Assembly (NCBI RefSeq): GCF_900090315.1
Contig: NZ_FMHZ01000002.1
Span: 5,116,501 to 5,180,500 of the forward strand
DNA length: 64,000 nt
Reading direction: 5' to 3'
DNA from: Micromonospora citrea
GTDB taxonomy: Bacteria > Actinomycetota > Actinomycetes > Mycobacteriales > Micromonosporaceae
Below are positions 1 through 64,000 of this stretch, in pieces (position 1 is the stretch's first letter; each line of letters starts with the position of its first letter). The position numbers and the translations under genes were made by a program. The notes under the pieces were generated by a model, which was not told the DNA's origin, ran no database searches, and saw only the letters and a program-made list of their open reading frames with translations.

Positions 1-54
1 GTCGTGGCCGAACCGCCGGGCAGCGCGCCGGCGTAGGCCGGTCGGCGGCGCCCG

Positions 55-966
55 TCAGGCGGTCGGCGGCGGGGCGGGCAGCTCGTCGACCACCACCACC
101 TCGGTGCCCGGGCGCACCTCGGCCAGCAGTTCCCGCTGCCCGCTCTTCGTCAGCCGGATGCAGCCGTTGGTGGTGTTCTCGCCCAGCTCGCCGTCGTGGT
201 ACCAGCTGTGTATGCCGATGTGCGCGCCGCGCAGGCCGGGCGGCACCGAGTCGGGGTCGTCGGGCACCGAGCCGAGGGCGAAGATGTCCACGCCCCCGTA
301 CACGCTCTCCGGGGGCGGGGTGCGGCCGAGGACGAAGGTCCGGCCCAGCGGGGTCTCCTGGCCGCGCTGGCCGAGGCTGACCTCCCAGGTGCGCACGGCC
401 CGGCCGGACCGGTACCAGGTCAGCCGGTGCGCCCTGCGCTCGACCACGATCTGGTCGCGCAGCGCGACGGTGGTGAAGCCGCCGGGCGGCAGCCAGGCGA
501 GGGTGCGGTTGGCCGAGGGGAGCAGCACCGCCGTCCAGCCGGCGCGCCGCTGGGCGATCGGCATGGTCAGCTCGACGCCGTTGATGGTGGGGGCGAGGAA
601 GGCCAGCGGCCGGCCGCCGGGGGCGGTGTAGGCGGCGATCCGGCGGGTCGGATGCAGGCCCTCGGTCAGCGGCGTGGTGTCGAGGGCGCCCGGGTCGGCG
701 GGGAACCCCTTGGGCGCCGGGTCGTAGTCGACCACCGGTAGGTCGTCGGGCGCGGGCGCGGCGACGGGCACCCGCTCCGGGGTGGGGGCCGCGCCGGTCG
801 GGCTCGCGGCGGTCGGCGCGGGCGGACCGACGACCGGCGGCGCGGGGGGCGCGCCGTCCGGGGTCAGCGTCCAGCCGGTGACCCCGGCGGCGAGCAGCAG
901 CAGGGGTACGCCGACGGCGGCGACCAGCCGGCCGGCCCGTCGCGTGGTGATTCGGTCAAAGTGCAC
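55..966 (-). CDS. L,D-transpeptidase (YkuD domain), membrane anchored
   Basis: Predicted peptidoglycan 3-3 crosslinking enzyme of 303 aa. One hydrophobic segment (about residues 11-33) follows a short basic N-terminus and acts as anchor or signal. A Pro/Ala-rich linker comes next, then a C-terminal YkuD catalytic domain. The active-site signature is visible as His253 followed 16 residues later by Cys269 in TTNGCIRL (family pattern H-X14-17-S/T-x-G-C). I chose GTG at 966 instead of upstream ATG 1065 because a good -10 (TATAGT) ends 6 nt before it, which suggests leaderless translation. The upstream codons would also run through the terminator-like hairpin at 1000-1035. Family assignment is firm; the start is likely but not proven. 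Confidence 0.85.
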   Translation of the reverse strand: MHFDRITTRRAGRLVAAVGVPLLLLAAGVTGWTLTPDGAPPAPPVVGPPAPTAASPTGAAPTPERVPVAAPAPDDLPVVDYDPAPKGFPADPGALDTTPLTEGLHPTRRIAAYTAPGGRPLAFLAPTINGVELTMPIAQRRAGWTAVLLPSANRTLAWLPPGGFTTVALRDQIVVERRAHRLTWYRSGRAVRTWEVSLGQRGQETPLGRTFVLGRTPPPESVYGGVDIFALGSVPDDPDSVPPGLRGAHIGIHSWYHDGELGENTTNGCIRLTKSGQRELLAEVRPGTEVVVVDELPAPPPTA

Positions 967-972
967 AAATTC

Positions 973-978
973 ACTATA
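973..978 (-). promoter_or_regulatory. -10 element for leaderless L,D-transpeptidase mRNA
   Basis: Reading the minus strand, TATAGT is followed by six bases and then the GTG start at 966. No Shine-Dalgarno sequence is present. This spacing puts the transcription start at or beside the start codon. No convincing -35 hexamer was found. Confidence 0.5.
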
Positions 979-999
979 ACGGGTATAGAACGCGTGAAG

Positions 1000-1035
1000 C
1001 GCCCGTCCCGGCCGGAAGGTCGGCCGGGACGGGCG
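1000..1035. terminator. Hairpin terminator after alpha-amylase
   Basis: Perfect 14-bp inverted repeat (1000-1013 with 1022-1035) and an 8-nt loop, almost pure G/C, without a clear T tract as is usual in actinomycetes. It lies about 100 nt past the amylase stop and just upstream of the transpeptidase promoter, so it probably separates the two units. Confidence 0.65.
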
Positions 1036-1135
1036 TCCGTGGGGGTGGGGCGGCGTCCCGGGCACGTGCCGGGCGGAGCGCCAGCCGAACGCGCGGAGGG
1101 CGAGGCCTCGGCCCGGGCGCGTGCCGGGGCGGACT

Positions 1136-2584
1136 TCAGCTCAGGCGCGCTCCGGCGTGGATGGCGATCGCGTCGTGGGCGGGCACGTCCGCCGCGAACC
1201 AGCCGTTGCCGTCCACGGTGATCACCGGCCCGCTGCACGTGCCGTTGCCGAAGGTGCCGTGGATGACGTCGCAGTAGCGGCCGGCCGGCAGCCCGGTGTA
1301 GTAGGACCGGCCGGTGATCGCGTAATCCTCGTCGTTGACGGTCAGGTAGCCCCTGCCGGCCCGGCTGAAGGCGATGTGGTTGTTGCCGTTGTCGTACCAG
1401 TTGGCGACGCCGGCGCCCTCCGTGGCGTTGCGGAAGCCGACCATGTTGGCGATCGCCGGCCAGCGGTGCTCGCACTCCCAGCCGGAGTAGCAGGTGGCGT
1501 CGAGGGTCCGGCCCGAGCCGTCCTGCGGCGGGCCCTGGTCGCGCTGGCTGAAGGTGTAGCTCGACATGACCGTCGGGGAGCCGTACGGCCAGCCGAGCAT
1601 GAACGCGTTGGCCAACGCGTAGACGCCCCGGTCGCGGTAGGTCAGGACGCCGCCCACGTCGCGCTGGGTGTCGTGGTTGTCCACGAAGACCGCGGCCGAG
1701 CCGCTGGGCAGGTGCCCCCAGCCCTCGCCGAAGTTGCGCAGGTAGGCGAGCTTCTCGGAGCGGAAGACCCGGGCCAGGTCCTTGCCGTAGCGGAACTCGT
1801 GCACGTCGCCGTTGCCGGTGTACTCACCCGGCTGGATCGGCTCGCCGGCGCCGTGGATGACCTCCTGCACAACGTACGCCGAGCGGGACAGCTTGCCCTT
1901 GATGGCGGCGATGTCGGCGGCCGGCATGTGCTTGCTGGCGTCCATCCGGAAGCCGTCGACGCCGAGCGAGAGCAGGTCGTTGAGGTAGCCGGCGATCCGC
2001 GTGCGGACGTAGTCCGACTCGGTCTTCAGGTCGGCGAGGTTGACCAGCTCGCAGTTCTGCACCTCCCACCGGTCGTTGTAGTTGGCGATGTCGTCGCCGC
2101 CGTTGCGGCCGCAGTGGTGGAAGTCCTGCGTCTGGTAGATCCCGGGGTAGTTGTAGTGCCCGTACGACGAGCCGGCCCAGCCGGTGCCGCCGTTGTCCTG
2201 GCCGGACATGTGGTTGACGACCGCGTCGACGACGACCTTGACGCCGGCGGCGTGGCAGGCGTCGACCATGGACTTGAACTGGGCGCGGGTGCCCTTGCGG
2301 GACTCGATCCGGTAGCTGACCGGCTGGTAGGCCACCCACCACTGCGAGCCGCGGACGTGCTCCTGCGGCGGGGAGACCTGGACCCAGCCGTAGCCCTTCG
2401 GGCCGAGGGTGGTGCGGCACTCGGACGCCACCGAGGTCCAGTTCCACTCGAAGAGGTTGGCGATGACCTTCTTGCTGCCGGCCGGCGCCGCGGCGGCCGG
2501 GGGTGCCGTCGCGGTGACGGGGACGATCAGGCTCGCGATCACGCCGAGGGCGGTGATCGCCGACAGACGCCGACGTCTCTGCAT
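1136..2584 (-). CDS. Secreted alpha-amylase (GH13)
   Basis: Secreted endo-acting 1,4-alpha-glucan hydrolase of 482 aa. The N-terminus has an Arg-rich start, a hydrophobic core and an Ala-rich cleavage zone near residue 34. The four GH13 regions are all present: DAVVNH (from 120), GFRMDASKH with nucleophile Asp215 and the Arg213 typical of chloride-binding amylases, acid/base Glu241 in QEVIH, and FVDNHD with Asp305. The protein ends right after a short domain C, so it lacks the C-terminal CBM20 starch-binding domain common in Streptomyces amylases. ATG 2584 is preceded by AGGAG. It is transcribed alone from the promoter at 2680-2709. Confidence 0.93.
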   Translation of the reverse strand: MQRRRRLSAITALGVIASLIVPVTATAPPAAAAPAGSKKVIANLFEWNWTSVASECRTTLGPKGYGWVQVSPPQEHVRGSQWWVAYQPVSYRIESRKGTRAQFKSMVDACHAAGVKVVVDAVVNHMSGQDNGGTGWAGSSYGHYNYPGIYQTQDFHHCGRNGGDDIANYNDRWEVQNCELVNLADLKTESDYVRTRIAGYLNDLLSLGVDGFRMDASKHMPAADIAAIKGKLSRSAYVVQEVIHGAGEPIQPGEYTGNGDVHEFRYGKDLARVFRSEKLAYLRNFGEGWGHLPSGSAAVFVDNHDTQRDVGGVLTYRDRGVYALANAFMLGWPYGSPTVMSSYTFSQRDQGPPQDGSGRTLDATCYSGWECEHRWPAIANMVGFRNATEGAGVANWYDNGNNHIAFSRAGRGYLTVNDEDYAITGRSYYTGLPAGRYCDVIHGTFGNGTCSGPVITVDGNGWFAADVPAHDAIAIHAGARLS

Positions 2585-2679
2585 CGGGGACTCCTGACGG
2601 GGGTGTGGGGGACGGGTGGCGGTGCGGGCCGGGGGAGCCCGTTGCCGGGGTCTTGCATCCCGGCCTGAAAATTTCTGAA

Positions 2680-2709
2680 AGGTTACAAGCGTGTTGCAGC
2701 GGCTGTCAA
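2680..2709 (-). promoter_or_regulatory. Predicted promoter of alpha-amylase
   Basis: Minus strand reads TTGACA (2704-2709), 18 bp, then TAACCT (2680-2685), a good vegetative-sigma promoter giving a leader of roughly 90 nt. Just downstream, TTTCAG occurs twice with 10-bp periodicity (about 2665-2681), and an ACGCAT-N4-ATGCGT palindrome lies at 2709-2724 at the -35 edge. Both are candidate binding sites for a sugar-responsive regulator; the regulator is unknown. Confidence 0.55.
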
Positions 2710-2903
2710 CGCATGGACATGCGTCACTGCAAGTGGCGCCACGACGGGCGTCCGGGCCGCCGGGCACGCGCGCGACGGCCGGGCGGTTCGACGCCGGTAC
2801 GCGGAATTTCCGCGCGCCGGTGATCCGGCCGCCGCGTCGGTCCGTACTGGAGGGGGACGAGGGTCGGCCGGCGGTGCGCCGCCGCGAGACGATCGAGGAG
2901 CAG

Positions 2904-4808
2904 ATGGCCCGGGCACAGCAGAACAGCAAGGCGGCCACCGTCCGGACCAGCAGCACCAGCCGGGGGGCCCGCACCCGCTCCCGGTCCGCGCTGGCCCTGC
3001 TGGGCGTCTCCGCGCTCGCCGCCGCGTGGGCCGGCACCATGCTCACCGGCGTCGGCCCCACGGCGTACGCGTACGGCTTCTTCTTCACCGAGTTCTTCGC
3101 GGGCGTGATCGCCCTGGTGGCGCTGAGCCTCACCGTGATGCTGGGGCTGCTCGCCACCGACCGGCTGGTCCTGCTGATCCGGCACCGGGTGCTGCTCCAG
3201 TCCGCGCACCGGGCCACCGGCGTCCTCGGCGTGGCCGGGCTGGCGTTCCACGTGCTCACCAAGGTCGCCACGGGTCGGGCGGCGAGCACCGACGCGGTGG
3301 TGCCCTTCGTCGGCGGGCGGGGGCTCTACGTCGGGCTCGGCACGGTGGCCGCGCTGCTTATGGTGAGCGTCCTCTGGACCGGCGTCGTCCGGGCCCGCTT
3401 CGCCGGCGTCGGTCCGAAGTGGCTGTGGCGGACACTGCACTCCGCCGCGTACCTCTCCTGGCCCTTCGCCATCCTGCACGGCCTCAACGCCGGGCGACCG
3501 GCCAGCGCGTGGGTGAGCCTGAGCTACCTCGCCTGTGTCCTGCTGGTCGTGCTCGCGCTGCTGGTCCGGCTCTCGGTGAGCCTCGGCCGGCGCAGCCGGG
3601 AACGGCACCAGGCCGCCGCCCTGAACGCGGCGCTGGCCGGCGGCCCGGCCGAGGACGCCCCGAGCCGGGCGCTGCTCAGGGGCCTGTTGCGGCGCGGTGC
3701 GGAGAAGCAGGACCGCCGGGGCTGGGCGGAGGCCACGGCCGCCGGCACCTGGCCGGCGTCGGCCGGGCGACGGCGCGACCCGGACCGGTTCGTCGTGCCG
3801 GTCGGGCGACGGCGCGACCCGGACCGGTTCGTCGTGCCGGTCGGGCGACGGCGCGACCCGGAGCGGTTCGTCGTGCCGGTCGTGCCCGAGGCCGGCACGC
3901 TCCACGAGCCGCTACGCCCCGGCCGTCGCCTGGCGGAGCCGGCGGCCGGGCGCGACGGGGCCCGGTCCCGCCGCCGCGCCGTGGAGCCGGCGACCGGACG
4001 GCGCCCCGTCGAGGAGCGGGAGCCCGTCGTGGCGCGCCCGCCCGGGCGGGGCCTGGACGAGCGGGAGCGCGTGACCGCGCGGCGGGGGACGGAAGAGCGG
4101 GAGCGCGTGGTGGCGCGGCGGGGCGTGGCGGAGGAGCGGGAGCGCGTGGTGGCGCGGCGGGGCGTGGCGGAGGAGCGGGAGCGCGTGGTGGCGCGGCGGG
4201 GCGTGGCGGAGGAGCGGGAGCGCGTGGTGGCGCGGCGGGGCGTGGCGGAGGAGCGGGAGCGCGTGGTGGCGCGGCGGGGTGTGGCGGAGGCCGCCTCGAC
4301 CGGCCGGCGCCGCCGGTCCGCCGAGGACGGTCGCCGCCTGGCCGAGGCGGCGTCGGTCGGCCGCTACTCCGCCCCGACCGGTGGCGAGAGCCCCGAGGAG
4401 CCCTGGGACAGCCCGCTCCGCTGGGCGGGCAGCACGCCGGTCTCCGCCGGCTCCGTCTCGGCCGAGCCGGTCTCCGCTGGTCCCGTCTTGCCCGGGCAGG
4501 TCTCCGCCGGCCCTGCCTCCGCCGGATCGGTCTTCGGCGGGTCGGTCTTCGCCGGGGCGCGCGGCGCCAGGGGTCGACACAGCGTCGAGGACGAGCCGGA
4601 CGTCGAGCCGGACTACTGGCGACCCCCGGCCCGGTACGTCCCCGAGGACGTCCCGCCGCCCGCCGACGACACCCCGACCCTGGTCGACCTCGCCTCCCGG
4701 CGGGCACGCCGGGCCGCCGGCGAGGGCCGGGCCGGGCGCCGACGCCGCGCCACCGCCGACGCCGTCGACGGGGCGTACTGGGCGGGGCTGCGGGGTGAGG
4801 CGAGGTGA
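2904..4808 (+). CDS. Membrane cytochrome b-like (ferric reductase-type) protein with repetitive charged tail
   Basis: Integral membrane protein, 634 aa. The first ~230 residues hold several hydrophobic helices and four histidines spaced like a two-haem b bundle: His102/His116 (14 apart) and His179/His192 (13 apart). This matches the ferric-reductase / cytochrome b561-like superfamily. The remaining ~400 residues are polar and probably disordered. They contain three copies of a 13-residue unit (GRRRDPDRFVVPV) and five of another (EERERVVARRGVA), then degenerate SAG repeats. Its stop overlaps the next gene (GTGA at 4805), so the pair is translationally coupled, suggesting it passes electrons between a flavo-iron-sulfur partner and a membrane acceptor. 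GTG 2874 is an alternative start. Confidence 0.75.
   Translation: MARAQQNSKAATVRTSSTSRGARTRSRSALALLGVSALAAAWAGTMLTGVGPTAYAYGFFFTEFFAGVIALVALSLTVMLGLLATDRLVLLIRHRVLLQSAHRATGVLGVAGLAFHVLTKVATGRAASTDAVVPFVGGRGLYVGLGTVAALLMVSVLWTGVVRARFAGVGPKWLWRTLHSAAYLSWPFAILHGLNAGRPASAWVSLSYLACVLLVVLALLVRLSVSLGRRSRERHQAAALNAALAGGPAEDAPSRALLRGLLRRGAEKQDRRGWAEATAAGTWPASAGRRRDPDRFVVPVGRRRDPDRFVVPVGRRRDPERFVVPVVPEAGTLHEPLRPGRRLAEPAAGRDGARSRRRAVEPATGRRPVEEREPVVARPPGRGLDERERVTARRGTEERERVVARRGVAEERERVVARRGVAEERERVVARRGVAEERERVVARRGVAEERERVVARRGVAEAASTGRRRRSAEDGRRLAEAASVGRYSAPTGGESPEEPWDSPLRWAGSTPVSAGSVSAEPVSAGPVLPGQVSAGPASAGSVFGGSVFAGARGARGRHSVEDEPDVEPDYWRPPARYVPEDVPPPADDTPTLVDLASRRARRAAGEGRAGRRRRATADAVDGAYWAGLRGEAR
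3765..3881 (+). repeat. 39-bp tandem repeat, 3 copies (in frame)
   Basis: Units at 3765-3803, 3804-3842 and 3843-3881 are nearly identical and each encodes GRRRDPDRFVVPV, with one D-to-E change in the last. It is an in-frame minisatellite in the cytoplasmic tail of the cytochrome b-like gene. Confidence 0.95.
4092..4286 (+). repeat. 39-bp tandem repeat, 5 copies (in frame)
   Basis: Five head-to-tail units starting at 4092, 4131, 4170, 4209 and 4248, each encoding EERERVVARRGVA and almost identical in DNA. A degenerate sixth copy (DERERVTARRGT) precedes them. The sequence differs from the repeat at 3765 but has the same 39-bp period. Confidence 0.95.
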
Positions 4809-6270
4809 CGCGTACGACCGTGCCCCCGGTGGCCTGCCTCGGCGAGCCCCGGCTCACGGCGGGCTTCGCCGAGTTCGGACGGCTCGACCTGCCCGCTCAC
4901 GAGGAGGTGCACGGGCCGCTCGGGCCGATGGAGCCGGCCGACCTGCTCCGGCTCGCCGAGGGCGCCCAGCTCAGGGGCAAGGGAGGGGCGGGATTCCCGT
5001 TCGCCAGGAAGCTCCGCGCGGTGCTGGAGTCCTGCGAGCGGCAGGACCTCCCGGCTGTGGTGGTGGTCAACGCCACCGAGGGCGAGCCGGCGAGCTGGAA
5101 GGACAAGGTGCTGCTCACCCGGGCCCCGCACCTGATCCTCGACGGCGCGGCGCTGGCCGCGTACGCGCTGGACGCCGACGAGATCGTCGTGGGCGTGGCC
5201 GACGACGGGGTGGGCCACGGCTCCCTGACCGAGGCGCTCCGGGAGCGTCGCATGCCGGTGCCCACCAGCATCGTCACCGTGCCGCACCGGTTCATCTCCG
5301 GCGAGGGCGGCGCACTGGTCAACGGGATCAACGGCCTGCCGCACATCCCGCCGGGCACCAAGAGACGGTCCAGCGACTCCGGCGTCGGCGGCCTGCCCAC
5401 GCTGCTGTCCAACGCCGAGACGTACGCCCAGCTCGCGGTCGCCGCCCGGCTCGGCCCGTACGAGTACGCGGCGCTCGGCACCGACGACGAGCCCGGAACG
5501 GTGCTGCTGACCGTCACCGGCGCGGCGGGACGGCCGGCGGTGGTGGAGTGCGCCGCCGGCACCGGGCTGCGGGAGATCCTCGACCTGTGCGAGGTGCCGG
5601 ACGGGCCGGGCGTCCTGACCGGCGGCTACCACGGCAGGTGGGTCACGCGGGAGGCGGCGGACCGGGCGGAGATCTCCCGCGGCGGGCTGGCCGCCGTGGG
5701 CGGCACCCTCGGCGCGGGAATCCTCGTCCCGCTCGGCGCGGACACCTGCCCGCTCGGCGAGGCCGCCCAGGTGGTGCGCTACCTGGCCGGCGAGTCGGCC
5801 GGCCAGTGCGGGCCGTGCCGGAGGGGCCTGCCCGACCTGGCCCGCGCGGTCGACCTGGCGGTGGCCGGTAGCGCCCCGGTGGAGGTGGTCCGCGCCGCCG
5901 CCGGCGACGTGCGGGGCCGGGGCGCGTGCAGCCACCCCGACGGCACGGCGAGGTTCGCGCTCTCCGCGATGGAGGTCTTCGCCGAGGACCTGCGGCTGCA
6001 CACCACCGGGGACGGCTGCGGCCGGCGGGTGAGGGGCGTGCTGGGCCTGCCCGGCGCGCCCGACCCCGACCCGCAGCGGCTCACCCTCGACTGGTCCCGC
6101 TGCGACGGGCACGGGCTCTGCGCGCACGTCGTGCCGGACTTCATCCGGCTCGACGCCAACGGCTACCCCGCCTTCCCGCCCACCCCCGTGCCGACGTGGC
6201 TGCGGCAGGGCGCGCTGAAGGCGGTCAAGGTCTGCCCGGAACTGGCCCTGCGCCTGACCCCCCCGACTGA
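4805..6270 (+). CDS. NuoF-like flavo-iron-sulfur oxidoreductase with C-terminal ferredoxin domain (3' frameshift likely)
   Basis: About 488 aa. It resembles the FMN/NADH-binding subunit of complex I: RGKGGAGFPFARK is the FMN-site glycine motif, and an SLBB-like middle region and an iron-sulfur segment (GQCGPCR, then RGACSHP) follow. The C-terminal ~75 residues form a ferredoxin module with CDGHGLC and VCPE cysteines, probably a 3Fe-4S type. It starts at GTG 4805, overlapping the cytochrome b gene, so the two likely form one NAD(P)H-to-membrane electron path. As sequenced, the frame has no stop until 10471. One extra C in the C7 run at 6258-6264 would bring the TGA at 6268-6270 into frame, so that is taken as the real end. 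Confidence 0.75.
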
Positions 6271-6299
6271 CCCCGCCCTGCCCGCCCCGCCCATCGGCC

Positions 6300-6370
6300 G
6301 CGATCTTGCACTTGATGCCCCGACGAAAGCCGCGTTCCACGCGAATCGGGGGCCGAAAGTGCAAGATCGC
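6300..6370. repeat. Intergenic inverted repeat with 14-bp arms
   Basis: Arms 6300-6313 (GCGATCTTGCACTT) and 6357-6370 are perfect reverse complements separated by 43 nt. They sit between the 3' ends of two convergent genes. It may be a terminator, or one copy of a dispersed extragenic palindrome; no second copy lies in this window. Confidence 0.7.
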
Positions 6371-6409
6371 CGGGCGGTGCGGCGGGGGGCGGGGTGGGGG
6401 CGGGTGGGG

Positions 6410-7696
6410 TCAGCGGAGGGGGGTGAGGCGGTCGGTGCCCAGGCGGTCGCGGAGGACCTCCGGTACCAGCACCGAGCCGTCGGGCTGCTGGAACTGCTCC
6501 AGGATGGCCGGGAGGAGTCGGCTGGTGGCCAGCGCCGACCCGTTGAGGGTGTGCACGAAGCGGGTCTGCTTGCCGCCCGGCTCGCGGTAGCGGATGGCCG
6601 CCCGGCGCGCCTGGTAGTCGCCGCCCCAGGAGACCGACGAGACCTCCTTGTACTTGCCGGTGCTCGGCATCCAGACCTCGATGTCGAGGGTCTTGCGCAT
6701 CGCGGCGCTGGCGTCGCCGGCCGAGAGCAGGCTGCGCTGGTAGTGCAGGCCCAGCCCCTCGACCAGGCTCTCCGCGTGGCCGACCATCTGCTCCAGCGCG
6801 GCGTCGGCCTGCTCCGGCAGGGTGAACTGGAAGATCTCCACCTTGTTGAACTGGTGGCCGCGCACCGTGCCGCGCTCGTCGGAGTGCGAGCCGGCGGCCT
6901 CGCGCCGGTAGCAGGGCGTGTAGGCGAACACCTTCAGCGGCAGCTTCGTGGTGTCGAGGATCTCGTCCTGGTAGGCGCCGAGGATGGCCGTCTCGGCGGT
7001 CGGCAGCAGGAACTGCCCGCGCGGCGCGGACTGCTTGTCCAGGTGGTAGACGTCGTCGTAGAACTTCGGGAACTGCCCGGCGGCGAAGCCGGCCGTGTCC
7101 AGCAGCAGGTGCGGCGGGAGCAGGAACTCGTAACCGGCCTCGATGTTCCGCTCGATCAGCCAGTTGACCAGCGCCCACTCCAGCCGGGCGCCCATGCCCG
7201 TGTACATCCAGAAGCCGGAGCCGCCGAGCTTGACCCCGCGTTCGTGGTCGACCAGGCCGAGCGCGCGGCTCAGCTCCACGTGGTCGCGGACCTTCTCGAT
7301 CACCGGCGGCTCGCCGAAGGTCTTGACGACCCGGTTGGCCTCCTTGCCGCCGGCCACGACGTCGTCGGCGGGCAGGTTGGGCAGCTCGCTCATCCGGGCG
7401 CGCAGCCGGGCCTGCACCTCGTCGAGCTGACTCTCCAGCTCGGCGAGCTGCTTGCGCTCCGCCTCCGGGGCGGTGACCTGCGGCTCGGTGCCGGCCCGCT
7501 TCGCCTGCGCGTACGCGCGCGCCTCGGCCTTGCGGCGCTGCCGCTCGGCGTCGATCTCGCTGATCAGGGCGCGGCGTTCCTGGTCGAGCCGCTGGATCTC
7601 GTCCAGGGCCCGGGTGACCTCGGCGGGATCCAGTCGCTTCGCCAGCGCGGTCGCCACCGCCTCGCGATCCTTCCGGATCAACTCCATGTCGAGCAT
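6410..7696 (-). CDS. serS: Seryl-tRNA synthetase
   Basis: Charges tRNA-Ser with serine in the cytoplasm; class II synthetase of 428 aa, normal length. The N-terminal ~110 residues form the expected long antiparallel coiled-coil arm, rich in Glu/Arg/Ala. Motif 2 is seen in CYRREAAGSHSDERGT followed by HQFNKVE, and motif 3 in the segment ending ALATSRLLPAILE. ATG 7696 (MLDMELI) matches the family N-terminus. No T-box or other leader element was recognised upstream. Confidence 0.97.
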   Translation of the reverse strand: MLDMELIRKDREAVATALAKRLDPAEVTRALDEIQRLDQERRALISEIDAERQRRKAEARAYAQAKRAGTEPQVTAPEAERKQLAELESQLDEVQARLRARMSELPNLPADDVVAGGKEANRVVKTFGEPPVIEKVRDHVELSRALGLVDHERGVKLGGSGFWMYTGMGARLEWALVNWLIERNIEAGYEFLLPPHLLLDTAGFAAGQFPKFYDDVYHLDKQSAPRGQFLLPTAETAILGAYQDEILDTTKLPLKVFAYTPCYRREAAGSHSDERGTVRGHQFNKVEIFQFTLPEQADAALEQMVGHAESLVEGLGLHYQRSLLSAGDASAAMRKTLDIEVWMPSTGKYKEVSSVSWGGDYQARRAAIRYREPGGKQTRFVHTLNGSALATSRLLPAILEQFQQPDGSVLVPEVLRDRLGTDRLTPLR

Positions 7697-7824
7697 GCTG
7701 CTCCGTACGCCTCCGTCCGGACGTCTGGTGGACCCACCGATGCTACCGTCGCGGCCCGTCGCGCCCCGGCCCGGTCCGGGCGACGCCCGCAGCCCGGGCC
7801 CGGCCCGCCCGGCGGTGGCCGCCA

Positions 7825-7895
7825 CGCACCGGGCCGCACCGGGCCCAGGCCGCACCGAGCTCAGGTCGCACCCGGGCCCAGGTCGCACCGGAGGG
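7825..7895. repeat. Short degenerate direct repeats upstream of serS
   Basis: About four imperfect copies of a 14-17 bp unit resembling CGCACCGGGCCCAGGT fill the gap between serS and the stop of the clamp-fusion gene. Function unknown; possibly a slipped-strand array. Confidence 0.5.
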
Positions 7896-7900
7896 CGGGC

Positions 7901-8989
7901 TCAGAGCCGGATCGGCATCAGGATCGAGAAGGCGTCGGCGTCGTCGGGGCGGCGCACGGCCAGCGGCGCGATGGGGCCGTCCAACTCCAGCAGCAACTGG
8001 CCCGGGCCGGCGGCGTCGAGGGCCTGGAGCAGGTACCCGCCGTTGACGCCGACCCGGAACGCGTCCTCCTCGCCAGGCAGCTCGTCCGCCCCGAACAGCC
8101 GCACCCCGCCCCTTCCGTCCGGCCCGAGCACCGTCACCGCCAGCGGCGCGCCGTCGTGCCGACGGGTGACGACGGGGGCGTCCGCGCTGGTGAGGGCCGA
8201 GCGCAGGGCGGCGGCGTCGACGGTCAGCCGGTGCGTCGGCGCGTCGTCGGGCGCCGACGGCAGCAGCCGGCGATAGTCCGGGAAGTCGTACGGCAGGGCG
8301 GCGGCGTCGACCGTCCGGCCGGCGACGGAGACCGCGATCGTCCCGCCGGCCACGGTCAGCCGCGCCTCGGGGGTGATCCCCGCGCCCGTGTCGAGCAGGG
8401 CCCGCGCCTCGTCGACGAAGGCGACCGGGGCGAGCACCCGCACCGCCGGTCCGTCGACCCGGCCCGCCGCCCGGCCCAGCGCCATCCGGTGCCGGTCGGT
8501 CGCCACCAGCCGTACGCCGTCGCCGTCGACGTCGAGCAGCACGCCGGTCAGCACCGGCAGGTCGGGGTCGGTGCCGACGGCGAAGCGGACCGCGTCCACG
8601 GCGGCGGCCAGGTCGGCGCGGGACAACACGATGCGGGTGGTCATGGGAAGCTCCTCGGAGTCGACAAGCGTACGGATCCGGGAGAGCTCGCGACGGGCGT
8701 CGGCGAGGCCGTCCTCCAGCCGGCGCAGGTGCGCGTCCAGCAGGCGGTGCACCTCCACCGGCTCCGACCGCAGCGCGGCGGCGATCTCGGCCACGGGCAT
8801 GCCGATCCGGCGCAGCCCCGCCACCAGCCGGGCGGGCGCCACCTGGTCGCCGGTGTACCAGCGGTAGCCGGTGGCCGGGTCGACCAGGGCCGGCGTCAGC
8901 ACCCCGGCCGAGTCGTAGAACCGCAGGGCGCTCACGGTCAGCCCGCTGGCCCGGGCCAGCTCGCCGATGCTGCGCAGGTCGCTCTCCAC
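7901..8989 (-). CDS. MerR-type regulator fused to a DNA polymerase III beta clamp-like domain
   Basis: 362 aa. Residues 1-75 are a MerR winged helix (SIGELARASGLTVSALRFYD, then GYRWYTGDQV), and a coiled-coil dimerisation helix reaches about 110. The rest reads like DnaN: VRLVATDRHRMALG resembles the clamp's middle-domain signature, and the C-terminus ILMPIRL matches the clamp ending (MPMRL). About 250 residues remain, so only two of the three clamp domains would fit. The fusion type is known in actinomycetes from annotation; its ligand and targets are not. The GTG start lies 7 nt after the -10 of a MerR-style promoter, so it is probably autoregulated and leaderless. Confidence 0.85.
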   Translation of the reverse strand: MESDLRSIGELARASGLTVSALRFYDSAGVLTPALVDPATGYRWYTGDQVAPARLVAGLRRIGMPVAEIAAALRSEPVEVHRLLDAHLRRLEDGLADARRELSRIRTLVDSEELPMTTRIVLSRADLAAAVDAVRFAVGTDPDLPVLTGVLLDVDGDGVRLVATDRHRMALGRAAGRVDGPAVRVLAPVAFVDEARALLDTGAGITPEARLTVAGGTIAVSVAGRTVDAAALPYDFPDYRRLLPSAPDDAPTHRLTVDAAALRSALTSADAPVVTRRHDGAPLAVTVLGPDGRGGVRLFGADELPGEEDAFRVGVNGGYLLQALDAAGPGQLLLELDGPIAPLAVRRPDDADAFSILMPIRL

Positions 8990-8996
8990 GGCGGTG

Positions 8997-9027
8997 ATCC
9001 TGTCGTCTCAACCTGGTCGAGGGTCAA
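8997..9027 (-). promoter_or_regulatory. MerR-type promoter/operator (19-bp spacer dyad)
   Basis: Minus strand: -35 TTGACC (9022-9027) and -10 CAGGAT (8997-9002) are separated by 19 bp, the overlong spacer diagnostic of MerR regulation. The spacer holds the dyad CTCAACCTGGTCGAG (9007-9021, plus strand). The -10 ends seven bases before the GTG, so the transcript should be leaderless. Confidence 0.8.
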
Positions 9028-9046
9028 GCCGCCGACCGGGGCCCGT

Positions 9047-10228
9047 TCAGCGCGGGCCGTCCAGCACCCGGAAGGTCATGCCCGCCCGGACCAGCCGGTC
9101 CAGCAGCGCGTCGCCCATCGCGGTCACCGGGGTCACCTGGCCCGAGGTGGCCGGCAGCTCGTCGGTGGCCAGGCAGAGCGCCGACTCGGCGAGCATCTTC
9201 GCCGTCTCGTCGTAGCCGGGGTCGCCGCCGGCCACCTCGGTGAGCACCCGCCGGCCGCCGCCGGTGCCGACGAACCGGACCCGGAACCACGACTTCGCCC
9301 GCTGTTGCGGCGTCGGCCCCTGCCCGGCGGTGAGCCGGCCGAACAGCCAGCGCCGGGCCGGCGGCACCCGCACCAGGCCGACCAGGCCGCCCAGCCCGGC
9401 CCCGGCGGCCAGCACGGTCGGCAGCCGCTTGACGGCGGCGAAATGCCGGTAGCGGAAGTCGGGGCCGTACTCGGGGCGGGCGGCGGCCGAGCGGCGGACC
9501 ACCTGCGGGTCGATGGTCGGCAACGGCACGGCCCACATGCCCAGCTCCTTCGACCGGGCGAGGCGACCGGGCACCGCGCGGACCCGCCGTCCGGTCGGCC
9601 GCGGCTCGACCCGCCGCCGCTCGCGCGCCGCCCGGGACGTCTCGGCCCGGCGGGAGAGGGCGAGCAGCGCCGAATGGTACGTGCCGGCGGAGAACCGCCC
9701 GCCCGCCCGCACGAAGCCGTCGACCGTGACCGGCCCGTCGGCCGGCAGGTGCCTGAGCGTGAACCAGACGCCCAGGTCGTGCGGGACCGAGTCGAAGCCG
9801 CAGGCGTGCACCAGCCGCGCCCCGGTGCGCACCGCCTCGGCGTGGTGGCGCACGTACATCAGGTCGACGAACTCCGGTTCGCCGGTGATGTCCAGGTAGT
9901 CGGTGCCGGCGCGGGCGCACGCGGCGACCAGCGGCTCGCCGTGGTGGACGTACGGGCCGACGGTGGTGGCCACCACCCGCGCGCTCTGCGCGACCGCCCG
10001 CAGCGAAGCGGGGTCGGTGACGTCGGCGGTGAGCAGGGGCAGCCCGGCCAGCGCCGGGTCGACCGCGGCCAGCCGGTCCCGGACGGCGGCCAGCCTGTCG
10101 GGGTTGCGCCCGGCGAGGGCCCAGCGCAGCCCGGGCGGGGCGGTGCGGGCCAGGTATTCGGCGGTCAGCCCACCGGTGAACCCGGTGGCCCCGAACAGGA
10201 CGATGTCGTACGCCCGCTGCTCACGCAT
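9047..10228 (-). CDS. Saccharopine dehydrogenase-family NAD(P)-binding enzyme
   Basis: 393 aa. The N-terminus has a Rossmann motif, IVLFGATGFTGGLTAEYL, followed by a conserved catalytic-region pattern (VVATTVGPY, YLDITGEPEFVD). This is the saccharopine dehydrogenase / trans-acting enoyl reductase-like group that also contains mycobacterial lipid enoyl reductases. No substrate can be assigned. A hydrophobic stretch near residues 255-275 (VLAAGAGLGGLVGLV) may be a membrane contact. It is transcribed toward the MerR-clamp gene. ATG 10228 gives the complete Rossmann fold. Confidence 0.82.
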   Translation of the reverse strand: MREQRAYDIVLFGATGFTGGLTAEYLARTAPPGLRWALAGRNPDRLAAVRDRLAAVDPALAGLPLLTADVTDPASLRAVAQSARVVATTVGPYVHHGEPLVAACARAGTDYLDITGEPEFVDLMYVRHHAEAVRTGARLVHACGFDSVPHDLGVWFTLRHLPADGPVTVDGFVRAGGRFSAGTYHSALLALSRRAETSRAARERRRVEPRPTGRRVRAVPGRLARSKELGMWAVPLPTIDPQVVRRSAAARPEYGPDFRYRHFAAVKRLPTVLAAGAGLGGLVGLVRVPPARRWLFGRLTAGQGPTPQQRAKSWFRVRFVGTGGGRRVLTEVAGGDPGYDETAKMLAESALCLATDELPATSGQVTPVTAMGDALLDRLVRAGMTFRVLDGPR

Positions 10229-10300
10229 CCGCCGAGTCTGCCACCCGCGAGGGCGGCCCGCAGGAGTCGCGGAGGCACCGGTCACCCGGGCGGGCGTCGG

Positions 10301-10333
10301 CGTCCTCACCCCGGGGCGTCGGGGGTGAGGACG
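10301..10333. terminator. Hairpin overlapping the stop of the alcohol dehydrogenase gene
   Basis: Perfect 12-bp stem (10301-10312 with 10322-10333) and 9-nt loop. One arm contains the TGA of the dehydrogenase gene. Position and stability suit a terminator embedded in the 3' end of the coding sequence. Confidence 0.6.
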
Positions 10334-11475
10334 ACGCGGACGCAGCCGTCGGCGCGGTCCCGGAACAGCGCGTACCCCTCGGCGCCCCGGTCCAGCGGCA
10401 GCCGGTGGGTGGCCAGGTGCTCGGTGCGCAGCTCGTCGCGGGCCATCCGCTCCAGCAGCATCGGGATGTAGCGCTGCCCGTGCTGCCGCGCGCCCCGCAC
10501 GGTGAGCCCCTTGTTGGTCACCGTACCGAGCGGGAACGCGTCCACGACCCCGGTGAACTCCCCGAGCAGGAAGACCGAGCCGCCCTTGCGGCAGGCGTGC
10601 ACCGCCTCGCGGACGGCGGCCGGCCGTTCCGCGCCGCCGGTGAGCCGGTCCGCCAGCGACCGAGGGCCGGACCCGTCCCAGGCCGCCCCGACCGCCTCCA
10701 CGCAGACGTCCGGCCCCCGCCCGCCGGTGCGCTCGCGCAGCTCGGTGGGGACGTCGGCGAGTCGGTGGTCGATCGTCTCCGCCCCCGCGTACCGCTGCGC
10801 CATCCGCAGCCGGTCGTCCTCGGCGTCGACGACGATGACCCGCTCCGCGCCGAGCAGCCGGGCCGCCCGTGCGGTGAGCTGACCGACCGCGCCCGCGCCC
10901 CAGACCGCCACCACGTCGCCGGGGCGCACCCCGCCGAGGTCCGCGCCCATCCAACCGGCCGGTGCGGCGTCCGAGGCGAACAGGGCCCGGTCGTCGCTGA
11001 CCGGCTCCGGCACGGTGAACGCGCCCACGTCCGCGTACGGCACGCGGACGTACTCGGCGTGGCTGCCGGCGAAGCCGCCCATCGCCCGGGGCTGGCCGAA
11101 CGCCCCGCCCGTCGGGTGGCCCCAGACCGCCTCGGCGAGCGCCGGGTCAGCGCTGCCGTTGTCGCAGCAGGAGGGCAGCTCCCGCCGGCAGTACCAGCAG
11201 GAACCGCAGGAGACCGAGGAGCAGACCACCACCCGGTCGCCGACCCGGTGCCGGCGCACCTCCGGGCCGACCTCGACCACCTCGCCGAGGAACTCGTGCC
11301 CGAGCACGTCGCCGACGGCCAGGAACGGCACCCGCCCGGCGAGCAGCGGCAGGTCGCCGCCGCAGGTGGCGCTCTGCCGGACCCGGACGATCACGTCGTG
11401 GCCGTTGCGCAGCTCCGGGTCGGGCACCTCGCGTACCGCCAGCTCGCCGGCGCCCGCCCAGCACAGCGCCCTCAT
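10306..11475 (-). CDS. Zinc-dependent alcohol dehydrogenase (MDR family)
   Basis: 389 aa. Catalytic zinc ligands are suggested by ATCGGD and GHEFLGEVVEVG. The structural zinc loop appears as VSCGSCWYCRRELPSCC, with four or more cysteines. The NAD-binding motif is VWGAGAVGQLTAR, followed by VVDAEDDR, typical of NAD preference. It resembles the glutathione-independent formaldehyde / threonine dehydrogenase branch. The ATG overlaps the TGA of the frameshifted upstream gene (ATGA), so both belong to one transcript that starts near the palindrome at 12013. Substrate unknown. Confidence 0.88.
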   Translation of the reverse strand: MRALCWAGAGELAVREVPDPELRNGHDVIVRVRQSATCGGDLPLLAGRVPFLAVGDVLGHEFLGEVVEVGPEVRRHRVGDRVVVCSSVSCGSCWYCRRELPSCCDNGSADPALAEAVWGHPTGGAFGQPRAMGGFAGSHAEYVRVPYADVGAFTVPEPVSDDRALFASDAAPAGWMGADLGGVRPGDVVAVWGAGAVGQLTARAARLLGAERVIVVDAEDDRLRMAQRYAGAETIDHRLADVPTELRERTGGRGPDVCVEAVGAAWDGSGPRSLADRLTGGAERPAAVREAVHACRKGGSVFLLGEFTGVVDAFPLGTVTNKGLTVRGARQHGQRYIPMLLERMARDELRTEHLATHRLPLDRGAEGYALFRDRADGCVRVVLTPDAPG

Positions 11476-11904
11476 CGCGGCGGGTCGACCGGCCGGTCGA
11501 CGGCGGAGCGGTCGGCGCGCAGCACCTCGCCGGTCTCGGCGAGCTGCTTGGCCTCCCGCAGCGCCCGGCGGATCAGCAGCCCCGGATCGTCGCCGACGAG
11601 GTGGGCGGCGAGCCCGGCGGGGGTCGCGCCGGGCAGCGGCCGGGCGGCCAGCTCGGTGCCCCGGCACCCGGGCGCCGGGCGCAGCTCCACCTGCACCGCG
11701 CCGCCGAGCCGGCGCAGCGGCTCCGGCCAGCACCTCGCCGGGCGCGCGGTCGACGGTCACCACCTGCCAGCGCGCGGGCCGCGGGTCGGCACCGGCCGCA
11801 CGGGGCCGGGCCGCCCGGCGTACGGCCAACGCCCGCACCGCCGCCGCCCCGGCCGCCGCGCCGAGGGCGAGCCCGGCCCCGGCCGTCCCCACGATCCGTC
11901 CCAC
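11472..11904 (-). pseudogene. Frameshifted small conserved gene upstream of the dehydrogenase
   Basis: A GTG at 11904 with a good GGAGG opens VGRIVGTAGAGLALGAAAG (membrane-like), continuing to WQVVTVDRAPGEVLA. About position 11725 the meaningful frame switches to PEPLRRLGGAVQVELRPAPG, then GTELAARPLPG, and runs to a stop at 11472. Joined, the two halves look like one protein of about 140 aa with an N-terminal hydrophobic segment and a SRPBCC/cyclase-like body. The break is either a real mutation or a sequencing indel in GC-rich DNA. The 3' part still overlaps the dehydrogenase start. Confidence 0.6.
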
Positions 11905-12012
11905 CGGTCCCTCCGTCCCCGTGCGCGCACCGCCGTCCTCCGTTCCGCGCGGCGCCGGAGCGCGCCGTCGCGCGCGGCCGGTCGCCCACGTGCCACCAGG
12001 GTCGCCGGGGCC

Positions 12013-12043
12013 GGGGTGAAGCCGGCTCCCCCCGAAGGGGTGA
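12013..12043. promoter_or_regulatory. Shared palindrome, site A (divergent region)
   Basis: GGGGTGA (12013-12019), 7 bp, then TCCCCCC (12027-12033), one mismatch from the palindrome GGGGTGA-N7-TCACCCC seen at 15745 and 16553. An extra GGGGTGA half-site lies at 12037-12043. It sits between the divergent LAL regulator gene (81 nt from its ATG) and the dehydrogenase operon (108 nt from its GTG). Confidence 0.55.
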
Positions 12044-12114
12044 ACCGGCCCCGGCCGGGTAACCGCCCGCCGCAGGGCCTGGGGGAGTGGACGCGTCCGT
12101 GGGGGTGGGGCCGG

Positions 12115-15033
12115 ATGCCGGAGCAGGTACGGAACACCGGGGTCGTCGCGGTCACGGGCGGTCCGCTGCTGGCGTCCCGGCTGGCCCCGGCCGCGCCGCC
12201 GGAGCCGCTGGTGCTGCGGCCCCGGCTGCTGCGGGCGTTGGACGCGGGGACGGCCGGCCCGGTCACCCTGGTCCGCGCCCCGGCGGGCTGGGGCAAGACG
12301 ACGCTGCTCGCCTCCTGGTTCCGGGCGGCCGGCGAGGCCGGCGCGCACCGGGGCCGGGTGGGGGAGGGACCGGTGACCGCCGCGGCCGAGGGCGCCCGGG
12401 ACGCCGGCGCGGCCGGCGCGAGCCCGGGCGACTTCGGCGCGGCGGACGGGCCGGCGGACCGCGCCCGGCCCCAGGCGGCCTGGGTGTCGGTGGAGAGCGG
12501 CGACGACGGGGACCGGCTCTGGTCCTACCTGGCCGCGGCGCTGCGCGCGGCCACCGAACCCGCAGCCGACGCCCCGGGCCCGCCCGTGCCCGGCGGGTCA
12601 CCCCGACCCGACCAGCTGGAGGTGCTGGCCGCGGCCCTCGCCGCGCGGGAGCGGCCGGTCCTGCTCGTCCTGGACGACCTGCACCGGATCACCGACCCGG
12701 CGGCGCTGACCGGGCTGGACTTCCTGCTGCGCCACGCCGAGCAGCGGCTGCGGTTGGTGGCCGGCGCGCGTGGCGGGCTGCCGCTGGCCGTGCACCGGCT
12801 GCGGCTGGCCGGCGAGCTGACCGAGATCGGCCCCGACGAGCTGGCCTTCACCGGCGACGAGGTCGCCGACCTGCTGGCCGCGCACGGGGTGACGCTGCCG
12901 GCGGCCGGGGTGCGCCGGCTCCGGGAGCGTACGGGCGGCTGGCCGGCGGCCCTCCGGCTCGCGGCGCTGGCGCTGCGGGGCCAGCCCGACCCGGCCCGCT
13001 GGGCCGAGCAGTTCGGCGGCGACCAGCCGGACGTCGCCGGCTACCTGCGCGAGGAGGTGCTCGCCGGGCTGGACCCGGAGTCCCGGGACGTGCTGCGCCG
13101 CTCCGCCGTCGCCGACGCCGTCTGCGCCGGGCTGGTCGACGCGCTCACCGGGCGCGCCGACGGCGAGCAGGCGCTGGCCGGCCTGGCGGGCGACGGCGGG
13201 CTGCTCCGCCGCGACGAGGGCCGCCCGCCCTGGTACCGCTGCCAACCGCTGCTGGCCGAGCTGCTCCGCGCCGAGCTGGGCCGGCTGCCCGCCGACGAGC
13301 TGCGCGACCTGCACCTGCGGGCGGCCGGCTGGTACGCCGGGAACGGGCGCCCCGCCGACGGCCTGCGGCACGCGCTGGCCGGCGGGGACTGGGACCGGGC
13401 CACCGAACTCTTCGTCGCCCACTGGCCGGAGCTGGTCCCGTACGACCGGGACGAGCCTGGAGGGCCGGCGCCCGCGTCCCCGCCGGCCGAGGCCGTGCGA
13501 CGCGACCCGGAGCTCGCGCTCGCCTGCGCGGCCGAGCGGGCCCGGGCCGGGGACGCCGGCGCGGCCGCCGGTCACGTGGACAGCGCCGTGGCCGCCGCCC
13601 GGTCGCTGCCGGCGCCGCGACGCGACCGGTTCCGGCGGCTGGCCGCCGCGCTGGAGGTCACGCTGGCCCGGCTGGCCGGCGACCCGGCGGCGGTACGCGC
13701 CGCCGCCGGCCGGCTGCTCGCCGCCCGTCCCGCCCTCGGCCTGACCCCGCGACAGCCGCCCGGTGCCGCCGTGACGGGCCCGGCGGGGCCCGGGGCCGCG
13801 GCCGGGCTGCTCGCCTCCGGTCCCGCCGCGACGGCCGAGCCGCGCGGGGACGCCGCCGAGGACGCCGACGTGCGGGCGGTGGCCGGCGCCGCGCTCGGGC
13901 TGGCCGACCTGGCCGACGGCGACCTGCCCGCCGCCGGGCTCGCCTTCACGCGGGCGCTCGCGGCGGCCCGGGACGTCGGGCGTACGCGTACGGAGCTGGT
14001 CTGCGCCAGCCGGGCGGCGCTCCTGCACGCCGTGCGGGGCGAGCTGCGGGCCGCCGAGACGCTGGCCCGGGACGCCCTGGCGCTGCCGCCCTGCCGGGGC
14101 TGGTCGTGCCGGGAGGACTGCGCGCACGCGTACCTGGCGCTGGCCCTGGTCGCCCTGCACCGGGACCAGCCCGAGGAGGCGGAGGCGCACCTGGCCCTGG
14201 CCGGTCCGGCCACCGGCGAGCCGACCGTGGCGGCGACGGCGGCGCTGTGCCGGGCGTACCTGCTGCGGGACGCCGGCGACCTGGCCGGCGGGCACCGGGC
14301 GCTGGCCGAGGCGCGGGAACGGCTGGCCGACCGGCCCCGGGCCACGGAGCTGGCGTCCTGGCTGCTGGCCGCCGAGGCGGACCTGCGCGGGGCGCGGGGC
14401 GACCTGGACAGCGCTCGGCGCCTGCTCGCCGACCGGGTACGCGACACCGCCGCTCCGCCGCTCGCGATCGCGCTCGCCCGGGTGGAGCTGCGCGCCGGCG
14501 ACGCCCGAGCCGCCGGGTACGCGCTGCCCGACTGGGACGCGCCGGAGGCGGCCGACTGGCCGCTGCCGGCACGCCTGGACGCGGCCGTGCTGGACGCGGT
14601 CCTGGCGCGGCGGGCGGGCGACGAGCGGCGGGCCGGTCGGGTGCTGGAGCGGGCCCTGGACCTGGCCGGGCCGGAGGGGTTCCGGCGGGTTTTCACCCGC
14701 GCCGAGCCCGGGGTCCGGGAGCTGCTCGCCGCCCACCTCGACGCGGGCACCGCGCACTGGCCGACGGTCAGCGACCTGGTCCGGGGCGCCGACGCGCCGG
14801 CCGAGGCGAACCCGGCGGACCGGGGCGCGGCGGGGCTCGACGAGCCGCTGACCGAGCGGGAGCTGACCATCCTGCGCTACCTGCAGAGCATCCTGTCCAA
14901 CGTGGAGATCGCCGCCGAGCTGTCGCTGTCGGTCAACACGGTCAAGACCCACGTCCGCAACATCTACCGCAAGCTGGACGCCACCCGCCGCCGCGAGGCC
15001 GTCAGCCGCGCCCGCGAGCTGCGGCTGATCTGA
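12115..15033 (+). CDS. LAL-family LuxR regulator (MalT-like ATPase)
   Basis: 972-aa cytoplasmic transcription factor. Walker A is PAGWGKTTL (about residues 56-64) and Walker B is VLLVLDDLHRI; both belong to a STAND-type NTPase. A long TPR-like helical region rich in Ala/Leu/Arg follows. The C-terminal ~65 residues are a LuxR/NarL helix-turn-helix (LTERELTILRYL, then IAAELSLSVNTVKTHVRNIY). The N-terminal ATPase is interrupted by a low-complexity Gly/Ala stretch (about residues 75-120). A palindrome found also before the DsbA-like and BON genes lies 81 nt upstream, so these may be its targets. The RBS is weak; the ATG was chosen because it precedes the conserved LLASRL region. Confidence 0.9.
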   Translation: MPEQVRNTGVVAVTGGPLLASRLAPAAPPEPLVLRPRLLRALDAGTAGPVTLVRAPAGWGKTTLLASWFRAAGEAGAHRGRVGEGPVTAAAEGARDAGAAGASPGDFGAADGPADRARPQAAWVSVESGDDGDRLWSYLAAALRAATEPAADAPGPPVPGGSPRPDQLEVLAAALAARERPVLLVLDDLHRITDPAALTGLDFLLRHAEQRLRLVAGARGGLPLAVHRLRLAGELTEIGPDELAFTGDEVADLLAAHGVTLPAAGVRRLRERTGGWPAALRLAALALRGQPDPARWAEQFGGDQPDVAGYLREEVLAGLDPESRDVLRRSAVADAVCAGLVDALTGRADGEQALAGLAGDGGLLRRDEGRPPWYRCQPLLAELLRAELGRLPADELRDLHLRAAGWYAGNGRPADGLRHALAGGDWDRATELFVAHWPELVPYDRDEPGGPAPASPPAEAVRRDPELALACAAERARAGDAGAAAGHVDSAVAAARSLPAPRRDRFRRLAAALEVTLARLAGDPAAVRAAAGRLLAARPALGLTPRQPPGAAVTGPAGPGAAAGLLASGPAATAEPRGDAAEDADVRAVAGAALGLADLADGDLPAAGLAFTRALAAARDVGRTRTELVCASRAALLHAVRGELRAAETLARDALALPPCRGWSCREDCAHAYLALALVALHRDQPEEAEAHLALAGPATGEPTVAATAALCRAYLLRDAGDLAGGHRALAEARERLADRPRATELASWLLAAEADLRGARGDLDSARRLLADRVRDTAAPPLAIALARVELRAGDARAAGYALPDWDAPEAADWPLPARLDAAVLDAVLARRAGDERRAGRVLERALDLAGPEGFRRVFTRAEPGVRELLAAHLDAGTAHWPTVSDLVRGADAPAEANPADRGAAGLDEPLTERELTILRYLQSILSNVEIAAELSLSVNTVKTHVRNIYRKLDATRRREAVSRARELRLI

Positions 15034-15147
15034 GCCCGCCGCCGGGCAACCGTTCCGGGCGTGGGCCGCCGGTGAGGCGGAGGCCGAGGCCGAGCTCGGC
15101 GAGGCGGACGACGAGAAGGACGAGGCCGCGGCACGCGGGGCCGGCGC

Positions 15148-15696
15148 TCAGGCAGTGGCGGCGGCGTCGACCGCGGCCAGGAGGTCGGCCAGGTCGTAGC
15201 CGACGTCGTGGCGGATCCCGTTGACGAACAGGGTGGGGGTGGCGTCGACGCCGCTGCGGATGCCGCCGACGAAGTCCCGCCGCACCCGGTCGCCGTGCGC
15301 CTGCCGTTCCACCTCCGCGGCGACCTCCTCGGCGGGCAGCCCGAGCTGCGTGACGCCGAGCGACAGGTGTACCGGGTCGAGCTGGTCCTGGTGCTCGTAG
15401 AGCCAGTCATGCATCGCCCAGAACCGGCCCCGCCGCCCGGCCGCCTCGCTCGCCTCGGCGGCGTGCTCGGCGTACGGGTGCATGTTGACGATGGGGAAGT
15501 GCCGGTACGCCAGCCGGACCGTGTCGGCCCGTTGCCGCAGCACCTCCTGCAGGTTCCGGTACGCGGCACCGCAGAACCGGCACTGGAAGTCGCCGTACTC
15601 GACGATCGTCACCGGCGCGTCCAGGGGCCCGCGGACGTGGTCGTCCTCGGTCACCGGGGTCCGCAGGCGGGCGGTGACCTGCAGTGGCGTCGTCAT
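15148..15696 (-). CDS. DsbA-family thioredoxin-fold protein (cytoplasmic)
   Basis: 182 aa with no signal peptide. The thioredoxin-fold N-terminus is TIVEYGDFQCRFC, giving redox centre Cys39-x-x-Cys42, followed by the alpha-helical insertion typical of DsbA. The cis-Pro motif appears as DATPTLFVNG. It is very similar in style to the DsbA-like domain found fused to NhaA antiporters in actinomycetes, but it stands alone here. Probably a thiol-disulfide or detoxifying oxidoreductase. Site B of the shared palindrome lies 48 nt upstream of the ATG. It converges on the LAL regulator gene. Confidence 0.88.
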   Translation of the reverse strand: MTTPLQVTARLRTPVTEDDHVRGPLDAPVTIVEYGDFQCRFCGAAYRNLQEVLRQRADTVRLAYRHFPIVNMHPYAEHAAEASEAAGRRGRFWAMHDWLYEHQDQLDPVHLSLGVTQLGLPAEEVAAEVERQAHGDRVRRDFVGGIRSGVDATPTLFVNGIRHDVGYDLADLLAAVDAAATA

Positions 15697-15744
15697 CCGG
15701 TCGGCCCCTTCGGCTCAGTCATGTCTCCCAGGCTGCCCCGGGCC

Positions 15745-15765
15745 GGGGTGAGGGCGGCTCACCCC
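15745..15765. promoter_or_regulatory. Shared palindrome, site B (DsbA-like gene)
   Basis: Perfect 21-bp inverted repeat: GGGGTGA (15745-15751), N7, TCACCCC (15759-15765). It lies in the leader of the minus-strand DsbA-like gene, matching sites A and C in both sequence and spacing. Confidence 0.7.
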
Positions 15766-15797
15766 GCCCGGGTGGTCCGGCGACGCGGGCGGGCGCC

Positions 15798-16484
15798 TCA
15801 GCCGAGCACCGGGGCGACCGCGATGTGGTTCTGCACCTCGCGGATGCCCGGCGCGTTCCAGGCGGTGCGTTCGACCTCCGCCCGCTCCGGCATCGAGTGG
15901 ACCAGCCCGCCGAGCACCACCGTGTCGCCGTGCACCCGGACGGTGATCCGCTCCGCCTCGGTGGCCCGGTTGCGGGCGAGCGCGTCGACGATCCGCTCGG
16001 CCAGGGCGTGCCCGTCGGGCCGGACGTCGGGGCGGACGGTGATGCCGTTGCTGACCCCGCGTACGCCGGTGAGCCGGGCAACGGACCGCTCGGCGGCGTG
16101 GCGCTGGTACTCCCAGTCGACCTCGCCGTGCAGCGTCACCCAGCCGTGCGAGACGGTCACGTCGAGCCCTTCCAGGGGGACGAACGCGTCCCACTCCAGG
16201 GCGTGTCCGGCGGCGGCGGCGATGTCCGGGTCGGCGCGTTCGGCGCCGGTGCCGAGGCGTACGGCCAGGTCGTTGGCGACCGCCCGGACGCGGGCGACCC
16301 GGTGCGCGGCCCGCTCGGCGGCCCACTTCTTGGCGTAGCTGTCGACCCGGCCGGTGAGCGTGACCACGCCCTCGGAGACGGTCACGCCGATCTCGTTCGG
16401 CCGTACCCGGGGCTCCCAGGTCAGCTCGTCGAGCACGGCGGACTGGATGTCCTGGTCGGTACGGCTGATCGTCGCGATGGCCAT
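15798..16484 (-). CDS. Triple BON-domain protein
   Basis: 228 aa, soluble, acidic. Three BON repeats can be read, each with a G-V-V-T/V-L-x-G-x-V core: ITVSEGVVTLTGRVDSYAKK-like near residue 35, VSHGWVTLHGEVDWEYQRH near 105, and VHGDTVVLGGLVHSMPERA near 185. BON domains bind membranes or hydrophobic ligands and are common in stress-induced proteins. ATG 16484 has GGAGGG upstream. Site C of the shared palindrome is 68 nt before the ATG, arguing for common control with the DsbA-like protein and the LAL regulator. Confidence 0.88.
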   Translation of the reverse strand: MAIATISRTDQDIQSAVLDELTWEPRVRPNEIGVTVSEGVVTLTGRVDSYAKKWAAERAAHRVARVRAVANDLAVRLGTGAERADPDIAAAAGHALEWDAFVPLEGLDVTVSHGWVTLHGEVDWEYQRHAAERSVARLTGVRGVSNGITVRPDVRPDGHALAERIVDALARNRATEAERITVRVHGDTVVLGGLVHSMPERAEVERTAWNAPGIREVQNHIAVAPVLG

Positions 16485-16552
16485 CTGTCCCTCCTCACGG
16501 GATGGCTGCCCGGGCGGACGCGGGCCCGCCCGGACCGATGCTGGCCCGGGCG

Positions 16553-16573
16553 CGGGTGACCTTTCCTCACCCG
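16553..16573. promoter_or_regulatory. Shared palindrome, site C (BON gene)
   Basis: Perfect inverted repeat CGGGTGA (16553-16559), N7, TCACCCG (16567-16573). Same core and spacer as sites A and B. Confidence 0.7.
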
Positions 16574-16597
16574 GACCGGACGAAACCACAGGCGCGA

Positions 16598-16611
16598 TGG
16601 GAGCGCTTCCA
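16598..16611. promoter_or_regulatory. CebR-like operator
   Basis: TGGGAGCGCTTCCA differs at one base from TGGGAGCGCTCCCA, the cello-oligosaccharide repressor box known for Streptomyces CebR and Thermobifida CelR. It precedes a GH74-CBM2 glucanase gene, the expected kind of target, and overlaps the predicted -35. cebR itself is not in this window. Confidence 0.85.
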
Positions 16612-16636
16612 TTGGGCGGTGTGGACGAGCTAGGGT
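16607..16636 (+). promoter_or_regulatory. Predicted promoter of the GH74 gene
   Basis: TTCCAT (16607-16612), 18-bp spacer, TAGGGT (16631-16636). The -35 lies inside the CebR-like box, consistent with repression by steric block. Hexamers are moderate matches only. Confidence 0.4.
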
Positions 16637-16771
16637 GGGGCCGATCCTCGGATGCGGGAGCCGTCGCATCGATGTCGGAGCCAGGGCAGCTCCGGTGCCT
16701 CGCACGTCACCCGTGCCGGGGCACGGACGTCGTCGACGTCCGCTCCCGGCGTCACCCGAGAGGACCCGCAG

Positions 16772-19465
16772 ATGCGGAGAAGTCTCGCCGGCGCGGTCGC
16801 AGCCGTGCTGGCCGCCGCCACGGCTGTCGTGGCCGTCCTGTTCACCCTCGCACCGACCGGGTCGGCCGCCGCCGCCGCGGCGGAACCGTATTCCTGGAAG
16901 AACGTCCGGATCGACGGGGGCGGCTTCGTCCCCGGCATCATCTTCAACCCGACCGAGAAGAACCTCATCTACGCCCGCACGGACATCGGTGGGGCCTACC
17001 GGTGGGAGCAGGCCAGCCAGTCCTGGACGCCGCTGCTGGACTGGATCGGCGCGGACAAGTGGGGTTGGAACGGAGTGGTGAGCCTGGCCACCGACCCGGT
17101 GCAGACCAACCGGGTGTACGTCGCCGCCGGCATGTACACCAACGGCTGGGATCCGAACCACGGGGCGGTGCTGCGCTCGGCGGACAAGGGCGCCACCTGG
17201 CAGGTCGCCGAGCTGCCGTTCCACCTGGGCGGCAACGAGAACGGCCGGGGGATGGGGGAGCGGCTGACGGTCGACCCGAACCGCAACAGCATCGTCTATC
17301 TCGGCGCGCCGGGCGGCAACGGGCTGTGGCGCAGCACGGACCACGGCGCCACCTGGGCGAAGGTCGCCAACTTCCCCAACGTGGGCAACTTCCCGTCGAC
17401 GGGGGCGAACAACCAGGGCATCGTGTGGGTCACCTTCGACCCGAGCACCGGCACGGCGGGCAACGCCACGAGGACCGTCTACGTCGGCGTGGCGGACAAG
17501 CAGAACCCGGTCTACCGCTCCACGGACGCCGGCGCCACCTGGCAGCCCGTCCCGGGTGCTCCCACCGGATTCATTCCGCACAAGGGTGTGGTGGACCACG
17601 TCGGCGGCTATCTCTACATCGCCACGAGCGACACCGGCGGCCCGTACGACGGTGGCAAGGGCGACGTGTGGAAGTTCAACCGGGCCACCGGTGGGTGGAC
17701 CCGGATCAGCCCCGTGCCGTCCACGGACAGCGGCAACACCTTCGGCTACAGCGGCCTGACCGTCGACCGGCAGCGGCCGAACACCCTGATGGTGGCCACC
17801 CAGGTCTCCTGGTGGCCGGACGCGCAGTTCTTCCGCAGCACCGACGGCGGCGCCACCTGGACCCGGATCTGGGACTGGGCCTCCTATCCCCAGCGCAGCT
17901 TCCGCTACAGGATGGACGTCTCGTCGGTGCCGTGGCTGACCTTCGGCAACGACGACCCGAGCCCGCCGGACACCTCGCCGAAGCTCGGCTGGATGAACGA
18001 GTCGGTCGAGATCGACCCGCACGACAGCAACCGTTTCATGTACGGCACCGGCGCGACGATCTACGGCAGCACCGACCTCACCAAGTGGGACACCGGCGGC
18101 CAGTTCACCATCCGACCGATGGTCAGGGGCCTGGAGGAGACCGCGGTGCTCGACCTGATCAGCCCGCCCTCCGGGGCGCCGTTGGTCAGCGCGCTGGGCG
18201 ACATCGGCGGCTTCCGGCACGCCGACCTGGACGCCGTACCGCCGATGATGTTCACCCAGCCGAACTTCACCAGCACCACCAGCCTCGACTACGCCGAGAC
18301 GAAGCCGGGCGTGATGGTGCGGGCCGGCAGCTTCGCCGACGCGGACCGCCCGGGCGACAGCCACGTCGCGTTCTCCACCGACGGCGGGGCCAGCTGGTTC
18401 CAGGGCACCGAGCCGTCCGGCGTCGACAGTGGCGGCACGGTCGCGGCGTCGGCCGACGGCAGCCGGTTCGTCTGGGCCCCGGGGGACGCCGGCCAGCAGG
18501 TGGTTTACTCGGTCGGCTTCGGCACCTCGTGGGCCGCGTCGACGGGCGTTCCCGCCAACTCGACGATCGAGTCCGACCGCGTCAACCCGAACAAGTTCTA
18601 CGCCTTCGGCGGCGGAAAATTCCACGTCAGCACCGACGGCGGGGTGAGCTTCACGGCCTCGGCCGCCGCCGGCCTGCCCACCACCGGCACCGTCAGGTTC
18701 AAGGCGCTGCCCGGCCGGGAGGGCGAGCTGTGGCTGGCCGGCAGGGGCGGGCTGTGGCGCTCGACCGACTCCGGCACCACCTTCACGAAGCTGCCGGCGG
18801 TGAGCACCGCCGGCAACGTCGGCTTCGGCAAGGCCGCGCCCGGCCGGACGTACCCGGCGCTGTACCTCTTCGGCACCGTCGACGGTCGGCCCGGCGTGCA
18901 CCGCTCGGACGACACGGGCGCGACCTGGGTGCGGATCAACGACGACCGGCACCAGTACGGCAACGCGGGCGAGGCGCTGACCGGCGACCCCAGGGTCTAC
19001 GGCCGGGTCTACCTCGGCACCAACGGCCGGGGCATTCTCGTGGCGGACCGGCTCGGCGGCGATCCCACCCCGACCCCGACCGGCCCTACGCCCACCCCGA
19101 CCGGCCCGACGCCGACGCCCACCGGCCCGAGCCCGACGCCGACGCTCACGCCGCCGCCCGGCGGGTGTTCGGCCAGCTACCGGGTGATTGGCTCCTGGGC
19201 CGGGGGCTTCCAGGGTGAGGTGGTGGTGCGCAACACCCGCCCCACACCGATCACCGGCTGGACGGTGGACTGGGCCTTCCCGGACGGCCAGCGGATCACC
19301 CAGCTCTGGGGCGGTACGCACACCCAGACCGGCCCGGCGGTCACGGTCCGCGACGCCGGCTGGAACGGTGGACTCGGCGGGGGCGCCAGCACCACGATCG
19401 GCTTCCTTGGAAGCTGGACCGGCGCCAACGGTCCACCGCGCGCGATCACCTGCACCAGCCGCTGA
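16772..19465 (+). CDS. Secreted GH74 xyloglucanase/endoglucanase with CBM2
   Basis: 897 aa. The N-terminus is a signal peptide ending in an Ala run near residue 34. The GH74 seven-bladed double propeller spans about 35-755. It shows YARTDIGGAYRW, whose Asp is a family catalytic residue, and many RSTDxGATW blade repeats. A PTPTPTGP linker (about 760-795) leads to a C-terminal cellulose-binding CBM2 beginning CSASYRVIGSW, with conserved W residues and a terminal Cys. It hydrolyses xyloglucan or related beta-glucans outside the cell. ATG 16772 follows GAGAGGA. A CebR-like box upstream predicts induction by cello-oligosaccharides. Confidence 0.95.
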   Translation: MRRSLAGAVAAVLAAATAVVAVLFTLAPTGSAAAAAAEPYSWKNVRIDGGGFVPGIIFNPTEKNLIYARTDIGGAYRWEQASQSWTPLLDWIGADKWGWNGVVSLATDPVQTNRVYVAAGMYTNGWDPNHGAVLRSADKGATWQVAELPFHLGGNENGRGMGERLTVDPNRNSIVYLGAPGGNGLWRSTDHGATWAKVANFPNVGNFPSTGANNQGIVWVTFDPSTGTAGNATRTVYVGVADKQNPVYRSTDAGATWQPVPGAPTGFIPHKGVVDHVGGYLYIATSDTGGPYDGGKGDVWKFNRATGGWTRISPVPSTDSGNTFGYSGLTVDRQRPNTLMVATQVSWWPDAQFFRSTDGGATWTRIWDWASYPQRSFRYRMDVSSVPWLTFGNDDPSPPDTSPKLGWMNESVEIDPHDSNRFMYGTGATIYGSTDLTKWDTGGQFTIRPMVRGLEETAVLDLISPPSGAPLVSALGDIGGFRHADLDAVPPMMFTQPNFTSTTSLDYAETKPGVMVRAGSFADADRPGDSHVAFSTDGGASWFQGTEPSGVDSGGTVAASADGSRFVWAPGDAGQQVVYSVGFGTSWAASTGVPANSTIESDRVNPNKFYAFGGGKFHVSTDGGVSFTASAAAGLPTTGTVRFKALPGREGELWLAGRGGLWRSTDSGTTFTKLPAVSTAGNVGFGKAAPGRTYPALYLFGTVDGRPGVHRSDDTGATWVRINDDRHQYGNAGEALTGDPRVYGRVYLGTNGRGILVADRLGGDPTPTPTGPTPTPTGPTPTPTGPSPTPTLTPPPGGCSASYRVIGSWAGGFQGEVVVRNTRPTPITGWTVDWAFPDGQRITQLWGGTHTQTGPAVTVRDAGWNGGLGGGASTTIGFLGSWTGANGPPRAITCTSR

Positions 19466-19466
19466 C

Positions 19467-19504
19467 CCTGGGGTGGGCGGTCCAGTCGGGCCGCCCACCC
19501 CAGG
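19467..19504. terminator. Terminator of the GH74 gene
   Basis: Perfect 14-bp stem (19467-19480 with 19491-19504) and 10-nt loop, immediately after the stop. It is followed by a perfect 16-bp palindrome at 19501-19516 centred on CACGTG, of unknown role. Confidence 0.8.
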
Positions 19505-19548
19505 TCACGTGACCTGCATCAGCCGCCGGCGCTCGTGCCGGTGGGCGC

Positions 19549-19941
19549 TCAGCTGTCCAGGCCGACGGGGGAGTTCGGCCGGTCCACGTCGACGAACTCG
19601 ATGTCGTCGGCGGCCCGGTCGCGGCTGCCGGCCGCCCGGGCCGCGGTGCCGGCGGCCCAGCCGATCGCGGCTCCGGCCAGCGCGGCGGCGACCAGCAGCG
19701 TCCAGGGCAGCGCCGGCCGCCGGCCGGCGAGCGCGTCGAAGGCCAGGGTCGCCCGGCGACGCGCCTCGTCCGCCGCCGAGCCCACCAGGTCGCCGGCCTC
19801 GTCGGCGAGGCCGGACCCGCCCCGGCGGGCCGACCGGACGGTGTCGCCGGCGGAGCTGACCGCCGAGACCAGGTGCTGCCACGCCTGGTCCGCGATCCGC
19901 TCGGGCTTGCTGCGGCGGTCCAGCAGGTTGGTTCCGAACAT
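19549..19941 (-). CDS. Small single-pass membrane protein, unknown
   Basis: 130 aa. A polar, helical N-terminal half (NLLDRRSKPERIADQAWQHL; likely amphipathic) is followed by one transmembrane segment near residues 85-105 (WTLLVAAALAGAAIGWAAG) and an acidic C-terminal tail. ATG 19941 has a strong GAGGAGG. No domain recognised; the shape recalls YtxH-like membrane proteins. Convergent with the GH74 gene. Confidence 0.75.
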   Translation of the reverse strand: MFGTNLLDRRSKPERIADQAWQHLVSAVSSAGDTVRSARRGGSGLADEAGDLVGSAADEARRRATLAFDALAGRRPALPWTLLVAAALAGAAIGWAAGTAARAAGSRDRAADDIEFVDVDRPNSPVGLDS

Positions 19942-20098
19942 GGTGGTTACCTCCTCGGGGTGCCGAAGCCGACGGCCACTTCGGACTTCGACGGCGCACC
20001 GGCGGTCACGGTTCACTCGTCCCGCCTGTGCCCGGTCGGGCGGCTCCGCAAACCCCGCCCGTCGCGGGCGGACCGGGACCGCCGGGACGCCCGGTGCG

Positions 20099-20245
20099 TC
20101 AGCGGGGCGTGACGACCGCGGTCAGGCCGCGCGCGAAGTCGTCACCGTCGTCATCGTCGTCGTCCCCGCCGCCGCCGAACCCGCAGGCCAGCACGAGGGC
20201 CAGCAGCGCGCCGACACCGGCCAGCGCGGCAAGTCTCCTGATCAT
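20099..20245 (-). CDS. Very small Asp-rich lipoprotein
   Basis: 48 aa. It starts MIRRLAALAGVGALLALVLAC, a complete lipoprotein signal ending in a lipobox (LVLAC, Cys21), then GFGGGG and a run of six aspartates before a short tail. It would be an exported, lipid-anchored peptide of about 28 residues with a metal-binding-like acidic cluster. RBS GGAAGG precedes ATG 20245. No homology can be claimed. GC3 bias and RBS support a real gene. Confidence 0.6.
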   Translation of the reverse strand: MIRRLAALAGVGALLALVLACGFGGGGDDDDDDGDDFARGLTAVVTPR

Positions 20246-20573
20246 CGGTCGTCCTTCCGTCGAGGTCCCGTCCGTCGAGCCGATGCTAGGCAGCGCGGGC
20301 AACGCGCGGGGCGGAAGAGGCCGGGCCACGCCGGGAGGTCGGGTACCGGGCGGTGTCGACGGGGGACCGCTACCCTGGGTCGGCGACGCGTCAGCGCCAG
20401 CTGATCGTTGGGGGAAGAAGAAGTCAAAAGTCCGGATAAGGGCGACTTGAGGCGTCCTCGTCCGCGAATTGCTCATCCCGAGGGGTGGCGACCGAGGCCG
20501 TCGGAGGAATACTCTCGGTCGCGGCCCGCGTACTGATGAGGCGCCCGTCGGACGGGCGAGTGGAGGTGCTCGC
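20246..20573. other. 328-bp intergenic region before the STAS gene
   Basis: Contains an A-rich island (about 20412-20440, with GAAGAAGAAG) unusual for this genome, and an inverted repeat CGACCGAG ... CTCGGTCG near 20488-20520. No RNA gene recognised; a promoter and structured leader for the STAS gene are plausible. Confidence 0.4.
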
Positions 20574-20936
20574 GTGAGCCTGTCGATCGTGAAGTCGGTC
20601 CTGCCCGGTGGTGTCGTGGAGATCGCCCCTCGGGGCGAGATCGACGTCGACACCGCGTACGAGGTGCGTGAGGCGATCGCCGAGGTGCTGGCCAAGGGGC
20701 GCCCTAGCCGGATCGAGCTCAACATGAGGCTGGTCACCTTCATCGACTCGGTCGGCATCAGCGCGATGGTCGCCGGCTTCCAGACCGCTGAGGTGAGCGG
20801 CGTCAAGCTCGTCGTCACCGAGCCGAGCCGGTTCGTGCACCGGCAGCTCTGGGTGACCGGCCTGCTCGGCCTCTTCGGCGCCCCCGAGCCCTATTACGCT
20901 GGCGCGCCGACCCCGGAGGTCCTCCCCGGCGCCTGA
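20574..20936 (+). CDS. STAS-domain anti-sigma factor antagonist
   Basis: 120 aa, SpoIIAA/RsbV/BldG type. The fold signatures are EIAPRGEIDVDTAYEVREAI and the switch loop FIDSVGISAM, where Ser59 after Asp58 is the residue phosphorylated by partner anti-sigma kinases. GTG 20574 follows GGAGGTG. No kinase or sigma gene lies beside it, so it works with partners encoded elsewhere. Its C-terminus is slightly longer than BldG. Confidence 0.88.
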   Translation: MSLSIVKSVLPGGVVEIAPRGEIDVDTAYEVREAIAEVLAKGRPSRIELNMRLVTFIDSVGISAMVAGFQTAEVSGVKLVVTEPSRFVHRQLWVTGLLGLFGAPEPYYAGAPTPEVLPGA

Positions 20937-20957
20937 CCGGCCGGTGGCCGGGCCACT

Positions 20958-21782
20958 TCAGTCGCCGCCGAGGCCCGACAGGTCGACGTCCGCCACCTCG
21001 GTGACCGCGCGGATCGCCGTCACCGAGGCGTACCCGTCGGCCAGCAGGGCCAGGTCGGTGCCGGGCTGCACCGCCTGCCCGGGCTCCTCCAGGGACGTGC
21101 GCACGAAGCCGTGGCCGGACTCCGCCACCGTCATCTGCACCTGGCCGAAGCTGGCCAGCGTGCCCCGGCGCACCCCGCGCAGCCGGCCGTGCGGCAGGTC
21201 CGGCGCGTTGACGTTCAGCACGCTCTCCACCGGCCCGGCGGTGAGCCGGGGCAGCAGGTCCAGGGCGACCCGGGCGGCGGTCGACCAGTGCCGCTCGGCG
21301 TCGCGTACCCGGGCGGCGGCGGCCACGGCGGCGCCCCCGCTGGCGGCCGTCGCCTCCCCGGCCGAGAGCACGTCGAGGGAGACGGCCATCGCCCGGCAGC
21401 CGTTCGCCGCGGCGGTGAAGGCGGCGCCGACGGTGCCGGAGTGCAGCACGGCGCGGCCGGCGTTCGCGCCCCGGTTGATGCCGGAGAGCACCACGGTCGG
21501 CGGCGGCCCGAACGCGCCGTGCACCGCGATCAGCGCGATGAAGCCGGGCGAGCCCCCCACCCCGAACGCCGGCACCTCCGGCAGTTCCGGCAGCGGGTGC
21601 TCGTGGACCACCACGTGCCCGTTCCGCTCCACGGCGGTCATCGCGGCGCTGGTGCCGCTCGCCTCCTCCAGGGGAGCGGCGACGACCACGTCGAGACCCC
21701 GGTCCGCCGCCGCCCGGGCCAGCGCCTGGATGCCCGGCGCGGCGATCCCGTCGTCGTTGGTGACCAGCACGCGCAGCGTCAT
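20958..21782 (-). CDS. surE: 5'/3'-nucleotidase SurE
   Basis: Metal-dependent phosphatase acting on nucleoside monophosphates; 274 aa. The N-terminus VLVTNDDGIAAPGI holds the metal-binding Asp pair. EEASGTSAAM and VLSGINRGANAG provide the remaining Ser/Asn ligands of the family. The start overlaps the stop of the PfkB kinase (ATGA), so the two are co-translated, coupling a sugar or nucleoside kinase with a nucleotidase. Confidence 0.93.
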   Translation of the reverse strand: MTLRVLVTNDDGIAAPGIQALARAAADRGLDVVVAAPLEEASGTSAAMTAVERNGHVVVHEHPLPELPEVPAFGVGGSPGFIALIAVHGAFGPPPTVVLSGINRGANAGRAVLHSGTVGAAFTAAANGCRAMAVSLDVLSAGEATAASGGAAVAAAARVRDAERHWSTAARVALDLLPRLTAGPVESVLNVNAPDLPHGRLRGVRRGTLASFGQVQMTVAESGHGFVRTSLEEPGQAVQPGTDLALLADGYASVTAIRAVTEVADVDLSGLGGD

Positions 21783-22756
21783 CGCTCGGCCGCCCGGTCG
21801 GCCAGCTCGTCGGGCGTCGTCCGCTCCTGCGGCCGGCTGCCGGCCGGCACGAGCCGCACCCGGTCGACCAGGCCGGTGATCGAGTCGAGCCGGCCGGTGC
21901 CCAGGCCGTGCCGGGTCACGTTCAGCGCGCCGGCCGCCGCCCCGGTCCGGATCGCGGTGCGCACGTCGCCGCCCCGGGCGACCACGGCGGCCACCCCGGC
22001 CGTCATCGAGTCGCCCGCCCCGCGCGGGTCGGCGGCCTGCAGGCGGGGCATCTCCACCTCGAACACCTCGCCGTCGACCAGGGCCAGCGCCGGCTCGTCG
22101 GCCCGGCTCACCACGACGTTCTCGGCGCCGCCCGCGTGCAGGTCGTACATCGCCCGGGTGAGCTGCTCCTCGTCGTCGCCGGCGGCCCGACCGTCAGCGA
22201 TCAGCTCCTCGTGGCTGACCTTGAGGAAGAAGACGCCGCTGTCCAGCACCGCGGTGAGGTGCTCGCCGGCCAGGTCGACCACCACCCGGCCGCCGTTGGC
22301 GCCGAGGTCGGCGGCGAAGCGCCGGTAGAGGTCGGCGGGCACCAGCGAGGGCTCGTTCGGCCCGCTCAGCACGCTGACCGGGGCGCGCAGCCCTTCGCCG
22401 AGCGCCAGGTTGTAGAGCTCGTCCAACTCGTGCCGGCTGAGCGGTTGGCCCGGCACGTCCACGACCTCCCGCCGGGACCCCTCGCGCCGGTCGTGCACGT
22501 ACCCGCCGCTGCCCGAGTCCCGCAGCACCACCTTGAGGTCGACCCCCTCGCTGACCAGCAGTGGCTCCAGCACCTGGCCGATCTCGCCGCCCAGGGCGGT
22601 GCAGAGGACCACGTCGACGCCGAGCGACATCACCATCCGGGCCTGCCAGACGCCCTGGCCGCCGGGGTGCAGGTGCAGCTCCGGGGCGTCGCTGGGCTGG
22701 TCGACGGTCACCGTCAGCCGGGGCGTGGGCGCGAAGACCATCACGTGCCCGCTCAT
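21779..22756 (-). CDS. PfkB-family carbohydrate kinase
   Basis: 325 aa ribokinase-fold kinase, closest in style to the 1-phosphofructokinase / LacC branch. The substrate-loop motif is HPGGQGVWQARM (GG signature) and the anion-hole/catalytic motif is DPRGAGDSMTAG. VVDLAGEHL and LKVSHEEL are mid-domain family landmarks. The expected chemistry is ATP-dependent phosphorylation of a sugar or sugar phosphate; substrate unknown. It is first in an operon with surE. A 6-codon leader ORF overlaps its ATG and holds the better ribosome site. Confidence 0.88.
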   Translation of the reverse strand: MSGHVMVFAPTPRLTVTVDQPSDAPELHLHPGGQGVWQARMVMSLGVDVVLCTALGGEIGQVLEPLLVSEGVDLKVVLRDSGSGGYVHDRREGSRREVVDVPGQPLSRHELDELYNLALGEGLRAPVSVLSGPNEPSLVPADLYRRFAADLGANGGRVVVDLAGEHLTAVLDSGVFFLKVSHEELIADGRAAGDDEEQLTRAMYDLHAGGAENVVVSRADEPALALVDGEVFEVEMPRLQAADPRGAGDSMTAGVAAVVARGGDVRTAIRTGAAAGALNVTRHGLGTGRLDSITGLVDRVRLVPAGSRPQERTTPDELADRAAER

Positions 22757-22773
22757 CCGTCGTACCCGTTCAT
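22753..22773 (-). CDS. Six-residue leader ORF coupled to the PfkB start
   Basis: ATG AAC GGG TAC GAC GGA TGA (MNGYDG) has GGAGGGCGGGAG just upstream, while the kinase ATG itself has no nearby RBS. The leader stop overlaps the kinase start as ATGA, so ribosomes may reinitiate onto the kinase. Alternatively the kinase starts further upstream at an in-frame GTG. Confidence 0.4.
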   Translation of the reverse strand: MNGYDG

Positions 22774-22940
22774 GCTCCCGCCCTCCGTCGACCGACACGC
22801 GTCGTGACCTGTCAGCAGCCGACGGTAGTCGCAGAGGTGGGTGAGCGGTCGACATCCGCGCGGGTGCCGGCGCGCCGTTGCCACGGTGCCGCGCGTGCGC
22901 GACGATCGGGCGACGGCGTCGGCGACGGTGGGGAGGCCGG

Positions 22941-23399
22941 GTGCTCAGGCGAGGTTCCTTCAGCTACACCGTCCAGGCGCGCTGCTCGCCGGCCGAGGCC
23001 GCCGGCCTGCTAGCGGACCCGGCCCGACAGGAGGAACTGCACCCGCTGATCGTCCGGGTCCGCCGGGTGGCGCCGCCCCGACCCGGCGCGCGGGCGAGCT
23101 ATCTCATCACCGACCGGCTGGCCGCGGGGCCGCTGCGCCTGCCGGTCACCTACCGGGCCGACGTCCTGGCCGACGGGCCCGACGAGATCGTCACCGTGGC
23201 GCGGCAGTGGCCGGCCACCACCGTGCGCAACCGGACCCGGCTGCGCGCCGAGCCGGACGGCGTCGTCCGGATAGAGGTCGAGATCACCCTCGAGGCGCCC
23301 GCGCCGCTCTTCGGCTACGCCTTCCGCCAGGCGCGCGCCGCGCACCTGGGGCTGGCCGCCCGGCTCGGTGCCGCCCTGGACCGCCGCCCGCCCGACTGA
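22941..23399 (+). CDS. SRPBCC-superfamily protein
   Basis: 152 aa. It begins FSYTVQARCSPAEAAGLLAD and carries the helix-grip pattern of START/Bet v1/polyketide cyclase-like proteins: alternating strands and a long C-terminal helix. No catalytic residue can be named; probably binds a small lipid or aromatic ligand. GTG 22941 has GGGAGG at proper spacing. Divergent from the PfkB/surE operon. Confidence 0.75.
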   Translation: MLRRGSFSYTVQARCSPAEAAGLLADPARQEELHPLIVRVRRVAPPRPGARASYLITDRLAAGPLRLPVTYRADVLADGPDEIVTVARQWPATTVRNRTRLRAEPDGVVRIEVEITLEAPAPLFGYAFRQARAAHLGLAARLGAALDRRPPD

Positions 23400-23500
23400 C
23401 GGCACGCCACCGGGCCGCCCGGCCCGGGACGCTCGGGCAGCCCGGACGGAACAGCCGGGCGCCCGGCCCGGGCCGGGGGGACCGGCCGTACGCGCGGCGC

Positions 23501-23535
23501 GGCCCCGGCGACCCGACGGGCGGGTCACCGGGGCC
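23501..23535. terminator. Bidirectional terminator between convergent genes
   Basis: 15-bp stem (23501-23515 with 23521-23535) with one mismatch and 5-nt loop, placed between the ends of the SRPBCC and cell-wall protein genes. Confidence 0.7.
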
Positions 23536-23542
23536 GGGTGCG

Positions 23543-24619
23543 TCAGTAGACCGACAGGTGCACGTGGTTGGTGTGGTCGCTGGACGGGTCGCCGTTGGCG
23601 CCGCTGTACGACTTCCACCCGCTGCTGGGCAGCCAGATCTGCCTGTACCAGATCACGTAGAGCACGGCGAGCCGGTCGGCGTTCTTCACGAAGTACGTCG
23701 CCAGGTTGTTGCCGTACGTCCGGTCGCCGCCCGTGGCGTCGCCGCCGAACCCGCTCTTCTGCGCGGCGAAGTCGCAGGCCCGGCCCTTCGGGTGCTCCCC
23801 GGAACCGCCGGGGCGGTAGCAGGAGACGTAGCGGGTGAAGCCGGCCGCCTTGGCCTGGTTGAGCGCGTGCAGGGTGCGCGGGGTGATGCAGCCGTTGGCG
23901 GGGGTGGGGTCGTTGACGCTGCACGACTCGGACGGCCAGGAGCCGTCGGAGTTGCGCGGCGCCGGCTTCGCCGTCGCGGTCGAGGTGCCGCGCGGCGCGC
24001 CGCCGCTCCCGCCGGACTGCTGCCGGTTGGCCACCGTCAGCGCCCGCTCGGCCTGCTCCTTGCGCTTGGCCATCAGCGTGACCTGCTTGCGCTGCTCGCG
24101 GATCTCGCCGTCGAGCGCGAGCTTGGTGCGGACGGCCGTGTCGCGGGTCTCCTGGAGTTCGCGCAGCGCGCGGTCCTCGTTGGCGGCCACCGCGTCGAGG
24201 GCGGCGGCCCGATCCATGAAGCCGTCCGGCGAGTTGCTGTTGAGCAGCGCGGACGCGGCGCCGAGCCGGCCGGTGCGATAGGCCAGCCCGGCGATCTCGC
24301 CGACCTTCTCCGACCGCTCGGCGAGCTCGGTCTCGGTCGTCTTGAGCTGCGCGGTGAGCTGCTTCTGCCGCTTGACCGAGGTGTCGAGGGCCCGCTTGGC
24401 GTCGAGGTAGCCCTTGCTGGCGGCCTCCAGTTGGGCCCGCAGGGCGGGCGTGCCGCCCTCCGCGTCCTGTCCGGGCGCCGCGGCCGGCAGGCCGGCGCGG
24501 GGGGTGGCCGCCGCGGGGGAGGCGGTGACCGGGGCGACCGCGGCGCCGAGGGCGAGCGTCGCGGCGATCAGGGCCGCCATCCGGGCGGCGCGTCGTCGTA
24601 CAGGTGCCATCACTGGCAT
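23543..24619 (-). CDS. Secreted coiled-coil protein with M15-like C-terminal domain
   Basis: 358 aa. Signal peptide to about residue 38, then a coiled coil (about 55-205, rich in Lys/Glu/Gln with ALDTSVKRQKQLTAQL), a short Ser/Gly linker, and a C-terminal domain of about 120 residues. That domain has HPKGRACDF and SSDHTNHVHLSVY, the His/Asp pattern of M15-like zinc peptidases and of actinobacterial ARB_07466-type domains. Probably a peptidoglycan hydrolase, or a regulator of one, acting outside the cell. It is preceded by a ydaO c-di-AMP riboswitch, a class linked to cell-wall hydrolases in actinobacteria. ATG 24619 follows GGAAGGA. Confidence 0.87.
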   Translation of the reverse strand: MPVMAPVRRRAARMAALIAATLALGAAVAPVTASPAAATPRAGLPAAAPGQDAEGGTPALRAQLEAASKGYLDAKRALDTSVKRQKQLTAQLKTTETELAERSEKVGEIAGLAYRTGRLGAASALLNSNSPDGFMDRAAALDAVAANEDRALRELQETRDTAVRTKLALDGEIREQRKQVTLMAKRKEQAERALTVANRQQSGGSGGAPRGTSTATAKPAPRNSDGSWPSESCSVNDPTPANGCITPRTLHALNQAKAAGFTRYVSCYRPGGSGEHPKGRACDFAAQKSGFGGDATGGDRTYGNNLATYFVKNADRLAVLYVIWYRQIWLPSSGWKSYSGANGDPSSDHTNHVHLSVY

Positions 24620-24624
24620 ACACG

Positions 24625-24790
24625 TGTCCTTCCGTCAGCCGCCGACCGGGTTAGCTGACGGGTTCGGGACGGAAGATCCCTACCGCTGACGCGGATGCAC
24701 CCCACGAACATGGTTCCCCGGTTCGCCCCGCCGGGCGATTAGGCGGCGGCCGTCGCCGGCACCGGTGGGTGCCGCCTGGCGAGGGCCGGG
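24625..24790 (-). promoter_or_regulatory. ydaO/yuaA-type c-di-AMP riboswitch
   Basis: Read on the minus strand, the leader contains blocks typical of this class in order: GGGGCGAACCGGGGAACC, TGGGGTGCATCCGCG, GCGGTAGGGATCTTCCGTCC, and CCCGAACCCGTCAGCTAACC, ending in CTGACGGAAGGA next to the start codon. In actinobacteria this riboswitch turns off cell-wall remodelling genes when c-di-AMP is high. The 5' boundary is approximate. Confidence 0.9.
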
Positions 24791-24908
24791 TCCGAGCCTA
24801 CCGGTGCCGGTGTGACTGGTGCAGCGGGCGTTACCGTGGGTGCCTGTCCGCTTACCGTCAAATCCGACATAAGTCGACAATACTCTCCCAGATTTAAGGT
24901 TGTGCTCA

Positions 24909-25844
24909 TTACCACTCAACCGACCCGCAGGCCCCGGGCGATGCTCCCGGCTCGATCTGCAACGTGGCGTGCTCGATCTGGAAGTCGTCGTGCAGGGCCG
25001 TCCGGGCCGCGCTGAGCACCGCGCCCACCTCCGCGCCAGGCTCGGTGGTCAGGTGGGCCGAGGCCACCTCCATCCCGGAGGTCAACGTCCAGACGTGCAG
25101 GTCGTGCACCTCGGCGACGCCGGGAACGGCGGCCAGTCGGTCGTGCACCTTGGTGACCTCGAGGTGCTCCGGGGCGGCCTGCACCAGGATGCGCAGCGCG
25201 GCGCGGCCGAGGCGCCAGGTGCGGGGCAGGATGAACGCCCCGATCGCCACGGCGACCACCGGGTCGGCCCACCACCAGTCGGTGACGGAGATCAGCAGGG
25301 CCGCGCCGATCACGCCGAGTGACCCCAGCAGGTCTCCCAGCACCTCCAGGTACGCGCCCCGCAGGTTGATGCTCTCCCTGGCGCCGGAGCGCAGCAGGGC
25401 GAAGGCCGCCACGTTGGCGAGCAGGCCGAGCACGGCCACGGCGAGCATCGGGCCGGCGAGCACCGCCGGCGGGTCGCCGAACCGGCGTACCGCCTCGACG
25501 ACCACGTAGACCGCGACGCCGGAGAGCAGCACGGCGTTGGCGAGGGCGGCCAGCACCTCCAGCCGGTAGAGCCCGAAGGTGCGCTGCGGGTCCGCGTCGG
25601 CCCGCCGGGTGGCGGTGATCGCGGCGAGCGCCATGCCGATGCCGAGCACGTCGGTGAACATGTGCCCGGCGTCGCTGAGCAGGGCCAGCGAGCCGGTGCG
25701 GAAGGCGGCTGCCGCCTCCACCACCATCAGGGCGCCGAGCAGCCCGAAGGCGGCCCAGAGCCGGCCCCGGTGGCGGTGCGCGGCGTTCGCGACCGACCCG
25801 TGGTGGTGGTCATGACCTGCGCCCACGCGCCCACCCTCCGTCAC
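24909..25844 (-). CDS. Cation diffusion facilitator metal exporter
   Basis: 311 aa, CzcD/ZitB-like. The N-terminus is His-rich (HDHHHGSVANAAHRHR). Six transmembrane helices follow. Metal-site residues lie in LSDAGHMFTDVLG (helix 2 HxxxD) and LEVLGDLLGSLG (helix 5 DxxxD-type). The C-terminal cytoplasmic ferredoxin-like domain has HDLHVWTLTSGMEV and IEHATLQIE. It should expel zinc or a related divalent cation in exchange for protons. GTG 25844 is reached from a promoter overlapping a dyad at 25871-25890, so metal-responsive control is likely. Confidence 0.93.
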   Translation of the reverse strand: MTEGGRVGAGHDHHHGSVANAAHRHRGRLWAAFGLLGALMVVEAAAAFRTGSLALLSDAGHMFTDVLGIGMALAAITATRRADADPQRTFGLYRLEVLAALANAVLLSGVAVYVVVEAVRRFGDPPAVLAGPMLAVAVLGLLANVAAFALLRSGARESINLRGAYLEVLGDLLGSLGVIGAALLISVTDWWWADPVVAVAIGAFILPRTWRLGRAALRILVQAAPEHLEVTKVHDRLAAVPGVAEVHDLHVWTLTSGMEVASAHLTTEPGAEVGAVLSAARTALHDDFQIEHATLQIEPGASPGACGSVEW

Positions 25845-25862
25845 TCGTCCGGATCCGCGTCC

Positions 25863-25891
25863 AAACTATGCTCACATCGCAATATGTGCAA
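25863..25891 (-). promoter_or_regulatory. Promoter with overlapping dyad for the metal exporter
   Basis: Minus strand: TTGCAC (25886-25891), 17 bp, TAGTTT (25863-25868). The spacer holds CACAT-N6-ATGTG, an AT-rich inverted repeat resembling ArsR/SmtB-family operators. The regulator gene is not adjacent. Confidence 0.6.
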
Positions 25892-25915
25892 GTGACTGGC
25901 CGGCCGGCCGACCCC

Positions 25916-28033
25916 TCAGCCGACCGGGTCGACGGTGGTCAGCCGCTGGGTGGCCCGGGACAGCGCGACGTAGAGCGTCCGCACGCCGGAGCCCGGGTCC
26001 GCCCGGATCTCGCCCGGCGCGACGAGGACCACCCCGTCGTACTCCATGCCCTTGGCCTCCAGGCTGGTCACCACCTGCAGGCGCGGCGCCCCCAGCCCGC
26101 CCAGCCACCCCGCCACCTCGTCCTGGCGGGGCACCGGGGTGATCACGCCGACCGTGCCCTCCACCTCGGCGAGCAGCGCCGTGGCCGCCTCCACCACCGC
26201 GGTCTCCAGCTCCGCCGCCGGCACCACCAGTTCGACCGGGTGGACGCCGGTGGAGCGCACGGCGGTGGGCAGCGGCAGGTCGGGGTGCAGCCGGCGGATC
26301 TCGGCCGCCGCCACCGCGAAGATCTCCGCCGAGTTGCGGTAGTTGGTGGTCAGGGTGAAGTGGTGCCGCCTGCGCCGGCCCAGCGCCTGGTCCCGGGCCC
26401 GGGCCAGCTCGTCGGGATCCCCGGTCCACGCCGTCTGCGCCGGGTCGCCCACCACCGTCCACGAGGCCAGCCGCCCGCGCCGGCCCACCATGCGCCACTG
26501 CATTGGTGAGACGTCCTGCGACTCGTCGACCACCACGTGCGCGTACTCCCGGTAGTCCTCGGGGCGCTGCCGGGCCGCCTCGCGGGCGGCGCGCTGCCGG
26601 TCGGCGTGGGTGCTCAGCTCGCGGACCCCCCCGGCCAGCTGGAACGGGTCGCGCCTCGGCCGGGCCGGCTTCATCGGCTTGCCGAGCAGCGCGTCCAGCT
26701 CGTCCAGCAGCGCGATGTCGGCGACCGTCAGCCCGGCGGAGTCCAGGCTCCGGTACGCGTCGCCCAGCAGCCGGATCTCCGCCCCGGAGAGGATCCCACC
26801 GGCGTACCGGCGCAGCCGGTCCGGGCGGGCCAGCCAGCCCAGCACGTGCCGCGGGTGCAGCCGCGGCCACCACGCCTTGAGGAACTCCCGGAACTCCGGC
26901 CGCTCGATGATCTCGTCCTCGAACGCGCGCTGTTCCGGCAGCCGGCCGATGCCCAGCCGGCGGGCCTGCGCCCAGAGCGCGGCGAGGACGCCGTCGAAGC
27001 CGGCGCGGCGCACCTCGTTGCGGCGGGCGCCCCGGGGCATCGCCCGGTCCCGGACGGCGTCCAGCTCGCGGCGGTCCAGCCGGAGCAGCTCGCCCCGGTA
27101 GAGCAGGCGCAGCTCGCCCGGCCCGCCCGGCACCGCGTCGCGGGCGGCCCGCTCCAGCACCCGGCGCATCCGCAGCGACCCCTTGACCGCCGCCACGGCC
27201 GGCGGGTCCGTCCGGGTCGCGCTCATCCCCGGGAAGAGGGTGCCCAGCGAGTGGAGGGTGGCGGTGTCCTCGCCGAGCGAGGGCAGCACCGAGGCGATGT
27301 ACTCGACGAACACCGAGGACGGGCCGACCACGAGGATGCCGCCGCCGGCGTACCGGCTGCGGTCGGAATAGAGCAGGTACGCGGCCCGGTGCAGGGCCAC
27401 CGCCGTCTTGCCGGTGCCCGGGCCGCCCGACACGATCGTCACGCCCGAGCCGGGGGAGCGGATCGCCTCGTCCTGCTCGCGCTGGATGGTGGCGACGATG
27501 TCCCGCATGCCCCGGCCGGTGGCCTTCGAGAGCGTGGCGAGCAGCGCGCCGTCGCCCACCACCGCCATGTCGGCGGGTGCGGCGGCCGGATCGAGCAGGT
27601 CGTCCTCGATCCGGGTGACCCGCTCGCCGGAGGACTGGATCGTCCGCCGCCGCACCACGCCCAGCGGCTGCGCCGGGGTGGCCTGGTAGAAGGCGGCGGC
27701 GGCGGGCGCCCGCCAGTCGACCACCAGGGTCGTCGCGTCCTCGTCCCGGATGCCGAGCCGCCCGACGTGCAGCACCTGCCGGTCGCGCAGGTCCAGCCGA
27801 CCGAAGACCAGCCCCTCGTGCTCGGCGTCCAGCACGTGCCGCCGCTGCGCGGCGTGGAACACCATCGCGTCCCGCTCGACCAGCGCGCCGAAGTTGCCCA
27901 CCCGGGCGAGCCGGTAGCCCTCCTTCTCGGCGCGCACCGCCGACCGGCGCAGCTCGGCCAGCCGGGCGTACACCCGGTCGAGGTGCCGCTGCTCGACGGC
28001 GGTCTCCTGCGCCAGGGTGGTCTGGTCGCTCAA
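25916..28033 (-). CDS. HelD-like (class II) superfamily 1 helicase
   Basis: 705 aa, UvrD-like ATPase of the HelD/HelR group that removes stalled RNA polymerase. The N-terminal ~70 residues form a coiled coil (VEQRHLDRVYARLAELRRS) as in the secondary-channel arm. Motor motifs: Walker A SGGPGTGKTAVALH, Walker B HVVVDESQDVSPMQW, motif III VVGDPAQTAW, motif IV TTNYRNSAEI, motif VI YVALSRATQRL. The TTG start at 28033 is supported by AGGAGG eight bases upstream; no better start exists. Some actinobacterial members give rifamycin resistance; whether this one does cannot be told. Confidence 0.9.
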   Translation of the reverse strand: MSDQTTLAQETAVEQRHLDRVYARLAELRRSAVRAEKEGYRLARVGNFGALVERDAMVFHAAQRRHVLDAEHEGLVFGRLDLRDRQVLHVGRLGIRDEDATTLVVDWRAPAAAAFYQATPAQPLGVVRRRTIQSSGERVTRIEDDLLDPAAAPADMAVVGDGALLATLSKATGRGMRDIVATIQREQDEAIRSPGSGVTIVSGGPGTGKTAVALHRAAYLLYSDRSRYAGGGILVVGPSSVFVEYIASVLPSLGEDTATLHSLGTLFPGMSATRTDPPAVAAVKGSLRMRRVLERAARDAVPGGPGELRLLYRGELLRLDRRELDAVRDRAMPRGARRNEVRRAGFDGVLAALWAQARRLGIGRLPEQRAFEDEIIERPEFREFLKAWWPRLHPRHVLGWLARPDRLRRYAGGILSGAEIRLLGDAYRSLDSAGLTVADIALLDELDALLGKPMKPARPRRDPFQLAGGVRELSTHADRQRAAREAARQRPEDYREYAHVVVDESQDVSPMQWRMVGRRGRLASWTVVGDPAQTAWTGDPDELARARDQALGRRRRHHFTLTTNYRNSAEIFAVAAAEIRRLHPDLPLPTAVRSTGVHPVELVVPAAELETAVVEAATALLAEVEGTVGVITPVPRQDEVAGWLGGLGAPRLQVVTSLEAKGMEYDGVVLVAPGEIRADPGSGVRTLYVALSRATQRLTTVDPVG

Positions 28034-28088
28034 CGGTCGCTCCTCCTGACGTCGGCGGCGGGCGGCGCGAACCGCGCGAACCGCGCCA

Positions 28089-28107
28089 GGCCAACCGCAA
28101 GAGGGTA
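28089..28107 (-). promoter_or_regulatory. Weak rifamycin-associated-element-like motif
   Basis: Upstream of the HelD-like gene the minus strand reads CTCTTGCGGTTGGCC. The published RAE core is CTTGCGGCAAGGCC, so the match is CTTGCGG plus GGCC with a one-base-shorter middle. Position (56 nt before the start) is right but the match is partial. Confidence 0.25.
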
Positions 28108-28183
28108 CGGCTCCCGCGCAACCGGCCGCGCCCGAGGTGCGAGGAAACCCCTGCCCGGCGGTCCGGTGCGGGCCGACTACCGG

Positions 28184-29113
28184 TCAGCCGTTCGGGGCCG
28201 TCGCGGGCGTGGGGGCCCCGGCGAGTACCCGGCCGAGCACGCCGCCGAGCGCGGCGTTGACCTCGTCGGGGCGCTCCATCATCAGCATGTGCCCGGCACC
28301 CGGGCAGACGGTCAGTTCGGTGGCCGGCAGCGCGCCGGCGATCGACTCGGCGCAGGGCGGCGGGGTGAGCCGGTCCCGGTCGCCGACCAGCGCGGCGGCC
28401 GGCAGGTGGGCGAGCCGGGCGAGGGTGTCCAGGCGGTGCTGCGTCCCGATCGAGGCGCGGAACCCGCCGATGGAGCGCAGCGAGGCGCGGGCCACCGCCG
28501 AGGTGACCAGCCGGATGTCGTGCGGGTCGCAGCGGTCGCCGAAGAGCATCCAGCGGATGCTGGGGCGCAGGGCGCGCAACAGTGCCCGGGGCGGCCGCCA
28601 GGACCCGCAGCGGGCCAGCACGCCGGCCCCGGTGGTCTCGGCCAGCCGGATCAGGCGGGCGATCCGGGGCGAGAGGCCGTAGGCGGTGTGCGTGTGTCCC
28701 TCGGCCGTGGTGGAGACGAAGACCAGCCCGGCGGCGCGGGCCGCGAAGTGCTCGGGGTGCCGGTGCGCGTACTCCATGATCGTCATGCCGCCCATCGAGT
28801 GGCCCGCGAGCACCACCCGGCCAGTCGGGGCCACCTCGTCGAGCACCGCGGCGAGGTCGTCGCCGAGCTGGGCGAGGGTGGCGGTGGGCAGTGCCATGCA
28901 GCTCGACCTGCCGTGCCCGCGGGCGTCGTACGCCACCACCCGCACCGCGCCGTCGAAGCGTTCCCGCAGGTCGGCGAGCTGCTTGTGCCAGGCCCGCCCG
29001 TCGAGCGTCCAGCCGTGCAGCAGCACCACGGTGACCTCGGCGTCCGCCGGCCCGGTCGCCTCGACGTGCAGGCGTACGTCGTCGGGAAGACGTACCTCGA
29101 CGTGTTCCGGCAT
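28184..29113 (-). CDS. Alpha/beta-fold hydrolase
   Basis: 309 aa. Oxyanion-hole segment LLHGWTLDGRAW, nucleophile elbow AGHSMGGM (Ser), acid probably in LVGDRDRLTP, and catalytic His in CPGAGHMLMMERPDEV. Soluble; substrate unknown. ATG 29113 follows GGGGAGG. Lies alone, divergent from the carbonic anhydrase gene. Confidence 0.88.
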   Translation of the reverse strand: MPEHVEVRLPDDVRLHVEATGPADAEVTVVLLHGWTLDGRAWHKQLADLRERFDGAVRVVAYDARGHGRSSCMALPTATLAQLGDDLAAVLDEVAPTGRVVLAGHSMGGMTIMEYAHRHPEHFAARAAGLVFVSTTAEGHTHTAYGLSPRIARLIRLAETTGAGVLARCGSWRPPRALLRALRPSIRWMLFGDRCDPHDIRLVTSAVARASLRSIGGFRASIGTQHRLDTLARLAHLPAAALVGDRDRLTPPPCAESIAGALPATELTVCPGAGHMLMMERPDEVNAALGGVLGRVLAGAPTPATAPNG

Positions 29114-29260
29114 CGCCACCTCCCCAGGCCGCGCTGGTCCGCAACACCGGGGATACCCGGTGGTAACACCGGCTACCCCCCATGACACCACGCCAACCGT
29201 GCCGGTGAGAAGATTCGCAACCCGCGTCCGCGCGCGGCCCCGGCCCGCCAAGCTGGGGGC

Positions 29261-29890
29261 ATGGGGTCGCCGCAGGCACGACCGGGCGGACGCGCGGCCG
29301 GCGGCACGCCCCGCGCCGCGCTGGCGGAGCTGCTCGCCGGCAACCGCCGGTTCGTCAGCGGCCAGCCGGTCCACGGCCACGACGTCACCGCCGCCGCGGC
29401 GGCGGCCTCCGGCGACCAGCAGCCGTACGCGGTGCTGCTGGGCTGCATCGACTCGCGGGTGCCCCTGGAAGCGATCTTCGACCAGACCTTCGGCTCGATC
29501 TGCGTGATCCGCACCGGCGGGCACGTGCTCGACCGGGCGGTCCTCGGCTCCATCGAGTACGTGGTCGGCCAGCTGGGCGTACCGCTGGTGATGGTGCTCG
29601 GGCACGAGCGGTGCGGCGCGGTCGCCTCGGCGGTGGACGCGTTGCGCGCCGGTCGGACGCCGGGCGGCGCGCTGGCGCACCTGATCGACCAGATCGCCCC
29701 GGCGGTGACCGAGGCGGGCGTCGACGACCCCCGGGCGCACCCGATGGCGATCCGGCGGCACGTGCTGCGGACGGTGGCCACGCTGCGCGCCGACGAGGCG
29801 CTCGCCGGACCGGTCGCCGCCGGTCGGCTGGCGGTGGTCGGCGCCCTCTACGACCTGGCCACCGGCGAGGTCACCCTGCTGCCGGAGTGA
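29261..29890 (+). CDS. Beta-class carbonic anhydrase
   Basis: 209 aa. Interconverts CO2 and bicarbonate. Zinc ligands Cys62 (CIDSR, with Asp64-Arg66 dyad), His115 and Cys118 (LGHERCGAV) are all present. Cytoplasmic and of normal length. The transcript ends at the hairpin at 29997-30033. Bicarbonate supply would suit the carboxylase of the nearby fatty acid cluster, but no operon link exists. Confidence 0.95.
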
Positions 29891-29996
29891 AGAAGGGCGC
29901 CCGCCGGCCCTGCGAGGCTCAGCCGCACGTCGGCCCGGCGAGGCGCTCCGTGCGATCGCGGGGCCGGGCGGCGACGCCCGTCGGCGCCGGAGACGC

Positions 29997-30033
29997 GGAA
30001 CCGCCCGTCGGGATCGTCCCGACGGGCGGTTCC
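29997..30033. terminator. Strong bidirectional terminator
   Basis: Perfect 17-bp stem (29997-30013 with 30017-30033) and 3-nt loop between convergent genes. Confidence 0.85.
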
Positions 30034-30054
30034 GGTGTCGCGGAGGGAGAGCGC

Positions 30055-30384
30055 TCAGCCCTCGAAGACGCCGGCCTCGACCAGGCGCTTCTCGGTGGCG
30101 TCCCAGCCGTCGCCCGGGTGGGTGGCGTTCAGGGTGTTGAGCTCGGCCCGGATCTTGGCGGCGTGGCCGGCGGCGGCCAGCACCCGGATCTCCTCGACGA
30201 ACGCCTCGGAGTCGGTGCGCAGGTGCGCGGTCTTGCCGTTGGTCAGGTTCCGCACGTAGGCGTGCTTGCCGCCGTTGAGCGGGATGAGGTACTTGAACTC
30301 GCCCAGCACGCTGAGGGCGCCACCCTGGCCAGCCTGGCCGGCCCGGACTGACGCGCGCGCGGTCTTAGAGGTGTTGCTCGCCAC
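30055..30384 (-). CDS. Small conserved actinobacterial protein, unknown
   Basis: 109 aa. A basic, Ser/Ala-rich N-terminus is followed by [22 protein letters not shown] and a helical C-terminal half ending in [20 protein letters not shown]. No named domain recognised. GTG 30384 has AAGGAG at good spacing. The conserved-looking aromatic and charged pattern suggests a real, ordered protein. Confidence 0.72.
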
Positions 30385-30691
30385 GGAGGTACTCCTTGCA
30401 AGACGTACGGGAGGACGGAACGTCCGGGGGCTGTGCGGGCGGCACCTGGTGGAGTGGGCCCGCGGAAGATGTGCGCGGCACAGGCCGCCGATGGAACTGT
30501 ACACGACCACGATCCCTGGCTGGTCATCGCGTCCGTGCGAGTCAACGGCGGTCACCCGTCCGACTATTCCGTCGGCGAATTTTCCGATTCCCTGGCGCAC
30601 CATCCGTCACAGCAGTCATCATGTGTTGCAGAAGACACCCGGTTGATCGAGGTCGTAGGGGAAGACGCACCTCGCTCTCCGGGAGGTCACC
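30385..30691. other. 307-bp divergent intergenic region
   Basis: Lies between two divergent genes. The right half (about 30560-30640) is locally AT-richer and probably holds the DUF3145 promoter. No RNA or repeat recognised. Confidence 0.35.
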
Positions 30692-31183
30692 GTGCCAACG
30701 CGTGGCGTCGTATACGTCCACTCGACCCCGCTCGCCGTGTGCTCACACGTCGAGTGGGCGATCGCGCGCGTCCTCGCCGCGCCGGTCAACCTGCAGTGGA
30801 CGGCTCAGCCCGTCGACCCCGGCGCCCGCCGGGCCGAGTGCGGGTGGACCGGTCGCCCGGGGACGGGCGCCGAGCTGGCTGCTGCCCTCCGGCAGTGGCC
30901 CATGATCCGTTTCGAGGTCACCGAGGAGCCGAGCCCCGGCGCCGACGGTGAGCGCTTCATGTACGTCCCGGGGCGCGGCCTGTTCCGAGCGACCGTCGGC
31001 GCGGCCGGCGACATCCAGCTCGGCGAGGACCGGCTGCGCAGCCTGATGGCGGGCGCGCGGGCGCCGGAGGCGCTCGCACACGCGCTCGACAAGGCGCTCG
31101 GCACCGCCTGGGACGCCGAGCTGGAGCCCTACCGGTACGCCGGCGACGGCGCGCCGGTGACTCTGCTCACCCGGGTCGGCTGA
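30692..31183 (+). CDS. DUF3145 family protein
   Basis: 163 aa. The N-terminus TRGVVYVHSTPLAVCSHVEWA is the hallmark of DUF3145, an actinobacteria-only family often found near fatty-acid synthesis genes. Function unknown. GTG 30692 follows GGGAGGTCACC. Soluble, no transmembrane segment. Confidence 0.85.
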   Translation: MPTRGVVYVHSTPLAVCSHVEWAIARVLAAPVNLQWTAQPVDPGARRAECGWTGRPGTGAELAAALRQWPMIRFEVTEEPSPGADGERFMYVPGRGLFRATVGAAGDIQLGEDRLRSLMAGARAPEALAHALDKALGTAWDAELEPYRYAGDGAPVTLLTRVG

Positions 31184-31257
31184 CGCCCACGTCGGGAGCG
31201 CCCCCGGCCCGGCGCGGGCAGAGGTCAAGTTGCCCCGATAAGGGGTGAACTGGTGGG

Positions 31258-32994
31258 ATGGGCCGCGTGTCGACTACCCCGCGACGTGCCGGCGTCGCGC
31301 TCGCCGTCCTGACCGCGCTGCTCGTCTCCGGGTGCACCGGGCCGACCGAGCGCCGCCCCGAGCCGGCGCCGACGAGTCCCGCCGCGCCGGCCGCCCCGAC
31401 GCCGGGCGCGAGCGCCCCCGCCGGCGAGCCGGCCGCGCGGGCCGCCGCCCTGGTCGGCACGCTCGCCGACGAGGACCTGGTCGGTCAGGTGCTGATGCCC
31501 TACGCCTACGGCGACGCGGCCACCCGGGTCTCGGCCGGCTCCAAGGCCGGCAACCAGGCGCTGGCCGGGGTGGACACCCCCGCCGAGATGATCGCGAAGT
31601 ACCGGCTCGGCGGGCTGATCCTGGTCGGCTTCAGCGCCGACGACCCCACCAAGGGCAACCAGGAGACGACCAACGTCGACAACCCGAAGCAGGTCCGCGA
31701 GCTCACCACCGGCCTGCGGGAGGCCGCCGGTCGGCTGCCCGCCGGTCAGGCCCCGTTCCTGATCGGCACCGACCAGGAGTACGGCGTGGTCACCCGGATC
31801 ACCGACGGGGTGACCCTGCTGCCCAGCGCCCTCGCCGCCGGCGCGGCCGGCAAGCCCGAGCTGACCGAGGCCGCGTGGCGGGCCGCCGGCGCCGAACTCG
31901 CCGCGATGGGCGTCAACCTGGACTTCGCGCCGGTCGCCGACGTGCTCGCCACCCGCAGCACCGTGATCGGCTCCCGGTCGTACGGCGCGGACCCGAAGGC
32001 GGCGGCGGCGCAGGTGGCCGGCGCGGTCCGGGGGCTGCAGGCGGCGGGCGTCGCGGCCACCGTCAAGCACTTCCCCGGCCACGGGCACAGCGCCGCCGAC
32101 TCGCACAAGGACCTGCCGGTGCTCGGCCAGTCCCGCAAGGCGCTGGAGACCGACGCCTGGCCGCCCTTCTCCGCCGGCATCGACGCCGGCGCGATGGCCG
32201 TCATGTCCGCCCACCTCGACGCGCGGTCGGTGGACCCGGGCACCGCGGCGACCTTCTCGCACAAGCTGCTCACCGACGTGCTCCGCGGCCAGCTCGGCTT
32301 CCAGGGCGTGGTGATCACCGACGGGATGAACATGCCGCCGGCGAAGCGCTGGTCGCCGGGGGAGGCGGCGGTGCGCGCCCTGAAGGCGGGCAACGACCTG
32401 ATCCTGATGCCGCCGCACGTCGGTCAGGCGTACGACGGGCTGCTCGCCGCGCTCCGCGACGGCTCGCTGCCCCGGGCCCGCCTCGTCGACGCGGCCACCC
32501 GGGTGCTGACGATGAAGTTCAAGCTCGCCGACCGGCCCGCGCCCGAGCTGTCCACGCTGGGCGACCCGGCGCACCGGAAGGCGGCGGAGGACCTGGCCGC
32601 GGCGGCCGTGACCATGCTCCGGGGCTCCTGCGGCGGCGCGGTGCGGGGCCCGGTGACCGTCACGTCCTCCGGCGGGCGGGACCACACCCGGGCGGCGCTG
32701 ACCGAGGCGCTCACCGCCGCCGGGGTGAAGGTGGTGCCCAGCGGCGGCACGGTGGTGCACCTGGTCGGGTACGGCGACGGGGCCGGTGACCTGCGCGCCG
32801 ACGCCGCCGTCACGGTCGCCATGGACACCCCGTACGTGCTGGCGAAGGCGAAGTCGCCGACCCTGCTGGCCACGTACTCCTCCAGCCGGGCGTCGATGAC
32901 CGCCCTCGCCGGGGTGCTGGCCGGCAAGGCGCGGCCGGGCGGCCGGTCCCCGGTGCCGGTGCCCGGCCTGCCCGCCACGACCTGCGCCGACTGA
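31258..32994 (+). CDS. Lipoprotein GH3 beta-N-acetylglucosaminidase (NagZ-like)
   Basis: 578 aa. The signal ends in a lipobox (LLVSGC), followed by a Pro/Ala linker (about 28-60), then a GH3 TIM barrel with VKHFPGHGHSAADSHKDLP, the His/Asp loop that defines NagZ-type enzymes, and the nucleophile Asp in VITDGMNM. The C-terminal part (from about 430) is an alpha/beta sandwich-like domain. It likely trims GlcNAc from muropeptides or chitin-like sugars at the membrane surface. The ATG at 31258 or GTG at 31267 may be used. Confidence 0.92.
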   Translation: MGRVSTTPRRAGVALAVLTALLVSGCTGPTERRPEPAPTSPAAPAAPTPGASAPAGEPAARAAALVGTLADEDLVGQVLMPYAYGDAATRVSAGSKAGNQALAGVDTPAEMIAKYRLGGLILVGFSADDPTKGNQETTNVDNPKQVRELTTGLREAAGRLPAGQAPFLIGTDQEYGVVTRITDGVTLLPSALAAGAAGKPELTEAAWRAAGAELAAMGVNLDFAPVADVLATRSTVIGSRSYGADPKAAAAQVAGAVRGLQAAGVAATVKHFPGHGHSAADSHKDLPVLGQSRKALETDAWPPFSAGIDAGAMAVMSAHLDARSVDPGTAATFSHKLLTDVLRGQLGFQGVVITDGMNMPPAKRWSPGEAAVRALKAGNDLILMPPHVGQAYDGLLAALRDGSLPRARLVDAATRVLTMKFKLADRPAPELSTLGDPAHRKAAEDLAAAAVTMLRGSCGGAVRGPVTVTSSGGRDHTRAALTEALTAAGVKVVPSGGTVVHLVGYGDGAGDLRADAAVTVAMDTPYVLAKAKSPTLLATYSSSRASMTALAGVLAGKARPGGRSPVPVPGLPATTCAD

Positions 32995-33080
32995 CCGGGT
33001 CGGCCGCGTCCAGGATGCCGGCGCGCAGCCGCCGGCGACCCCGGCCACGCGCCGCACCCGGCGGAACCCGAGGCCGCCGG

Positions 33081-33992
33081 TCAGACCTGGGCCGCCGCGC
33101 GCAGGGCGGCGACCAGCCACTCCACCGCCGGAACCGCGGGCGGGAACGGTGGCCGCCGGTTGAGTACGCCGATGAGCTGCCAGTACCGCTCCACCCGTCG
33201 GTCGGTGAACGCCTCGATGTCGTCCGCGAGCGCCAGCCGCTCGCGCCGGGACAGCCCCGGATCGACCATCTCGTCGAGCACGGCCCGCGCCCGCGCCGAA
33301 TCCGGCGCGATGCCGGCATCGAGCGCGGCGCGCGCCGACTCGATCGAGGACAGCGGCTGTGGGGGCGGGGTGGCGGCGCCCTCGGCGCCGGCGACCGCCA
33401 TCGCGCGGACCCGTTGGCGGAAGGCCGGGTCGGCGACCAGTTCGGCCAGCTCGACCCAGGCGTCCACCTCCTCGTCGGTGGGCTCGTCCGGCAGGTCGGC
33501 CGGGAGCGTCCGCATCGCCCGGGCCAGCCCCTCGCCCTCGGGGCCGGGCTCGACGCCGGCGAACACCTCGGCGACGAAGTCGTCGATGATCTGCTGCCGC
33601 TCCCGGGCGGAGAGGCGGGCCAGGTCGTTCATCAGTCTCAACTCCTCGGTCGTGCTGCCACGTCGGGCGACCGACCGCAGCACCGCCCGGCGCAGGCGCA
33701 GCGCCCGGATCTCCGCGTCCAGGGCGCTGACGTGCGCCCGCGCCACCTCCCGGACGCTCGTCCGCCGGTGCAGGACGCGGCGGACGTCGTCCAGGCCGAT
33801 GCCCAGCTCCCGCAGGCTGCGCACGAGGTCCAGCCGGGCCACGGCCGCCGCGTCGTAGAGCCGGTAGCCGCCGGCGGACCGGGCCGTCGGTGGCAGCAGG
33901 TCGAGGTCGGACCAGAAGCGGATGGTCCGGACCGACAGGCCGGTCCGCCGGGCGAGCTGCCCGATGGTGAACAGTTCGGTGCGGTCGTCCAC
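33081..33992 (-). CDS. MerR-family transcriptional regulator
   Basis: 303 aa. Winged-helix N-terminus (FTIGQLARRTGLSVRTIRFW, then GGYRLYDAAAVARL) and a coiled-coil to about residue 110. The C-terminal ~190 residues are helical and acidic, unlike any effector domain I can name; RERQQIIDDFVAEVF is a landmark shared with TipA-like regulators of actinomycetes. GTG 33992 follows GGGAGG and is transcribed from a MerR-style promoter, so it should autoregulate. Divergent from a small unknown gene. Confidence 0.87.
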   Translation of the reverse strand: MDDRTELFTIGQLARRTGLSVRTIRFWSDLDLLPPTARSAGGYRLYDAAAVARLDLVRSLRELGIGLDDVRRVLHRRTSVREVARAHVSALDAEIRALRLRRAVLRSVARRGSTTEELRLMNDLARLSARERQQIIDDFVAEVFAGVEPGPEGEGLARAMRTLPADLPDEPTDEEVDAWVELAELVADPAFRQRVRAMAVAGAEGAATPPPQPLSSIESARAALDAGIAPDSARARAVLDEMVDPGLSRRERLALADDIEAFTDRRVERYWQLIGVLNRRPPFPPAVPAVEWLVAALRAAAQV

Positions 33993-33999
33993 GACGAAG

Positions 34000-34030
34000 A
34001 GCCTCCCGTCTCCAGCCGCTGGAGAGTCAA
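34000..34030 (-). promoter_or_regulatory. MerR-type promoter/operator (19-bp spacer dyad)
   Basis: Minus strand TTGACT (34025-34030), 19-bp spacer, GAGGCT (34000-34005). The spacer contains the perfect dyad CTCCAGCCGCTGGAG (34010-34024, plus strand). Same layout as 8997-9027 but a different dyad sequence. Confidence 0.75.
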
Positions 34031-34081
34031 CCCGGAAATCCGGATGGCGTCCGCCCGCCGCGCCTGGCACCCTCTGCGGAC

Positions 34082-34300
34082 ATGGGAACGGCACAGGGTT
34101 TCGCGTACGTCGAACGGTCGGACGGCACGGTGGTGATCACCCACAACGGGCGGGCGGCGGGCACGCTGCGCGGCGGCCGGGCGGCGGAGTTCCTCGCCGA
34201 GGTCGACGACGATCCGCAGCTCGTGATGGCCCGGTGGACCGGCAACTACCGTCGGGGCAACGAGCGGGCCGCCCGCCAGCACCCGCGCAACCGGGGCTGA
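34082..34300 (+). CDS. Small unknown protein
   Basis: 72 aa. FAYVERSDGTVVITHNGRAAGTLRG and LVMARWTGNYRRGNERAA suggest a small beta-rich, basic protein; no domain recognised. It starts next to the divergent MerR promoter, so it is a candidate target of that regulator. No strong RBS; GC3 bias supports coding. Confidence 0.6.
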   Translation: MGTAQGFAYVERSDGTVVITHNGRAAGTLRGGRAAEFLAEVDDDPQLVMARWTGNYRRGNERAARQHPRNRG

Positions 34301-34307
34301 GCGACGC

Positions 34308-34340
34308 GAGGGGCCCGCGCTCGGCGAGCGCGGGCCCCTC
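34308..34340. terminator. Bidirectional terminator at the end of the fatty acid operon
   Basis: Perfect 15-bp stem (34308-34322 with 34326-34340) and 3-nt loop, between the convergent small gene and accD. Confidence 0.85.
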
Positions 34341-34354
34341 GACGGTACGTGCGG

Positions 34355-35779
34355 CTACAGCGGGATGTTGCCGTGCGCGCCCCGGGCCGCCGGTGCGGCG
34401 GCGAGCGCCTCGGCGATCCGGCGACGGGTCTCCGCCGGCGTGATCACGTCGTCCACCACGCCGATCTCCAGGGCGCGGTTGACGCCGCCCGCGACGCGGG
34501 TCTGCTCCTCGATCAACTGGGCGCGCAGCGCCTCCCGCTCCTCGGCCGGTGCGGCGGCGAGCCTCCTGCGGTGCAGGATGTTCACCGCCGCGCTGGCGCC
34601 CATCACCGCGACCTCCGCGTTCGGCCAGGCGAACACGGCCGTCGCGCCCAGGGAGCGGGAGTTCATCGCGATGTACGCCCCACCGTAGGCCTTGCGGGTC
34701 ACCAGGGTCACCCGCGGCACCACCGCCTCGGCGAAGGCGTGCAGCAGCTTCGCGCCGCGGCGTACCACGCCGTCCCACTCCTGGCCGAGGCCGGGCAGGT
34801 AGCCGGGCACGTCGACGAGCACGATCAGCGGCACGCCGAGGGAGTCGCACATCCGCACGAACCGGGCCGCCTTCTCGGCGCTGGAGGCGTCCAGGCAGCC
34901 GCCCAGGCGCAGCGGGTTGTTGGCGATCACCCCGACCGTACGGCCGGCGAAGCGGCCCAGCGTGGTCACCACGTTCGGCGCCCACTTGGCGTGCAGCTCC
35001 ACCCCGGGGGCGTCCAGCAGCGCCTTGACCACCGGCTTGACGTCGTAGGCCCGGTTGGGCTCGGCGGGCATCTTCGCGGTCAGGTCGTGCCCGCCGTCGC
35101 CGTCGGTCACGTCGTCCGGGGAGAGCCTGCCCTGCCGGCCGAGCAGCGCGGCGAGCCGCCGGGACTCGGCCAGGGCCGACTCGTCGTCGGAGCAGGTCAC
35201 GTGGACCACGCCGGAGCGGCGGCCGTGCGGCTCCGGCCCGCCCAGCCGCTCCATGTCCACCTGCTCGCCGGTGACGCTGCGCACCACCTCCGGGCCGGTG
35301 ACGAAGATCCGGCCCGCCCCGCTCATCACCACGATGTCGGTCAGCGCCGGCCCGTACGCCGCGCCGCCGGCCGCCGGGCCCAGCACCACCGAGATCTGCG
35401 GCACCCGCCCCGACGCGCGCACCATCGCGGCGAACACCTGGCCCACCGCGTCGAGGGCCACCACGCCCTCGGCCAGCCGGGCGCCGCCGGAGTGCCACAG
35501 GCCCAGCACCGGCACCCGCTCCCGCACGGCGGTGTCGATGGCGTCGACGACGTGCCGGCACCCCTCGGTGCCCATCGCCCCGCCCATCCTGGTGGCGTCG
35601 GTGGCGTACGCGATCGTCGGCGTGCCGTCGATCTCGCCCCGCGCCCACAGGACGCCGGACGTGTCCCGCGGCGCCATCAACCGCAGCGAACCGGCGTCGA
35701 ACAGGCCCCGCAGCCGCGACTCCGGATCTCGGTAGTCCACGGCGGATGATGTGTCCACGCCAACGGCGGTGGTGGTCAC
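34355..35779 (-). CDS. accD: Acyl-CoA carboxylase carboxyltransferase (beta) subunit
   Basis: 474 aa. Transfers carboxyl from biotin to acetyl- or propionyl-CoA, making malonyl/methylmalonyl-CoA for fatty acid synthesis. Crotonase-type double domain: N-half GGAMGTEGCRHVVDAI and GLWHSGGARLAEG; C-half NNPLRLGGCLD and DVPGYLPGLGQEWDGVVRRGAKLLHA with AYGGAYIAMNSRSLGA. Last gene of the fabD-fabH-acpP-fabF-accD operon, 22 nt after fabF, like accD6 in mycobacteria. GTG 35779 follows GGAGG; a TTG 12 nt further up is less likely. Confidence 0.93.
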   Translation of the reverse strand: MTTTAVGVDTSSAVDYRDPESRLRGLFDAGSLRLMAPRDTSGVLWARGEIDGTPTIAYATDATRMGGAMGTEGCRHVVDAIDTAVRERVPVLGLWHSGGARLAEGVVALDAVGQVFAAMVRASGRVPQISVVLGPAAGGAAYGPALTDIVVMSGAGRIFVTGPEVVRSVTGEQVDMERLGGPEPHGRRSGVVHVTCSDDESALAESRRLAALLGRQGRLSPDDVTDGDGGHDLTAKMPAEPNRAYDVKPVVKALLDAPGVELHAKWAPNVVTTLGRFAGRTVGVIANNPLRLGGCLDASSAEKAARFVRMCDSLGVPLIVLVDVPGYLPGLGQEWDGVVRRGAKLLHAFAEAVVPRVTLVTRKAYGGAYIAMNSRSLGATAVFAWPNAEVAVMGASAAVNILHRRRLAAAPAEEREALRAQLIEEQTRVAGGVNRALEIGVVDDVITPAETRRRIAEALAAAPAARGAHGNIPL

Positions 35780-35801
35780 GTGAGCCTCCAAGGCTGTGGT
35801 C

Positions 35802-37028
35802 TCAGGCCCGCGTGAAGACGAGAGCCACGTTGTGCCCGCCGAAGCCGAAGGAGTTGTTCAGCGCGGCGGGGATGTCCATGTGGCGCGCCTTGTTGGCGGC
35901 CACGTCCAGGGTCAGGCCGTCGTCCGGCTCGTCGAGGTTGATCGTCGGGGGGACGACGCCGTCGCGGATCGCCAGGATGGTGGCGATCGACTCCAGCGCG
36001 CCCGCCGCGCCCAGCAGGTGCCCGGACATCGACTTGGTGGAGGAGAGCACCGGGTGGTCGCCGAGCGCCTCGTGCAGCGCCTTGATCTCCGCGATGTCGC
36101 CGACCGGGGTCGACGTGGCGTGCGCGTTGACGTGCGTGATGTCGGTCCGGGCGACGTCCGCGTCGGCGATCGCCTTGGCGATGGCCCGGATCGCGCCCGC
36201 CCCCTCCGGGTGCGGCTGCACGATGTCGTAGCCGTCGCTGGTGATGCCGGCGCCGGCCAGCCGGGCGTAGACCCGGGCGCCCCGCGCGGCGGCGTGCTCG
36301 GCGCGCTCCAGCACCAGCACGCCCGCGCCCTCGCCGAGCACGAAGCCGTCGCGGCCCTTGTCCCACGGCCGGGAGGCCCGCTCCGGCTCGTCGTTGCGGG
36401 TCGACATCGCCCGCATCGAGCTGAAGCCGGCGATCGGCAGCGGGTGGATGACCGCCTCGGTGCCGCCGGCCACCACCACGTCCGCGCGGCCGGCCCGGAT
36501 CATGTCCAGGCCGAGCGCGATCGCCTCGGCGCCGGTCGCGCAGGCGCTGGCCACCGAGTGCACCCCCGCCCGCGCGCCGAGCTCCAGGCCCACCCAGGCG
36601 GCGGGGCCGTTCGGCATCAGCATCGGGATGGTGTGCGGGGAGACCCGGCGCGGCCCGGACGCCTCCAGGACGTCGTCCTGGGCGAGCAGGGTCAGGGCGC
36701 CGCCGATGCCCGAGCCGACGCTGACGCCCAGCCGGTCCGGGTCCAGCCCGGAGTCGGCCAGGCCGGCGTCCGCCCAGGCCTGCTGCGCCGCGATGATGGC
36801 GATCGCCTCGGAGCGGTCCAGCCGGCGCAGCTTGACCCTGTCGAGCAGGCCGGTCGGATCGACCGCGAGCTGGGCGGCGATCCGGACCGGCAACTGCTCC
36901 GCCCACTCCTGGGTGAGCGTGCTCACCCCGGAGCGGCCGGCGACCATGGCGTCCCAGGTCGACGCGACGTCCCCGCCCAGTGGGGTGGTCGCGCCGAGCC
37001 CGGTGACGACGACGTCGGTGTGCGTCAT
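35802..37028 (-). CDS. fabF: 3-oxoacyl-ACP synthase II
   Basis: 408 aa condensing enzyme extending acyl-ACP with malonyl-ACP. Catalytic triad visible: Cys163 (SACATGAE), His303 (NAHATSTPVGD), His337 (STKSMSGHLLGAAG, with Lys332). C-terminal NNSFGFGGHN is the family signature. ATG 37028 lies 2 nt after the acpP stop, so the pair is tightly coupled. Confidence 0.97.
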   Translation of the reverse strand: MTHTDVVVTGLGATTPLGGDVASTWDAMVAGRSGVSTLTQEWAEQLPVRIAAQLAVDPTGLLDRVKLRRLDRSEAIAIIAAQQAWADAGLADSGLDPDRLGVSVGSGIGGALTLLAQDDVLEASGPRRVSPHTIPMLMPNGPAAWVGLELGARAGVHSVASACATGAEAIALGLDMIRAGRADVVVAGGTEAVIHPLPIAGFSSMRAMSTRNDEPERASRPWDKGRDGFVLGEGAGVLVLERAEHAAARGARVYARLAGAGITSDGYDIVQPHPEGAGAIRAIAKAIADADVARTDITHVNAHATSTPVGDIAEIKALHEALGDHPVLSSTKSMSGHLLGAAGALESIATILAIRDGVVPPTINLDEPDDGLTLDVAANKARHMDIPAALNNSFGFGGHNVALVFTRA

Positions 37029-37030
37029 GA

Positions 37031-37270
37031 TCAGGACTGCGCCTCGATGTAGCTGACGGCGTCCCCGACGGTCTTCAGGTTCTGCACCTCGTTGTCCGGG
37101 ATCTTGACGCCGAACTTCTCCTCGGCCGCCACCACGACCTCCACCATGGAGAGCGAGTCGACGTCCAGGTCGTCGGTGAAGGACTTCCCCTCGGCCACGT
37201 CGTCCGGGTTCACCCCGGCAACCTCTTCGAGGATCTCGGCGAGGCCGGCGGTGATCTCGTCACGGGTCAT
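37031..37270 (-). CDS. acpP: Acyl carrier protein
   Basis: 79 aa, acidic. Carries acyl chains on 4'-phosphopantetheine at Ser39 in DLDVDSLSMVEV. Normal length and helix pattern. Separated from fabH by 83 nt that hold two hairpins, which may let acpP be made at a higher level than its neighbours. Confidence 0.97.
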   Translation of the reverse strand: MTRDEITAGLAEILEEVAGVNPDDVAEGKSFTDDLDVDSLSMVEVVVAAEEKFGVKIPDNEVQNLKTVGDAVSYIEAQS

Positions 37271-37301
37271 TGCGGTTGGGTTCCTCTCATCGGTTTCACT
37301 C

Positions 37302-37348
37302 GACGGCCGACGACGCCGGCCGTCACTCTCCGGCGCCGCGCGCCGGAG
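37302..37348 (-). promoter_or_regulatory. Tandem stem-loops between fabH and acpP
   Basis: Two perfect short hairpins, 37302-37309 with 37317-37324 (8 bp) and 37328-37336 with 37340-37348 (9 bp), fill the only sizeable gap of the operon. Candidate RNA-processing, stabilising or attenuating element. Confidence 0.5.
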
Positions 37349-37353
37349 GGGCT

Positions 37354-38298
37354 TCAGGGGCAGCGGACGACCTGACCGGCGTACGTCAGGCCGCCGCCGA
37401 AGCCGAAGAGCAGCACCGGGGCGCCGGAGGGCACCTCCCGCCGCTCGACCAGCTTGGACAGGGCCAGCGGCACGCTCGCCGCCGAGGTGTTGCCGGACTC
37501 GACGATGTCCTTCGCGATGATCGCGTCCGGGATGCCGAGCCGCTTCACGATGCCGTCGATGATCCGGGTGTTGGCCTGGTGCGGCACGAAGGCGGCCAGC
37601 TCCGACGGGTCCACCCCGGCGCGCTCGCACGCCTGCCGGGCCAGCGGCGCCAGCTCCGTGGTGGCCCAGCGGAAGACCGACTGCCCCTCCTGCTGGATGT
37701 ACGGCCGCCAGCCCTCGATGCGTACCGCGTCGCTCTTCTCCGGGGCCGAGCCCCACACCACCGGGCCGATGCCGGCGGGCTCGCCCTCGGCGGTGGCCGT
37801 CACCACGGCGGCGCCCGCGCCGTCGGCGAAGATGATGCAGGTGGAGCGGTCGGTCCAGTCGGTGATGTCGGAGAGCTTCTCCGCGCCGATCACCAGGGCG
37901 TTGCGCGAGGCGCCGGCCCGCACGGCGTGGTCCACGGTGCCCAGCGCGTAGGCGAAGCCGGAGCAGGCCGTGTTGATGTCGTACGCCCCGGGCGCGGTGA
38001 TGCCGAGCTTGGCGGCGACCCGGCAGGCCACGTTGGGGCTGCGGTCCACGGAGCTGCAGGTGGCGACCACGACCAGGTCGATGTCGGCGGCGGTGAGGCC
38101 GGAGTTGGCCAGCGCCTTGCCGGCGGCGGCGGCGGCCATGTCGGCGACCGACTCGCCGTCGGCGATCCGCCGGGTGACGATGCCGACCCGGTCGCGGATC
38201 CACTCGTCGCTGGTCTCCACCAGTTGGGCGATCTCGTCGTTGGTGACCACCCGGGAGGGCTGGTAGTGCCCCAGGGCGAGGATGCGGCTGCCGGTCAT
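37354..38298 (-). CDS. fabH: 3-oxoacyl-ACP synthase III
   Basis: 314 aa. Starts fatty acid synthesis by condensing an acyl-CoA primer with malonyl-ACP. Catalytic Cys112 (NTACSGF), His240 (VPHQANTRI) and Asn270 (ESGNTSAAS) are present, as is GFGGGLTYAG at the end. ATG overlaps the fabD stop (ATGA). In actinomycetes this enzyme accepts branched primers. Confidence 0.97.
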   Translation of the reverse strand: MTGSRILALGHYQPSRVVTNDEIAQLVETSDEWIRDRVGIVTRRIADGESVADMAAAAAGKALANSGLTAADIDLVVVATCSSVDRSPNVACRVAAKLGITAPGAYDINTACSGFAYALGTVDHAVRAGASRNALVIGAEKLSDITDWTDRSTCIIFADGAGAAVVTATAEGEPAGIGPVVWGSAPEKSDAVRIEGWRPYIQQEGQSVFRWATTELAPLARQACERAGVDPSELAAFVPHQANTRIIDGIVKRLGIPDAIIAKDIVESGNTSAASVPLALSKLVERREVPSGAPVLLFGFGGGLTYAGQVVRCP

Positions 38299-39464
38299 GC
38301 GTGACCTCCGATGCGGACGAGCGGTTGGCCCGGCGCGACCGGGTCGTCGTGGTGGGCGAGCCACTCGGTGAGCACCCCGCTGCCGTGCGCGGTCACCTCG
38401 ACCGGGCCCTGCCGGGTGGCGATGTGGCCGACGACCCGCCCGGCGTCGAGGGTGTCACCCTCGGCGAGGCCGGGCGCCGGCTCGAAGGTGCCGGCCGACG
38501 GGGACACCACCACGCGGAACTGCATGGTCGGCTCGTGGCTCGGCGCCATCCCGTGCCGGGCGACCAGGTCCCGCGCGGCGGGCAGGTCGTCCGGGGTGTT
38601 GAGGGTGACGATCTCCGGAAGGCCGCTCTCCTTGAGCTCCCGCTTGACCAGGCCCGCCAGGGTGCCCGCCGGGGGCAGCTCGATCACGCCGGTCACCCCG
38701 AGATCGGCCAGCGTGCGCATGCACAGGTCCCAGCGCACCGGCGCGGTCACCTGCCGGACCAGGCGCTGCAGCATGTCCCGCCCGTGGCCGACCGCGGCCC
38801 CGTCGAGGTTGGACAGCAGGATCCGGGTCGGGTCGGCGGGGGTGATCCCGGCGGCGACCGCGGCGAGCGCCGCCTCGGCGGGGGCCATGTACGGGGTGTG
38901 GAACGCGCCGGCCACCTTGAGGCGGATCACCCGGGCCTTCGCGGGCGGCTCGGCGGCGAGCTTGTCCAGCCCGGCCACCGCGCCGGCGGCGACGAACTGG
39001 CCGGCGCCGTTGCGGTTGGCCGGGTGCAGCCCGTGCGCGGCGATCGTGGCGAGCACCTCGTCCGGGTCGCCGCCCAGCACGGCGGCCATCCCGGTCGGCT
39101 CCAGCGCGCAGGCGGCGGCCATCTCCCGGCCGCGTACGCCGGCGAGGGTGATCGCCGCCTCCGCCGGGAGCACCCCGGCGAGCGCGGCGGCACCCAGCTC
39201 GCCGACGCTGTGGCCGGCGGTGACGGTGACGTCGTACATGGGCAGGTGCTCGGCGGCGAGCAGCGCCGCCGCGACCAGCAGTGGCTGGGTGCGGGCGGTG
39301 TCCTTGATCTCGTCGGCGTCGGCCGCGGTGCCGAGGTGCACCAGGTCGACTCCGGCCAGTGCCGACCACCAGCGCAGGCGCGCCTCGGCGCCGGTCAGGT
39401 CGAGCCAGGGAGTCAGGAAGCCGGGTTTCTGGGAACCCTGGCCGGGAGAGAGTACGGCGAGCAC
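38295..39464 (-). CDS. fabD: Malonyl-CoA:ACP transacylase with extra C-terminal biotinyl/lipoyl-like domain
   Basis: 389 aa, longer than the usual ~310. Residues 1-310 are the transacylase: GQGSQKPG, Ser86 (GHSVGE), His189 (GAFHTPYM). The last ~70 residues read like a biotinyl/lipoyl-attachment fold: SAGTFEPAPGLAEGDTLDAG, then HGSGVLTEWLAHHDDPVAPG and QPLVRIGG. The swinging-arm Lys (normally in MKM or DKA) is missing, replaced by AHGSG, so it cannot be biotinylated. The domain might dock carboxylase or ACP. GTG 39464 is first in the operon, below the FasR-like site. Confidence 0.93.
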   Translation of the reverse strand: MLAVLSPGQGSQKPGFLTPWLDLTGAEARLRWWSALAGVDLVHLGTAADADEIKDTARTQPLLVAAALLAAEHLPMYDVTVTAGHSVGELGAAALAGVLPAEAAITLAGVRGREMAAACALEPTGMAAVLGGDPDEVLATIAAHGLHPANRNGAGQFVAAGAVAGLDKLAAEPPAKARVIRLKVAGAFHTPYMAPAEAALAAVAAGITPADPTRILLSNLDGAAVGHGRDMLQRLVRQVTAPVRWDLCMRTLADLGVTGVIELPPAGTLAGLVKRELKESGLPEIVTLNTPDDLPAARDLVARHGMAPSHEPTMQFRVVVSPSAGTFEPAPGLAEGDTLDAGRVVGHIATRQGPVEVTAHGSGVLTEWLAHHDDPVAPGQPLVRIGGHA

Positions 39465-39529
39465 GCCTATGACTCTCCCGGATACGCGCGGGTAGCGCTG
39501 TGCGGCGCCCGACCAAACCGCACTAGGAC

Positions 39530-39550
39530 CTTTGGAGGGTTCCTACAAAG
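39530..39550. promoter_or_regulatory. Predicted FasR operator before fabD
   Basis: 21-bp symmetric site with the pattern CTTTGnAGG-N3-CCTnCAAAG and no mismatch in the eight paired positions per arm. It overlaps the last codons of fasR and lies 65 nt upstream of fabD. FasR of Streptomyces coelicolor is known to bind the fabDHPF promoter; the assignment of this dyad to FasR is inference. Confidence 0.65.
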
Positions 39551-40799
39551 ATCGGCGGTGATCGTCACCTGACTGTGATGTTTTCCGGGCGGCTGGGGCC
39601 ATTGTCTGGGTTGGGACCACCGGGACCACCGGGTCGAGCCGGCCGACGGTGAGCGCGACCTGGAGCGCGAACGCGTCCCGCGCGGCGAGCGGCGAGAAGC
39701 CGGTCACGTCCGCGACCCGCCGCAGCCGGTAGCGCACCGTGTTCGGGTGCACGAAGAGGGCGCGCGCGGCGCTCTCCAGCGTGCCGCCGGCCGCGAAGAA
39801 CGCGTCCAGGGTCTCCAGCAGCTCCCCGCCGGCCCGCACGAGCGCGGCGTATACGTCGTGCCGCAGCCGCCGGCGCGCCTCCGCGTCACCGGCCAGCGCC
39901 CGTTCGGGCAGCAGGTCGCCCGCCGGCACCGGCCGGGGCGCGGTCGGCCAGGCGGGCGCGGCGCGGAAGCCGGCGAGCGCCGCCCGCGCCGACTCGGTCG
40001 CCTCGTCGAGGCTCGGCACGGCCGGGCCCACCACCACCGGCCCGTCCCCGAACGCGCCGAGCAGCTTGCCGGTGGCCGCGACCGGGTCGGCGGCGCCCCC
40101 GAGCACGATGACCAGTCGGTCGCCGTGCACCCCGCCGATCACCTCCGCGCCGATGCGCCGGGCCTGCCGGTGCACGGTGTGCAGCACGGCGGAGACCTCG
40201 CCGCCGGGGGAGCGGCCGACCGCCACCGCCACCGGCGGGGCGTCCGCCCAGCCGAGCGCCGCCGCCCGGCTGGCCAGCACGTCCGGCGAGTCGCCCCGCA
40301 GCAGCGCGTCCACCAGCAGCGCCTGCAACCGGGCGTCCCACGAGCCGCGGGACTCGGCGGCGCGGGCGTACACCCGGGCGGCGGCGAAGGCGATCTCCCG
40401 CGAGAACCGCAGCACCGCCTCACGCAGCTGCTGCTCCTCGCCGGGCGCGGCCAGGTGGGAGACCTGCTCCTCGACGACGTCGATCATCACCTTGATCAGC
40501 GCCACCGTCTGCTGGAGGCTGATCGAGCGGGCCAGCGCCTGCGGCGCGGTGGCGAAGACCTCGTCGGAGACCTCCTGGGTGCTGTCCGCCGTGCCGCCGC
40601 CGTCGCGCAGCCACTGCACCAGCGACCGGGCGCCGGCCTGGGCCACCAGCATCACCCACGAGCGGTGGTCGGCCGGCAGGTCGCGGAACCAGGGCAGGGT
40701 CTCGTCCATCCGGGCCACGCTGGCGGTGGCCAGCGCCCCCGCCGCCCGCTCGATCCGGCGCAGCGTGGCCGACAGCTCCGTACCGCCCGGTTCGCTCAC
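39543..40799 (-). CDS. fasR: FasR, PucR-type regulator of fatty acid synthesis
   Basis: 418 aa. An N-terminal helical sensor region (LPWFRDLPADHRSWVMLVAQAG) and a GGDEF-like PucR middle domain precede a C-terminal helix-turn-helix (LESAARALFVHPNTVRYRLRRV). It sits directly upstream of fabD in the same orientation, exactly as S. coelicolor FasR and the mycobacterial orthologue, which activate the operon in response to acyl-CoA/ACP supply. The GTG at 40799 is preferred to an in-frame ATG at 40862. The G-rich repeat upstream may influence it. Confidence 0.92.
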   Translation of the reverse strand: MSEPGGTELSATLRRIERAAGALATASVARMDETLPWFRDLPADHRSWVMLVAQAGARSLVQWLRDGGGTADSTQEVSDEVFATAPQALARSISLQQTVALIKVMIDVVEEQVSHLAAPGEEQQLREAVLRFSREIAFAAARVYARAAESRGSWDARLQALLVDALLRGDSPDVLASRAAALGWADAPPVAVAVGRSPGGEVSAVLHTVHRQARRIGAEVIGGVHGDRLVIVLGGAADPVAATGKLLGAFGDGPVVVGPAVPSLDEATESARAALAGFRAAPAWPTAPRPVPAGDLLPERALAGDAEARRRLRHDVYAALVRAGGELLETLDAFFAAGGTLESAARALFVHPNTVRYRLRRVADVTGFSPLAARDAFALQVALTVGRLDPVVPVVPTQTMAPAARKTSQSGDDHRRSL

Positions 40800-40873
40800 C
40801 GCTCCAGCCTGACACGTCCCGACCTGCGGCTTCCCGCCGGGCGGCGCCCCGTCGGCCGCCACCGGCCGCCGAC

Positions 40874-40949
40874 GGGGCCGGCCCGGTGGGCGGGGCGGGG
40901 CCGGCTCGGTGGGCGGGGGCGGGGGCGGGGCCGGCTCGGCGGGCGGGCC
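40874..40949 (+). repeat. G-rich imperfect tandem repeat with quadruplex motif
   Basis: Three imperfect 23-30 bp units resembling GGGGCCGGCTCGGTGGGCGG. The segment 40911-40930 consists of G runs of 3, 5, 5 and 4 separated by single C, a near-ideal G-quadruplex sequence on the plus strand. Lies between the response regulator stop and fasR start. Confidence 0.8.
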
Positions 40950-40952
40950 GGG

Positions 40953-41621
40953 TCAGGCCGGCGGGGGAGCGGGCAGGCCCAGCTCCTGGGCCAGGATGGC
41001 GGCCTGCACCCGGCTGCGCAGCTCCAGCTTGGCGAGGATCCGGCTGACGTGCGTCTTGGTGGTGCTCTCCGCCAGCGCCAGCCGGTCGGCGATCTGCTGG
41101 TTGGACAGCCCGAGCCCGAGGCAGGCCAGCACGTCGCGTTCCCGCGGGGTCAGCGCGTCCACCGCCGCCCGGGTCGCGCCGGAGGCGGCCGGCGCGGTCG
41201 CCGCGAACGCGGTGATCAGGCGGCGGGTCACCGCAGGGGCGATGAACCCCTCGCCCCGGGCGACCGTCCGCACCGCCGCCACCAGCCCCTCGGCGTCGGT
41301 GTCCTTCAGCACGAAGCCGGCCGCGCCGGCGCGCAGCGCCCCGAAGACGTACTCGTCGAGGTCGAAGGTGGTGAGCACCAGCACGTCGGCGAGCCGGTCG
41401 GCGACGATCTCCCGGGTGGCCGAGATGCCGTCCAGCCGGGGCATCCGCACGTCCACGACCGCCACGTCGGGGCGCAGCTCGCGGCAGAGCCGGACGGCCT
41501 CCACGCCGTCGTCGGCCTCGCCCACCACGGCCACGCCGGGCGCGCCGGCCAGGATCAGCGCCAGCCCCGCCCGCACCGCCGGCTGGTCGTCGGCGAGCAG
41601 CACCCGGATCACGTCGGCCAT
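40953..41621 (-). CDS. NarL/LuxR-family response regulator
   Basis: 222 aa. Receiver domain with acidic pocket (LLADDQ), phosphoacceptor Asp57 (VVDVRMPRLDG) and Lys in GFVLKDTD. The C-terminal LuxR helix-turn-helix is LTPRERDVLACLG, then IADRLALAESTTKTHVSRIL. It is cotranscribed 16 nt after the sensor kinase. Targets unknown. Confidence 0.95.
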   Translation of the reverse strand: MADVIRVLLADDQPAVRAGLALILAGAPGVAVVGEADDGVEAVRLCRELRPDVAVVDVRMPRLDGISATREIVADRLADVLVLTTFDLDEYVFGALRAGAAGFVLKDTDAEGLVAAVRTVARGEGFIAPAVTRRLITAFAATAPAASGATRAAVDALTPRERDVLACLGLGLSNQQIADRLALAESTTKTHVSRILAKLELRSRVQAAILAQELGLPAPPPA

Positions 41622-41637
41622 GCCACGTCCCGTCCCC

Positions 41638-42828
41638 TCACTGAGCCGCCCCCGTCGGCAGCTCCACCCGTACCCGCCAGCGGCCCCGCGCCGGTCCGGC
41701 CGAGAACCGGCCGTCGAGCAGCACCGCCCGTTCCCGCATCCCGATCAGGCCGGCGCCCGCGCCGGTCGGCGCGCCACCGGCGGCGCCGACCGGGTTGTCC
41801 ACGTCCACCACCACCCCCGTCGGCTCGTACGCGACCAGCAGGTCTGCCTCGCCGGCGCCGTGCTTGAGCGCGTTGGTCAGCGACTCCTGCACGATCCGGT
41901 ACGCGGCCAGGTCCACGCCGACCGGCAGGGGGCGGGGCTCGCCGCGCCGGGTCACCCGGACCGCCAGCCCGGCCGCGCGGGCCCGGTCGACCAGCCCGTC
42001 CACCTCGCTCAGCCGCGCCCGGGTCGACTCGTCCGTGGCGTCCACGGCCCGCCCGGGCTCCGCCGGCTCCCGGAGCAGGCCGATCATCTGCCGCATCTCG
42101 GCCAGCCCCTGCACGCTGTTCTCCCGGATCACCCGCAGCGCCGACCGGACCTGGGCCGGGTCGAGGCCCGGCACGGAGAGCGCGGCAGTGGCGTGGATGG
42201 CCACCGCGCTCAGGTGGTTGGCGATCACGTCGTGCAGCTCCCGGGCCATCCGGGCCCGTTCCGCGCTCACCGCCTGCCGCCGGTCCAGCTCCACCAGCCG
42301 GGCCGTCTGCTCGGCCCGGGCCCGCTCCGCCGCCGCCTGGTCCCGGTACTGCCGCACGCTGATCCCGGTGAGCACCGGCAGCACCCCGGCCAGCACCACC
42401 GGCGCCCCGAAGCCGACGCCCCGCCAGTCGCCGACCACCAGCACCCCCACCGCCGTGGCGAGCACGCTCAACCCGACCATGACCCGCAGCAGCCAGCGCC
42501 AGGTCCGCGCCGAACCGAACACGCACGCGTCGTAGAGCACCTGCGTGTAGACGAGGACCGTGGCCAGCGAGCCGCCCATCGCGAGGTCGGCGACCACCGC
42601 CACCGTGCCGAGCGTCAGGCTGGTCCGGGTGGCCACCCGGCGCAGGCCCACCGCCACGCAGGTCACCAGCAGCGGCAGCAGGAACAGCGGCTCGGGCACC
42701 GTCGGTTGCCAGGACAGCTGCGGCTGCGTGCCCAGGCCGTACATGACCCCGCCGCCGGCCAGGGACGCGGCGGCGAGCAGCAGGTCCCGGCCGGCCGTGC
42801 CGGGCCCGAGCCACGTCGGCGCTCGCAT
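41638..42828 (-). CDS. Sensor histidine kinase (HisKA_3 type)
   Basis: 396 aa. About four or five transmembrane helices in the first 170 residues (LLLAAASLAGGGVMYGLG and following) with no large extracellular loop, so it probably senses a membrane-level signal. DHp motif AERARMARELHDVIANHLSAV has the phosphoacceptor His; the ATPase domain includes IVQESLTNALKHGAG and GLIGMRERAVLLDG. Partner of the response regulator downstream. ATG 42846 is an alternative start six codons up. Confidence 0.93.
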   Translation of the reverse strand: MRAPTWLGPGTAGRDLLLAAASLAGGGVMYGLGTQPQLSWQPTVPEPLFLLPLLVTCVAVGLRRVATRTSLTLGTVAVVADLAMGGSLATVLVYTQVLYDACVFGSARTWRWLLRVMVGLSVLATAVGVLVVGDWRGVGFGAPVVLAGVLPVLTGISVRQYRDQAAAERARAEQTARLVELDRRQAVSAERARMARELHDVIANHLSAVAIHATAALSVPGLDPAQVRSALRVIRENSVQGLAEMRQMIGLLREPAEPGRAVDATDESTRARLSEVDGLVDRARAAGLAVRVTRRGEPRPLPVGVDLAAYRIVQESLTNALKHGAGEADLLVAYEPTGVVVDVDNPVGAAGGAPTGAGAGLIGMRERAVLLDGRFSAGPARGRWRVRVELPTGAAQ

Positions 42829-43174
42829 GGCCCGATCCCACCACATCCGCCGCCGGGCGGGCTCCGACCCGCGGACGACCCCGCCCCGCCCCACCCACAC
42901 CCAAAGATGTACGCCGGCCCCGCGCCCGCCCGCGCCCGCTCCCCGGCCCCGCGCCCGCTCCCCGGCCCCGCGCCCGTGCCCGCTCCCCGGCCCCGCGCCC
43001 CGCGACCGGGCGGGTCGGCGAGGGCCGTCGGAGGGGGACCCTCCGGGAGACGATCTTCCCGCGCCGGGCGCGCCGCTGACCCGGGTCCGGCTGCACGGCC
43101 CGTCGGTGCCGGCCAGTACGGTGTCAGGGCACGTCGGGGCGACCCCGGCGGGCGTGCGAGCGTGAGGAGACCGG
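42829..43174. other. 346-bp divergent intergenic region
   Basis: Contains the direct repeats at 42922-42994 and, toward the right, a possible -10 TACGGT near 43120 for the plus-strand gene. Nothing else recognised. Confidence 0.35.
42922..42994. repeat. GC-rich direct repeats upstream of the kinase
   Basis: A 19-bp unit (GCGCCCGCTCCCCGGCCCC) occurs at 42932-42950 and 42951-42969, with a partial copy before and a copy with a 6-bp insertion after (42970-42994). It fills part of the 346-bp gap between the divergent kinase and a small gene. Confidence 0.8.
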
Positions 43175-43516
43175 ATGGCGCACGGGGAGGCCGAGCACGG
43201 CTGCGCCCAGGGCGAGCCCTGCCGGACGGGCCACCACGAGCAGCAGGGGGCCGCCAAGCACCACCGTCGACTGCCCGGCGGGTTCCCGGCGCACACGCCG
43301 GAGGCACCCGGCCGCGGGCCGGAGCGCGCCGACGACGAGGCCCCGGTGCCCCGGCAGCGCGCCGCCGAGGCGGCCCTGCCCGGCGAGTCCGAGCCGGCCG
43401 CGGCGCGGGGCTGCCGCAGTGACCTGCCCGGCTGGGCGGGCGCACACCGGCACGGCCCGGTCCGCCCCCGGCAGCGCGCCGTGCGCCGTGAGCGACCGCC
43501 ACGGCGCTGGTGCTGA
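43175..43516 (+). CDS. Small hydrophilic protein, unknown
   Basis: 113 aa. The N-terminus is His/Cys-rich (MAHGEAEHGCAQGEPCRTGHHEQQG), followed by a Pro/Arg/Glu-rich, probably disordered body. The ATG has an excellent GAGGAG site, and third codon positions are almost all G/C, favouring this strand over the opposite reading. The Cys/His cluster could bind metal. No family recognised. Confidence 0.5.
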   Translation: MAHGEAEHGCAQGEPCRTGHHEQQGAAKHHRRLPGGFPAHTPEAPGRGPERADDEAPVPRQRAAEAALPGESEPAAARGCRSDLPGWAGAHRHGPVRPRQRAVRRERPPRRWC

Positions 43517-43643
43517 CCACGGGGAGGCCGCCCGGCCGCTGACGCCTGGTCGACGCCGGACGGTCGGCCGTCCACTGTGGCGCGGACGCTGCCGCCGGCC
43601 CGGGCCGCCGACGCGCACCTACCGGTGGGGCGGGGCAGCCCGG

Positions 43644-43672
43644 GGCGGGTCGCCCTGGAGGGCTGACCCGCC
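43644..43672. terminator. Hairpin between convergent genes
   Basis: 8-bp perfect stem 43644-43651 with 43665-43672, set in flanking G/C complementarity, between the ends of genes at 43516 and 43717. Confidence 0.45.
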
Positions 43673-43716
43673 GCCCCGCCCGCCGGAGGGTGGCGCGGCG
43701 GGCCGGGGGTCGCGGG

Positions 43717-44364
43717 TCAGCGGGTGCGGCGGCGGACCAGCAGGGCGATCCCGGCGAGGCCGGACGTGATCACCAGCACCACCGCCCCGTTGAGCAGCAG
43801 CAGCCGCTGCAGCTCGCCGAGGGCCTCGTCGATGTCCTTCGCCGGGTTGAGCGCATCCTCCGGGATGACCCGCTCACCGCCGCCGACGCCGCCGGTGACC
43901 GTGTCGAGCTGCCGCTCCAGCGGCACTCCGGCGGTGCGCAGCGTCTCCGACATGCTGAGCCGGCCGAGGAACCACCCCGCGGCGGTCTTGCGGGAATCCG
44001 GCTGCTTGGCCGGCCGGTAGACCCGCGGCCCGCCGACCGCCTTCGGGTAGAGGTCGTAGGTCTGCTTCGGCACGTCACCGGCGTACACCACGACCGTGTA
44101 CTTCGGACCGAGGTCGGCCGCCTTGGGGCCGCTGGCCTGCCCGGTGCGACCGAGGAAGCTGACCTGGTCGATGATCGCCACCACGTGGGCCGGGTGGGCG
44201 TCGGCGCGCAGCCGCAGCGGCTCGGCGAGACCCTCGCCCGTGATCTCCACCCCTGCCGGCGGCTTCGGCGCCGCCTTCGCCGCCGTGGCGAGGCCGAGCG
44301 ACAGCACCGTCGCCGCGAGCCCACCCGCCAGCCCCGCGACCAGTCGCCGCATCGTCCGGACCAT
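43717..44364 (-). CDS. Exported membrane-anchored protein, unknown
   Basis: 215 aa. N-terminal signal (about 1-30, ending ATAAKAAP), a soluble extracellular domain with LRLRADAHPAHVVAIIDQVSFLG and YTVVVYAGDVPKQTYDLYP, and a C-terminal transmembrane helix (about 185-207) followed by RRRTR. Type I topology: the domain faces outside. No family recognised. ATG 44364 follows GAGGAGG. Divergent from the CopC gene; a shared envelope or metal role is possible but unproven. Confidence 0.78.
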   Translation of the reverse strand: MVRTMRRLVAGLAGGLAATVLSLGLATAAKAAPKPPAGVEITGEGLAEPLRLRADAHPAHVVAIIDQVSFLGRTGQASGPKAADLGPKYTVVVYAGDVPKQTYDLYPKAVGGPRVYRPAKQPDSRKTAAGWFLGRLSMSETLRTAGVPLERQLDTVTGGVGGGERVIPEDALNPAKDIDEALGELQRLLLLNGAVVLVITSGLAGIALLVRRRTR

Positions 44365-44589
44365 CGCCGCCTCCTCGCCCCGTTCGATGGATGGCTTGCT
44401 GCAGGTCACGCGTTGACTGGCCGACGGAGTGACCGAATCCGCACGCGACGGGCGCCACTCTCAAGACTCCGCATTACGTCGATCTGTTGCAGCTCGTGGA
44501 ACAGTAATTGGAACTATCTGCGATCCCGGCCCGACCAATGAGCGGCAGCCGTTGATCAGCGGGCGGATCGTACCTTTACGGAGGGGTTC

Positions 44590-45210
44590 ATGGGGGGCAG
44601 GGTCCCACGAGTGGCGCGTACCTGGCCAGTGGTGGTCGGCGTGGCGCTCGGTGTGTCGTTGCTGCCGGCCGCGCCGGCCGCGGCGCACAACTCGCTGACC
44701 GGCAGCGATCCGCGCAACGGCGCCCGGGTGGCGCAGGCCCCCACCCGGATCGAGCTCCGCTTCCTGGCGAAGCCGGACCCGGGCACGACGAAGATCACAG
44801 TCACCGGGCCGGACGACGTGGTCGCCCTCGGCGGCGCGCCCACCTTCTCCGGCTCCCGGGTGAGCGTCCCGTTCAAGCCGGGCCCGGCGGGCCTGTACGT
44901 CGTCGGCTACCGGCTGGCGTCCAGCGACGGGCACCCCGTCTCCGGCGAGGTGCGCTTCACCCTGACCACCGGCACCCCCGCCGACCCCTCGGCGTCGGCC
45001 GGCGCCCCGGCCGCCGCCGTACCGTCGGGGTCGCCGTCGACGGCCGCGCCGGCCGCGCCGAGCGCGAGCCCCAGCGGCTCCGCGGCGTCGGCGGCCGACG
45101 AGCGCACGGCGTCGGGCGGGCGGGGCTGGCTCTGGGCGCTGGGCGGCGCGGTGCTGCTCGCCGCCCTCGCCGCCGGTCTCCTGCTGCGCCGCCGCGCCGG
45201 CCGCGGCTGA
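44590..45210 (+). CDS. CopC-domain copper resistance protein, membrane anchored
   Basis: 206 aa. Signal peptide, then a CopC domain starting at the mature N-terminal His (AHNSLTGSDPRNGA), a usual Cu(II) ligand, and ending in the signature SSDGHPVSGEVRFTL. A Ser/Pro/Ala linker (about 130-175) leads to a C-terminal transmembrane helix and RRRAGRG. No CopD is attached or adjacent. ATG follows GGAGGGG. Likely binds copper outside the membrane. Confidence 0.9.
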   Translation: MGGRVPRVARTWPVVVGVALGVSLLPAAPAAAHNSLTGSDPRNGARVAQAPTRIELRFLAKPDPGTTKITVTGPDDVVALGGAPTFSGSRVSVPFKPGPAGLYVVGYRLASSDGHPVSGEVRFTLTTGTPADPSASAGAPAAAVPSGSPSTAAPAAPSASPSGSAASAADERTASGGRGWLWALGGAVLLAALAAGLLLRRRAGRG

Positions 45211-45239
45211 GGCGGCTGCCGCCGCGCCGGCCGCGGCTG
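45188..45239 (+). repeat. 22-bp direct repeat across the copC stop
   Basis: 45188-45209, which reaches the first two bases of the stop codon, is repeated exactly at 45218-45239, 30 bp downstream. Suggests a small tandem duplication. Confidence 0.75.
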
Positions 45240-45378
45240 GCGCGACCGCCGTCGGGCCGCGCGGCCCCGCCGGACCCCTTCTGCCCTGCCGCGTGCGCGG
45301 TGACAGGGCGACGTGACCCGGCGGAGGGGGCCCGGCCCGCCGACGCCGTCGGGGCGCCGCGACGCGGGCCGCCCGCGG

Positions 45379-46788
45379 TCAGACCAGGCGGACCCGGGCG
45401 GCGCGCAGCCGGCTGAGGGTGCGCTCGCGGCCGAGCACCTCCAGCGACTCGAACAGCGGCAGCCCGACGGTGCGGCCGGTGACCGCCACGCGCACCGGCG
45501 CCTGGGCCTTGCCGAGCTTCAGGCCGCGCTCGGCGCCCACCGCCTCCAGCGTCGACTTCAGCGTCTCCGCGTCCCAGGACTCCAGCGCCTCGAACGCCGC
45601 CGTGGCGGCGTCCAGCAGCTCCGCCGAGCCCTCCTTCATCGCCTTGGCCCAGGCGGCCTCGTCGATCAGCGGCGCGGCGAGGAAGAGGAAGTCGACGTTC
45701 GGCACGATCTCGCTGAGCAGCGCGATCCGGGTCTGCGCCAGCGGGGCCACGGCCGCGAAGGCGTCCGCGTCGAACTCCTCGGGCTGCCACGGCGGCGGGG
45801 CGATGGTGCCGGTTCCGGTCAGCCACGGCCGGCAGGCCTCGACGAACTCCTCCACCGGCAGGGCCCGGATGTACTCCCCGTTGAACGCGCGCAGCTTCTT
45901 CTCGTCGAAGAACGCCGGCGAGGGGTTCACCTCCTCCAGCCGGTACTCCTCCTCGACGACGGACCAGGGCACGATCTCCCGGTCGCCCGACGGCGCCCAG
46001 CCGAGCAGCATCAGGTAGTTGCGCATCGCGTCGGCCAGGTAGCCCTCGTCCCGGAACGCCTCCAAGGCCACCTTGTCGCGGCGCTTGGAGAGCTTCTGCC
46101 GCTTCTCGTTGACCACCACCGGCACGTGCGCCCAGACCGGCGGCTTGACGCCGAGGGCGTCCCAGAGGAGCTGCTGCTTGGGGGTGTTGGGCAGGTGTTC
46201 CTCGGCGCGGATCACGTGGGTGATCCCCATGGTCATGTCGTCGACCACGTTGGCGAGCAGGAAGACCGGCGAGCCGTCGCCCCGGGCGATGACGAAGTCC
46301 TCGATCAGCTTGTTCTCGAACGTCGGCTCGCCGCGGATCAGGTCGACCACCACGGTCTCGCCCTCGTCGGGCGTACGGAAGCGCAGTGCGCGACCCTCGC
46401 CGGCCGGCAGGCCCCGGTCGCGGCAGAAGCCGTCGTAGCCCTGGTACTGCGAGCCGGTGCGGGCCTGCACGGCCTCCCGGGTGCAGTCGCAGTAGTACGC
46501 CCGGCCGGACTCGTGCAGCCGCGCGGCGGCGGCCCGGTGCTCGCCCGCGTACTCGGACTGGAAGTACGGGCCCTCGTAGCTGCCGCGCTCGATGCCGATC
46601 CAGTCCAGCGCCGAGAGGATGCCCTCGGTCCACTCCGGCTTGTTGCGGGCCGCGTCGGTGTCCTCGATGCGGAGCACGAACACCCCGCCCTGCTGCTTGG
46701 CGTAGATCCAGTTCTGCAGCGCGGAGCGGGCGCCGCCGACGTGGAACATACCGGTCGGGGAAGGGGCGAAGCGTACACGTACCGTCAC
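45379..46788 (-). CDS. gltX: Glutamyl-tRNA synthetase
   Basis: 469 aa class I synthetase. HIGH motif as FHVGG in [19 protein letters not shown], and KMSKS as [10 protein letters not shown]. Full length with the C-terminal helical anticodon-binding part. In actinobacteria this enzyme is often non-discriminating, also charging tRNA-Gln for later amidation. The GTG start at 46788 opens [13 protein letters not shown] directly. Confidence 0.97.
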
Positions 46789-46838
46789 GTCCCCCAGCCT
46801 ACGGCGGCGCGCGACCGGATTCGGCCAGGGGTGGGACC

Positions 46839-48116
46839 TCAGGGCACGGAGCGGATCTTCAGCACCAGCACGCTGCCCAGCACGGTGACCGCCGCCGTGG
46901 CCGCGTACAGCACGGGGTAGCCGCCGAGGTGCACCACGAGCGGGGCGGAGATCGCCGGACCGAGCACCTGCGGGGCCGAGTTGGCGATGTTGATCACGCC
47001 GAGGTCCTTGGCCCGGTCGGTCGCGGCTGGCAGCACCTGGGTGATCAGCGCGGCGTCAACCGACAGGTAGACGCCGTAGCCGGCGCCGAGCAGCAGCGCG
47101 GCGGCCACGGCCGCCGGCCAGACCGGCGCGACGGCGAGCAGCAGCGCGGCGACCGCCATGATCCCGCCGGCGGTTATCACGAAGACCTTCCGCCGGCCGC
47201 TGCGGTCCGACAGCCGCCCGGCGACCACCGTGGTGCCCGCCAGGCCGGCCGTGTAGAGCAGGATCAGCACCAGCAGGCCCCCTTCGGGGTCGACGTGGCG
47301 CACCTCGTCGGTGAGGAAGTAGAGCAGGTAGAGCGTGCCAAGCGCGTTGCCGAGCTGGACCAGGAACCGGGTGATCCAGGCCCAGCCGAAGTCGGGGTGG
47401 CGGCGGGGCGACACCCACATCGAGGCGAGCAGCGCGCGGGGGCGCAGCGCCGGCCGGTGCGCCCGGGGCAGCGGGTCGTCGGCGGTGAGCGCCGCGAACG
47501 GCAGCGACAGCAGCAGTACCGCGGCGGCCACCGCCAGGTAGCCGGCGGTGGTGCCGGTGACCAGGGCGGTGACCAGCACCACCCCCAGCACCAGACCCAG
47601 CGCCTGTGGGATGCCGACCCAGCCGGAGACGCCGCCGCGCTGGGCGACCGGCACCCGGTCCGGCACGGCGGCGGTCAGGCTGGCCAGCATCGCGTTGAGG
47701 CAGACCTGGGCGGCGACCCAGCCGAGCGCGACGCCGGCGACGGTGCGTTGCTGCGCGAGCAGCACCAGCGCCGCCGCGCCGAGCAGCGCCCCGCCGGCCG
47801 TCCAGGCGTGCCGGCGGCCGAACTCCCGCCCGGCCAGCCGCAGGCAGGTGCGGTCCGACAGGGCCCCGGCGAGGGGGTTGGCGAGCACCGCGGCCAGCGC
47901 GCCCACGCCGGTGACCACGGCGAGCGCGGCCTCCTTGTCGGCCGGCGCGATCCGTTCCACCTGCTGGGGCAGCAGCACCTGGATCGGCGTGAAGAACGCC
48001 ATCCAGACCCCGAGGTTCGCGGCGGAGAGCAGCGCGACCCAGCCCCGCCGCACCGGCGCGGTCGGCTCGGCGAGCGCCGCCGGCAGCGACGCGGGCGTCG
48101 GGTCGACCGTGGTCAC
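46839..48116 (-). CDS. MFS transporter, probably for glycosides
   Basis: 425 aa, twelve hydrophobic helices. Loop 2-3 has the MFS pattern [14 protein letters not shown] and a second copy in [14 protein letters not shown] overlaps the stop of the upstream beta-glucosidase gene (GTGA), so the two are one operon: uptake of a disaccharide followed by hydrolysis. It resembles sugar/cation symporters of the GPH-like style; substrate inferred from context only. Confidence 0.88.
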
Positions 48117-49444
48117 GGCCGGGAGATCAGGTCACGGAACCAGGCGTACGAGGACTTGGGGGTGCGGGCCTGGGTGTCGAAGTCGACGTGCACCAGGCCG
48201 AAGCGCTTGGTGAAGCCCTCCGCCCACTCCCAGTTGTCCAGCAGCGACCAGACGAAGTAGCCGGTCACGTCCACGCCGTCGGCGATGGCGGCGCGCACGG
48301 CCCGCAGGTGCCCGTCGAGGTACGCGATCCGCTCCGGGTCGTGCACCCGGCCGTCCGCGTCGGGGGCGTCGTCGTACGCGCAGCCGCTCTCGGTGACCTG
48401 GATCGGCGGCAGGTCGTCGGCGTACGTGCGGCGCAGCCAGCCGAGCAGTTCGCGCAGCCCGTCGGGGGCGACCGGCCAGTCGAACGCGGTGCGCGGGTAG
48501 CCGTCGAGCGGCACGAACTCGAACGGTAGCGGCGAGCCCTCGGCCGGGGCGCGTACGCCGGTCGGGTTGTAGTAGTTGACGCCCAGCACGTCGATCGGGG
48601 CGGCGATCACGTCGAGGTCGCCCGCGCGCACCACGGCGGTGTCGAAGCCCAGCTCGTCGGGGTAGCCCCGGCCGAGCAGCGGGTCGGTGAAGAGGCGGTT
48701 GTGCAGCGCCTCGTACGCCGCGGCGGCCGCCCGGTCGGCGTCGGTGTCCCCGGCCGGCCGGACGGGCGAGTAGTTGTTCGCGATGGCGACCGGGCTCGCG
48801 GTGCGCGCCCGCAGCGCCGCCACGGCGAGACCGTGGCCGAGGAGTTGGTGGTGGGCCACCGGGAACGCGTCGAAGAGCAGCGTGCGGCCGGGGGCGTGTT
48901 CGCCCGTGCCGTGGCCGAGGCTCATGTGGATGAACGGCTCGTTGAGGGTGATCCAGAGCTTCACCCGGTCGCCGAGGCGGGCGGCGGTCGCGTCGGCGTA
49001 CTCGGCGAAGCGGTGGGCGGTGTCCCGGGCCAGCCAGCCGCCGGCGTCCTCCAGCGGCTGGGGCAGGTCCCAGTGGAACAGGGTGGCGACGGGGTCGACG
49101 CCGTGGGCGAGCAGGTCGTCGACGAGCCGGTCGTAGAAGTCCAGCCCGGCGGCGTTGACCGGGCCGTCGCCGGTGGGCCGCACCCGGGGCCAGGCGATCG
49201 AGAAGCGGTACGCCGAGACGCCCAGCCCGGCCAGCAGCGCGACGTCCTCGGCGTGCCGGTGGTAGTGGTCGCAGGCCACGTCGCCGGTGCTGCCGTCGGC
49301 GATCCGGCCGGGGGAGCGGGCGAAGGTGTCCCAGATGGACGGCCCCCGACCGTCGGCGTCGACGCCGCCCTCGATCTGGTAGGCGGAGGTGGACACTCCC
49401 CAGCGGAATCCGGCGGGGAACTCGGGCATCGCTGCGGTCGACAT
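48113..49444 (-). CDS. GH1 beta-glucosidase
   Basis: 443 aa, cytoplasmic. Retaining enzyme with acid/base Glu169 (TLNEPF) and nucleophile Glu352 (VTESG). N-terminal FRWGVSTSAYQIEGG and C-terminal WSLLDNWEWAEGFTKRFGLVHVDF are diagnostic. Hydrolyses cellobiose or other beta-glycosides taken in by the coupled MFS transporter. ATG follows GGGAGGG. A LacI-like dyad (49464-49481) lies 19 nt upstream; no CebR box is present. Confidence 0.95.
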   Translation of the reverse strand: MSTAAMPEFPAGFRWGVSTSAYQIEGGVDADGRGPSIWDTFARSPGRIADGSTGDVACDHYHRHAEDVALLAGLGVSAYRFSIAWPRVRPTGDGPVNAAGLDFYDRLVDDLLAHGVDPVATLFHWDLPQPLEDAGGWLARDTAHRFAEYADATAARLGDRVKLWITLNEPFIHMSLGHGTGEHAPGRTLLFDAFPVAHHQLLGHGLAVAALRARTASPVAIANNYSPVRPAGDTDADRAAAAAYEALHNRLFTDPLLGRGYPDELGFDTAVVRAGDLDVIAAPIDVLGVNYYNPTGVRAPAEGSPLPFEFVPLDGYPRTAFDWPVAPDGLRELLGWLRRTYADDLPPIQVTESGCAYDDAPDADGRVHDPERIAYLDGHLRAVRAAIADGVDVTGYFVWSLLDNWEWAEGFTKRFGLVHVDFDTQARTPKSSYAWFRDLISRP

Positions 49445-49463
49445 GCGCCCTCCCGGCGTACGT

Positions 49464-49481
49464 GAATCGTGTTCGCGACTC
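49464..49481. promoter_or_regulatory. Candidate LacI-type operator of the beta-glucosidase operon
   Basis: GAATCGTGTTCGCGACTC, an 8-2-8 inverted repeat with two mismatches, next to a minus-strand -10-like TAGAGT. The size and even symmetry resemble LacI-family sites. No regulator gene is nearby. Confidence 0.45.
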
Positions 49482-49577
49482 TAGAGCGCCGTCGATCGAT
49501 GCGCCATAGGCCTTCCCGCCCGGCAGCGCAATGGATTTCGGCGTGTCTTTTCCGAACCCGTCCAGGTACGTCCGAAT

Positions 49578-49606
49578 TTGCGCATAGAGTGCCGATATCG
49601 TGGGAT
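49578..49606 (+). promoter_or_regulatory. Predicted promoter of the SRPBCC gene
   Basis: TTGCGC (49578-49583), 17 bp, TGGGAT (49601-49606), 24 nt before the ATG. Moderate match. Confidence 0.35.
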
Positions 49607-49630
49607 GTCCTCACTGGAGGAAAGACGGAA

Positions 49631-50077
49631 ATGATCCTCGTGGAACGCAGTGCGCACGTGATGGCGCCGGTGGAAGCGGTCTGGGACGTCGTGCAGCGGG
49701 CCGAGCAGTTGCCGGCCTGGCTGGCGGGGGTCCGCGCGGCCGAGGTGCTCTCGGGAGAGGGCTTCGGGCGCCGACAACTCGTCCAGGCCGGGCGTGGCGC
49801 GGCGCATGAGGCAGAGGTGATCGCCTACCAGGAGCCGACCCTGATCGGCTGGCGCGAACGCGCCAAGGGCGCCGGTGCACGAGCGGAGGCGCGCACCGAG
49901 ATCTACGTCCAGCTCACCGCCGACGAGGAGGAGGGCGGGACGATCGTGCGGCTCATCGTCGTGCGCTGGCCCGCCGGCCCGGTCAAGGCCGCCCTGCTCC
50001 GCCTCGGCCTGCGCAGGGTCGGCGCCGACCTGGAGGAGTCGCTCGCCCGGCTGACCGATCTGGCCGCCGTCGGCTGA
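49631..50077 (+). CDS. SRPBCC-superfamily protein
   Basis: 148 aa. ILVERSAHVMAPVEAVWDVVQ is the typical first strand and helix of polyketide cyclase/START-like proteins; a long amphipathic helix ends the protein (LRRVGADLEESLARL). Ligand unknown. ATG follows GGAGG. Divergent from the beta-glucosidase operon. Confidence 0.82.
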   Translation: MILVERSAHVMAPVEAVWDVVQRAEQLPAWLAGVRAAEVLSGEGFGRRQLVQAGRGAAHEAEVIAYQEPTLIGWRERAKGAGARAEARTEIYVQLTADEEEGGTIVRLIVVRWPAGPVKAALLRLGLRRVGADLEESLARLTDLAAVG

Positions 50078-50226
50078 CCGGGCCGGTCCTGGCGCCACCC
50101 GCGCGACGATGGTGGCCCGGTGTCCCCGCCAGGGACTCCGGGCCATCACCGGCTCCGCGTCATCCGGCGTTCTGCCGACAGCAGATGATCGTCGGAACGG
50201 CGGCCCCCGCTGCCTACGCTGCGAGG

Positions 50227-50928
50227 ATGAGCAGCGAACGGCTCCGTCCCCGCCTGCACCGGATCCCCCTCGGCCGCTACCAGGCCTACCTCTGGGCGGA
50301 CGAGGACGGCGCGACCCTGGTCGACGCCGGTCCCGCCGGGTCCGGGCCGGCGATCGAGGCGGCCCTGCGCGGCCTCGGCCTCGCCCCGACCGACCTGCGC
50401 CGACTGGTGCTCACCCACTTCCACGACGACCATGCCGGGGCGGCGGCGGAGGTGGCCGCGTGGGGTGACGTGGAGGTCGTCGCGCACGCCCGGGAGGCGC
50501 CCGTGCTGCGCGGCGAGCGGCCCGGCCCGCCGCCGAACTTCACCGACTTCGAACGCGGCCTGCACGCCCAGGTCGCCGCCGGGCTCCCGCCGGCCCCGCC
50601 GGTGCGGGTGGACCGGGAGGTCTCCGACGGCGACGTGCTGGACTTCGGCGACGGCGCGCAGGTGCTCGCCGTGCCCGGGCACACCGACGGCAGCATCGCG
50701 GTCCACCTGCCCCGCCACCGCGTCCTGTTCACCGGCGACGTGGCCGCCGGGCACGGCGGTGAGGTCGTCTTCGGGGTGTTCCACCTCGACCGGACCCGCA
50801 CCGCCGCGGCGTTCCGTCGGCTCGCCGCGCTCGACTCCGACGTGGCCTGTTTCGGGCACGGCGAGCCGGTGCTGACCGGCGCCGGCGACCGGCTGCGGGC
50901 CACCGCCGCGACCCTCGCGGAGGGCTGA
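50227..50928 (+). CDS. Metallo-beta-lactamase-fold hydrolase
   Basis: 233 aa. Zinc motif LTHFHDDHAG (HxHxDH), later His in VPGHTDGS, Asp in LFTGDVAAGH and His in CFGHGEP complete a two-metal site. Glyoxalase II-like branch; substrate unknown. Weak RBS. Ends at the terminator shared with aceE. Confidence 0.88.
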   Translation: MSSERLRPRLHRIPLGRYQAYLWADEDGATLVDAGPAGSGPAIEAALRGLGLAPTDLRRLVLTHFHDDHAGAAAEVAAWGDVEVVAHAREAPVLRGERPGPPPNFTDFERGLHAQVAAGLPPAPPVRVDREVSDGDVLDFGDGAQVLAVPGHTDGSIAVHLPRHRVLFTGDVAAGHGGEVVFGVFHLDRTRTAAAFRRLAALDSDVACFGHGEPVLTGAGDRLRATAATLAEG

Positions 50929-50944
50929 CCGCTGCGTACGACGA

Positions 50945-50978
50945 AGGGCCCGGCACGGTGTCCACCGTGCCGGGCCCT
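50945..50978. terminator. Bidirectional terminator (aceE / MBL hydrolase)
   Basis: Perfect 16-bp stem (50945-50960 with 50963-50978) with a minimal 2-nt loop between convergent genes. Confidence 0.85.
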
Positions 50979-51001
50979 CACCCGTCAGTCCCGGGCGTGA
51001 C

Positions 51002-53746
51002 CTAGCTGTCGCCGCCGGTCTCGCCGACCGGGGCGGCGTTGACGTCCTCGATGGCGTACTTCTTGGCCGCCTCGGCGGGGACGTTCGCCGGCACCGCGCC
51101 GCGCAGGGCGAGCTGCCGCAGCGTCGCCACCACCACCGACTCGGCGTCGACGTGGAAGTGCCGGCGCAGGGCGTGCCGGGTGTCGGACATGCCGAACCCG
51201 TCCGTGCCCAGCGAGGTGTAGTCGCCCGGCACCCAGCGGGCGATCAGGTCCGGCACGGCGCGCATCCAGTCGCTGACCGCGACCTTCGGGCCCTCGGCGT
51301 CGGCCAGCTTCTGCTGGACGTAGGGCACCCGCTGCTCCGCGCCCGGGTTGAGCAGGTTGTGCTCCTCGCACTCCACGGCGTCGCGGCGCAGCTCAGTCCA
51401 GGAGGTCACCGACCAGACGTCGGCGGCCACGCCCCAGTCCTGGGCGAGCAACTGCTGCGCCTTGAGCGCCCACTGCATGCCGGTGCCCGAGGCGAGCACG
51501 TTGGCCTTCGGGGCGTCGTCACCCACCGACGGGGCGGGGGAGTAGCGGTAGATCCCCTTGAGCAGCCCTTCGACGTCCACGTCCGCCGGCTCGGCCGGCT
51601 GCAGGATCGGCTCGTTGTAGACCGTCAGGTAGTAGAAGACGTTCTCCTGCGCGTCCCCGTACATCCGGTGCAGGCCGTTCTCGAGGATGTGCGCGATCTC
51701 GAAGGCGAACGCCGGGTCGTACGCGACCACCGCCGGGTTGGTGGCGGCGATCAGGAGCGAGTGGCCGTCCTCGTGCTGCAGGCCCTCGCCGTTGAGCGTG
51801 GTGCGGCCGGCGGTGGCGCCGAGCAGGAAGCCCCGGGCCATCTGGTCGGCGGCGGCCCACAGCCCGTCGGCGGTGCGCTGGAACCCGAACATCGAGTAGA
51901 AGATGTACATCGGGATCATCGGCTCGTCGTGCGTGGCGTACGCCGAGCCGGCCGCGGTGAACGAGGCGACCGAGCCGGCCTCGTTGATGCCCTCGTGCAG
52001 GATCTGCCCGCCGACGGCCTCCTTGTACGACAGGAACAGCTCCCGGTCGACCGAGGTGTAGCGCTGGCCGTGCGGGGAGTAGATCTTCTGCGTCGGGAAG
52101 AGCGAGTCCATGCCGAAGGTACGGGCCTCGTCCGGGATGATCGGCACCCAGCGCTTGCCGAACTCCTTGTCCTTCATCACGTCCTTGAGCAGGCGGACGA
52201 AGGCCATGGTGGTGGCCACCTTCTGCTTGCCCGAGCCGCGCTTGACGTCGGCGAAGCGCTCCGGGCCGGGGATCGCCAGCCGCTTGCTCCCCGGCCGGCG
52301 CGACGGCAGGTAGCCGCCGAGCTGCTGGCGGCGCTCGCGCAGGTAGGCGATCTCGTCGGACTTCTCGCCCGGCGTGTAGTACGGCGGCAGGTAGGGGTTG
52401 TCCTCCAGCGCCTTGTCCGGGATGTCCAGGTAGAGGCGGTCGCGGAAGGTCTTCAGGTCCTCCAGCGTCAGCTTCTTCATCTGGTGCGTGGCGTTGCGGC
52501 CCTCGAAGTGCGAGCCCAGCGTCCAGCCCTTGATCGTCTTTGCCAGGATCACGGTCGGCTGGCCGGTGTGCTCCATCGCCGCCTTGTAGGCAGCGTAGAG
52601 CTTGCGGTAGTCGTGCCCGCCCCGCTTGAGGTTCCAGATCTCGTCGTCGCTGAGGTGCTCGACCATCTTGCGGGTCCGCGGGTCGCGGCCGAAGAAGTGC
52701 TCCCGGACGTACGCGCCGGACTCCGCCTTGTAGGTCTGGTAGTCGCCGTCGGGCGTGGTGTTCATCAGGTTGACCAGCGCGCCGTCGGTGTCCGCCGCCA
52801 GCAGCGGGTCCCACTCGCGGCCCCAGACCACCTTGATGACGTTCCAGCCGGCGCCCCGGAAGAACGCCTCCAGCTCCTGCATGACCTTGCCGTTGCCGCG
52901 CACCGGCCCGTCGAGCCGCTGGAGGTTGCAGTTGATCACGAAGGTGAGGTTGTCCAGCTCCTCGCGGGCGGCCACGCCGATCGCGCCGAGCGTCTCGGGC
53001 TCGTCCATCTCGCCGTCGCCGAGGTACGCCCAGACGTGCTGGTCCGAGGTGTCCTTGATGCCCCGGTGGTGCAGGTAGCGGTTGAACCGCGCCTGGTAGA
53101 TCGCGTTGAGCCCGCCCAGGCCCATGGAGACCGTCGGGAACTCCCAGAAGTCCGGCATCAGCCGCGGGTGCGGGTACGACGGCAGGCCGCCGCCCGGGTG
53201 GGACAGCTCCTGGCGGAACCCGTCGAGCTGGTGCTCGGTCAGCCGGCCCTCGAGGAACGCCCGCGCGTACATGCCGGGGGAGGCGTGGCCCTGGTAGAAG
53301 ATGTGGTCGCCGCCGCCCGGGTGGTCCTTGCCCCGGAAGAAGTGGTTGAAGCCCACCTCGTAGAGCGAGGCCGAGCTGGCGAAGGTGGAGATGTGCCCGC
53401 CGACGCCGATCTCGGGGCGCTGCGCCCGGTGCACCAGCATGGCCGCGTTCCACCGGACGTACGCCCGGATCCGCCGCTCCACGTGCTCGTCACCCGGGAA
53501 CCACGGCTCGCGCTCCGGCGGGATGGTGTTGATGTAGTCGGTGGTGGTCAGCGACGGCACCCCGACCTGGCGCTCGCGGGCCCGCTCCAGCAGGCGCAGC
53601 ATGACGTAGCGGGCGCGCTTGTTCCCGCGTTCGTCGATGACACCGTCGAGCGACTCGACCCATTCGCTGGTCTCTTCAGGGTCGATGTCCGGAAGCTGGC
53701 TCGGCAGACCAGCGGTGATCACCGGGCGCTTGCGTTCCGTAGCCAC
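51002..53746 (-). CDS. aceE: Pyruvate dehydrogenase E1 component, homodimeric
   Basis: 914 aa. Thiamine-diphosphate enzyme decarboxylating pyruvate for acetyl-CoA formation. TPP motif [13 protein letters not shown] ending in an Asn-containing NCN segment; early landmarks [22 protein letters not shown] and the C-terminal [11 protein letters not shown] are those of the AceE family. The homodimeric type is usual in actinobacteria. No E2/E3 genes are adjacent. The GTG start at 53746 has GAGGGA upstream. Confidence 0.97.
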
Positions 53747-53960
53747 AGGCGTTCCCTCGGTTCTGTGTGGGATAGGTCTCTAGCGCCATCCTGCCCCCTG
53801 GTGGCACCCCCCGTCACGCCCACCGCCCCGAGACGCGACGCTCAACACAGGTACCCGCCGGTAACTTTCCGCGACCGGCGGCCCGGGCCCCGAACGGGCG
53901 CGGAACGCCTTGCCCCCGCCCTCCCGTGGCGCCGGCATGGACAGGCGGGTGGCGCCGCTC

Positions 53961-54012
53961 GGCGGGGACTCCGGGGGCGGCTGGTCCGGCGGCGGGGACT
54001 CCGGGGGCGGCT
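53961..54012 (+). repeat. 22-bp direct repeat, two copies
   Basis: GGCGGGGACTCCGGGGGCGG plus CT at 53961-53982 and 53991-54012 (30-bp period), in the gap before the YjbQ gene. G-rich; may form secondary structure. Confidence 0.8.
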
Positions 54013-54031
54013 TCTGACCCGCTCGGGCAGA

Positions 54032-54445
54032 ATGCGTCGTATGCGCAGTGAGCTGATCACGGTCCAGACCGGCTCCCGGCCGACCGTCCGGGACATCACC
54101 GCCGAGGCCGAGCGGTTCGTCGCCGGGCAGGGCGACGGCCTGCTGCACGTCTTCGTCCCGCACGCCACGGCCGGGCTGGCGATCGTCGAGACCGGCTCCG
54201 GCTCCGACGACGACCTGCTCACCGCGCTCGACGACCTGCTGCCGACCGACGACCGCTGGCGGCACCGGCACGGCTCGCCCGGGCACGGACGCGACCACGT
54301 GCTGCCGGCGTTCGTGCCTCCCTACGCGACGCTCCCCGTGCTCGACGGGCGGCTGGCGCTGGGCACCTGGCAGTCGCTCTGCCTGGTCGACACCAACGGC
54401 GACAACCCGACCCGCAAGGTCCGCTTCTCCTTCCTGCCCGGCTGA
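54032..54445 (+). CDS. YjbQ/UPF0047 family protein
   Basis: 137 aa. Signature residues VFVPHATAGL, HGSPGHGRDHVLPAF and LGTWQSLCLVD match the YjbQ family, reported to have weak thiamine-phosphate synthase activity; the true role is unclear. ATG 54041 is an equally plausible start. A similar small gene near aceE also occurs in other actinobacteria, by memory only. Confidence 0.88.
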   Translation: MRRMRSELITVQTGSRPTVRDITAEAERFVAGQGDGLLHVFVPHATAGLAIVETGSGSDDDLLTALDDLLPTDDRWRHRHGSPGHGRDHVLPAFVPPYATLPVLDGRLALGTWQSLCLVDTNGDNPTRKVRFSFLPG

Positions 54446-54488
54446 CCGCCCCGCCTGGCGCTTGGGGCGGCGGGGCGGCCGGGCCGGA

Positions 54489-56162
54489 TCAGGGCCGGAC
54501 GGTCTCCGCCTCGACCGTCCGGCGGCCCGGGTCGCCCCCGGGCGCCGCGCCGCGCGCCGAGGCCGCCGGCAGCGGGTTGTCCGCCACCATGTGCAGGCCG
54601 GGCACGCGGTCCTCGATCACGAAGGTGGCCCGGGTGTGCGCCGGGGCTCCCGGTCGGCTGACGTACGGCAGCACGTCGAAGTCGGCGGTGAGCCGGTCCG
54701 GGGTGATCGTGGTGCGGACGTAGCCGCGCAGGTTGTTCTGGAACCGCAGGTGCGGGTTGAACGCCAGCCAGGGGTGCGAGCCGGTCGCCGAGTCGGCGCC
54801 GTCCCCGCCCGAGGTGATCGAGGAGCAGACCAGCTCGCTGCCGACCGTGCGGGAGGTCGGGTCGGCGTAGTCCAGCTTGAGGTCGCTGGCCCAGTGCGCG
54901 TGCACGTCGCCGGTCAGCACCACCGGGTTGCGCACGCCGGCGGCCAGCCAGCCCCGGGTGATCCGGTCCCGGGAGGCGACGTACCCGTCCCAGGCGTCCA
55001 TGCTGGTGACCGTCAGCGGCCCGGCGTTGTTGTCCCGCTGGGCGAAGAAGACCTGTTGGCCGAGGACGTCCCAGCGGGCGTCGGAGCGGCGGAAGCCGTC
55101 CAGCAGCCACGCCTCCTGCTCCGCGCCCGTGATCGACCGGGCCGGGTCGGCGGCCGCCGCGCAGTTGCGGTAGCCGTCGCCGCAGGCCTGGTCGTCGCGG
55201 TACTGCCGGGTGTCGAGCATGTGGAAGGTGGCCAGCCGGCCCCAGCGCACCCGCCGGTAGAGCTGCATGTCGATGCCGCGCGGCACCGAGGTCCGGCGCA
55301 GCGGCATGTTCTCGTAGTACGCCTGGAAGGCCGCCGCGCGTCGGGCGGCGAAGTCCGGGTCCGGCGCCTCGGGCGTCTCGTCGGCCCAGTTGTTCTCCAC
55401 CTCGTGGTCGTCGAAGACCACCACCCAGGGCGCGACGGCGTGCGCGGCCTGCAGGTCGGCGTCGGTCTTGTACTGGGCGTGCCGCTGCCGGTAGTTGGCC
55501 AGCGTCCGGGTCTCCGGGCCCTCGTGGTCGCGCGGGTTGCCGCCCGGGACGTTGTACGTGTCCTTCGCGTACTCGTACTGGTAGTCGCCGAGGTGCAGGA
55601 TCAGCTCCGGCTCGGTCTCGGCCAGCCGCCGGTAGGCGGTGAACCAGCCGTGCTCGTACTGGGAGCAGGAGGCGAAGCCCATCGCCAGGGCGGCCGGCAG
55701 GCTCCACGGCGCGGGGGCGGTGCGGGTGCGGCCGACCGGCGACAGGTGGCCCTCGGCCCGGAACCGGTAGAAGTACTCCCGGCCGGGCAGCAGCCCGTCC
55801 AGTTCGACGTGCACGCTGTGCGCCGCCCCGGGCCGGGCCCACGCCACGCCCCGCCGGACGACGTGCCGGAACCGCTCGTCGGCGGCCAGCTGCCACTGCA
55901 CCGGGACGACCCGGTCGGGCATCCCGCCCAGGCCGTCCTCGGCCAGCGGGCGTGGCGCCAGCCGGGTCCAGAGCACGAAGCCGTCGTGGTCGGGGTCGCC
56001 GGAGGCCACCCCCAGGGTGAACGGGTACGGCAGCCGCCGGGTGCCGCCGGACGGCGCGGGGCCGGCGGGCTCGGCGCCCGCCGGCCCGGGCAGGGCGGTG
56101 ACCGCGCCGGCCGCGCCGACCGCCGCGCCGGCGAGCAGGATGGTACGTCGGGACAGGGCCAC
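54489..56162 (-). CDS. phoD: Tat-exported alkaline phosphatase PhoD
   Basis: 557 aa. The N-terminus ALSRRTILLAGAAVGAAGAV is a twin-arginine signal. An N-terminal Fn3-like domain leads into the metallophosphatase: FASCSQYEHGWF, LHLGDYQYEY, VFDDHEVENNW and LTGDVHAHWAS supply the Fe/Ca ligands. It releases phosphate from phosphodiesters outside the cell. The GTG at 56162 follows GGGAGGA. A PHO-box-like tandem repeat lies about 55-75 nt upstream. Confidence 0.94.
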   Translation of the reverse strand: MALSRRTILLAGAAVGAAGAVTALPGPAGAEPAGPAPSGGTRRLPYPFTLGVASGDPDHDGFVLWTRLAPRPLAEDGLGGMPDRVVPVQWQLAADERFRHVVRRGVAWARPGAAHSVHVELDGLLPGREYFYRFRAEGHLSPVGRTRTAPAPWSLPAALAMGFASCSQYEHGWFTAYRRLAETEPELILHLGDYQYEYAKDTYNVPGGNPRDHEGPETRTLANYRQRHAQYKTDADLQAAHAVAPWVVVFDDHEVENNWADETPEAPDPDFAARRAAAFQAYYENMPLRRTSVPRGIDMQLYRRVRWGRLATFHMLDTRQYRDDQACGDGYRNCAAAADPARSITGAEQEAWLLDGFRRSDARWDVLGQQVFFAQRDNNAGPLTVTSMDAWDGYVASRDRITRGWLAAGVRNPVVLTGDVHAHWASDLKLDYADPTSRTVGSELVCSSITSGGDGADSATGSHPWLAFNPHLRFQNNLRGYVRTTITPDRLTADFDVLPYVSRPGAPAHTRATFVIEDRVPGLHMVADNPLPAASARGAAPGGDPGRRTVEAETVRP

Positions 56163-56214
56163 GAAATCCTCCCGGGAGTCCGGTTTCTCTCCTTGACTCC
56201 GGGAGCGTCCCGAC

Positions 56215-56236
56215 CGCGGGTGACCGGCAGGTGACG
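56215..56236 (-). promoter_or_regulatory. PHO-box-like direct repeat before phoD
   Basis: Minus strand has CGTCACC and GGTCACC exactly 11 bp apart. Streptomyces PhoP boxes are 11-bp direct repeats with core GTTCACC. Good match in spacing and five or six of seven core bases. Confidence 0.6.
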
Positions 56237-56237
56237 T

Positions 56238-56280
56238 CGAGGGCCCGTGCCCGCCACGTCCAGCGGAACACGGGCCCTCG
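56238..56280. terminator. Hairpin between phoD and the ABC operon
   Basis: 12-bp perfect stem CGAGGGCCCGTG ... CACGGGCCCTCG (about 56238-56281) with a 19-nt loop. Positioned to end the upstream ABC operon transcript. Confidence 0.6.
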
Positions 56281-56282
56281 TC

Positions 56283-56357
56283 GCCTCGGACGGTGCCGTC
56301 GCGCGACGCCTCGGACGGTGCCGTCGCGCGACGCCTCAGACGGCGACGTCGCGGCGG
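56283..56357. repeat. 25-bp tandem repeat at the end of the permease gene
   Basis: Units 56283-56307 and 56308-56332 are identical; a degenerate third (56333-56357) includes the permease stop codon and last residues. The downstream copies look like duplications of the 3' end of the gene. Confidence 0.8.
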
Positions 56358-57133
56358 GCGAAGGCGGCGGCGCCGGCGGCGACCAGCAGCGCGGTGGCGC
56401 CGGCCAGCAGCAGCGCGCCGACCGGCTGCACCCCGTCGACCAGCGGCGACCCGCCCAGGTACCAGTGGAACGGTGAGAGTTCGCGGGTCCAGGTCAGCCC
56501 CTGCGCCTGCGGAAAGACCGAGTTCGCCAGGTAGCCGAGGACCGCGACGCCGGCGCCGGCGCCGAGCGCGGCGGCCCGCCGCCCGGTGGCCCCCCCGACG
56601 GCGAAGGCGAGCGCGGCGAACGTCAGGCCGAACAGGACCAGGTGCAGCGTCATCGCGGCGAACCCGCCCGCGCCGATCCCGTCGAACTCGGCGGGGCCGC
56701 TCAGCGCCACCATCGCCACGCCGAGCAGGACGGCGACCCCCACGATGCCGACCGCCAGCGCGGCGAAGCGGAGCAGGACGAGCCGGACCCGGCCGACCGG
56801 GTGGGCGAGCACCAGGTCGAGCGTGCCGGCCTCCTCGTCCCCGGCCACCGCCCGGGCGCCGGCCGCGATCGCGAAGACCGCGACCAGCAGCGGCACCAGC
56901 AGCCCGTAGACGGCGCTGCCGAGGTAGCCGGCCGCGGTGGTGAGGTCGCTGTAGTTGAACGCCTCCAGCAGCCCCTCCGGGTACGCCGCCAGCGCCTCCT
57001 TCATCTCCGGTGTCTGCACCGTCGGCCAGAACGAGGCGTACATCGCGCCGACGGCGACGATCGCCACCGTCCAGCCGGCCAGCGACCGGCGCGCGTCGTG
57101 CAGCGCCTTGGTGAACGGGTCACGCAGCAACAC
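56336..57133 (-). CDS. ABC-2 type permease
   Basis: 265 aa with six predicted transmembrane helices. The N-terminus LLRDPFTKALHDARRSLAGW, a large loop (WPTVQTPEMKEALAAYPEGLLEAF) and GDEEAGTLDLVLAHPVGR are typical of ABC-2 exporter permeases for small molecules or drugs. GTG 57133 lies inside the 3' end of the ATPase gene (14-nt overlap) with GAGGAGG upstream. Confidence 0.9.
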   Translation of the reverse strand: MLLRDPFTKALHDARRSLAGWTVAIVAVGAMYASFWPTVQTPEMKEALAAYPEGLLEAFNYSDLTTAAGYLGSAVYGLLVPLLVAVFAIAAGARAVAGDEEAGTLDLVLAHPVGRVRLVLLRFAALAVGIVGVAVLLGVAMVALSGPAEFDGIGAGGFAAMTLHLVLFGLTFAALAFAVGGATGRRAAALGAGAGVAVLGYLANSVFPQAQGLTWTRELSPFHWYLGGSPLVDGVQPVGALLLAGATALLVAAGAAAFARRDVAV

Positions 57134-58031
57134 GGGTGTCCTCCTCGCGGGAGTAGTAGCCGAAGAAGAGCTCCTCCAGGTCGGGCTCCTCGGAGAGCAG
57201 GCCGACCACGGTGTGCCCGGCGGCGGCCTTGACCAGCCCGTCGGCCCGGCCGTCCAGCCGGCAGCGCAGGGTGGTTCCGGTGACGGCGACCTCGCTGACC
57301 CCGGGCAGGCCGCTGAACTCGGCCTCGGTGACCGGGTCGTCGAAGTGGATCTCGACCCGGCGGACGGCCCGCTCACGCAGCTCCTCGACCCGGGCCACGG
57401 TGACCAGCCGGCCCTCGCGGATGATGCCGACCCGGTCGGCGGTCTGCTGCACCTCGCTCATCACGTGCGAGGACATGAAGACGGTCCGCCCGGCGGCCCG
57501 GGCCTCCCGCACCATGGCGAGGAACTCCTGCTGGAGGAACGGGTCCAGGCCACTGGTCGGCTCGTCGAGGATCAGCAGCTCCGGGTCGTGCATGAAGGCC
57601 TGGATCACGCCGACCTTCTGCCGGTTGCCCTTGCTGAGCCCTCTGATCCGGCGGCCCAGGTCCAGGTCGAGCCGGGCGGCCAGCTCGTCGATCCGCCCCC
57701 GGGGCACGCCGCCGCGCAGGTTGCCCAGGTAGGTCAGCAGCTCGCGGGCGGTCTGCCGGCCGTCGACCACGAAGTCGCCGGCCAGGTAGCCGATCCGGCG
57801 GCGCAGCGCCACCCCGTCGCGGCGGGGGTCGACGCCGAGGACGCTGACGCGCCCGCTGGTGGGCCTGATCAGGTCGAGCAGCAGCCGGATGGTGGTGGAC
57901 TTGCCGGCCCCGTTGGGGCCGAGGAAGCCGTACACCTCCCCGGGCTCGACCCGCAGGTCCAGCCCGGTCAGGCCGCGGTTGCGGCCGTACGTCTTGACCA
58001 GGTCCTCGGTGTGGATGGCGGGCTCAGCCAT
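57120..58031 (-). CDS. ABC transporter ATPase
   Basis: 303 aa. Walker A GPNGAGKST, Q-loop region, signature LSKGNRQKVG, Walker B LLILDEPTSGLDP, and His in MSSHVMSEV. C-terminal extension of about 80 residues as in drug/antibiotic exporters. Overlaps the regulator gene upstream by 8 nt and the permease downstream. Confidence 0.95.
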   Translation of the reverse strand: MAEPAIHTEDLVKTYGRNRGLTGLDLRVEPGEVYGFLGPNGAGKSTTIRLLLDLIRPTSGRVSVLGVDPRRDGVALRRRIGYLAGDFVVDGRQTARELLTYLGNLRGGVPRGRIDELAARLDLDLGRRIRGLSKGNRQKVGVIQAFMHDPELLILDEPTSGLDPFLQQEFLAMVREARAAGRTVFMSSHVMSEVQQTADRVGIIREGRLVTVARVEELRERAVRRVEIHFDDPVTEAEFSGLPGVSEVAVTGTTLRCRLDGRADGLVKAAAGHTVVGLLSEEPDLEELFFGYYSREEDTRVAA

Positions 58032-58503
58032 CGACGTCTCCCTTCCCCGCGTATTCGGCCTCGAAGCGTTCGACGAGCCTGGGCATCTCGCGTTCGACGA
58101 ACGCGTAGAAGTCGCGCATCACCCGCAGCCGCTCGGCACCCGGAGCGTCCTCGCCCCCCACGACGGTCAGGCCGCGGTCCATCAGCTCCCGGAACGCCCG
58201 GAACTTCGTGGCGTCGGCGGCGATCCGGATGACCGCGTCGGGTCTGACCTCGTACGCGTGACCGCGGTGCCCCGGCACCGGGACCCGGCGGGCCAGGCCG
58301 CTGGTCTCCAGCATCCGCATGCCGGTGCTGACGGAGCCCTTGGAGAGCCCGAGCGCCTCGGCGAGCTGCGCGCTGGTCTGCCCCGGCGGATCGCAGATCA
58401 GCAGCCAGCCGAGCAGCTTGCCGTACGCCGGGGGCAGGCCGAGCCCGCCGAGCACGACGGCGGCGTCCTCGGCGTAGCGGCGCTGGGTGGAGAGTTCCGT
58501 CAT
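58024..58503 (-). CDS. GbsR/MarR-type regulator of the ABC operon
   Basis: 159 aa. Winged helix with GKLLGWLLICDPPGQTSAQLAEALGLSKGSVSTGMRML, the GbsR-like arrangement, then a helical C-terminal dimer part. First gene of the regulator-ATPase-permease operon, all overlapping, so it probably represses its own operon and responds to the exported compound. A dyad operator lies 20 nt upstream. Confidence 0.9.
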   Translation of the reverse strand: MTELSTQRRYAEDAAVVLGGLGLPPAYGKLLGWLLICDPPGQTSAQLAEALGLSKGSVSTGMRMLETSGLARRVPVPGHRGHAYEVRPDAVIRIAADATKFRAFRELMDRGLTVVGGEDAPGAERLRVMRDFYAFVEREMPRLVERFEAEYAGKGDVDG

Positions 58504-58522
58504 CAGGTACCCCGTTCGAAAC

Positions 58523-58540
58523 GTTCAAGAAGTTCTGAAC
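58523..58540. promoter_or_regulatory. Operator-like dyad of the ABC operon
   Basis: GTTCAAGAAGTTCTGAAC is an 18-bp near-palindrome, with a further GTTCG half-site at 58514. AT-rich for this genome and just upstream of the regulator's ATG. Confidence 0.65.
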
Positions 58541-58675
58541 GCAGAGTACGCCGCCCGGCGCGTCGACGGAAGTCCCGCGCCGGTGGTCGTTTCCGCCCCC
58601 GGGGCCCCGGGAAGCCGGCCGGCGATGCGCCAGCGGGCGGCCGGATTCGCGGCCGACTTCCCGTGCCCGGCGCGG

Positions 58676-59263
58676 TCAGGCGGCGGCGGTGGCGAGCCGG
58701 GTGATCCGGGTGCGGGTGGCCAGGGCGTCGAGCAGCCCGCGCAGCAGGGCCTCGGTGGTCTCGTCCCGGATCGTGCCGTCCGGGCCGATCTTCTCGTGCG
58801 CGTTCGTCACGATGACCTCCGGCTTGCTGACCACTGCCGAGTCGGTCCAGAGGAAGAGCTGCCGGAGCTGGAGCTGGGCCCGTACGGTGCCCATGCCGGT
58901 GGGTGCCGCGCCCATGACGGCCACGGGCTTGTGCGCCAGAGGCGACACCCACGAGGTGATCGGGAAGCTCGGCCGGGACGCCCAGTCGAGCGCGTTCTTG
59001 AGCACGCCCGGCACGCCGTAGTTGTACTCCGGGGTGGCGATCAGCAGCGCGTCCGCCGCCGCGATCCGCTCCCGCAGGTCCGTCACGGGCGCCGGCGGCT
59101 CGGCCTCGACGTCCTCGTTGAACGGCGGGATCGCGCCGAGGCCCTCGTAGCGCTCGATGGTCATGCCCTCGGGGGCGAGGCGCCGGGCGGCGTGGATCAG
59201 CGCGGTGTTGAACGACGCGTCGCGCAGGCTGCCCGAGAGGGCGAGGACCGAGATGTCGGACAT
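58676..59263 (-). CDS. NADPH-dependent FMN reductase / quinone reductase
   Basis: 195 aa flavodoxin-fold protein. LALSGSLRDASFNTAL binds the FMN phosphate; ATPEYNYGVPGVLKNALDW is the second FMN loop. Close to ChrR/azoreductase-type two-electron reductases that detoxify quinones. Divergent from a MarR gene with a shared operator, so probably induced by electrophiles or oxidants. ATG follows GGAGGAG. Confidence 0.93.
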   Translation of the reverse strand: MSDISVLALSGSLRDASFNTALIHAARRLAPEGMTIERYEGLGAIPPFNEDVEAEPPAPVTDLRERIAAADALLIATPEYNYGVPGVLKNALDWASRPSFPITSWVSPLAHKPVAVMGAAPTGMGTVRAQLQLRQLFLWTDSAVVSKPEVIVTNAHEKIGPDGTIRDETTEALLRGLLDALATRTRITRLATAAA

Positions 59264-59309
59264 GGCGGGTCTCCTCCGTGTGGTGCTCTCCGCGATTTGC
59301 GTGAGCTGC

Positions 59310-59336
59310 TCAATAGTGAAGCTGCTCAACTATTGA
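59310..59336. promoter_or_regulatory. MarR operator between divergent genes
   Basis: Inverted arms TCAATAGT (59310-59317) and ACTATTGA (59329-59336), plus a direct repeat of AGCTGCTCAA. AT-rich island inside the intergenic space. A -10 TACGAT (59345-59350) follows, seven bases before the MarR ATG, suggesting a leaderless mRNA. Confidence 0.7.
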
Positions 59337-59357
59337 ACCGCAAGTACGATGTGAGAC

Positions 59358-59840
59358 ATGCCCCAGCCCAGCGCCCCCATCGGCCGACCGGATCCCGGCG
59401 ACGGCTCCGGGCTGGCCGGCGACGTCGTGCGACGGATCATGCACGTCGCCTCGGCGCTGCGGCACCACCAGGCCGTGGAGATCGGCGCGCTGGGGCTCAC
59501 CCCCGCCGCCGCCCGGGCGCTGCACGAGCTGGACCCGGACCGGCCGCTGCCCGCCCGGGAACTCGCCACGGTGCTGGGCTGCGACCGCTCCAACGTGACC
59601 GCGCTGGTCGACAAGCTGGAGCGGGCCGGGCTCGTCGAGCGGCGGGTCGACCCGGTCGACCGGCGGCAGAAGACGCTGGTCGTCACCGACGAGGGCCGGC
59701 GGATGCGGGCCCGGGTGCGCCAGGTCATGTCGGACTCCCGACTGCTCGCCGGGCTCACCGCCGACGAGCTGGCGACCCTGCGCGAGCTGGTGTGGAAGGT
59801 CTCCGACGGGGGCTGCCCCGAGTCGTGCGGCGACGACTGA
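59358..59840 (+). CDS. MarR-family regulator with C-terminal Cys pair
   Basis: 160 aa. Winged helix with [41 protein letters not shown]. Cys in the recognition-helix region (GCDRS) and a C-terminal CPESC (Cys153/Cys157) give three cysteines that could act as an oxidant switch. Regulates itself and the divergent flavin reductase through the site at 59310-59336. Confidence 0.92.
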
Positions 59841-59891
59841 CCCACCCCGCGCGGTTCGTGTCCGAGTGGGCGAGCCGGGCGCTCGTCGGTA

Positions 59892-62381
59892 ATGCTGTCC
59901 GACGTGACCACCCCGCAAGATCTCGACGACCGGTTCCGGGAGGCGCTGGCCGCGCTGGCCGCGCCGCAGCAGCGGCGTGACCCGGCACGGCCGGTCACCG
60001 ACGACGCGACGCTGACCGGCGCGCGGGTGCTGGACCTCTTCGACGCCCAGGTGACCAGCCGGCAGCTCGACCTGGCCGGGCGCTGGCTGCGCAGCTTCGG
60101 CGAGGGGTTCTACACGATCGGCTCCGCCGGCCACGAGGGCAACGCCGCGGTCGCCGCCGCCCTGCGTGCCGGCGACCCGGCGCTGCTGCACTACCGCTCG
60201 GGCGCCTTCTACTGCGTCCGGGCCGGCCAGGCGGCGGAGGCCGCCCGCGCCGCCGCGCCCGATGAGGCCGTCCCGCCGGACCAGCCCGCCCCGCCCAGCC
60301 AGCCCGGCGCGCCCGACGCCGGAGGTCCGGCCGCCGACGGCGACGCCGCCGGAACGCACGACCCCGGCCCGGACCAGCCGGCCGCCGAGGACCGGCCGCT
60401 TCCCCCGGGGTACGCCGAGGCGGCCCGCGACGTGCTGCGCGGGATGGTCGCGTCCAGCCGGGAGCCGATCGCCGGCGGGCGACACAAGGTCTTCGGCCGG
60501 GCCGACCTGGCCGTCGTCCCGACCACGTCCACCATCGCCTCGCACCTGCCCCGCGCCGTCGGGATGGGTCTCGCGGTGGAACGGCTGCGCCGGCTGGACA
60601 CCGCCGGCCGGCGGGCCGGTGACGCGGTGCGGGTCGGCAGCGGCGGGGGAGCGACGCACGCGCCCTGGCCACCGGACGCCATCGTGGTCTGTTCCTTCGG
60701 CGACGCCTCGGTCAACCACGCCAGCGCCACCGCCGCGTTCAACACCGCCGGCTGGTACGACCACACCGGCCTGCGCATCCCGGTGCTCTTCGTCTGCGAG
60801 GACAACGGCCTCGGCATCAGCGTCCGCTCCCCGAAGGGGTGGGTGGAGACCACGCTGCGGTCCAAGCCGGGGATCCGCTACTTCGCCGCCGACGGCGGCG
60901 ACCTGGTGCGGGCGTACGAGGTGGCGGCCGAGGCCGCGGCCTGGGTGCGGCGGCACCGGCGGCCCGCCGTGCTGCACCTGTCGACGGTGCGGCTGATGGG
61001 GCACGCCGGCGCGGACGCCGAGACCGCGTACCGCGGCGCCGACGAGATCGCCGCGGACCTCGACCGCGACCCGCTGGTCGGCACCGCGCGCCTGCTGGTC
61101 GGCGCCGGGGTGGCCACCGGCGAGGAGCTGCTGGCCCGCTACGACGAGATCGGCTGGCAGGTGCGCCGCATCGCGGAGGAGGTGCTCGACGAGCCGAAGC
61201 TGGCGACGCCGGCCGAGGTGGTGGCGCCGCTGGCCCCGCGCCGACCGGCGCGGGTCGCCCGGGCGATCGCCGACGCGGCGGCGCGGGCCGGGGGGTCCGG
61301 CGCGGCCGCCCGCGCGGAGGCGTTCGGCGGCAAGCCGCCCGAGCTGGCCGGCCCGCTCACCCTGGCGCAGAGCATCAACGCCGCGCTCGCCGACGGGATG
61401 CTGGACCACCCGCAGATGGCCGTGTTCGGCGAGGACGTCGGGGTCAAGGGCGGCGTGTACGGGGTGACCAAGGGGCTGCGGGACCGCTTCGGCGCCGCGC
61501 GGGTCTTCGACACGCTGCTCGACGAGACCTCGATCCTCGGGCTCGGGCTCGGCGCCGGGCTGGCCGGGATGCTGCCCGTGCCGGAGATCCAGTACCTGGC
61601 GTACCTGCACAACGCCGAGGACCAGCTGCGCGGCGAGGCGGCCACGATGCGGTTCTTCTCGCAGGGGGCGTTCCGCAACCCGATGGTGGTGCGGGTCGCC
61701 GGGCTGGCCTACCAGGAGGGCTTCGGCGGGCACTTCCACAACGACAACTCGGTGGCCGTACTCCGGGACGTGCCGGGCCTGGTGATCGCGGTGCCGGCGC
61801 GGCCGGACGACGCCGCGCCCATGCTGCGCACCTGCCTCGCCAGCGCGGCGGTGGACGGCAGCGTCTGCGTCTTCCTGGAACCGATCGCGCTATACCACAC
61901 CCGCGACCTCTACGCGGACGGTGACAACGAGTGGCTGTCCGACTACGCCGAGCCCGGCGCCTGGACCGGCGGGCACGTGCCGGTCGGCCGAGCCCGGGTC
62001 TACGGGGTCGGGTCCGCCGAGGACGTCACGATAATCACGTTCGGTAACGGGGTGCGGATGTCGTTGCGCGCCGCGGCGACCCTCGCCGACGAGGGGATCG
62101 GCACCCGGGTGGTGGACCTGCGCTGGTTGGCCCCGCTGCCGGTGGCCGACGTCATCCGGGAGGCCGCCGCCACCGGCCGGGTGCTGGTGGTGGACGAGAC
62201 CCGCAGGTCGGGCGGGGTCGGCGAGGGCGTGATCGCCGCCCTGGTCGACGCCGGATATGTGGGCGCGGCGCGGCGAGTGGCCGGAGTTGACTCGTTTGTA
62301 CCATTAGGTCCGGCGGCGCGTCAGGTTCTGGTCTCGGAGGAAGCAATTACCCAGGGTGCCCGTACGCTCCTGGCACGGTAA
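59892..62381 (+). CDS. Fused E1 alpha-beta 2-oxoacid dehydrogenase
   Basis: 829 aa. The N-half is E1 alpha: [21 protein letters not shown] motif [32 protein letters not shown]. The C-half from about 490 is E1 beta: [32 protein letters not shown], and [12 protein letters not shown]. It decarboxylates a branched-chain or pyruvate-like 2-oxoacid with thiamine diphosphate. A Pro/Ala/Asp-rich insert (about residues 118-172) interrupts the alpha half and is probably a flexible loop. No E2 or E3 gene nearby. GTG 59904 is another possible start. Confidence 0.93.
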
Positions 62382-62491
62382 ATTCCGTTCCACCCGGTGC
62401 GCCACTTGCGCGGGGAGCCACAACTGTGTGGACTTGCCTGACGGCGTCGCACGACGCCGCCGGCAGGGATGAGATGAGGAGGCACGCGACA

Positions 62492-62929
62492 GTGAGCGCG
62501 ACCGCTGGTCAGGCCGCCGACGGGGTACGCAGCCTGGCGGACCGGTTCGGGATCGAGCCGGGGATGGTCGTCATGGAGATGGGGTACGACGACGACGTCG
62601 ACCAGGATCTCCGGGACGCCCTGACCGACCGCTGTGGAGATCTGGTCGACGAGGACACCGACGAGGTGGTCGACGCGGTGCTGGTCTGGTACCGCGACGG
62701 CGACGGTGATCTCTTCGAACTCCTCGTCGACGCCCTCGGCCCGCTGGCCGACAACGGCGTCGTGTGGCTGCTCACGCCCAAGGCCGGGCGCGAGGGGCAC
62801 GTGGAGCCGAGCGAGATCGCCGAGTCCGCGCCCACCGCCGGCCTCCAGCAGACCTCGACGGTCAACGCCGGCCGGGACTGGAGCGGCGCCCGCCTCGTCC
62901 TGCGTCGCGGGGCCAAGGGCAAGAAGTAG
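62492..62929 (+). CDS. DUF3052 family protein
   Basis: 145 aa, acidic. FGIEPGMVVMEMGYDDDVDQDLRDAL and NGVVWLLTPKAGREGHVEPSEIAESAPTAGLQQT are the family landmarks. Actinobacteria-only; function unknown, usually beside ahpE and aceE. GTG 62492 has GAGGAGG nine bases upstream. Confidence 0.9.
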   Translation: MSATAGQAADGVRSLADRFGIEPGMVVMEMGYDDDVDQDLRDALTDRCGDLVDEDTDEVVDAVLVWYRDGDGDLFELLVDALGPLADNGVVWLLTPKAGREGHVEPSEIAESAPTAGLQQTSTVNAGRDWSGARLVLRRGAKGKK

Positions 62930-63012
62930 TCCCCTCAGCGGCGATCACCCGGCGGCGGTCGCCGCCGGGTGTGGCAGGCTGATGTCACCTGACCCCATCC
63001 TGAGGAGCTCGC

Positions 63013-63480
63013 ATGCCGATCGAGGTTGGCGCCGAGGCGCCGGACTTCGTGCTCAAGGACCAGAACAACCAGGAGGTCCGGCTCTCGGACTTCCGTGGCA
63101 AGCGCACCGTGCTGCTGGTCTTCTACCCGCTCGCCTTCACCGGGATCTGCCAGGGTGAGCTGTGCGAGGTGCGGGACAACCTCAACGAGTACGTCAACGA
63201 CGACGTCCAGGTGCTCACCGTCAGCGTCGACTCGGTCTACGCCCACAAGATCTGGGCCGACCGGGAGGGCTACCAGTTCCCGCTGCTGGCCGACTTCTGG
63301 CCGCACGGCGCGGTCGCCCAGGCGTACGGCGTCTTCAACGACGTCGCCGGCATCGCCAACCGGGGCACCTTCGTCATCGACAAGGCGGGCGTGGTGCGCT
63401 TCGCCGAGATGAACATGCCGGGGGAGGCCCGCGACCAGCAGGGCTGGCGCAAGGCGCTGGCCGAGGCCGTCGCCGCCTGA
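63013..63480 (+). CDS. ahpE: Peroxiredoxin AhpE
   Basis: 155 aa. Thiol peroxidase reducing hydroperoxides. Active site YPLAFTGICQGELC: peroxidatic Cys46 with Thr43, and a second Cys51 five residues later that could resolve it, as in some AhpE relatives. Cytoplasmic, full length. Follows DUF3052 by 83 nt in the same orientation. Confidence 0.95.
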   Translation: MPIEVGAEAPDFVLKDQNNQEVRLSDFRGKRTVLLVFYPLAFTGICQGELCEVRDNLNEYVNDDVQVLTVSVDSVYAHKIWADREGYQFPLLADFWPHGAVAQAYGVFNDVAGIANRGTFVIDKAGVVRFAEMNMPGEARDQQGWRKALAEAVAA

Positions 63481-63558
63481 CAACCGGGCACGCCGTACGA
63501 CCGGGCCGGTGGCGGCAGGGTAAGCTTGCCAACCTCCGGCCCGCCGTACGGGCGTTCC

Positions 63559-63630
63559 GGGCGCGTAGCTCAGTGGGAGAGCACTCGCCTTACAAGCGAG
63601 GGGTCGCAGGTTCGAAACCTGCCGCGCCCA
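63559..63630 (+). tRNA. tRNA-Val (anticodon UAC)
   Basis: 72 nt. Acceptor stem GGGCGCG pairs with CGCGCCC; anticodon loop CTTACAA on a CTCGC/GCGAG stem gives anticodon UAC; T-arm GCAGGTTCGAAACCTGC. No encoded CCA. Followed at once by a terminator. Confidence 0.97.
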
Positions 63631-63646
63631 CACTCTGACCAGCAAC

Positions 63647-63681
63647 GAGAACGGGCCGCCGATCATCGGCGGCCCGTTCTC
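63647..63681. terminator. Terminator after tRNA-Val
   Basis: Perfect 15-bp stem (63647-63661 with 63667-63681) and 5-nt loop. Confidence 0.85.
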
Positions 63682-64000
63682 GGTTCAGTCGTCGTCTCGG
63701 TCAGCGTTCTCAGCCTGAGCTGTCCGGACAGTCCCTTGAGCGCTGTGCCGTCAAGGTATAGGTGGTCTTCGCGGGTCAGCGGCTGTGGGGATGAGGCGTT
63801 GCAGGGCAGCGTGGGCGGGTGGGGCCAGGTGGGCTTGCCGCGGGGCGGCCGTGGACGCCGGTGTCGCCGAGGGATGCCGCCGAGGACCGAGCCGTCGGTC
63901 AGGGGCAGCTCCAGACCAACGTGACCTGCTCGTGGTGCCGCGGGCACTGGAGGACGTAGCCAACGCCGCTGTGGTCCCCGTCCCGCCATTGGTGATCCTC
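63682..64000. other. Possible gene remnant downstream of tRNA-Val
   Basis: No convincing intact gene. On the minus strand, short pieces that look protein-like occur in different frames (for example GYVLQCPRHHEQVTL near the right edge and LYLDGTALKGLSGQLRLR near 63700-63770), as if a gene had decayed. Codon-position bias is weaker than elsewhere. The window ends here, so an element extending beyond cannot be excluded. Confidence 0.3.

Follow-up and report, generated by a model that had tools for sequence, protein, structure and literature searches.

The window that we analysed, a 64,000-nucleotide stretch of the Micromonospora citrea genome, contains at 12115..15033 on the forward strand a gene for a 972-aa regulator of the LAL family, which we propose to be the activator of the genes described below. 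The protein carries: a P-loop (GWGKTT, residue 58 on, read directly from the sequence), an AAA_16 domain (38.3 bits; cut-off 32.6), MalT-like TPR repeats (TPR_MalT, PF17874, 56.9 bits; cut-off 45) and a C-terminal LuxR/GerE HTH (PF00196, 57.8 bits; cut-off 23.5) at residues 911-965, encoded by 14845..15009 on the forward strand. This is the domain make-up of the LAL/MalT family, and a response-regulator receiver domain was not found by Pfam. The HTH is nearly invariant across the compared loci of the genus and the remainder of the protein diverges.

The genes of interest around the regulator are all located on the reverse strand. On one side lies the cluster of a zinc alcohol dehydrogenase-like (ADH) protein (10306..11475), with a saccharopine-dehydrogenase-like NADP-binding protein (9047..10228) downstream in the same direction. 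In relatives the ADH operon starts with a small conserved ORF (11475..11763, located by tblastn), which had no Pfam match in the two intact relatives searched and which is frame-disrupted in this genome, with two frames that overlap at 11728-11756; the intact ADH start is therefore found some 540 nt from the nearest box (see below). On the other side lie a DsbA-like (Thioredoxin_4/DSBA) protein of 182 aa (15148..15696) and a triple-BON protein of 228 aa (15798..16484). The DsbA start is overlapped by the stop of a nine-codon mini-ORF, MTEPKGPTG (15693..15722, reverse strand), which resembles the N-terminus of a peroxiredoxin (MSDPNGL...) found at this place in many relatives.

Architecture of the operator

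The first-pass annotation of this DNA had reported a shared 21-bp palindrome at 12013, 15745 and 16553, and all three positions were confirmed. The box at 12013 reads GGGGTGA-N7-TCCCCCC, with one mismatch and an extra GGGGTGA half-site at 12037-12043; the arms of the box at 15745 are fully complementary across 21 bp; and the box at 16553 is symmetric with a C/G outer pair. The box is real, but the palindrome is not a free-standing unit: in 103 unidirectional unique promoters it forms the inner part of a larger, directional array, in which three half-sites keep a constant distance to a -10 element, [YCACCC]-N5-[GGGTGA]-N7-[TCACCC]-N10-[NANNNT]. Both the A and the T of the -10 are present in 93 of the 103 promoters when read toward the gene and in none when read in the opposite direction, and a distal half-site that matches in at least 5 of 6 positions is found in 91, against 1 in the opposite direction; the remaining 10 promoters are without the -10. 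These counts should be read with the composition of the set in mind, as a single genus contributes 89 of the 103 promoters and related genomes do not count as independent observations. The third half-site, at N7, is part of the operator; direct repeats at N18 were counted in two sets of loci and numbered 30 in both. No -35 element was found: in 92 of the 93 promoters with a -10, at most 3 of 6 positions match TTGACA at a spacing of 16-19 bp. Relative to the predicted start, the array spans roughly -52 to -23, and the end of the middle half-site lies some 36 nt upstream of the start site predicted from the -10 assignment. The operator thus has the features of a MalT-type activator-dependent promoter, namely a -10, an absent -35 and an array at fixed distance.

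A 48-position weight matrix of the whole operator recovered three sites with high scores in the window (48.9, 37.7 and 32.7), and none that scored at least 10 in 40 Markov-1 resampled windows; two weak matches in the window (12.6 and 10.3) come from reading two of these boxes in the opposite direction. All three operators point leftward, on the reverse strand. Operator A (11996..12043, score 32.7) serves the ADH operon and reads TCACCC-CTTCG-GGGGGA-GCCGGCT-TCACCC, with half-sites at 12043-12038, 12032-12027 (the degenerate middle one, GGGGGA) and 12019-12014 and, after N10, the -10 GACCCT at 12003-11998. Operator B (15728..15775, score 48.9) serves DsbA and consists of CCACCC (15775-15770), N5, GGGTGA (15764-15759), N7, TCACCC (15751-15746), N10 and the -10 CAGCCT (15735-15730); behind it, the mini-ORF occupies the position of a leaderless start. 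Operator C (16536..16583, score 37.7) serves the triple-BON gene and combines a weak distal half-site (TCGTCC, 16583-16578) with the box (16572-16554) and the -10 CAGCAT (16543-16538). The initial assignment of the boxes to three transcription units therefore stands for DsbA, triple-BON and the ADH operon, but not for the LAL gene that had been included with the latter, as the site at 12013 reads leftward as a full operator and no operator directed toward the LAL gene was found in the window.

Distribution and conservation of the box

The genome-wide scan that had been suggested at the outset recovered 5 exact copies of GGGTGA-N7-TCACCC in the 7.2-Mb genome, versus 0 of the reversed-pattern control, and 19 versus 8 when up to 1 mismatch was allowed. 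Summed over 61 genomes of the genus, 298 exact sites were found against 9 control sites, and each of the 61 genomes held at least one. The spacing is specific: in the window together with 20 DsbA-anchored loci, N7 occurred 34 times and every other spacing of GGGTGA-Nk-TCACCC (k 0-30) at most once, with 0.28 expected per spacing. The early claim that identically spaced boxes are unlikely to arise by chance is borne out by these numbers. The random scatter over coding and non-coding DNA that would have spoken against the motif was not seen either, since 160 of 162 exact-box contexts examined lie outside called genes; among a smaller number of loci that were selected by the box and mostly come from outside the genus, the boxes within called genes numbered 4 of 12 (genomes with the LAL) and 5 of 21 (genomes without).

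The box is also kept upstream of orthologues, at the DsbA, BON and ADH/LAL loci of relatives. A DsbA match was present in 120 of 121 genomes, and among the best 30 of these loci, which were read for boxes, all 30 contain at least one exact box and 28 a second site with at most one mismatch. In 17 of 20 relatives the ADH/LAL intergenic region contains the box in a form with no more than one mismatch. At orthologous promoters the half-sites are fixed and the spacer letters vary.

Association with the LAL regulator

To connect the box to a regulator we surveyed 150 genomes of the family, in which the LAL was scored as present at E <= 1e-50 (66 with, 84 without). The exact box occurs in 59 of the 66 LAL genomes (mean 3.3) versus 21 of the 84 without (mean 0.29), and genus means differ likewise (Mann-Whitney p 8e-7). 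Within mixed genera the same trend is seen: in g18 the box counts are 1 and 2 in the LAL carriers and 1, 0, 0 and 0 in the others; in g23 the carrier has 2 and the others 0 and 0; and in g24 the carriers have 3 and 2 and the other 1. Among the exact boxes listed for 12 LAL genomes outside the genus, 18 of 42 are no more than 10 kb away from a LAL, versus 0.13 expected; 14 of these 18 belong to genus g44, and elsewhere 4 of 10 boxes are near a LAL. The LALs of g44 are multiple and divergent (about 180 bits), and when g44 is excluded the means are 3.17 (59 with) versus 0.62 (91 without).

The full operator is tied to the LAL as well. Of the 80 best LAL loci, 77 contain an operator scoring at least 16, among them loci without DsbA, BON or ADH neighbours, and 3 contain none. 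Most of the 80 are from Micromonospora, the genus that also trained the model; among the loci labelled neither Micromonospora, Salinispora nor Verrucosispora it was found in 14 of 17. At a score of at least 20, the full operator surrounds none of 21 boxes (19 distinct) from LAL-less genomes of the family versus 7 of 12 from LAL genomes; 5 of these 12 are likewise without it and, as given above, 4 lie inside called genes. The correspondence has exceptions. The exact box is missing in 7 of the 66 LAL genomes (e.g. G121, G161 and several of g34), G126 and G233 have 3 and 2 boxes without a close LAL, and the draft assemblies G004, G010 and G023 from the genus (370-990 contigs) have 3-5 exact boxes and no LAL match, possibly because of assembly gaps. 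Beyond the family, 72 of 293 sampled genomes contain exact boxes, as many as 6 in a single genome, and have no close LAL. Taken as a whole, the co-occurrence and the operators at LAL loci make the LAL, whose HTH had been named from the start as a possible reader of the box, the best candidate regulator of the operator.

Functions associated with the operator

Behind the operators of 35 LAL loci, selected from beyond the core genus, lie genes for 69 distinct proteins, which include 13 BON, 6 HSP70, 6 AhpC, 6 HSP20 and 4 DsbA-like proteins, and also non-stress functions: 7 DUF7144 proteins, 4 formylglycine-generating-enzyme-like proteins and 3 LALs. LAL-linked operators outside the genus stand before HSP20, DnaK, thioredoxin, peroxiredoxin, DsbA and BON genes, and the HSP70 target heads dnaK-grpE-dnaJ-clpB in two g18 genomes. 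In place of the redox/envelope stress regulon proposed originally, a proteostasis/redox stress response would fit better than one of the envelope, given that chaperones, thioredoxin-fold proteins and stress proteins are among the targets across the family.

Comparison with known regulators

Chaperone operons of the dnaK type are controlled in actinobacteria by HspR, a MerR-type repressor that acts through HAIR, an inverted repeat whose halves are separated by N7 and whose half-site differs from that of the box described here, for which the regulator is likely a LAL. The exact box was not found in the literature searched, in line with the initial impression that no regulon with it had been described; near relatives are nevertheless in print, for MalT of Actinoplanes (PMC7567727) and for BldM (PMC4125116).

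The operator closely resembles, yet differs from, that of the MalT-like LAL of Actinoplanes sp. SE50/110 (ACSP50_3915), TCATCC-N5-GGATGA, the 3' end of which lies 34.4 +/- 1.0 nt upstream of the start site and overlaps the -35 region (PMC7567727). Shared are the bacterial family, the regulator family, the oriented hexamer pair at N5 and the location of the regulator among its targets, and the promoter position would be similar if the predicted start is right. The differences are: the half-site (GGATGA versus GGGTGA), the reported motif of two half-sites only versus a third at N7, and a maltose-responsive region of 51 genes, amino-acid and transport genes among them (PMC7567727), versus a dispersed, probable stress regulon. 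Exact TCATCC/GGATGA pairs, in either order and at spacings of 0-30, were absent from the window and 20 genus loci, and in a g29 locus (L237) that does carry the Actinoplanes-type motif no third half-site follows it. MalT of Escherichia coli, in the passages of PMC9628970 and PMC7567727 that cite it, is likewise a P-loop ATPase with MalT TPR and LuxR HTH that uses repeated hexamers overlapping the -35 region, with the box GGA[TG]GA; GGATGA differs by one base from GGGTGA, which is here arranged as TCACCC-N5-GGGTGA-N7-TCACCC, and no maltose genes were seen among the targets of our operator. This one-base distance from the MalT core, together with the same N5 geometry in a genetically tested MalT of the family, points to the LAL as the regulator. 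Mycobacterial IniR is also a MalT-like STAND ATPase with a LuxR-type HTH that activates a stress operon, with trehalose as its reported signal; in the available excerpts of PMC5760070 its control is reported for iniBAC only and no operator is described.

Proposed mechanism and alternatives

We consider it likely that a single regulon, a stress response activated by the LAL, has these three boxes as its operators. As a STAND ATPase of the MalT type that carries a LuxR HTH at its C-terminus, the LAL would most likely oligomerise upon sensing its signal and thereby place HTH domains on the three half-sites; the bound oligomer would then recruit RNA polymerase to a promoter that has its -10 element 10 bp downstream and lacks a -35. 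In Micromonospora this would switch on the triple-BON, peroxiredoxin/DsbA, DUF2267 and SCP2-like proteins and the zinc-ADH operon, and elsewhere in the family additionally HSP20, DnaK and thioredoxin, as a proteostasis/redox stress response.

That the LAL acts on this operator as a repressor, with an array that blocks RNA polymerase until the signal releases it, would agree with the position of the array upstream of the start, but we regard it as unlikely, because a single array-to--10 distance in 93 of 103 promoters and the missing -35 are typical of activator-dependent promoters and the geometrically similar Actinoplanes MalT activates, as judged by deletion and overexpression (PMC7567727). 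Less probable still is binding by BldM, a developmental LuxR-type response regulator, or by a BldM heterodimer. Its Group I site in Streptomyces venezuelae, TCACcCgnncGgGTGA, has the same TCACCC/GGGTGA half-sites in the same facing as the distal pair here (PMC4125116); that site is, however, a two-half-site palindrome with N4, is read by a response regulator instead of a LAL and controls developmental targets, whereas the spacings here are N5 and N7, and TCACCC-N4-GGGTGA occurs 0 times and the N5 form 5 times in the window and 20 genus loci. In addition, TCACCCGNNCGGGTGA does not occur in this genome and is independent of the LAL in the family (mean 0.79 in 66 with versus 1.13 in 84 without, p 0.12), unlike the N7 box, which follows the LAL.

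A role for another regulator of the conserved cluster, such as the MerR/beta-clamp-like protein at 7901-8989, appears marginally more doubtful again. The protein is encoded near the LAL in 19 of 20 genus loci, and a 6-N7-6 inverted repeat is a layout that MerR-type regulators also use. Its gene is nevertheless missing from its place in L128, the genome of which (G043) keeps 3 exact boxes, many LAL loci outside the genus have operators and no such gene within the stretch read (e.g. L204, L206, L209-L211, L219 and L220), and the three-half-site array with its N5 arm resembles the MalT geometry and not a MerR dimer. Chance palindromes in very GC-rich DNA, finally, can be given a negligible probability. 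With up to 2 mismatches the background is itself not negligible (the window has 10 matches; 100 dinucleotide shuffles averaged 4.38, and 1 of them also gave 10), but the excess of exact sites across the 61 genomes, the enrichment specific to N7 and the variable spacers between fixed half-sites cannot be reconciled with it.

Starting from LAL activation, we tentatively put forward a wider reading, for which we would rate the chances at slightly below even: the MalT-type signal-transducing ATPase may be the master activator of a proteostasis/redox stress response throughout the Micromonosporaceae (HSP20, DnaK-GrpE-DnaJ-ClpB, thioredoxin, peroxiredoxin, DsbA, BON, DUF2267), acting via a three-half-site operator that replaces the -35. 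This would constitute heat-shock-like control apart from HspR, HrcA and the stress sigma factors, in which the damage signal may be a sugar (trehalose or maltodextrin) or the redox state. A description of such a stress-control route, to which the link with chaperones and thiol enzymes points, was not found in the literature searched.

LALs are common in actinobacteria and few have a defined operator. According to excerpts of PMC9628970, many of those studied reside in antibiotic clusters. For one LAL clade there is now a precisely defined operator, made up of three oriented half-sites with a -10 at fixed distance and lacking a -35, together with a list of targets and a family-wide distribution, so that binding, activation and signal become directly testable in strains that can be cultured and are not pathogenic. 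The half-sites GGATGA of the Actinoplanes MalT and GGGTGA of the operator described here form a natural specificity pair for the question of how LAL HTH domains choose their DNA.

Architecture and occurrence of the predicted operator

The three GGGTGA-N7-TCACCC boxes that the first-pass annotation had placed at 12013, 15745 and 16553 were confirmed when the window was read directly. The genome-wide motif scan it had proposed yielded five exact boxes and no reversed-pattern control site in the 7.2-Mb genome; when one mismatch was allowed (≤ 1), there were 19 box sites against 8 control sites. The 61 analyzed genomes of the genus contained 298 exact boxes against 9 control sites, and each of them (61/61) carried at least one. 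Among the patterns GGGTGA-Nk-TCACCC in the window and 20 DsbA-anchored loci, k = 7 occurred 34 times and every other k (0-30) at most once.

Genes were called with a simple gene finder in the surroundings of each exact box, both in the window and in the fetched loci; L142-L170 and L241-L250, which had been retrieved outside the genus by their box, were excluded. In 2 of the resulting 162 distinct contexts the box was intragenic, in 48 it lay between divergent genes and in 8 it had no near start; the other 104 had a one-sided target, and 103 of these remained after the removal of duplicates. Aligned toward their target, these 103 promoters shared a single layout, YCACCC-N5-GGGTGA-N7-TCACCC-N10-NANNNT, with CAGGCT, CAGGGT and CAGCAT as the commonest predicted -10 hexamers; the promoters are not independent, because 89 of the 103 come from the genus Micromonospora. 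The A and T of the -10 were both present in 93/103 promoters when read toward the gene and in 0/103 in the opposite direction, and the distal half-site (≥ 5 of 6 letters matched) in 91/103 versus 1/103. The stand-alone 21-bp palindrome of the earlier reading was thus abandoned, since the box is a piece of an oriented array. The TTGACA hexamer, compared at 16-19 bp from the -10, was matched at no more than three of six positions in 92 of the 93 promoters that bear a -10, and a canonical -35 beneath the box was therefore rejected. Transcription is predicted to start 7 nt after the NANNNT element; in 29 of these 93 promoters the start codon coincides with this position, so that their message would be leaderless, as is also expected of the peroxiredoxin messages.

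A 48-position model (PWM) trained on the aligned promoter sites recovered three strong minus-strand sites in the window: the predicted operators of DsbA (15728-15775, score 48.9), of the triple-BON gene (16536-16583, 37.7) and of the leftward ADH operon (11996-12043, 32.7). No site scoring ≥ 10 appeared in 40 Markov-resampled windows and this, together with the genus counts against the control and the N7-specific spacing, led us to reject chance palindromes as an explanation. The model found no operator directed at the LAL gene (12115-15033, +) in the window. The 12013 box had been put in front of that gene as well, but the minus-strand operator faces the leftward ADH operon and the box was rejected as the LAL's own promoter; the 'extra half-site' described there is indeed present, though not as a mere extra, being the distal half-site of the ADH operator. 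Elsewhere in the own genome there were 14 one-mismatch sites, one of which is the 12013 site. Most of them look like chance rather than regulon members, because none of the ten that were scored (L006-L015) exceeded 14.7; L008 has a distal half-site, yet a low score and no gene downstream within its stretch.

Gene cluster and targets within the genus

All five exact sites of the own genome (5/5) front genes, with operator scores from 32 to 49. The targets are: DsbA, BON, a second triple-BON protein, a member of a 104-aa family without Pfam match, and a DUF2267 protein that begins ~270 nt downstream of its site. The 104-aa gene is divergent from a DUF2267/pterin-dehydratase-like gene, and the reverse reading of its operator scores 17.4. 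Further targets recurred in the genus set: 21 site-linked proteins were AhpC-like peroxiredoxins encoded upstream of DsbA, and 15 were SCP2-like. Rare targets were a glycosyltransferase-like protein, named from sequence (2 loci), and, at 1 locus, a GH15 protein whose N-terminal domain is trehalase-like. The SCP2 operator has GH88 and a second zinc ADH on its upstream side, and these were not counted as targets. In three genus genomes (G037, G021 and G019; loci L070, L087 and L107) an exact box lies between the genes for EF-G and EF-Tu.

The cluster runs serS, MerR/beta-clamp-like, saccharopine-dehydrogenase-like, ADH, small ORF, operator, LAL, DsbA with or without peroxiredoxin, operator, BON, operator. 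Conservation upstream of orthologues, a check proposed with the first reading, was found, in that the cluster is syntenic in most of 20 genus loci, 20/20 having the LAL and 17/20 the ADH/LAL site (≤ 1 mismatch). The small ORF that precedes ADH (11475-11763, -) is conserved and open in the relatives compared; here it is frame-disrupted, with two frames overlapping at 11728-11756. Behind the DsbA operator, a nine-codon mini-ORF (15693-15722, -) at the predicted leaderless start looks like the remnant N-terminus of peroxiredoxin, whose gene stands between operator and DsbA in many relatives. The gene at 7901-8989 (-), which adjoins the LAL cluster in 19/20 genus loci, encodes a MerR HTH fused to a DNA polymerase III beta-clamp-like domain. 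A palindrome-like element, TGGGAGCGCTTCCA (16598-16611), precedes the divergent BNR/CBM2 glycosidase gene; it is also seen in several relatives and resembles a CebR/LacI-type cellulose operator.

Association of the operator with the LAL and its distribution

The protein encoded at 12115-15033 has the LAL/MalT architecture, and its closest relatives among named records are from Micromonospora species; a PDB sequence search with its C-terminus recovered general LuxR-type HTH relatives only. The same 150 genomes of the family were searched for the exact box and for the C-terminal 240 residues of the LAL (E ≤ 1e-50). Among the 66 genomes with the LAL, 59 had a box and 50 at least two (mean 3.3), versus 21 and 2 of the 84 without it (mean 0.29); with the divergent LALs of genus g44 excluded the means were 3.17 (59 with) and 0.62 (91 without). 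Box counts also tend to go with LAL presence in mixed genera (carriers versus non-carriers: g18 1, 2 vs 1, 0, 0, 0; g23 2 vs 0, 0; g24 3, 2 vs 1). Box places were listed for 12 non-genus LAL genomes; of their 42 boxes, 18 lay within 10 kb of a LAL (0.13 expected), g44 accounting for 14 of these. The best 80 LAL loci of the named collection, mostly from Micromonospora, which is also the model's training source, held an operator scoring ≥ 16 in 77 cases, the exceptions being two family MAGs and a Pseudonocardia; for the 17 loci labelled neither Micromonospora, Salinispora nor Verrucosispora the count was 14. A score ≥ 20 was reached by 7/12 scored boxes from LAL genomes versus 0/21 (19 distinct) from LAL-less family genomes, and by 1/10 from outside the family. 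Against the link stand 7/66 LAL genomes without an exact box, two genomes with boxes and no close LAL (G126, 3 boxes; G233, 2), three fragmented genus drafts with boxes and no LAL match, and 72/293 non-genus genomes of the class sample with a box and no close LAL.

In that class-wide sample the exact box occurred in 75/296 genomes (3 from the own genus). Outside the genus only weak LAL relatives were recovered (≤ 132 bits, 7 genomes), and the system is therefore treated as confined to the Micromonosporaceae; a single MAG, labelled Streptosporangiaceae (L333, PWM 17.5), may be an outlier. A genome from another family of the order, G322, has a group of five exact boxes, similar in their spacers, on no more than 30 kb of contig C4 (39096-68740), and no close LAL; this group is perhaps a repeat or the site of another regulator.

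The putative regulator

The half-site GGGTGA differs in a single position from the MalT core GGA[TG]GA cited in PMC9628970. The closest tested case is MalT of Actinoplanes sp. SE50/110, which activates a region whose promoters bear TCATCC-N5-GGATGA, with 34.4 ± 1.0 nt between the end of the motif and the transcription start (PMC7567727). The operator has the same N5 pair spacing, with the pair ending ~36 nt before the predicted start, and differs in its half-site, in the third half-site at N7 and in its dispersed stress regulon. From the LAL architecture, the MalT-like half-site and the Actinoplanes geometry we infer that the LAL binds the operator and activates: a LAL oligomer would occupy the three half-sites, and the array would stand in for the -35 contact. 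In a locus of genus g29 (L237; 4155, 14635, 15194), two adjacent LALs occur with three TCATCC-N5-GGATGA and two TCACCC-N5-GGGTGA pairs, none with a third half-site; its TCATCC-N5-GGATGA palindromes resemble those of the Actinoplanes MalT region.

Other regulators were weighed against the LAL. BldM shares the half-site of the box exactly, but with N4 spacing (PMC4125116), and we consider it unlikely as the binder, because the N4 pattern occurs 0 times in the own genome and is distributed irrespective of the LAL (0.79 per genome with versus 1.13 without; p 0.12). Binding by another regulator of the cluster, such as the MerR/beta-clamp-like protein, is made less likely by a locus that is missing this gene (L128), and we hold it to be very improbable. 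It is also doubtful, to a somewhat lesser degree, that the LAL acts through the operator as a repressor. Neither the operator nor a LAL-controlled chaperone regulon was found in the open-access literature, which agrees, within that literature, with the earlier remark that no regulon with this box had been described.

Targets outside the core genus

Outside the core genus the neighbours of the LAL vary and the operators are kept. In 35 non-core LAL loci, 74 sites scoring ≥ 18 had a gene within ~320 nt, giving 69 distinct proteins. Behind the operators were found: HSP20 (L209-L211, L220, L227, L228), DnaK (L206, L215, L218-L220, L223), a thioredoxin-2-like protein and DUF1931 (L210), YflT (L332), SDR proteins (L213, L226), and further DsbA, peroxiredoxin and BON genes. 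In the Pfam tally of the 69 proteins there were 13 BON, 7 DUF7144, 6 HSP70, 6 AhpC-TSA, 6 HSP20, 4 formylglycine-generating-enzyme-like, 4 DSBA and 3 LAL-type, others being fewer. We read these putative targets as a proteostasis/redox stress set plus some members of other kinds. In two g18 loci a dnaK-grpE-dnaJ-clpB series follows a LAL-linked operator (L219, 11745-18044; L220, 11978-18267); 4/6 sampled species of this genus are without the LAL and have 0-1 boxes each. In g44 and Dactylosporangium (L221, L233, L345, L346), LAL clusters contain formylglycine-generating-enzyme-like and other genes, and operators front many of the cluster genes, in some cases the LAL genes.
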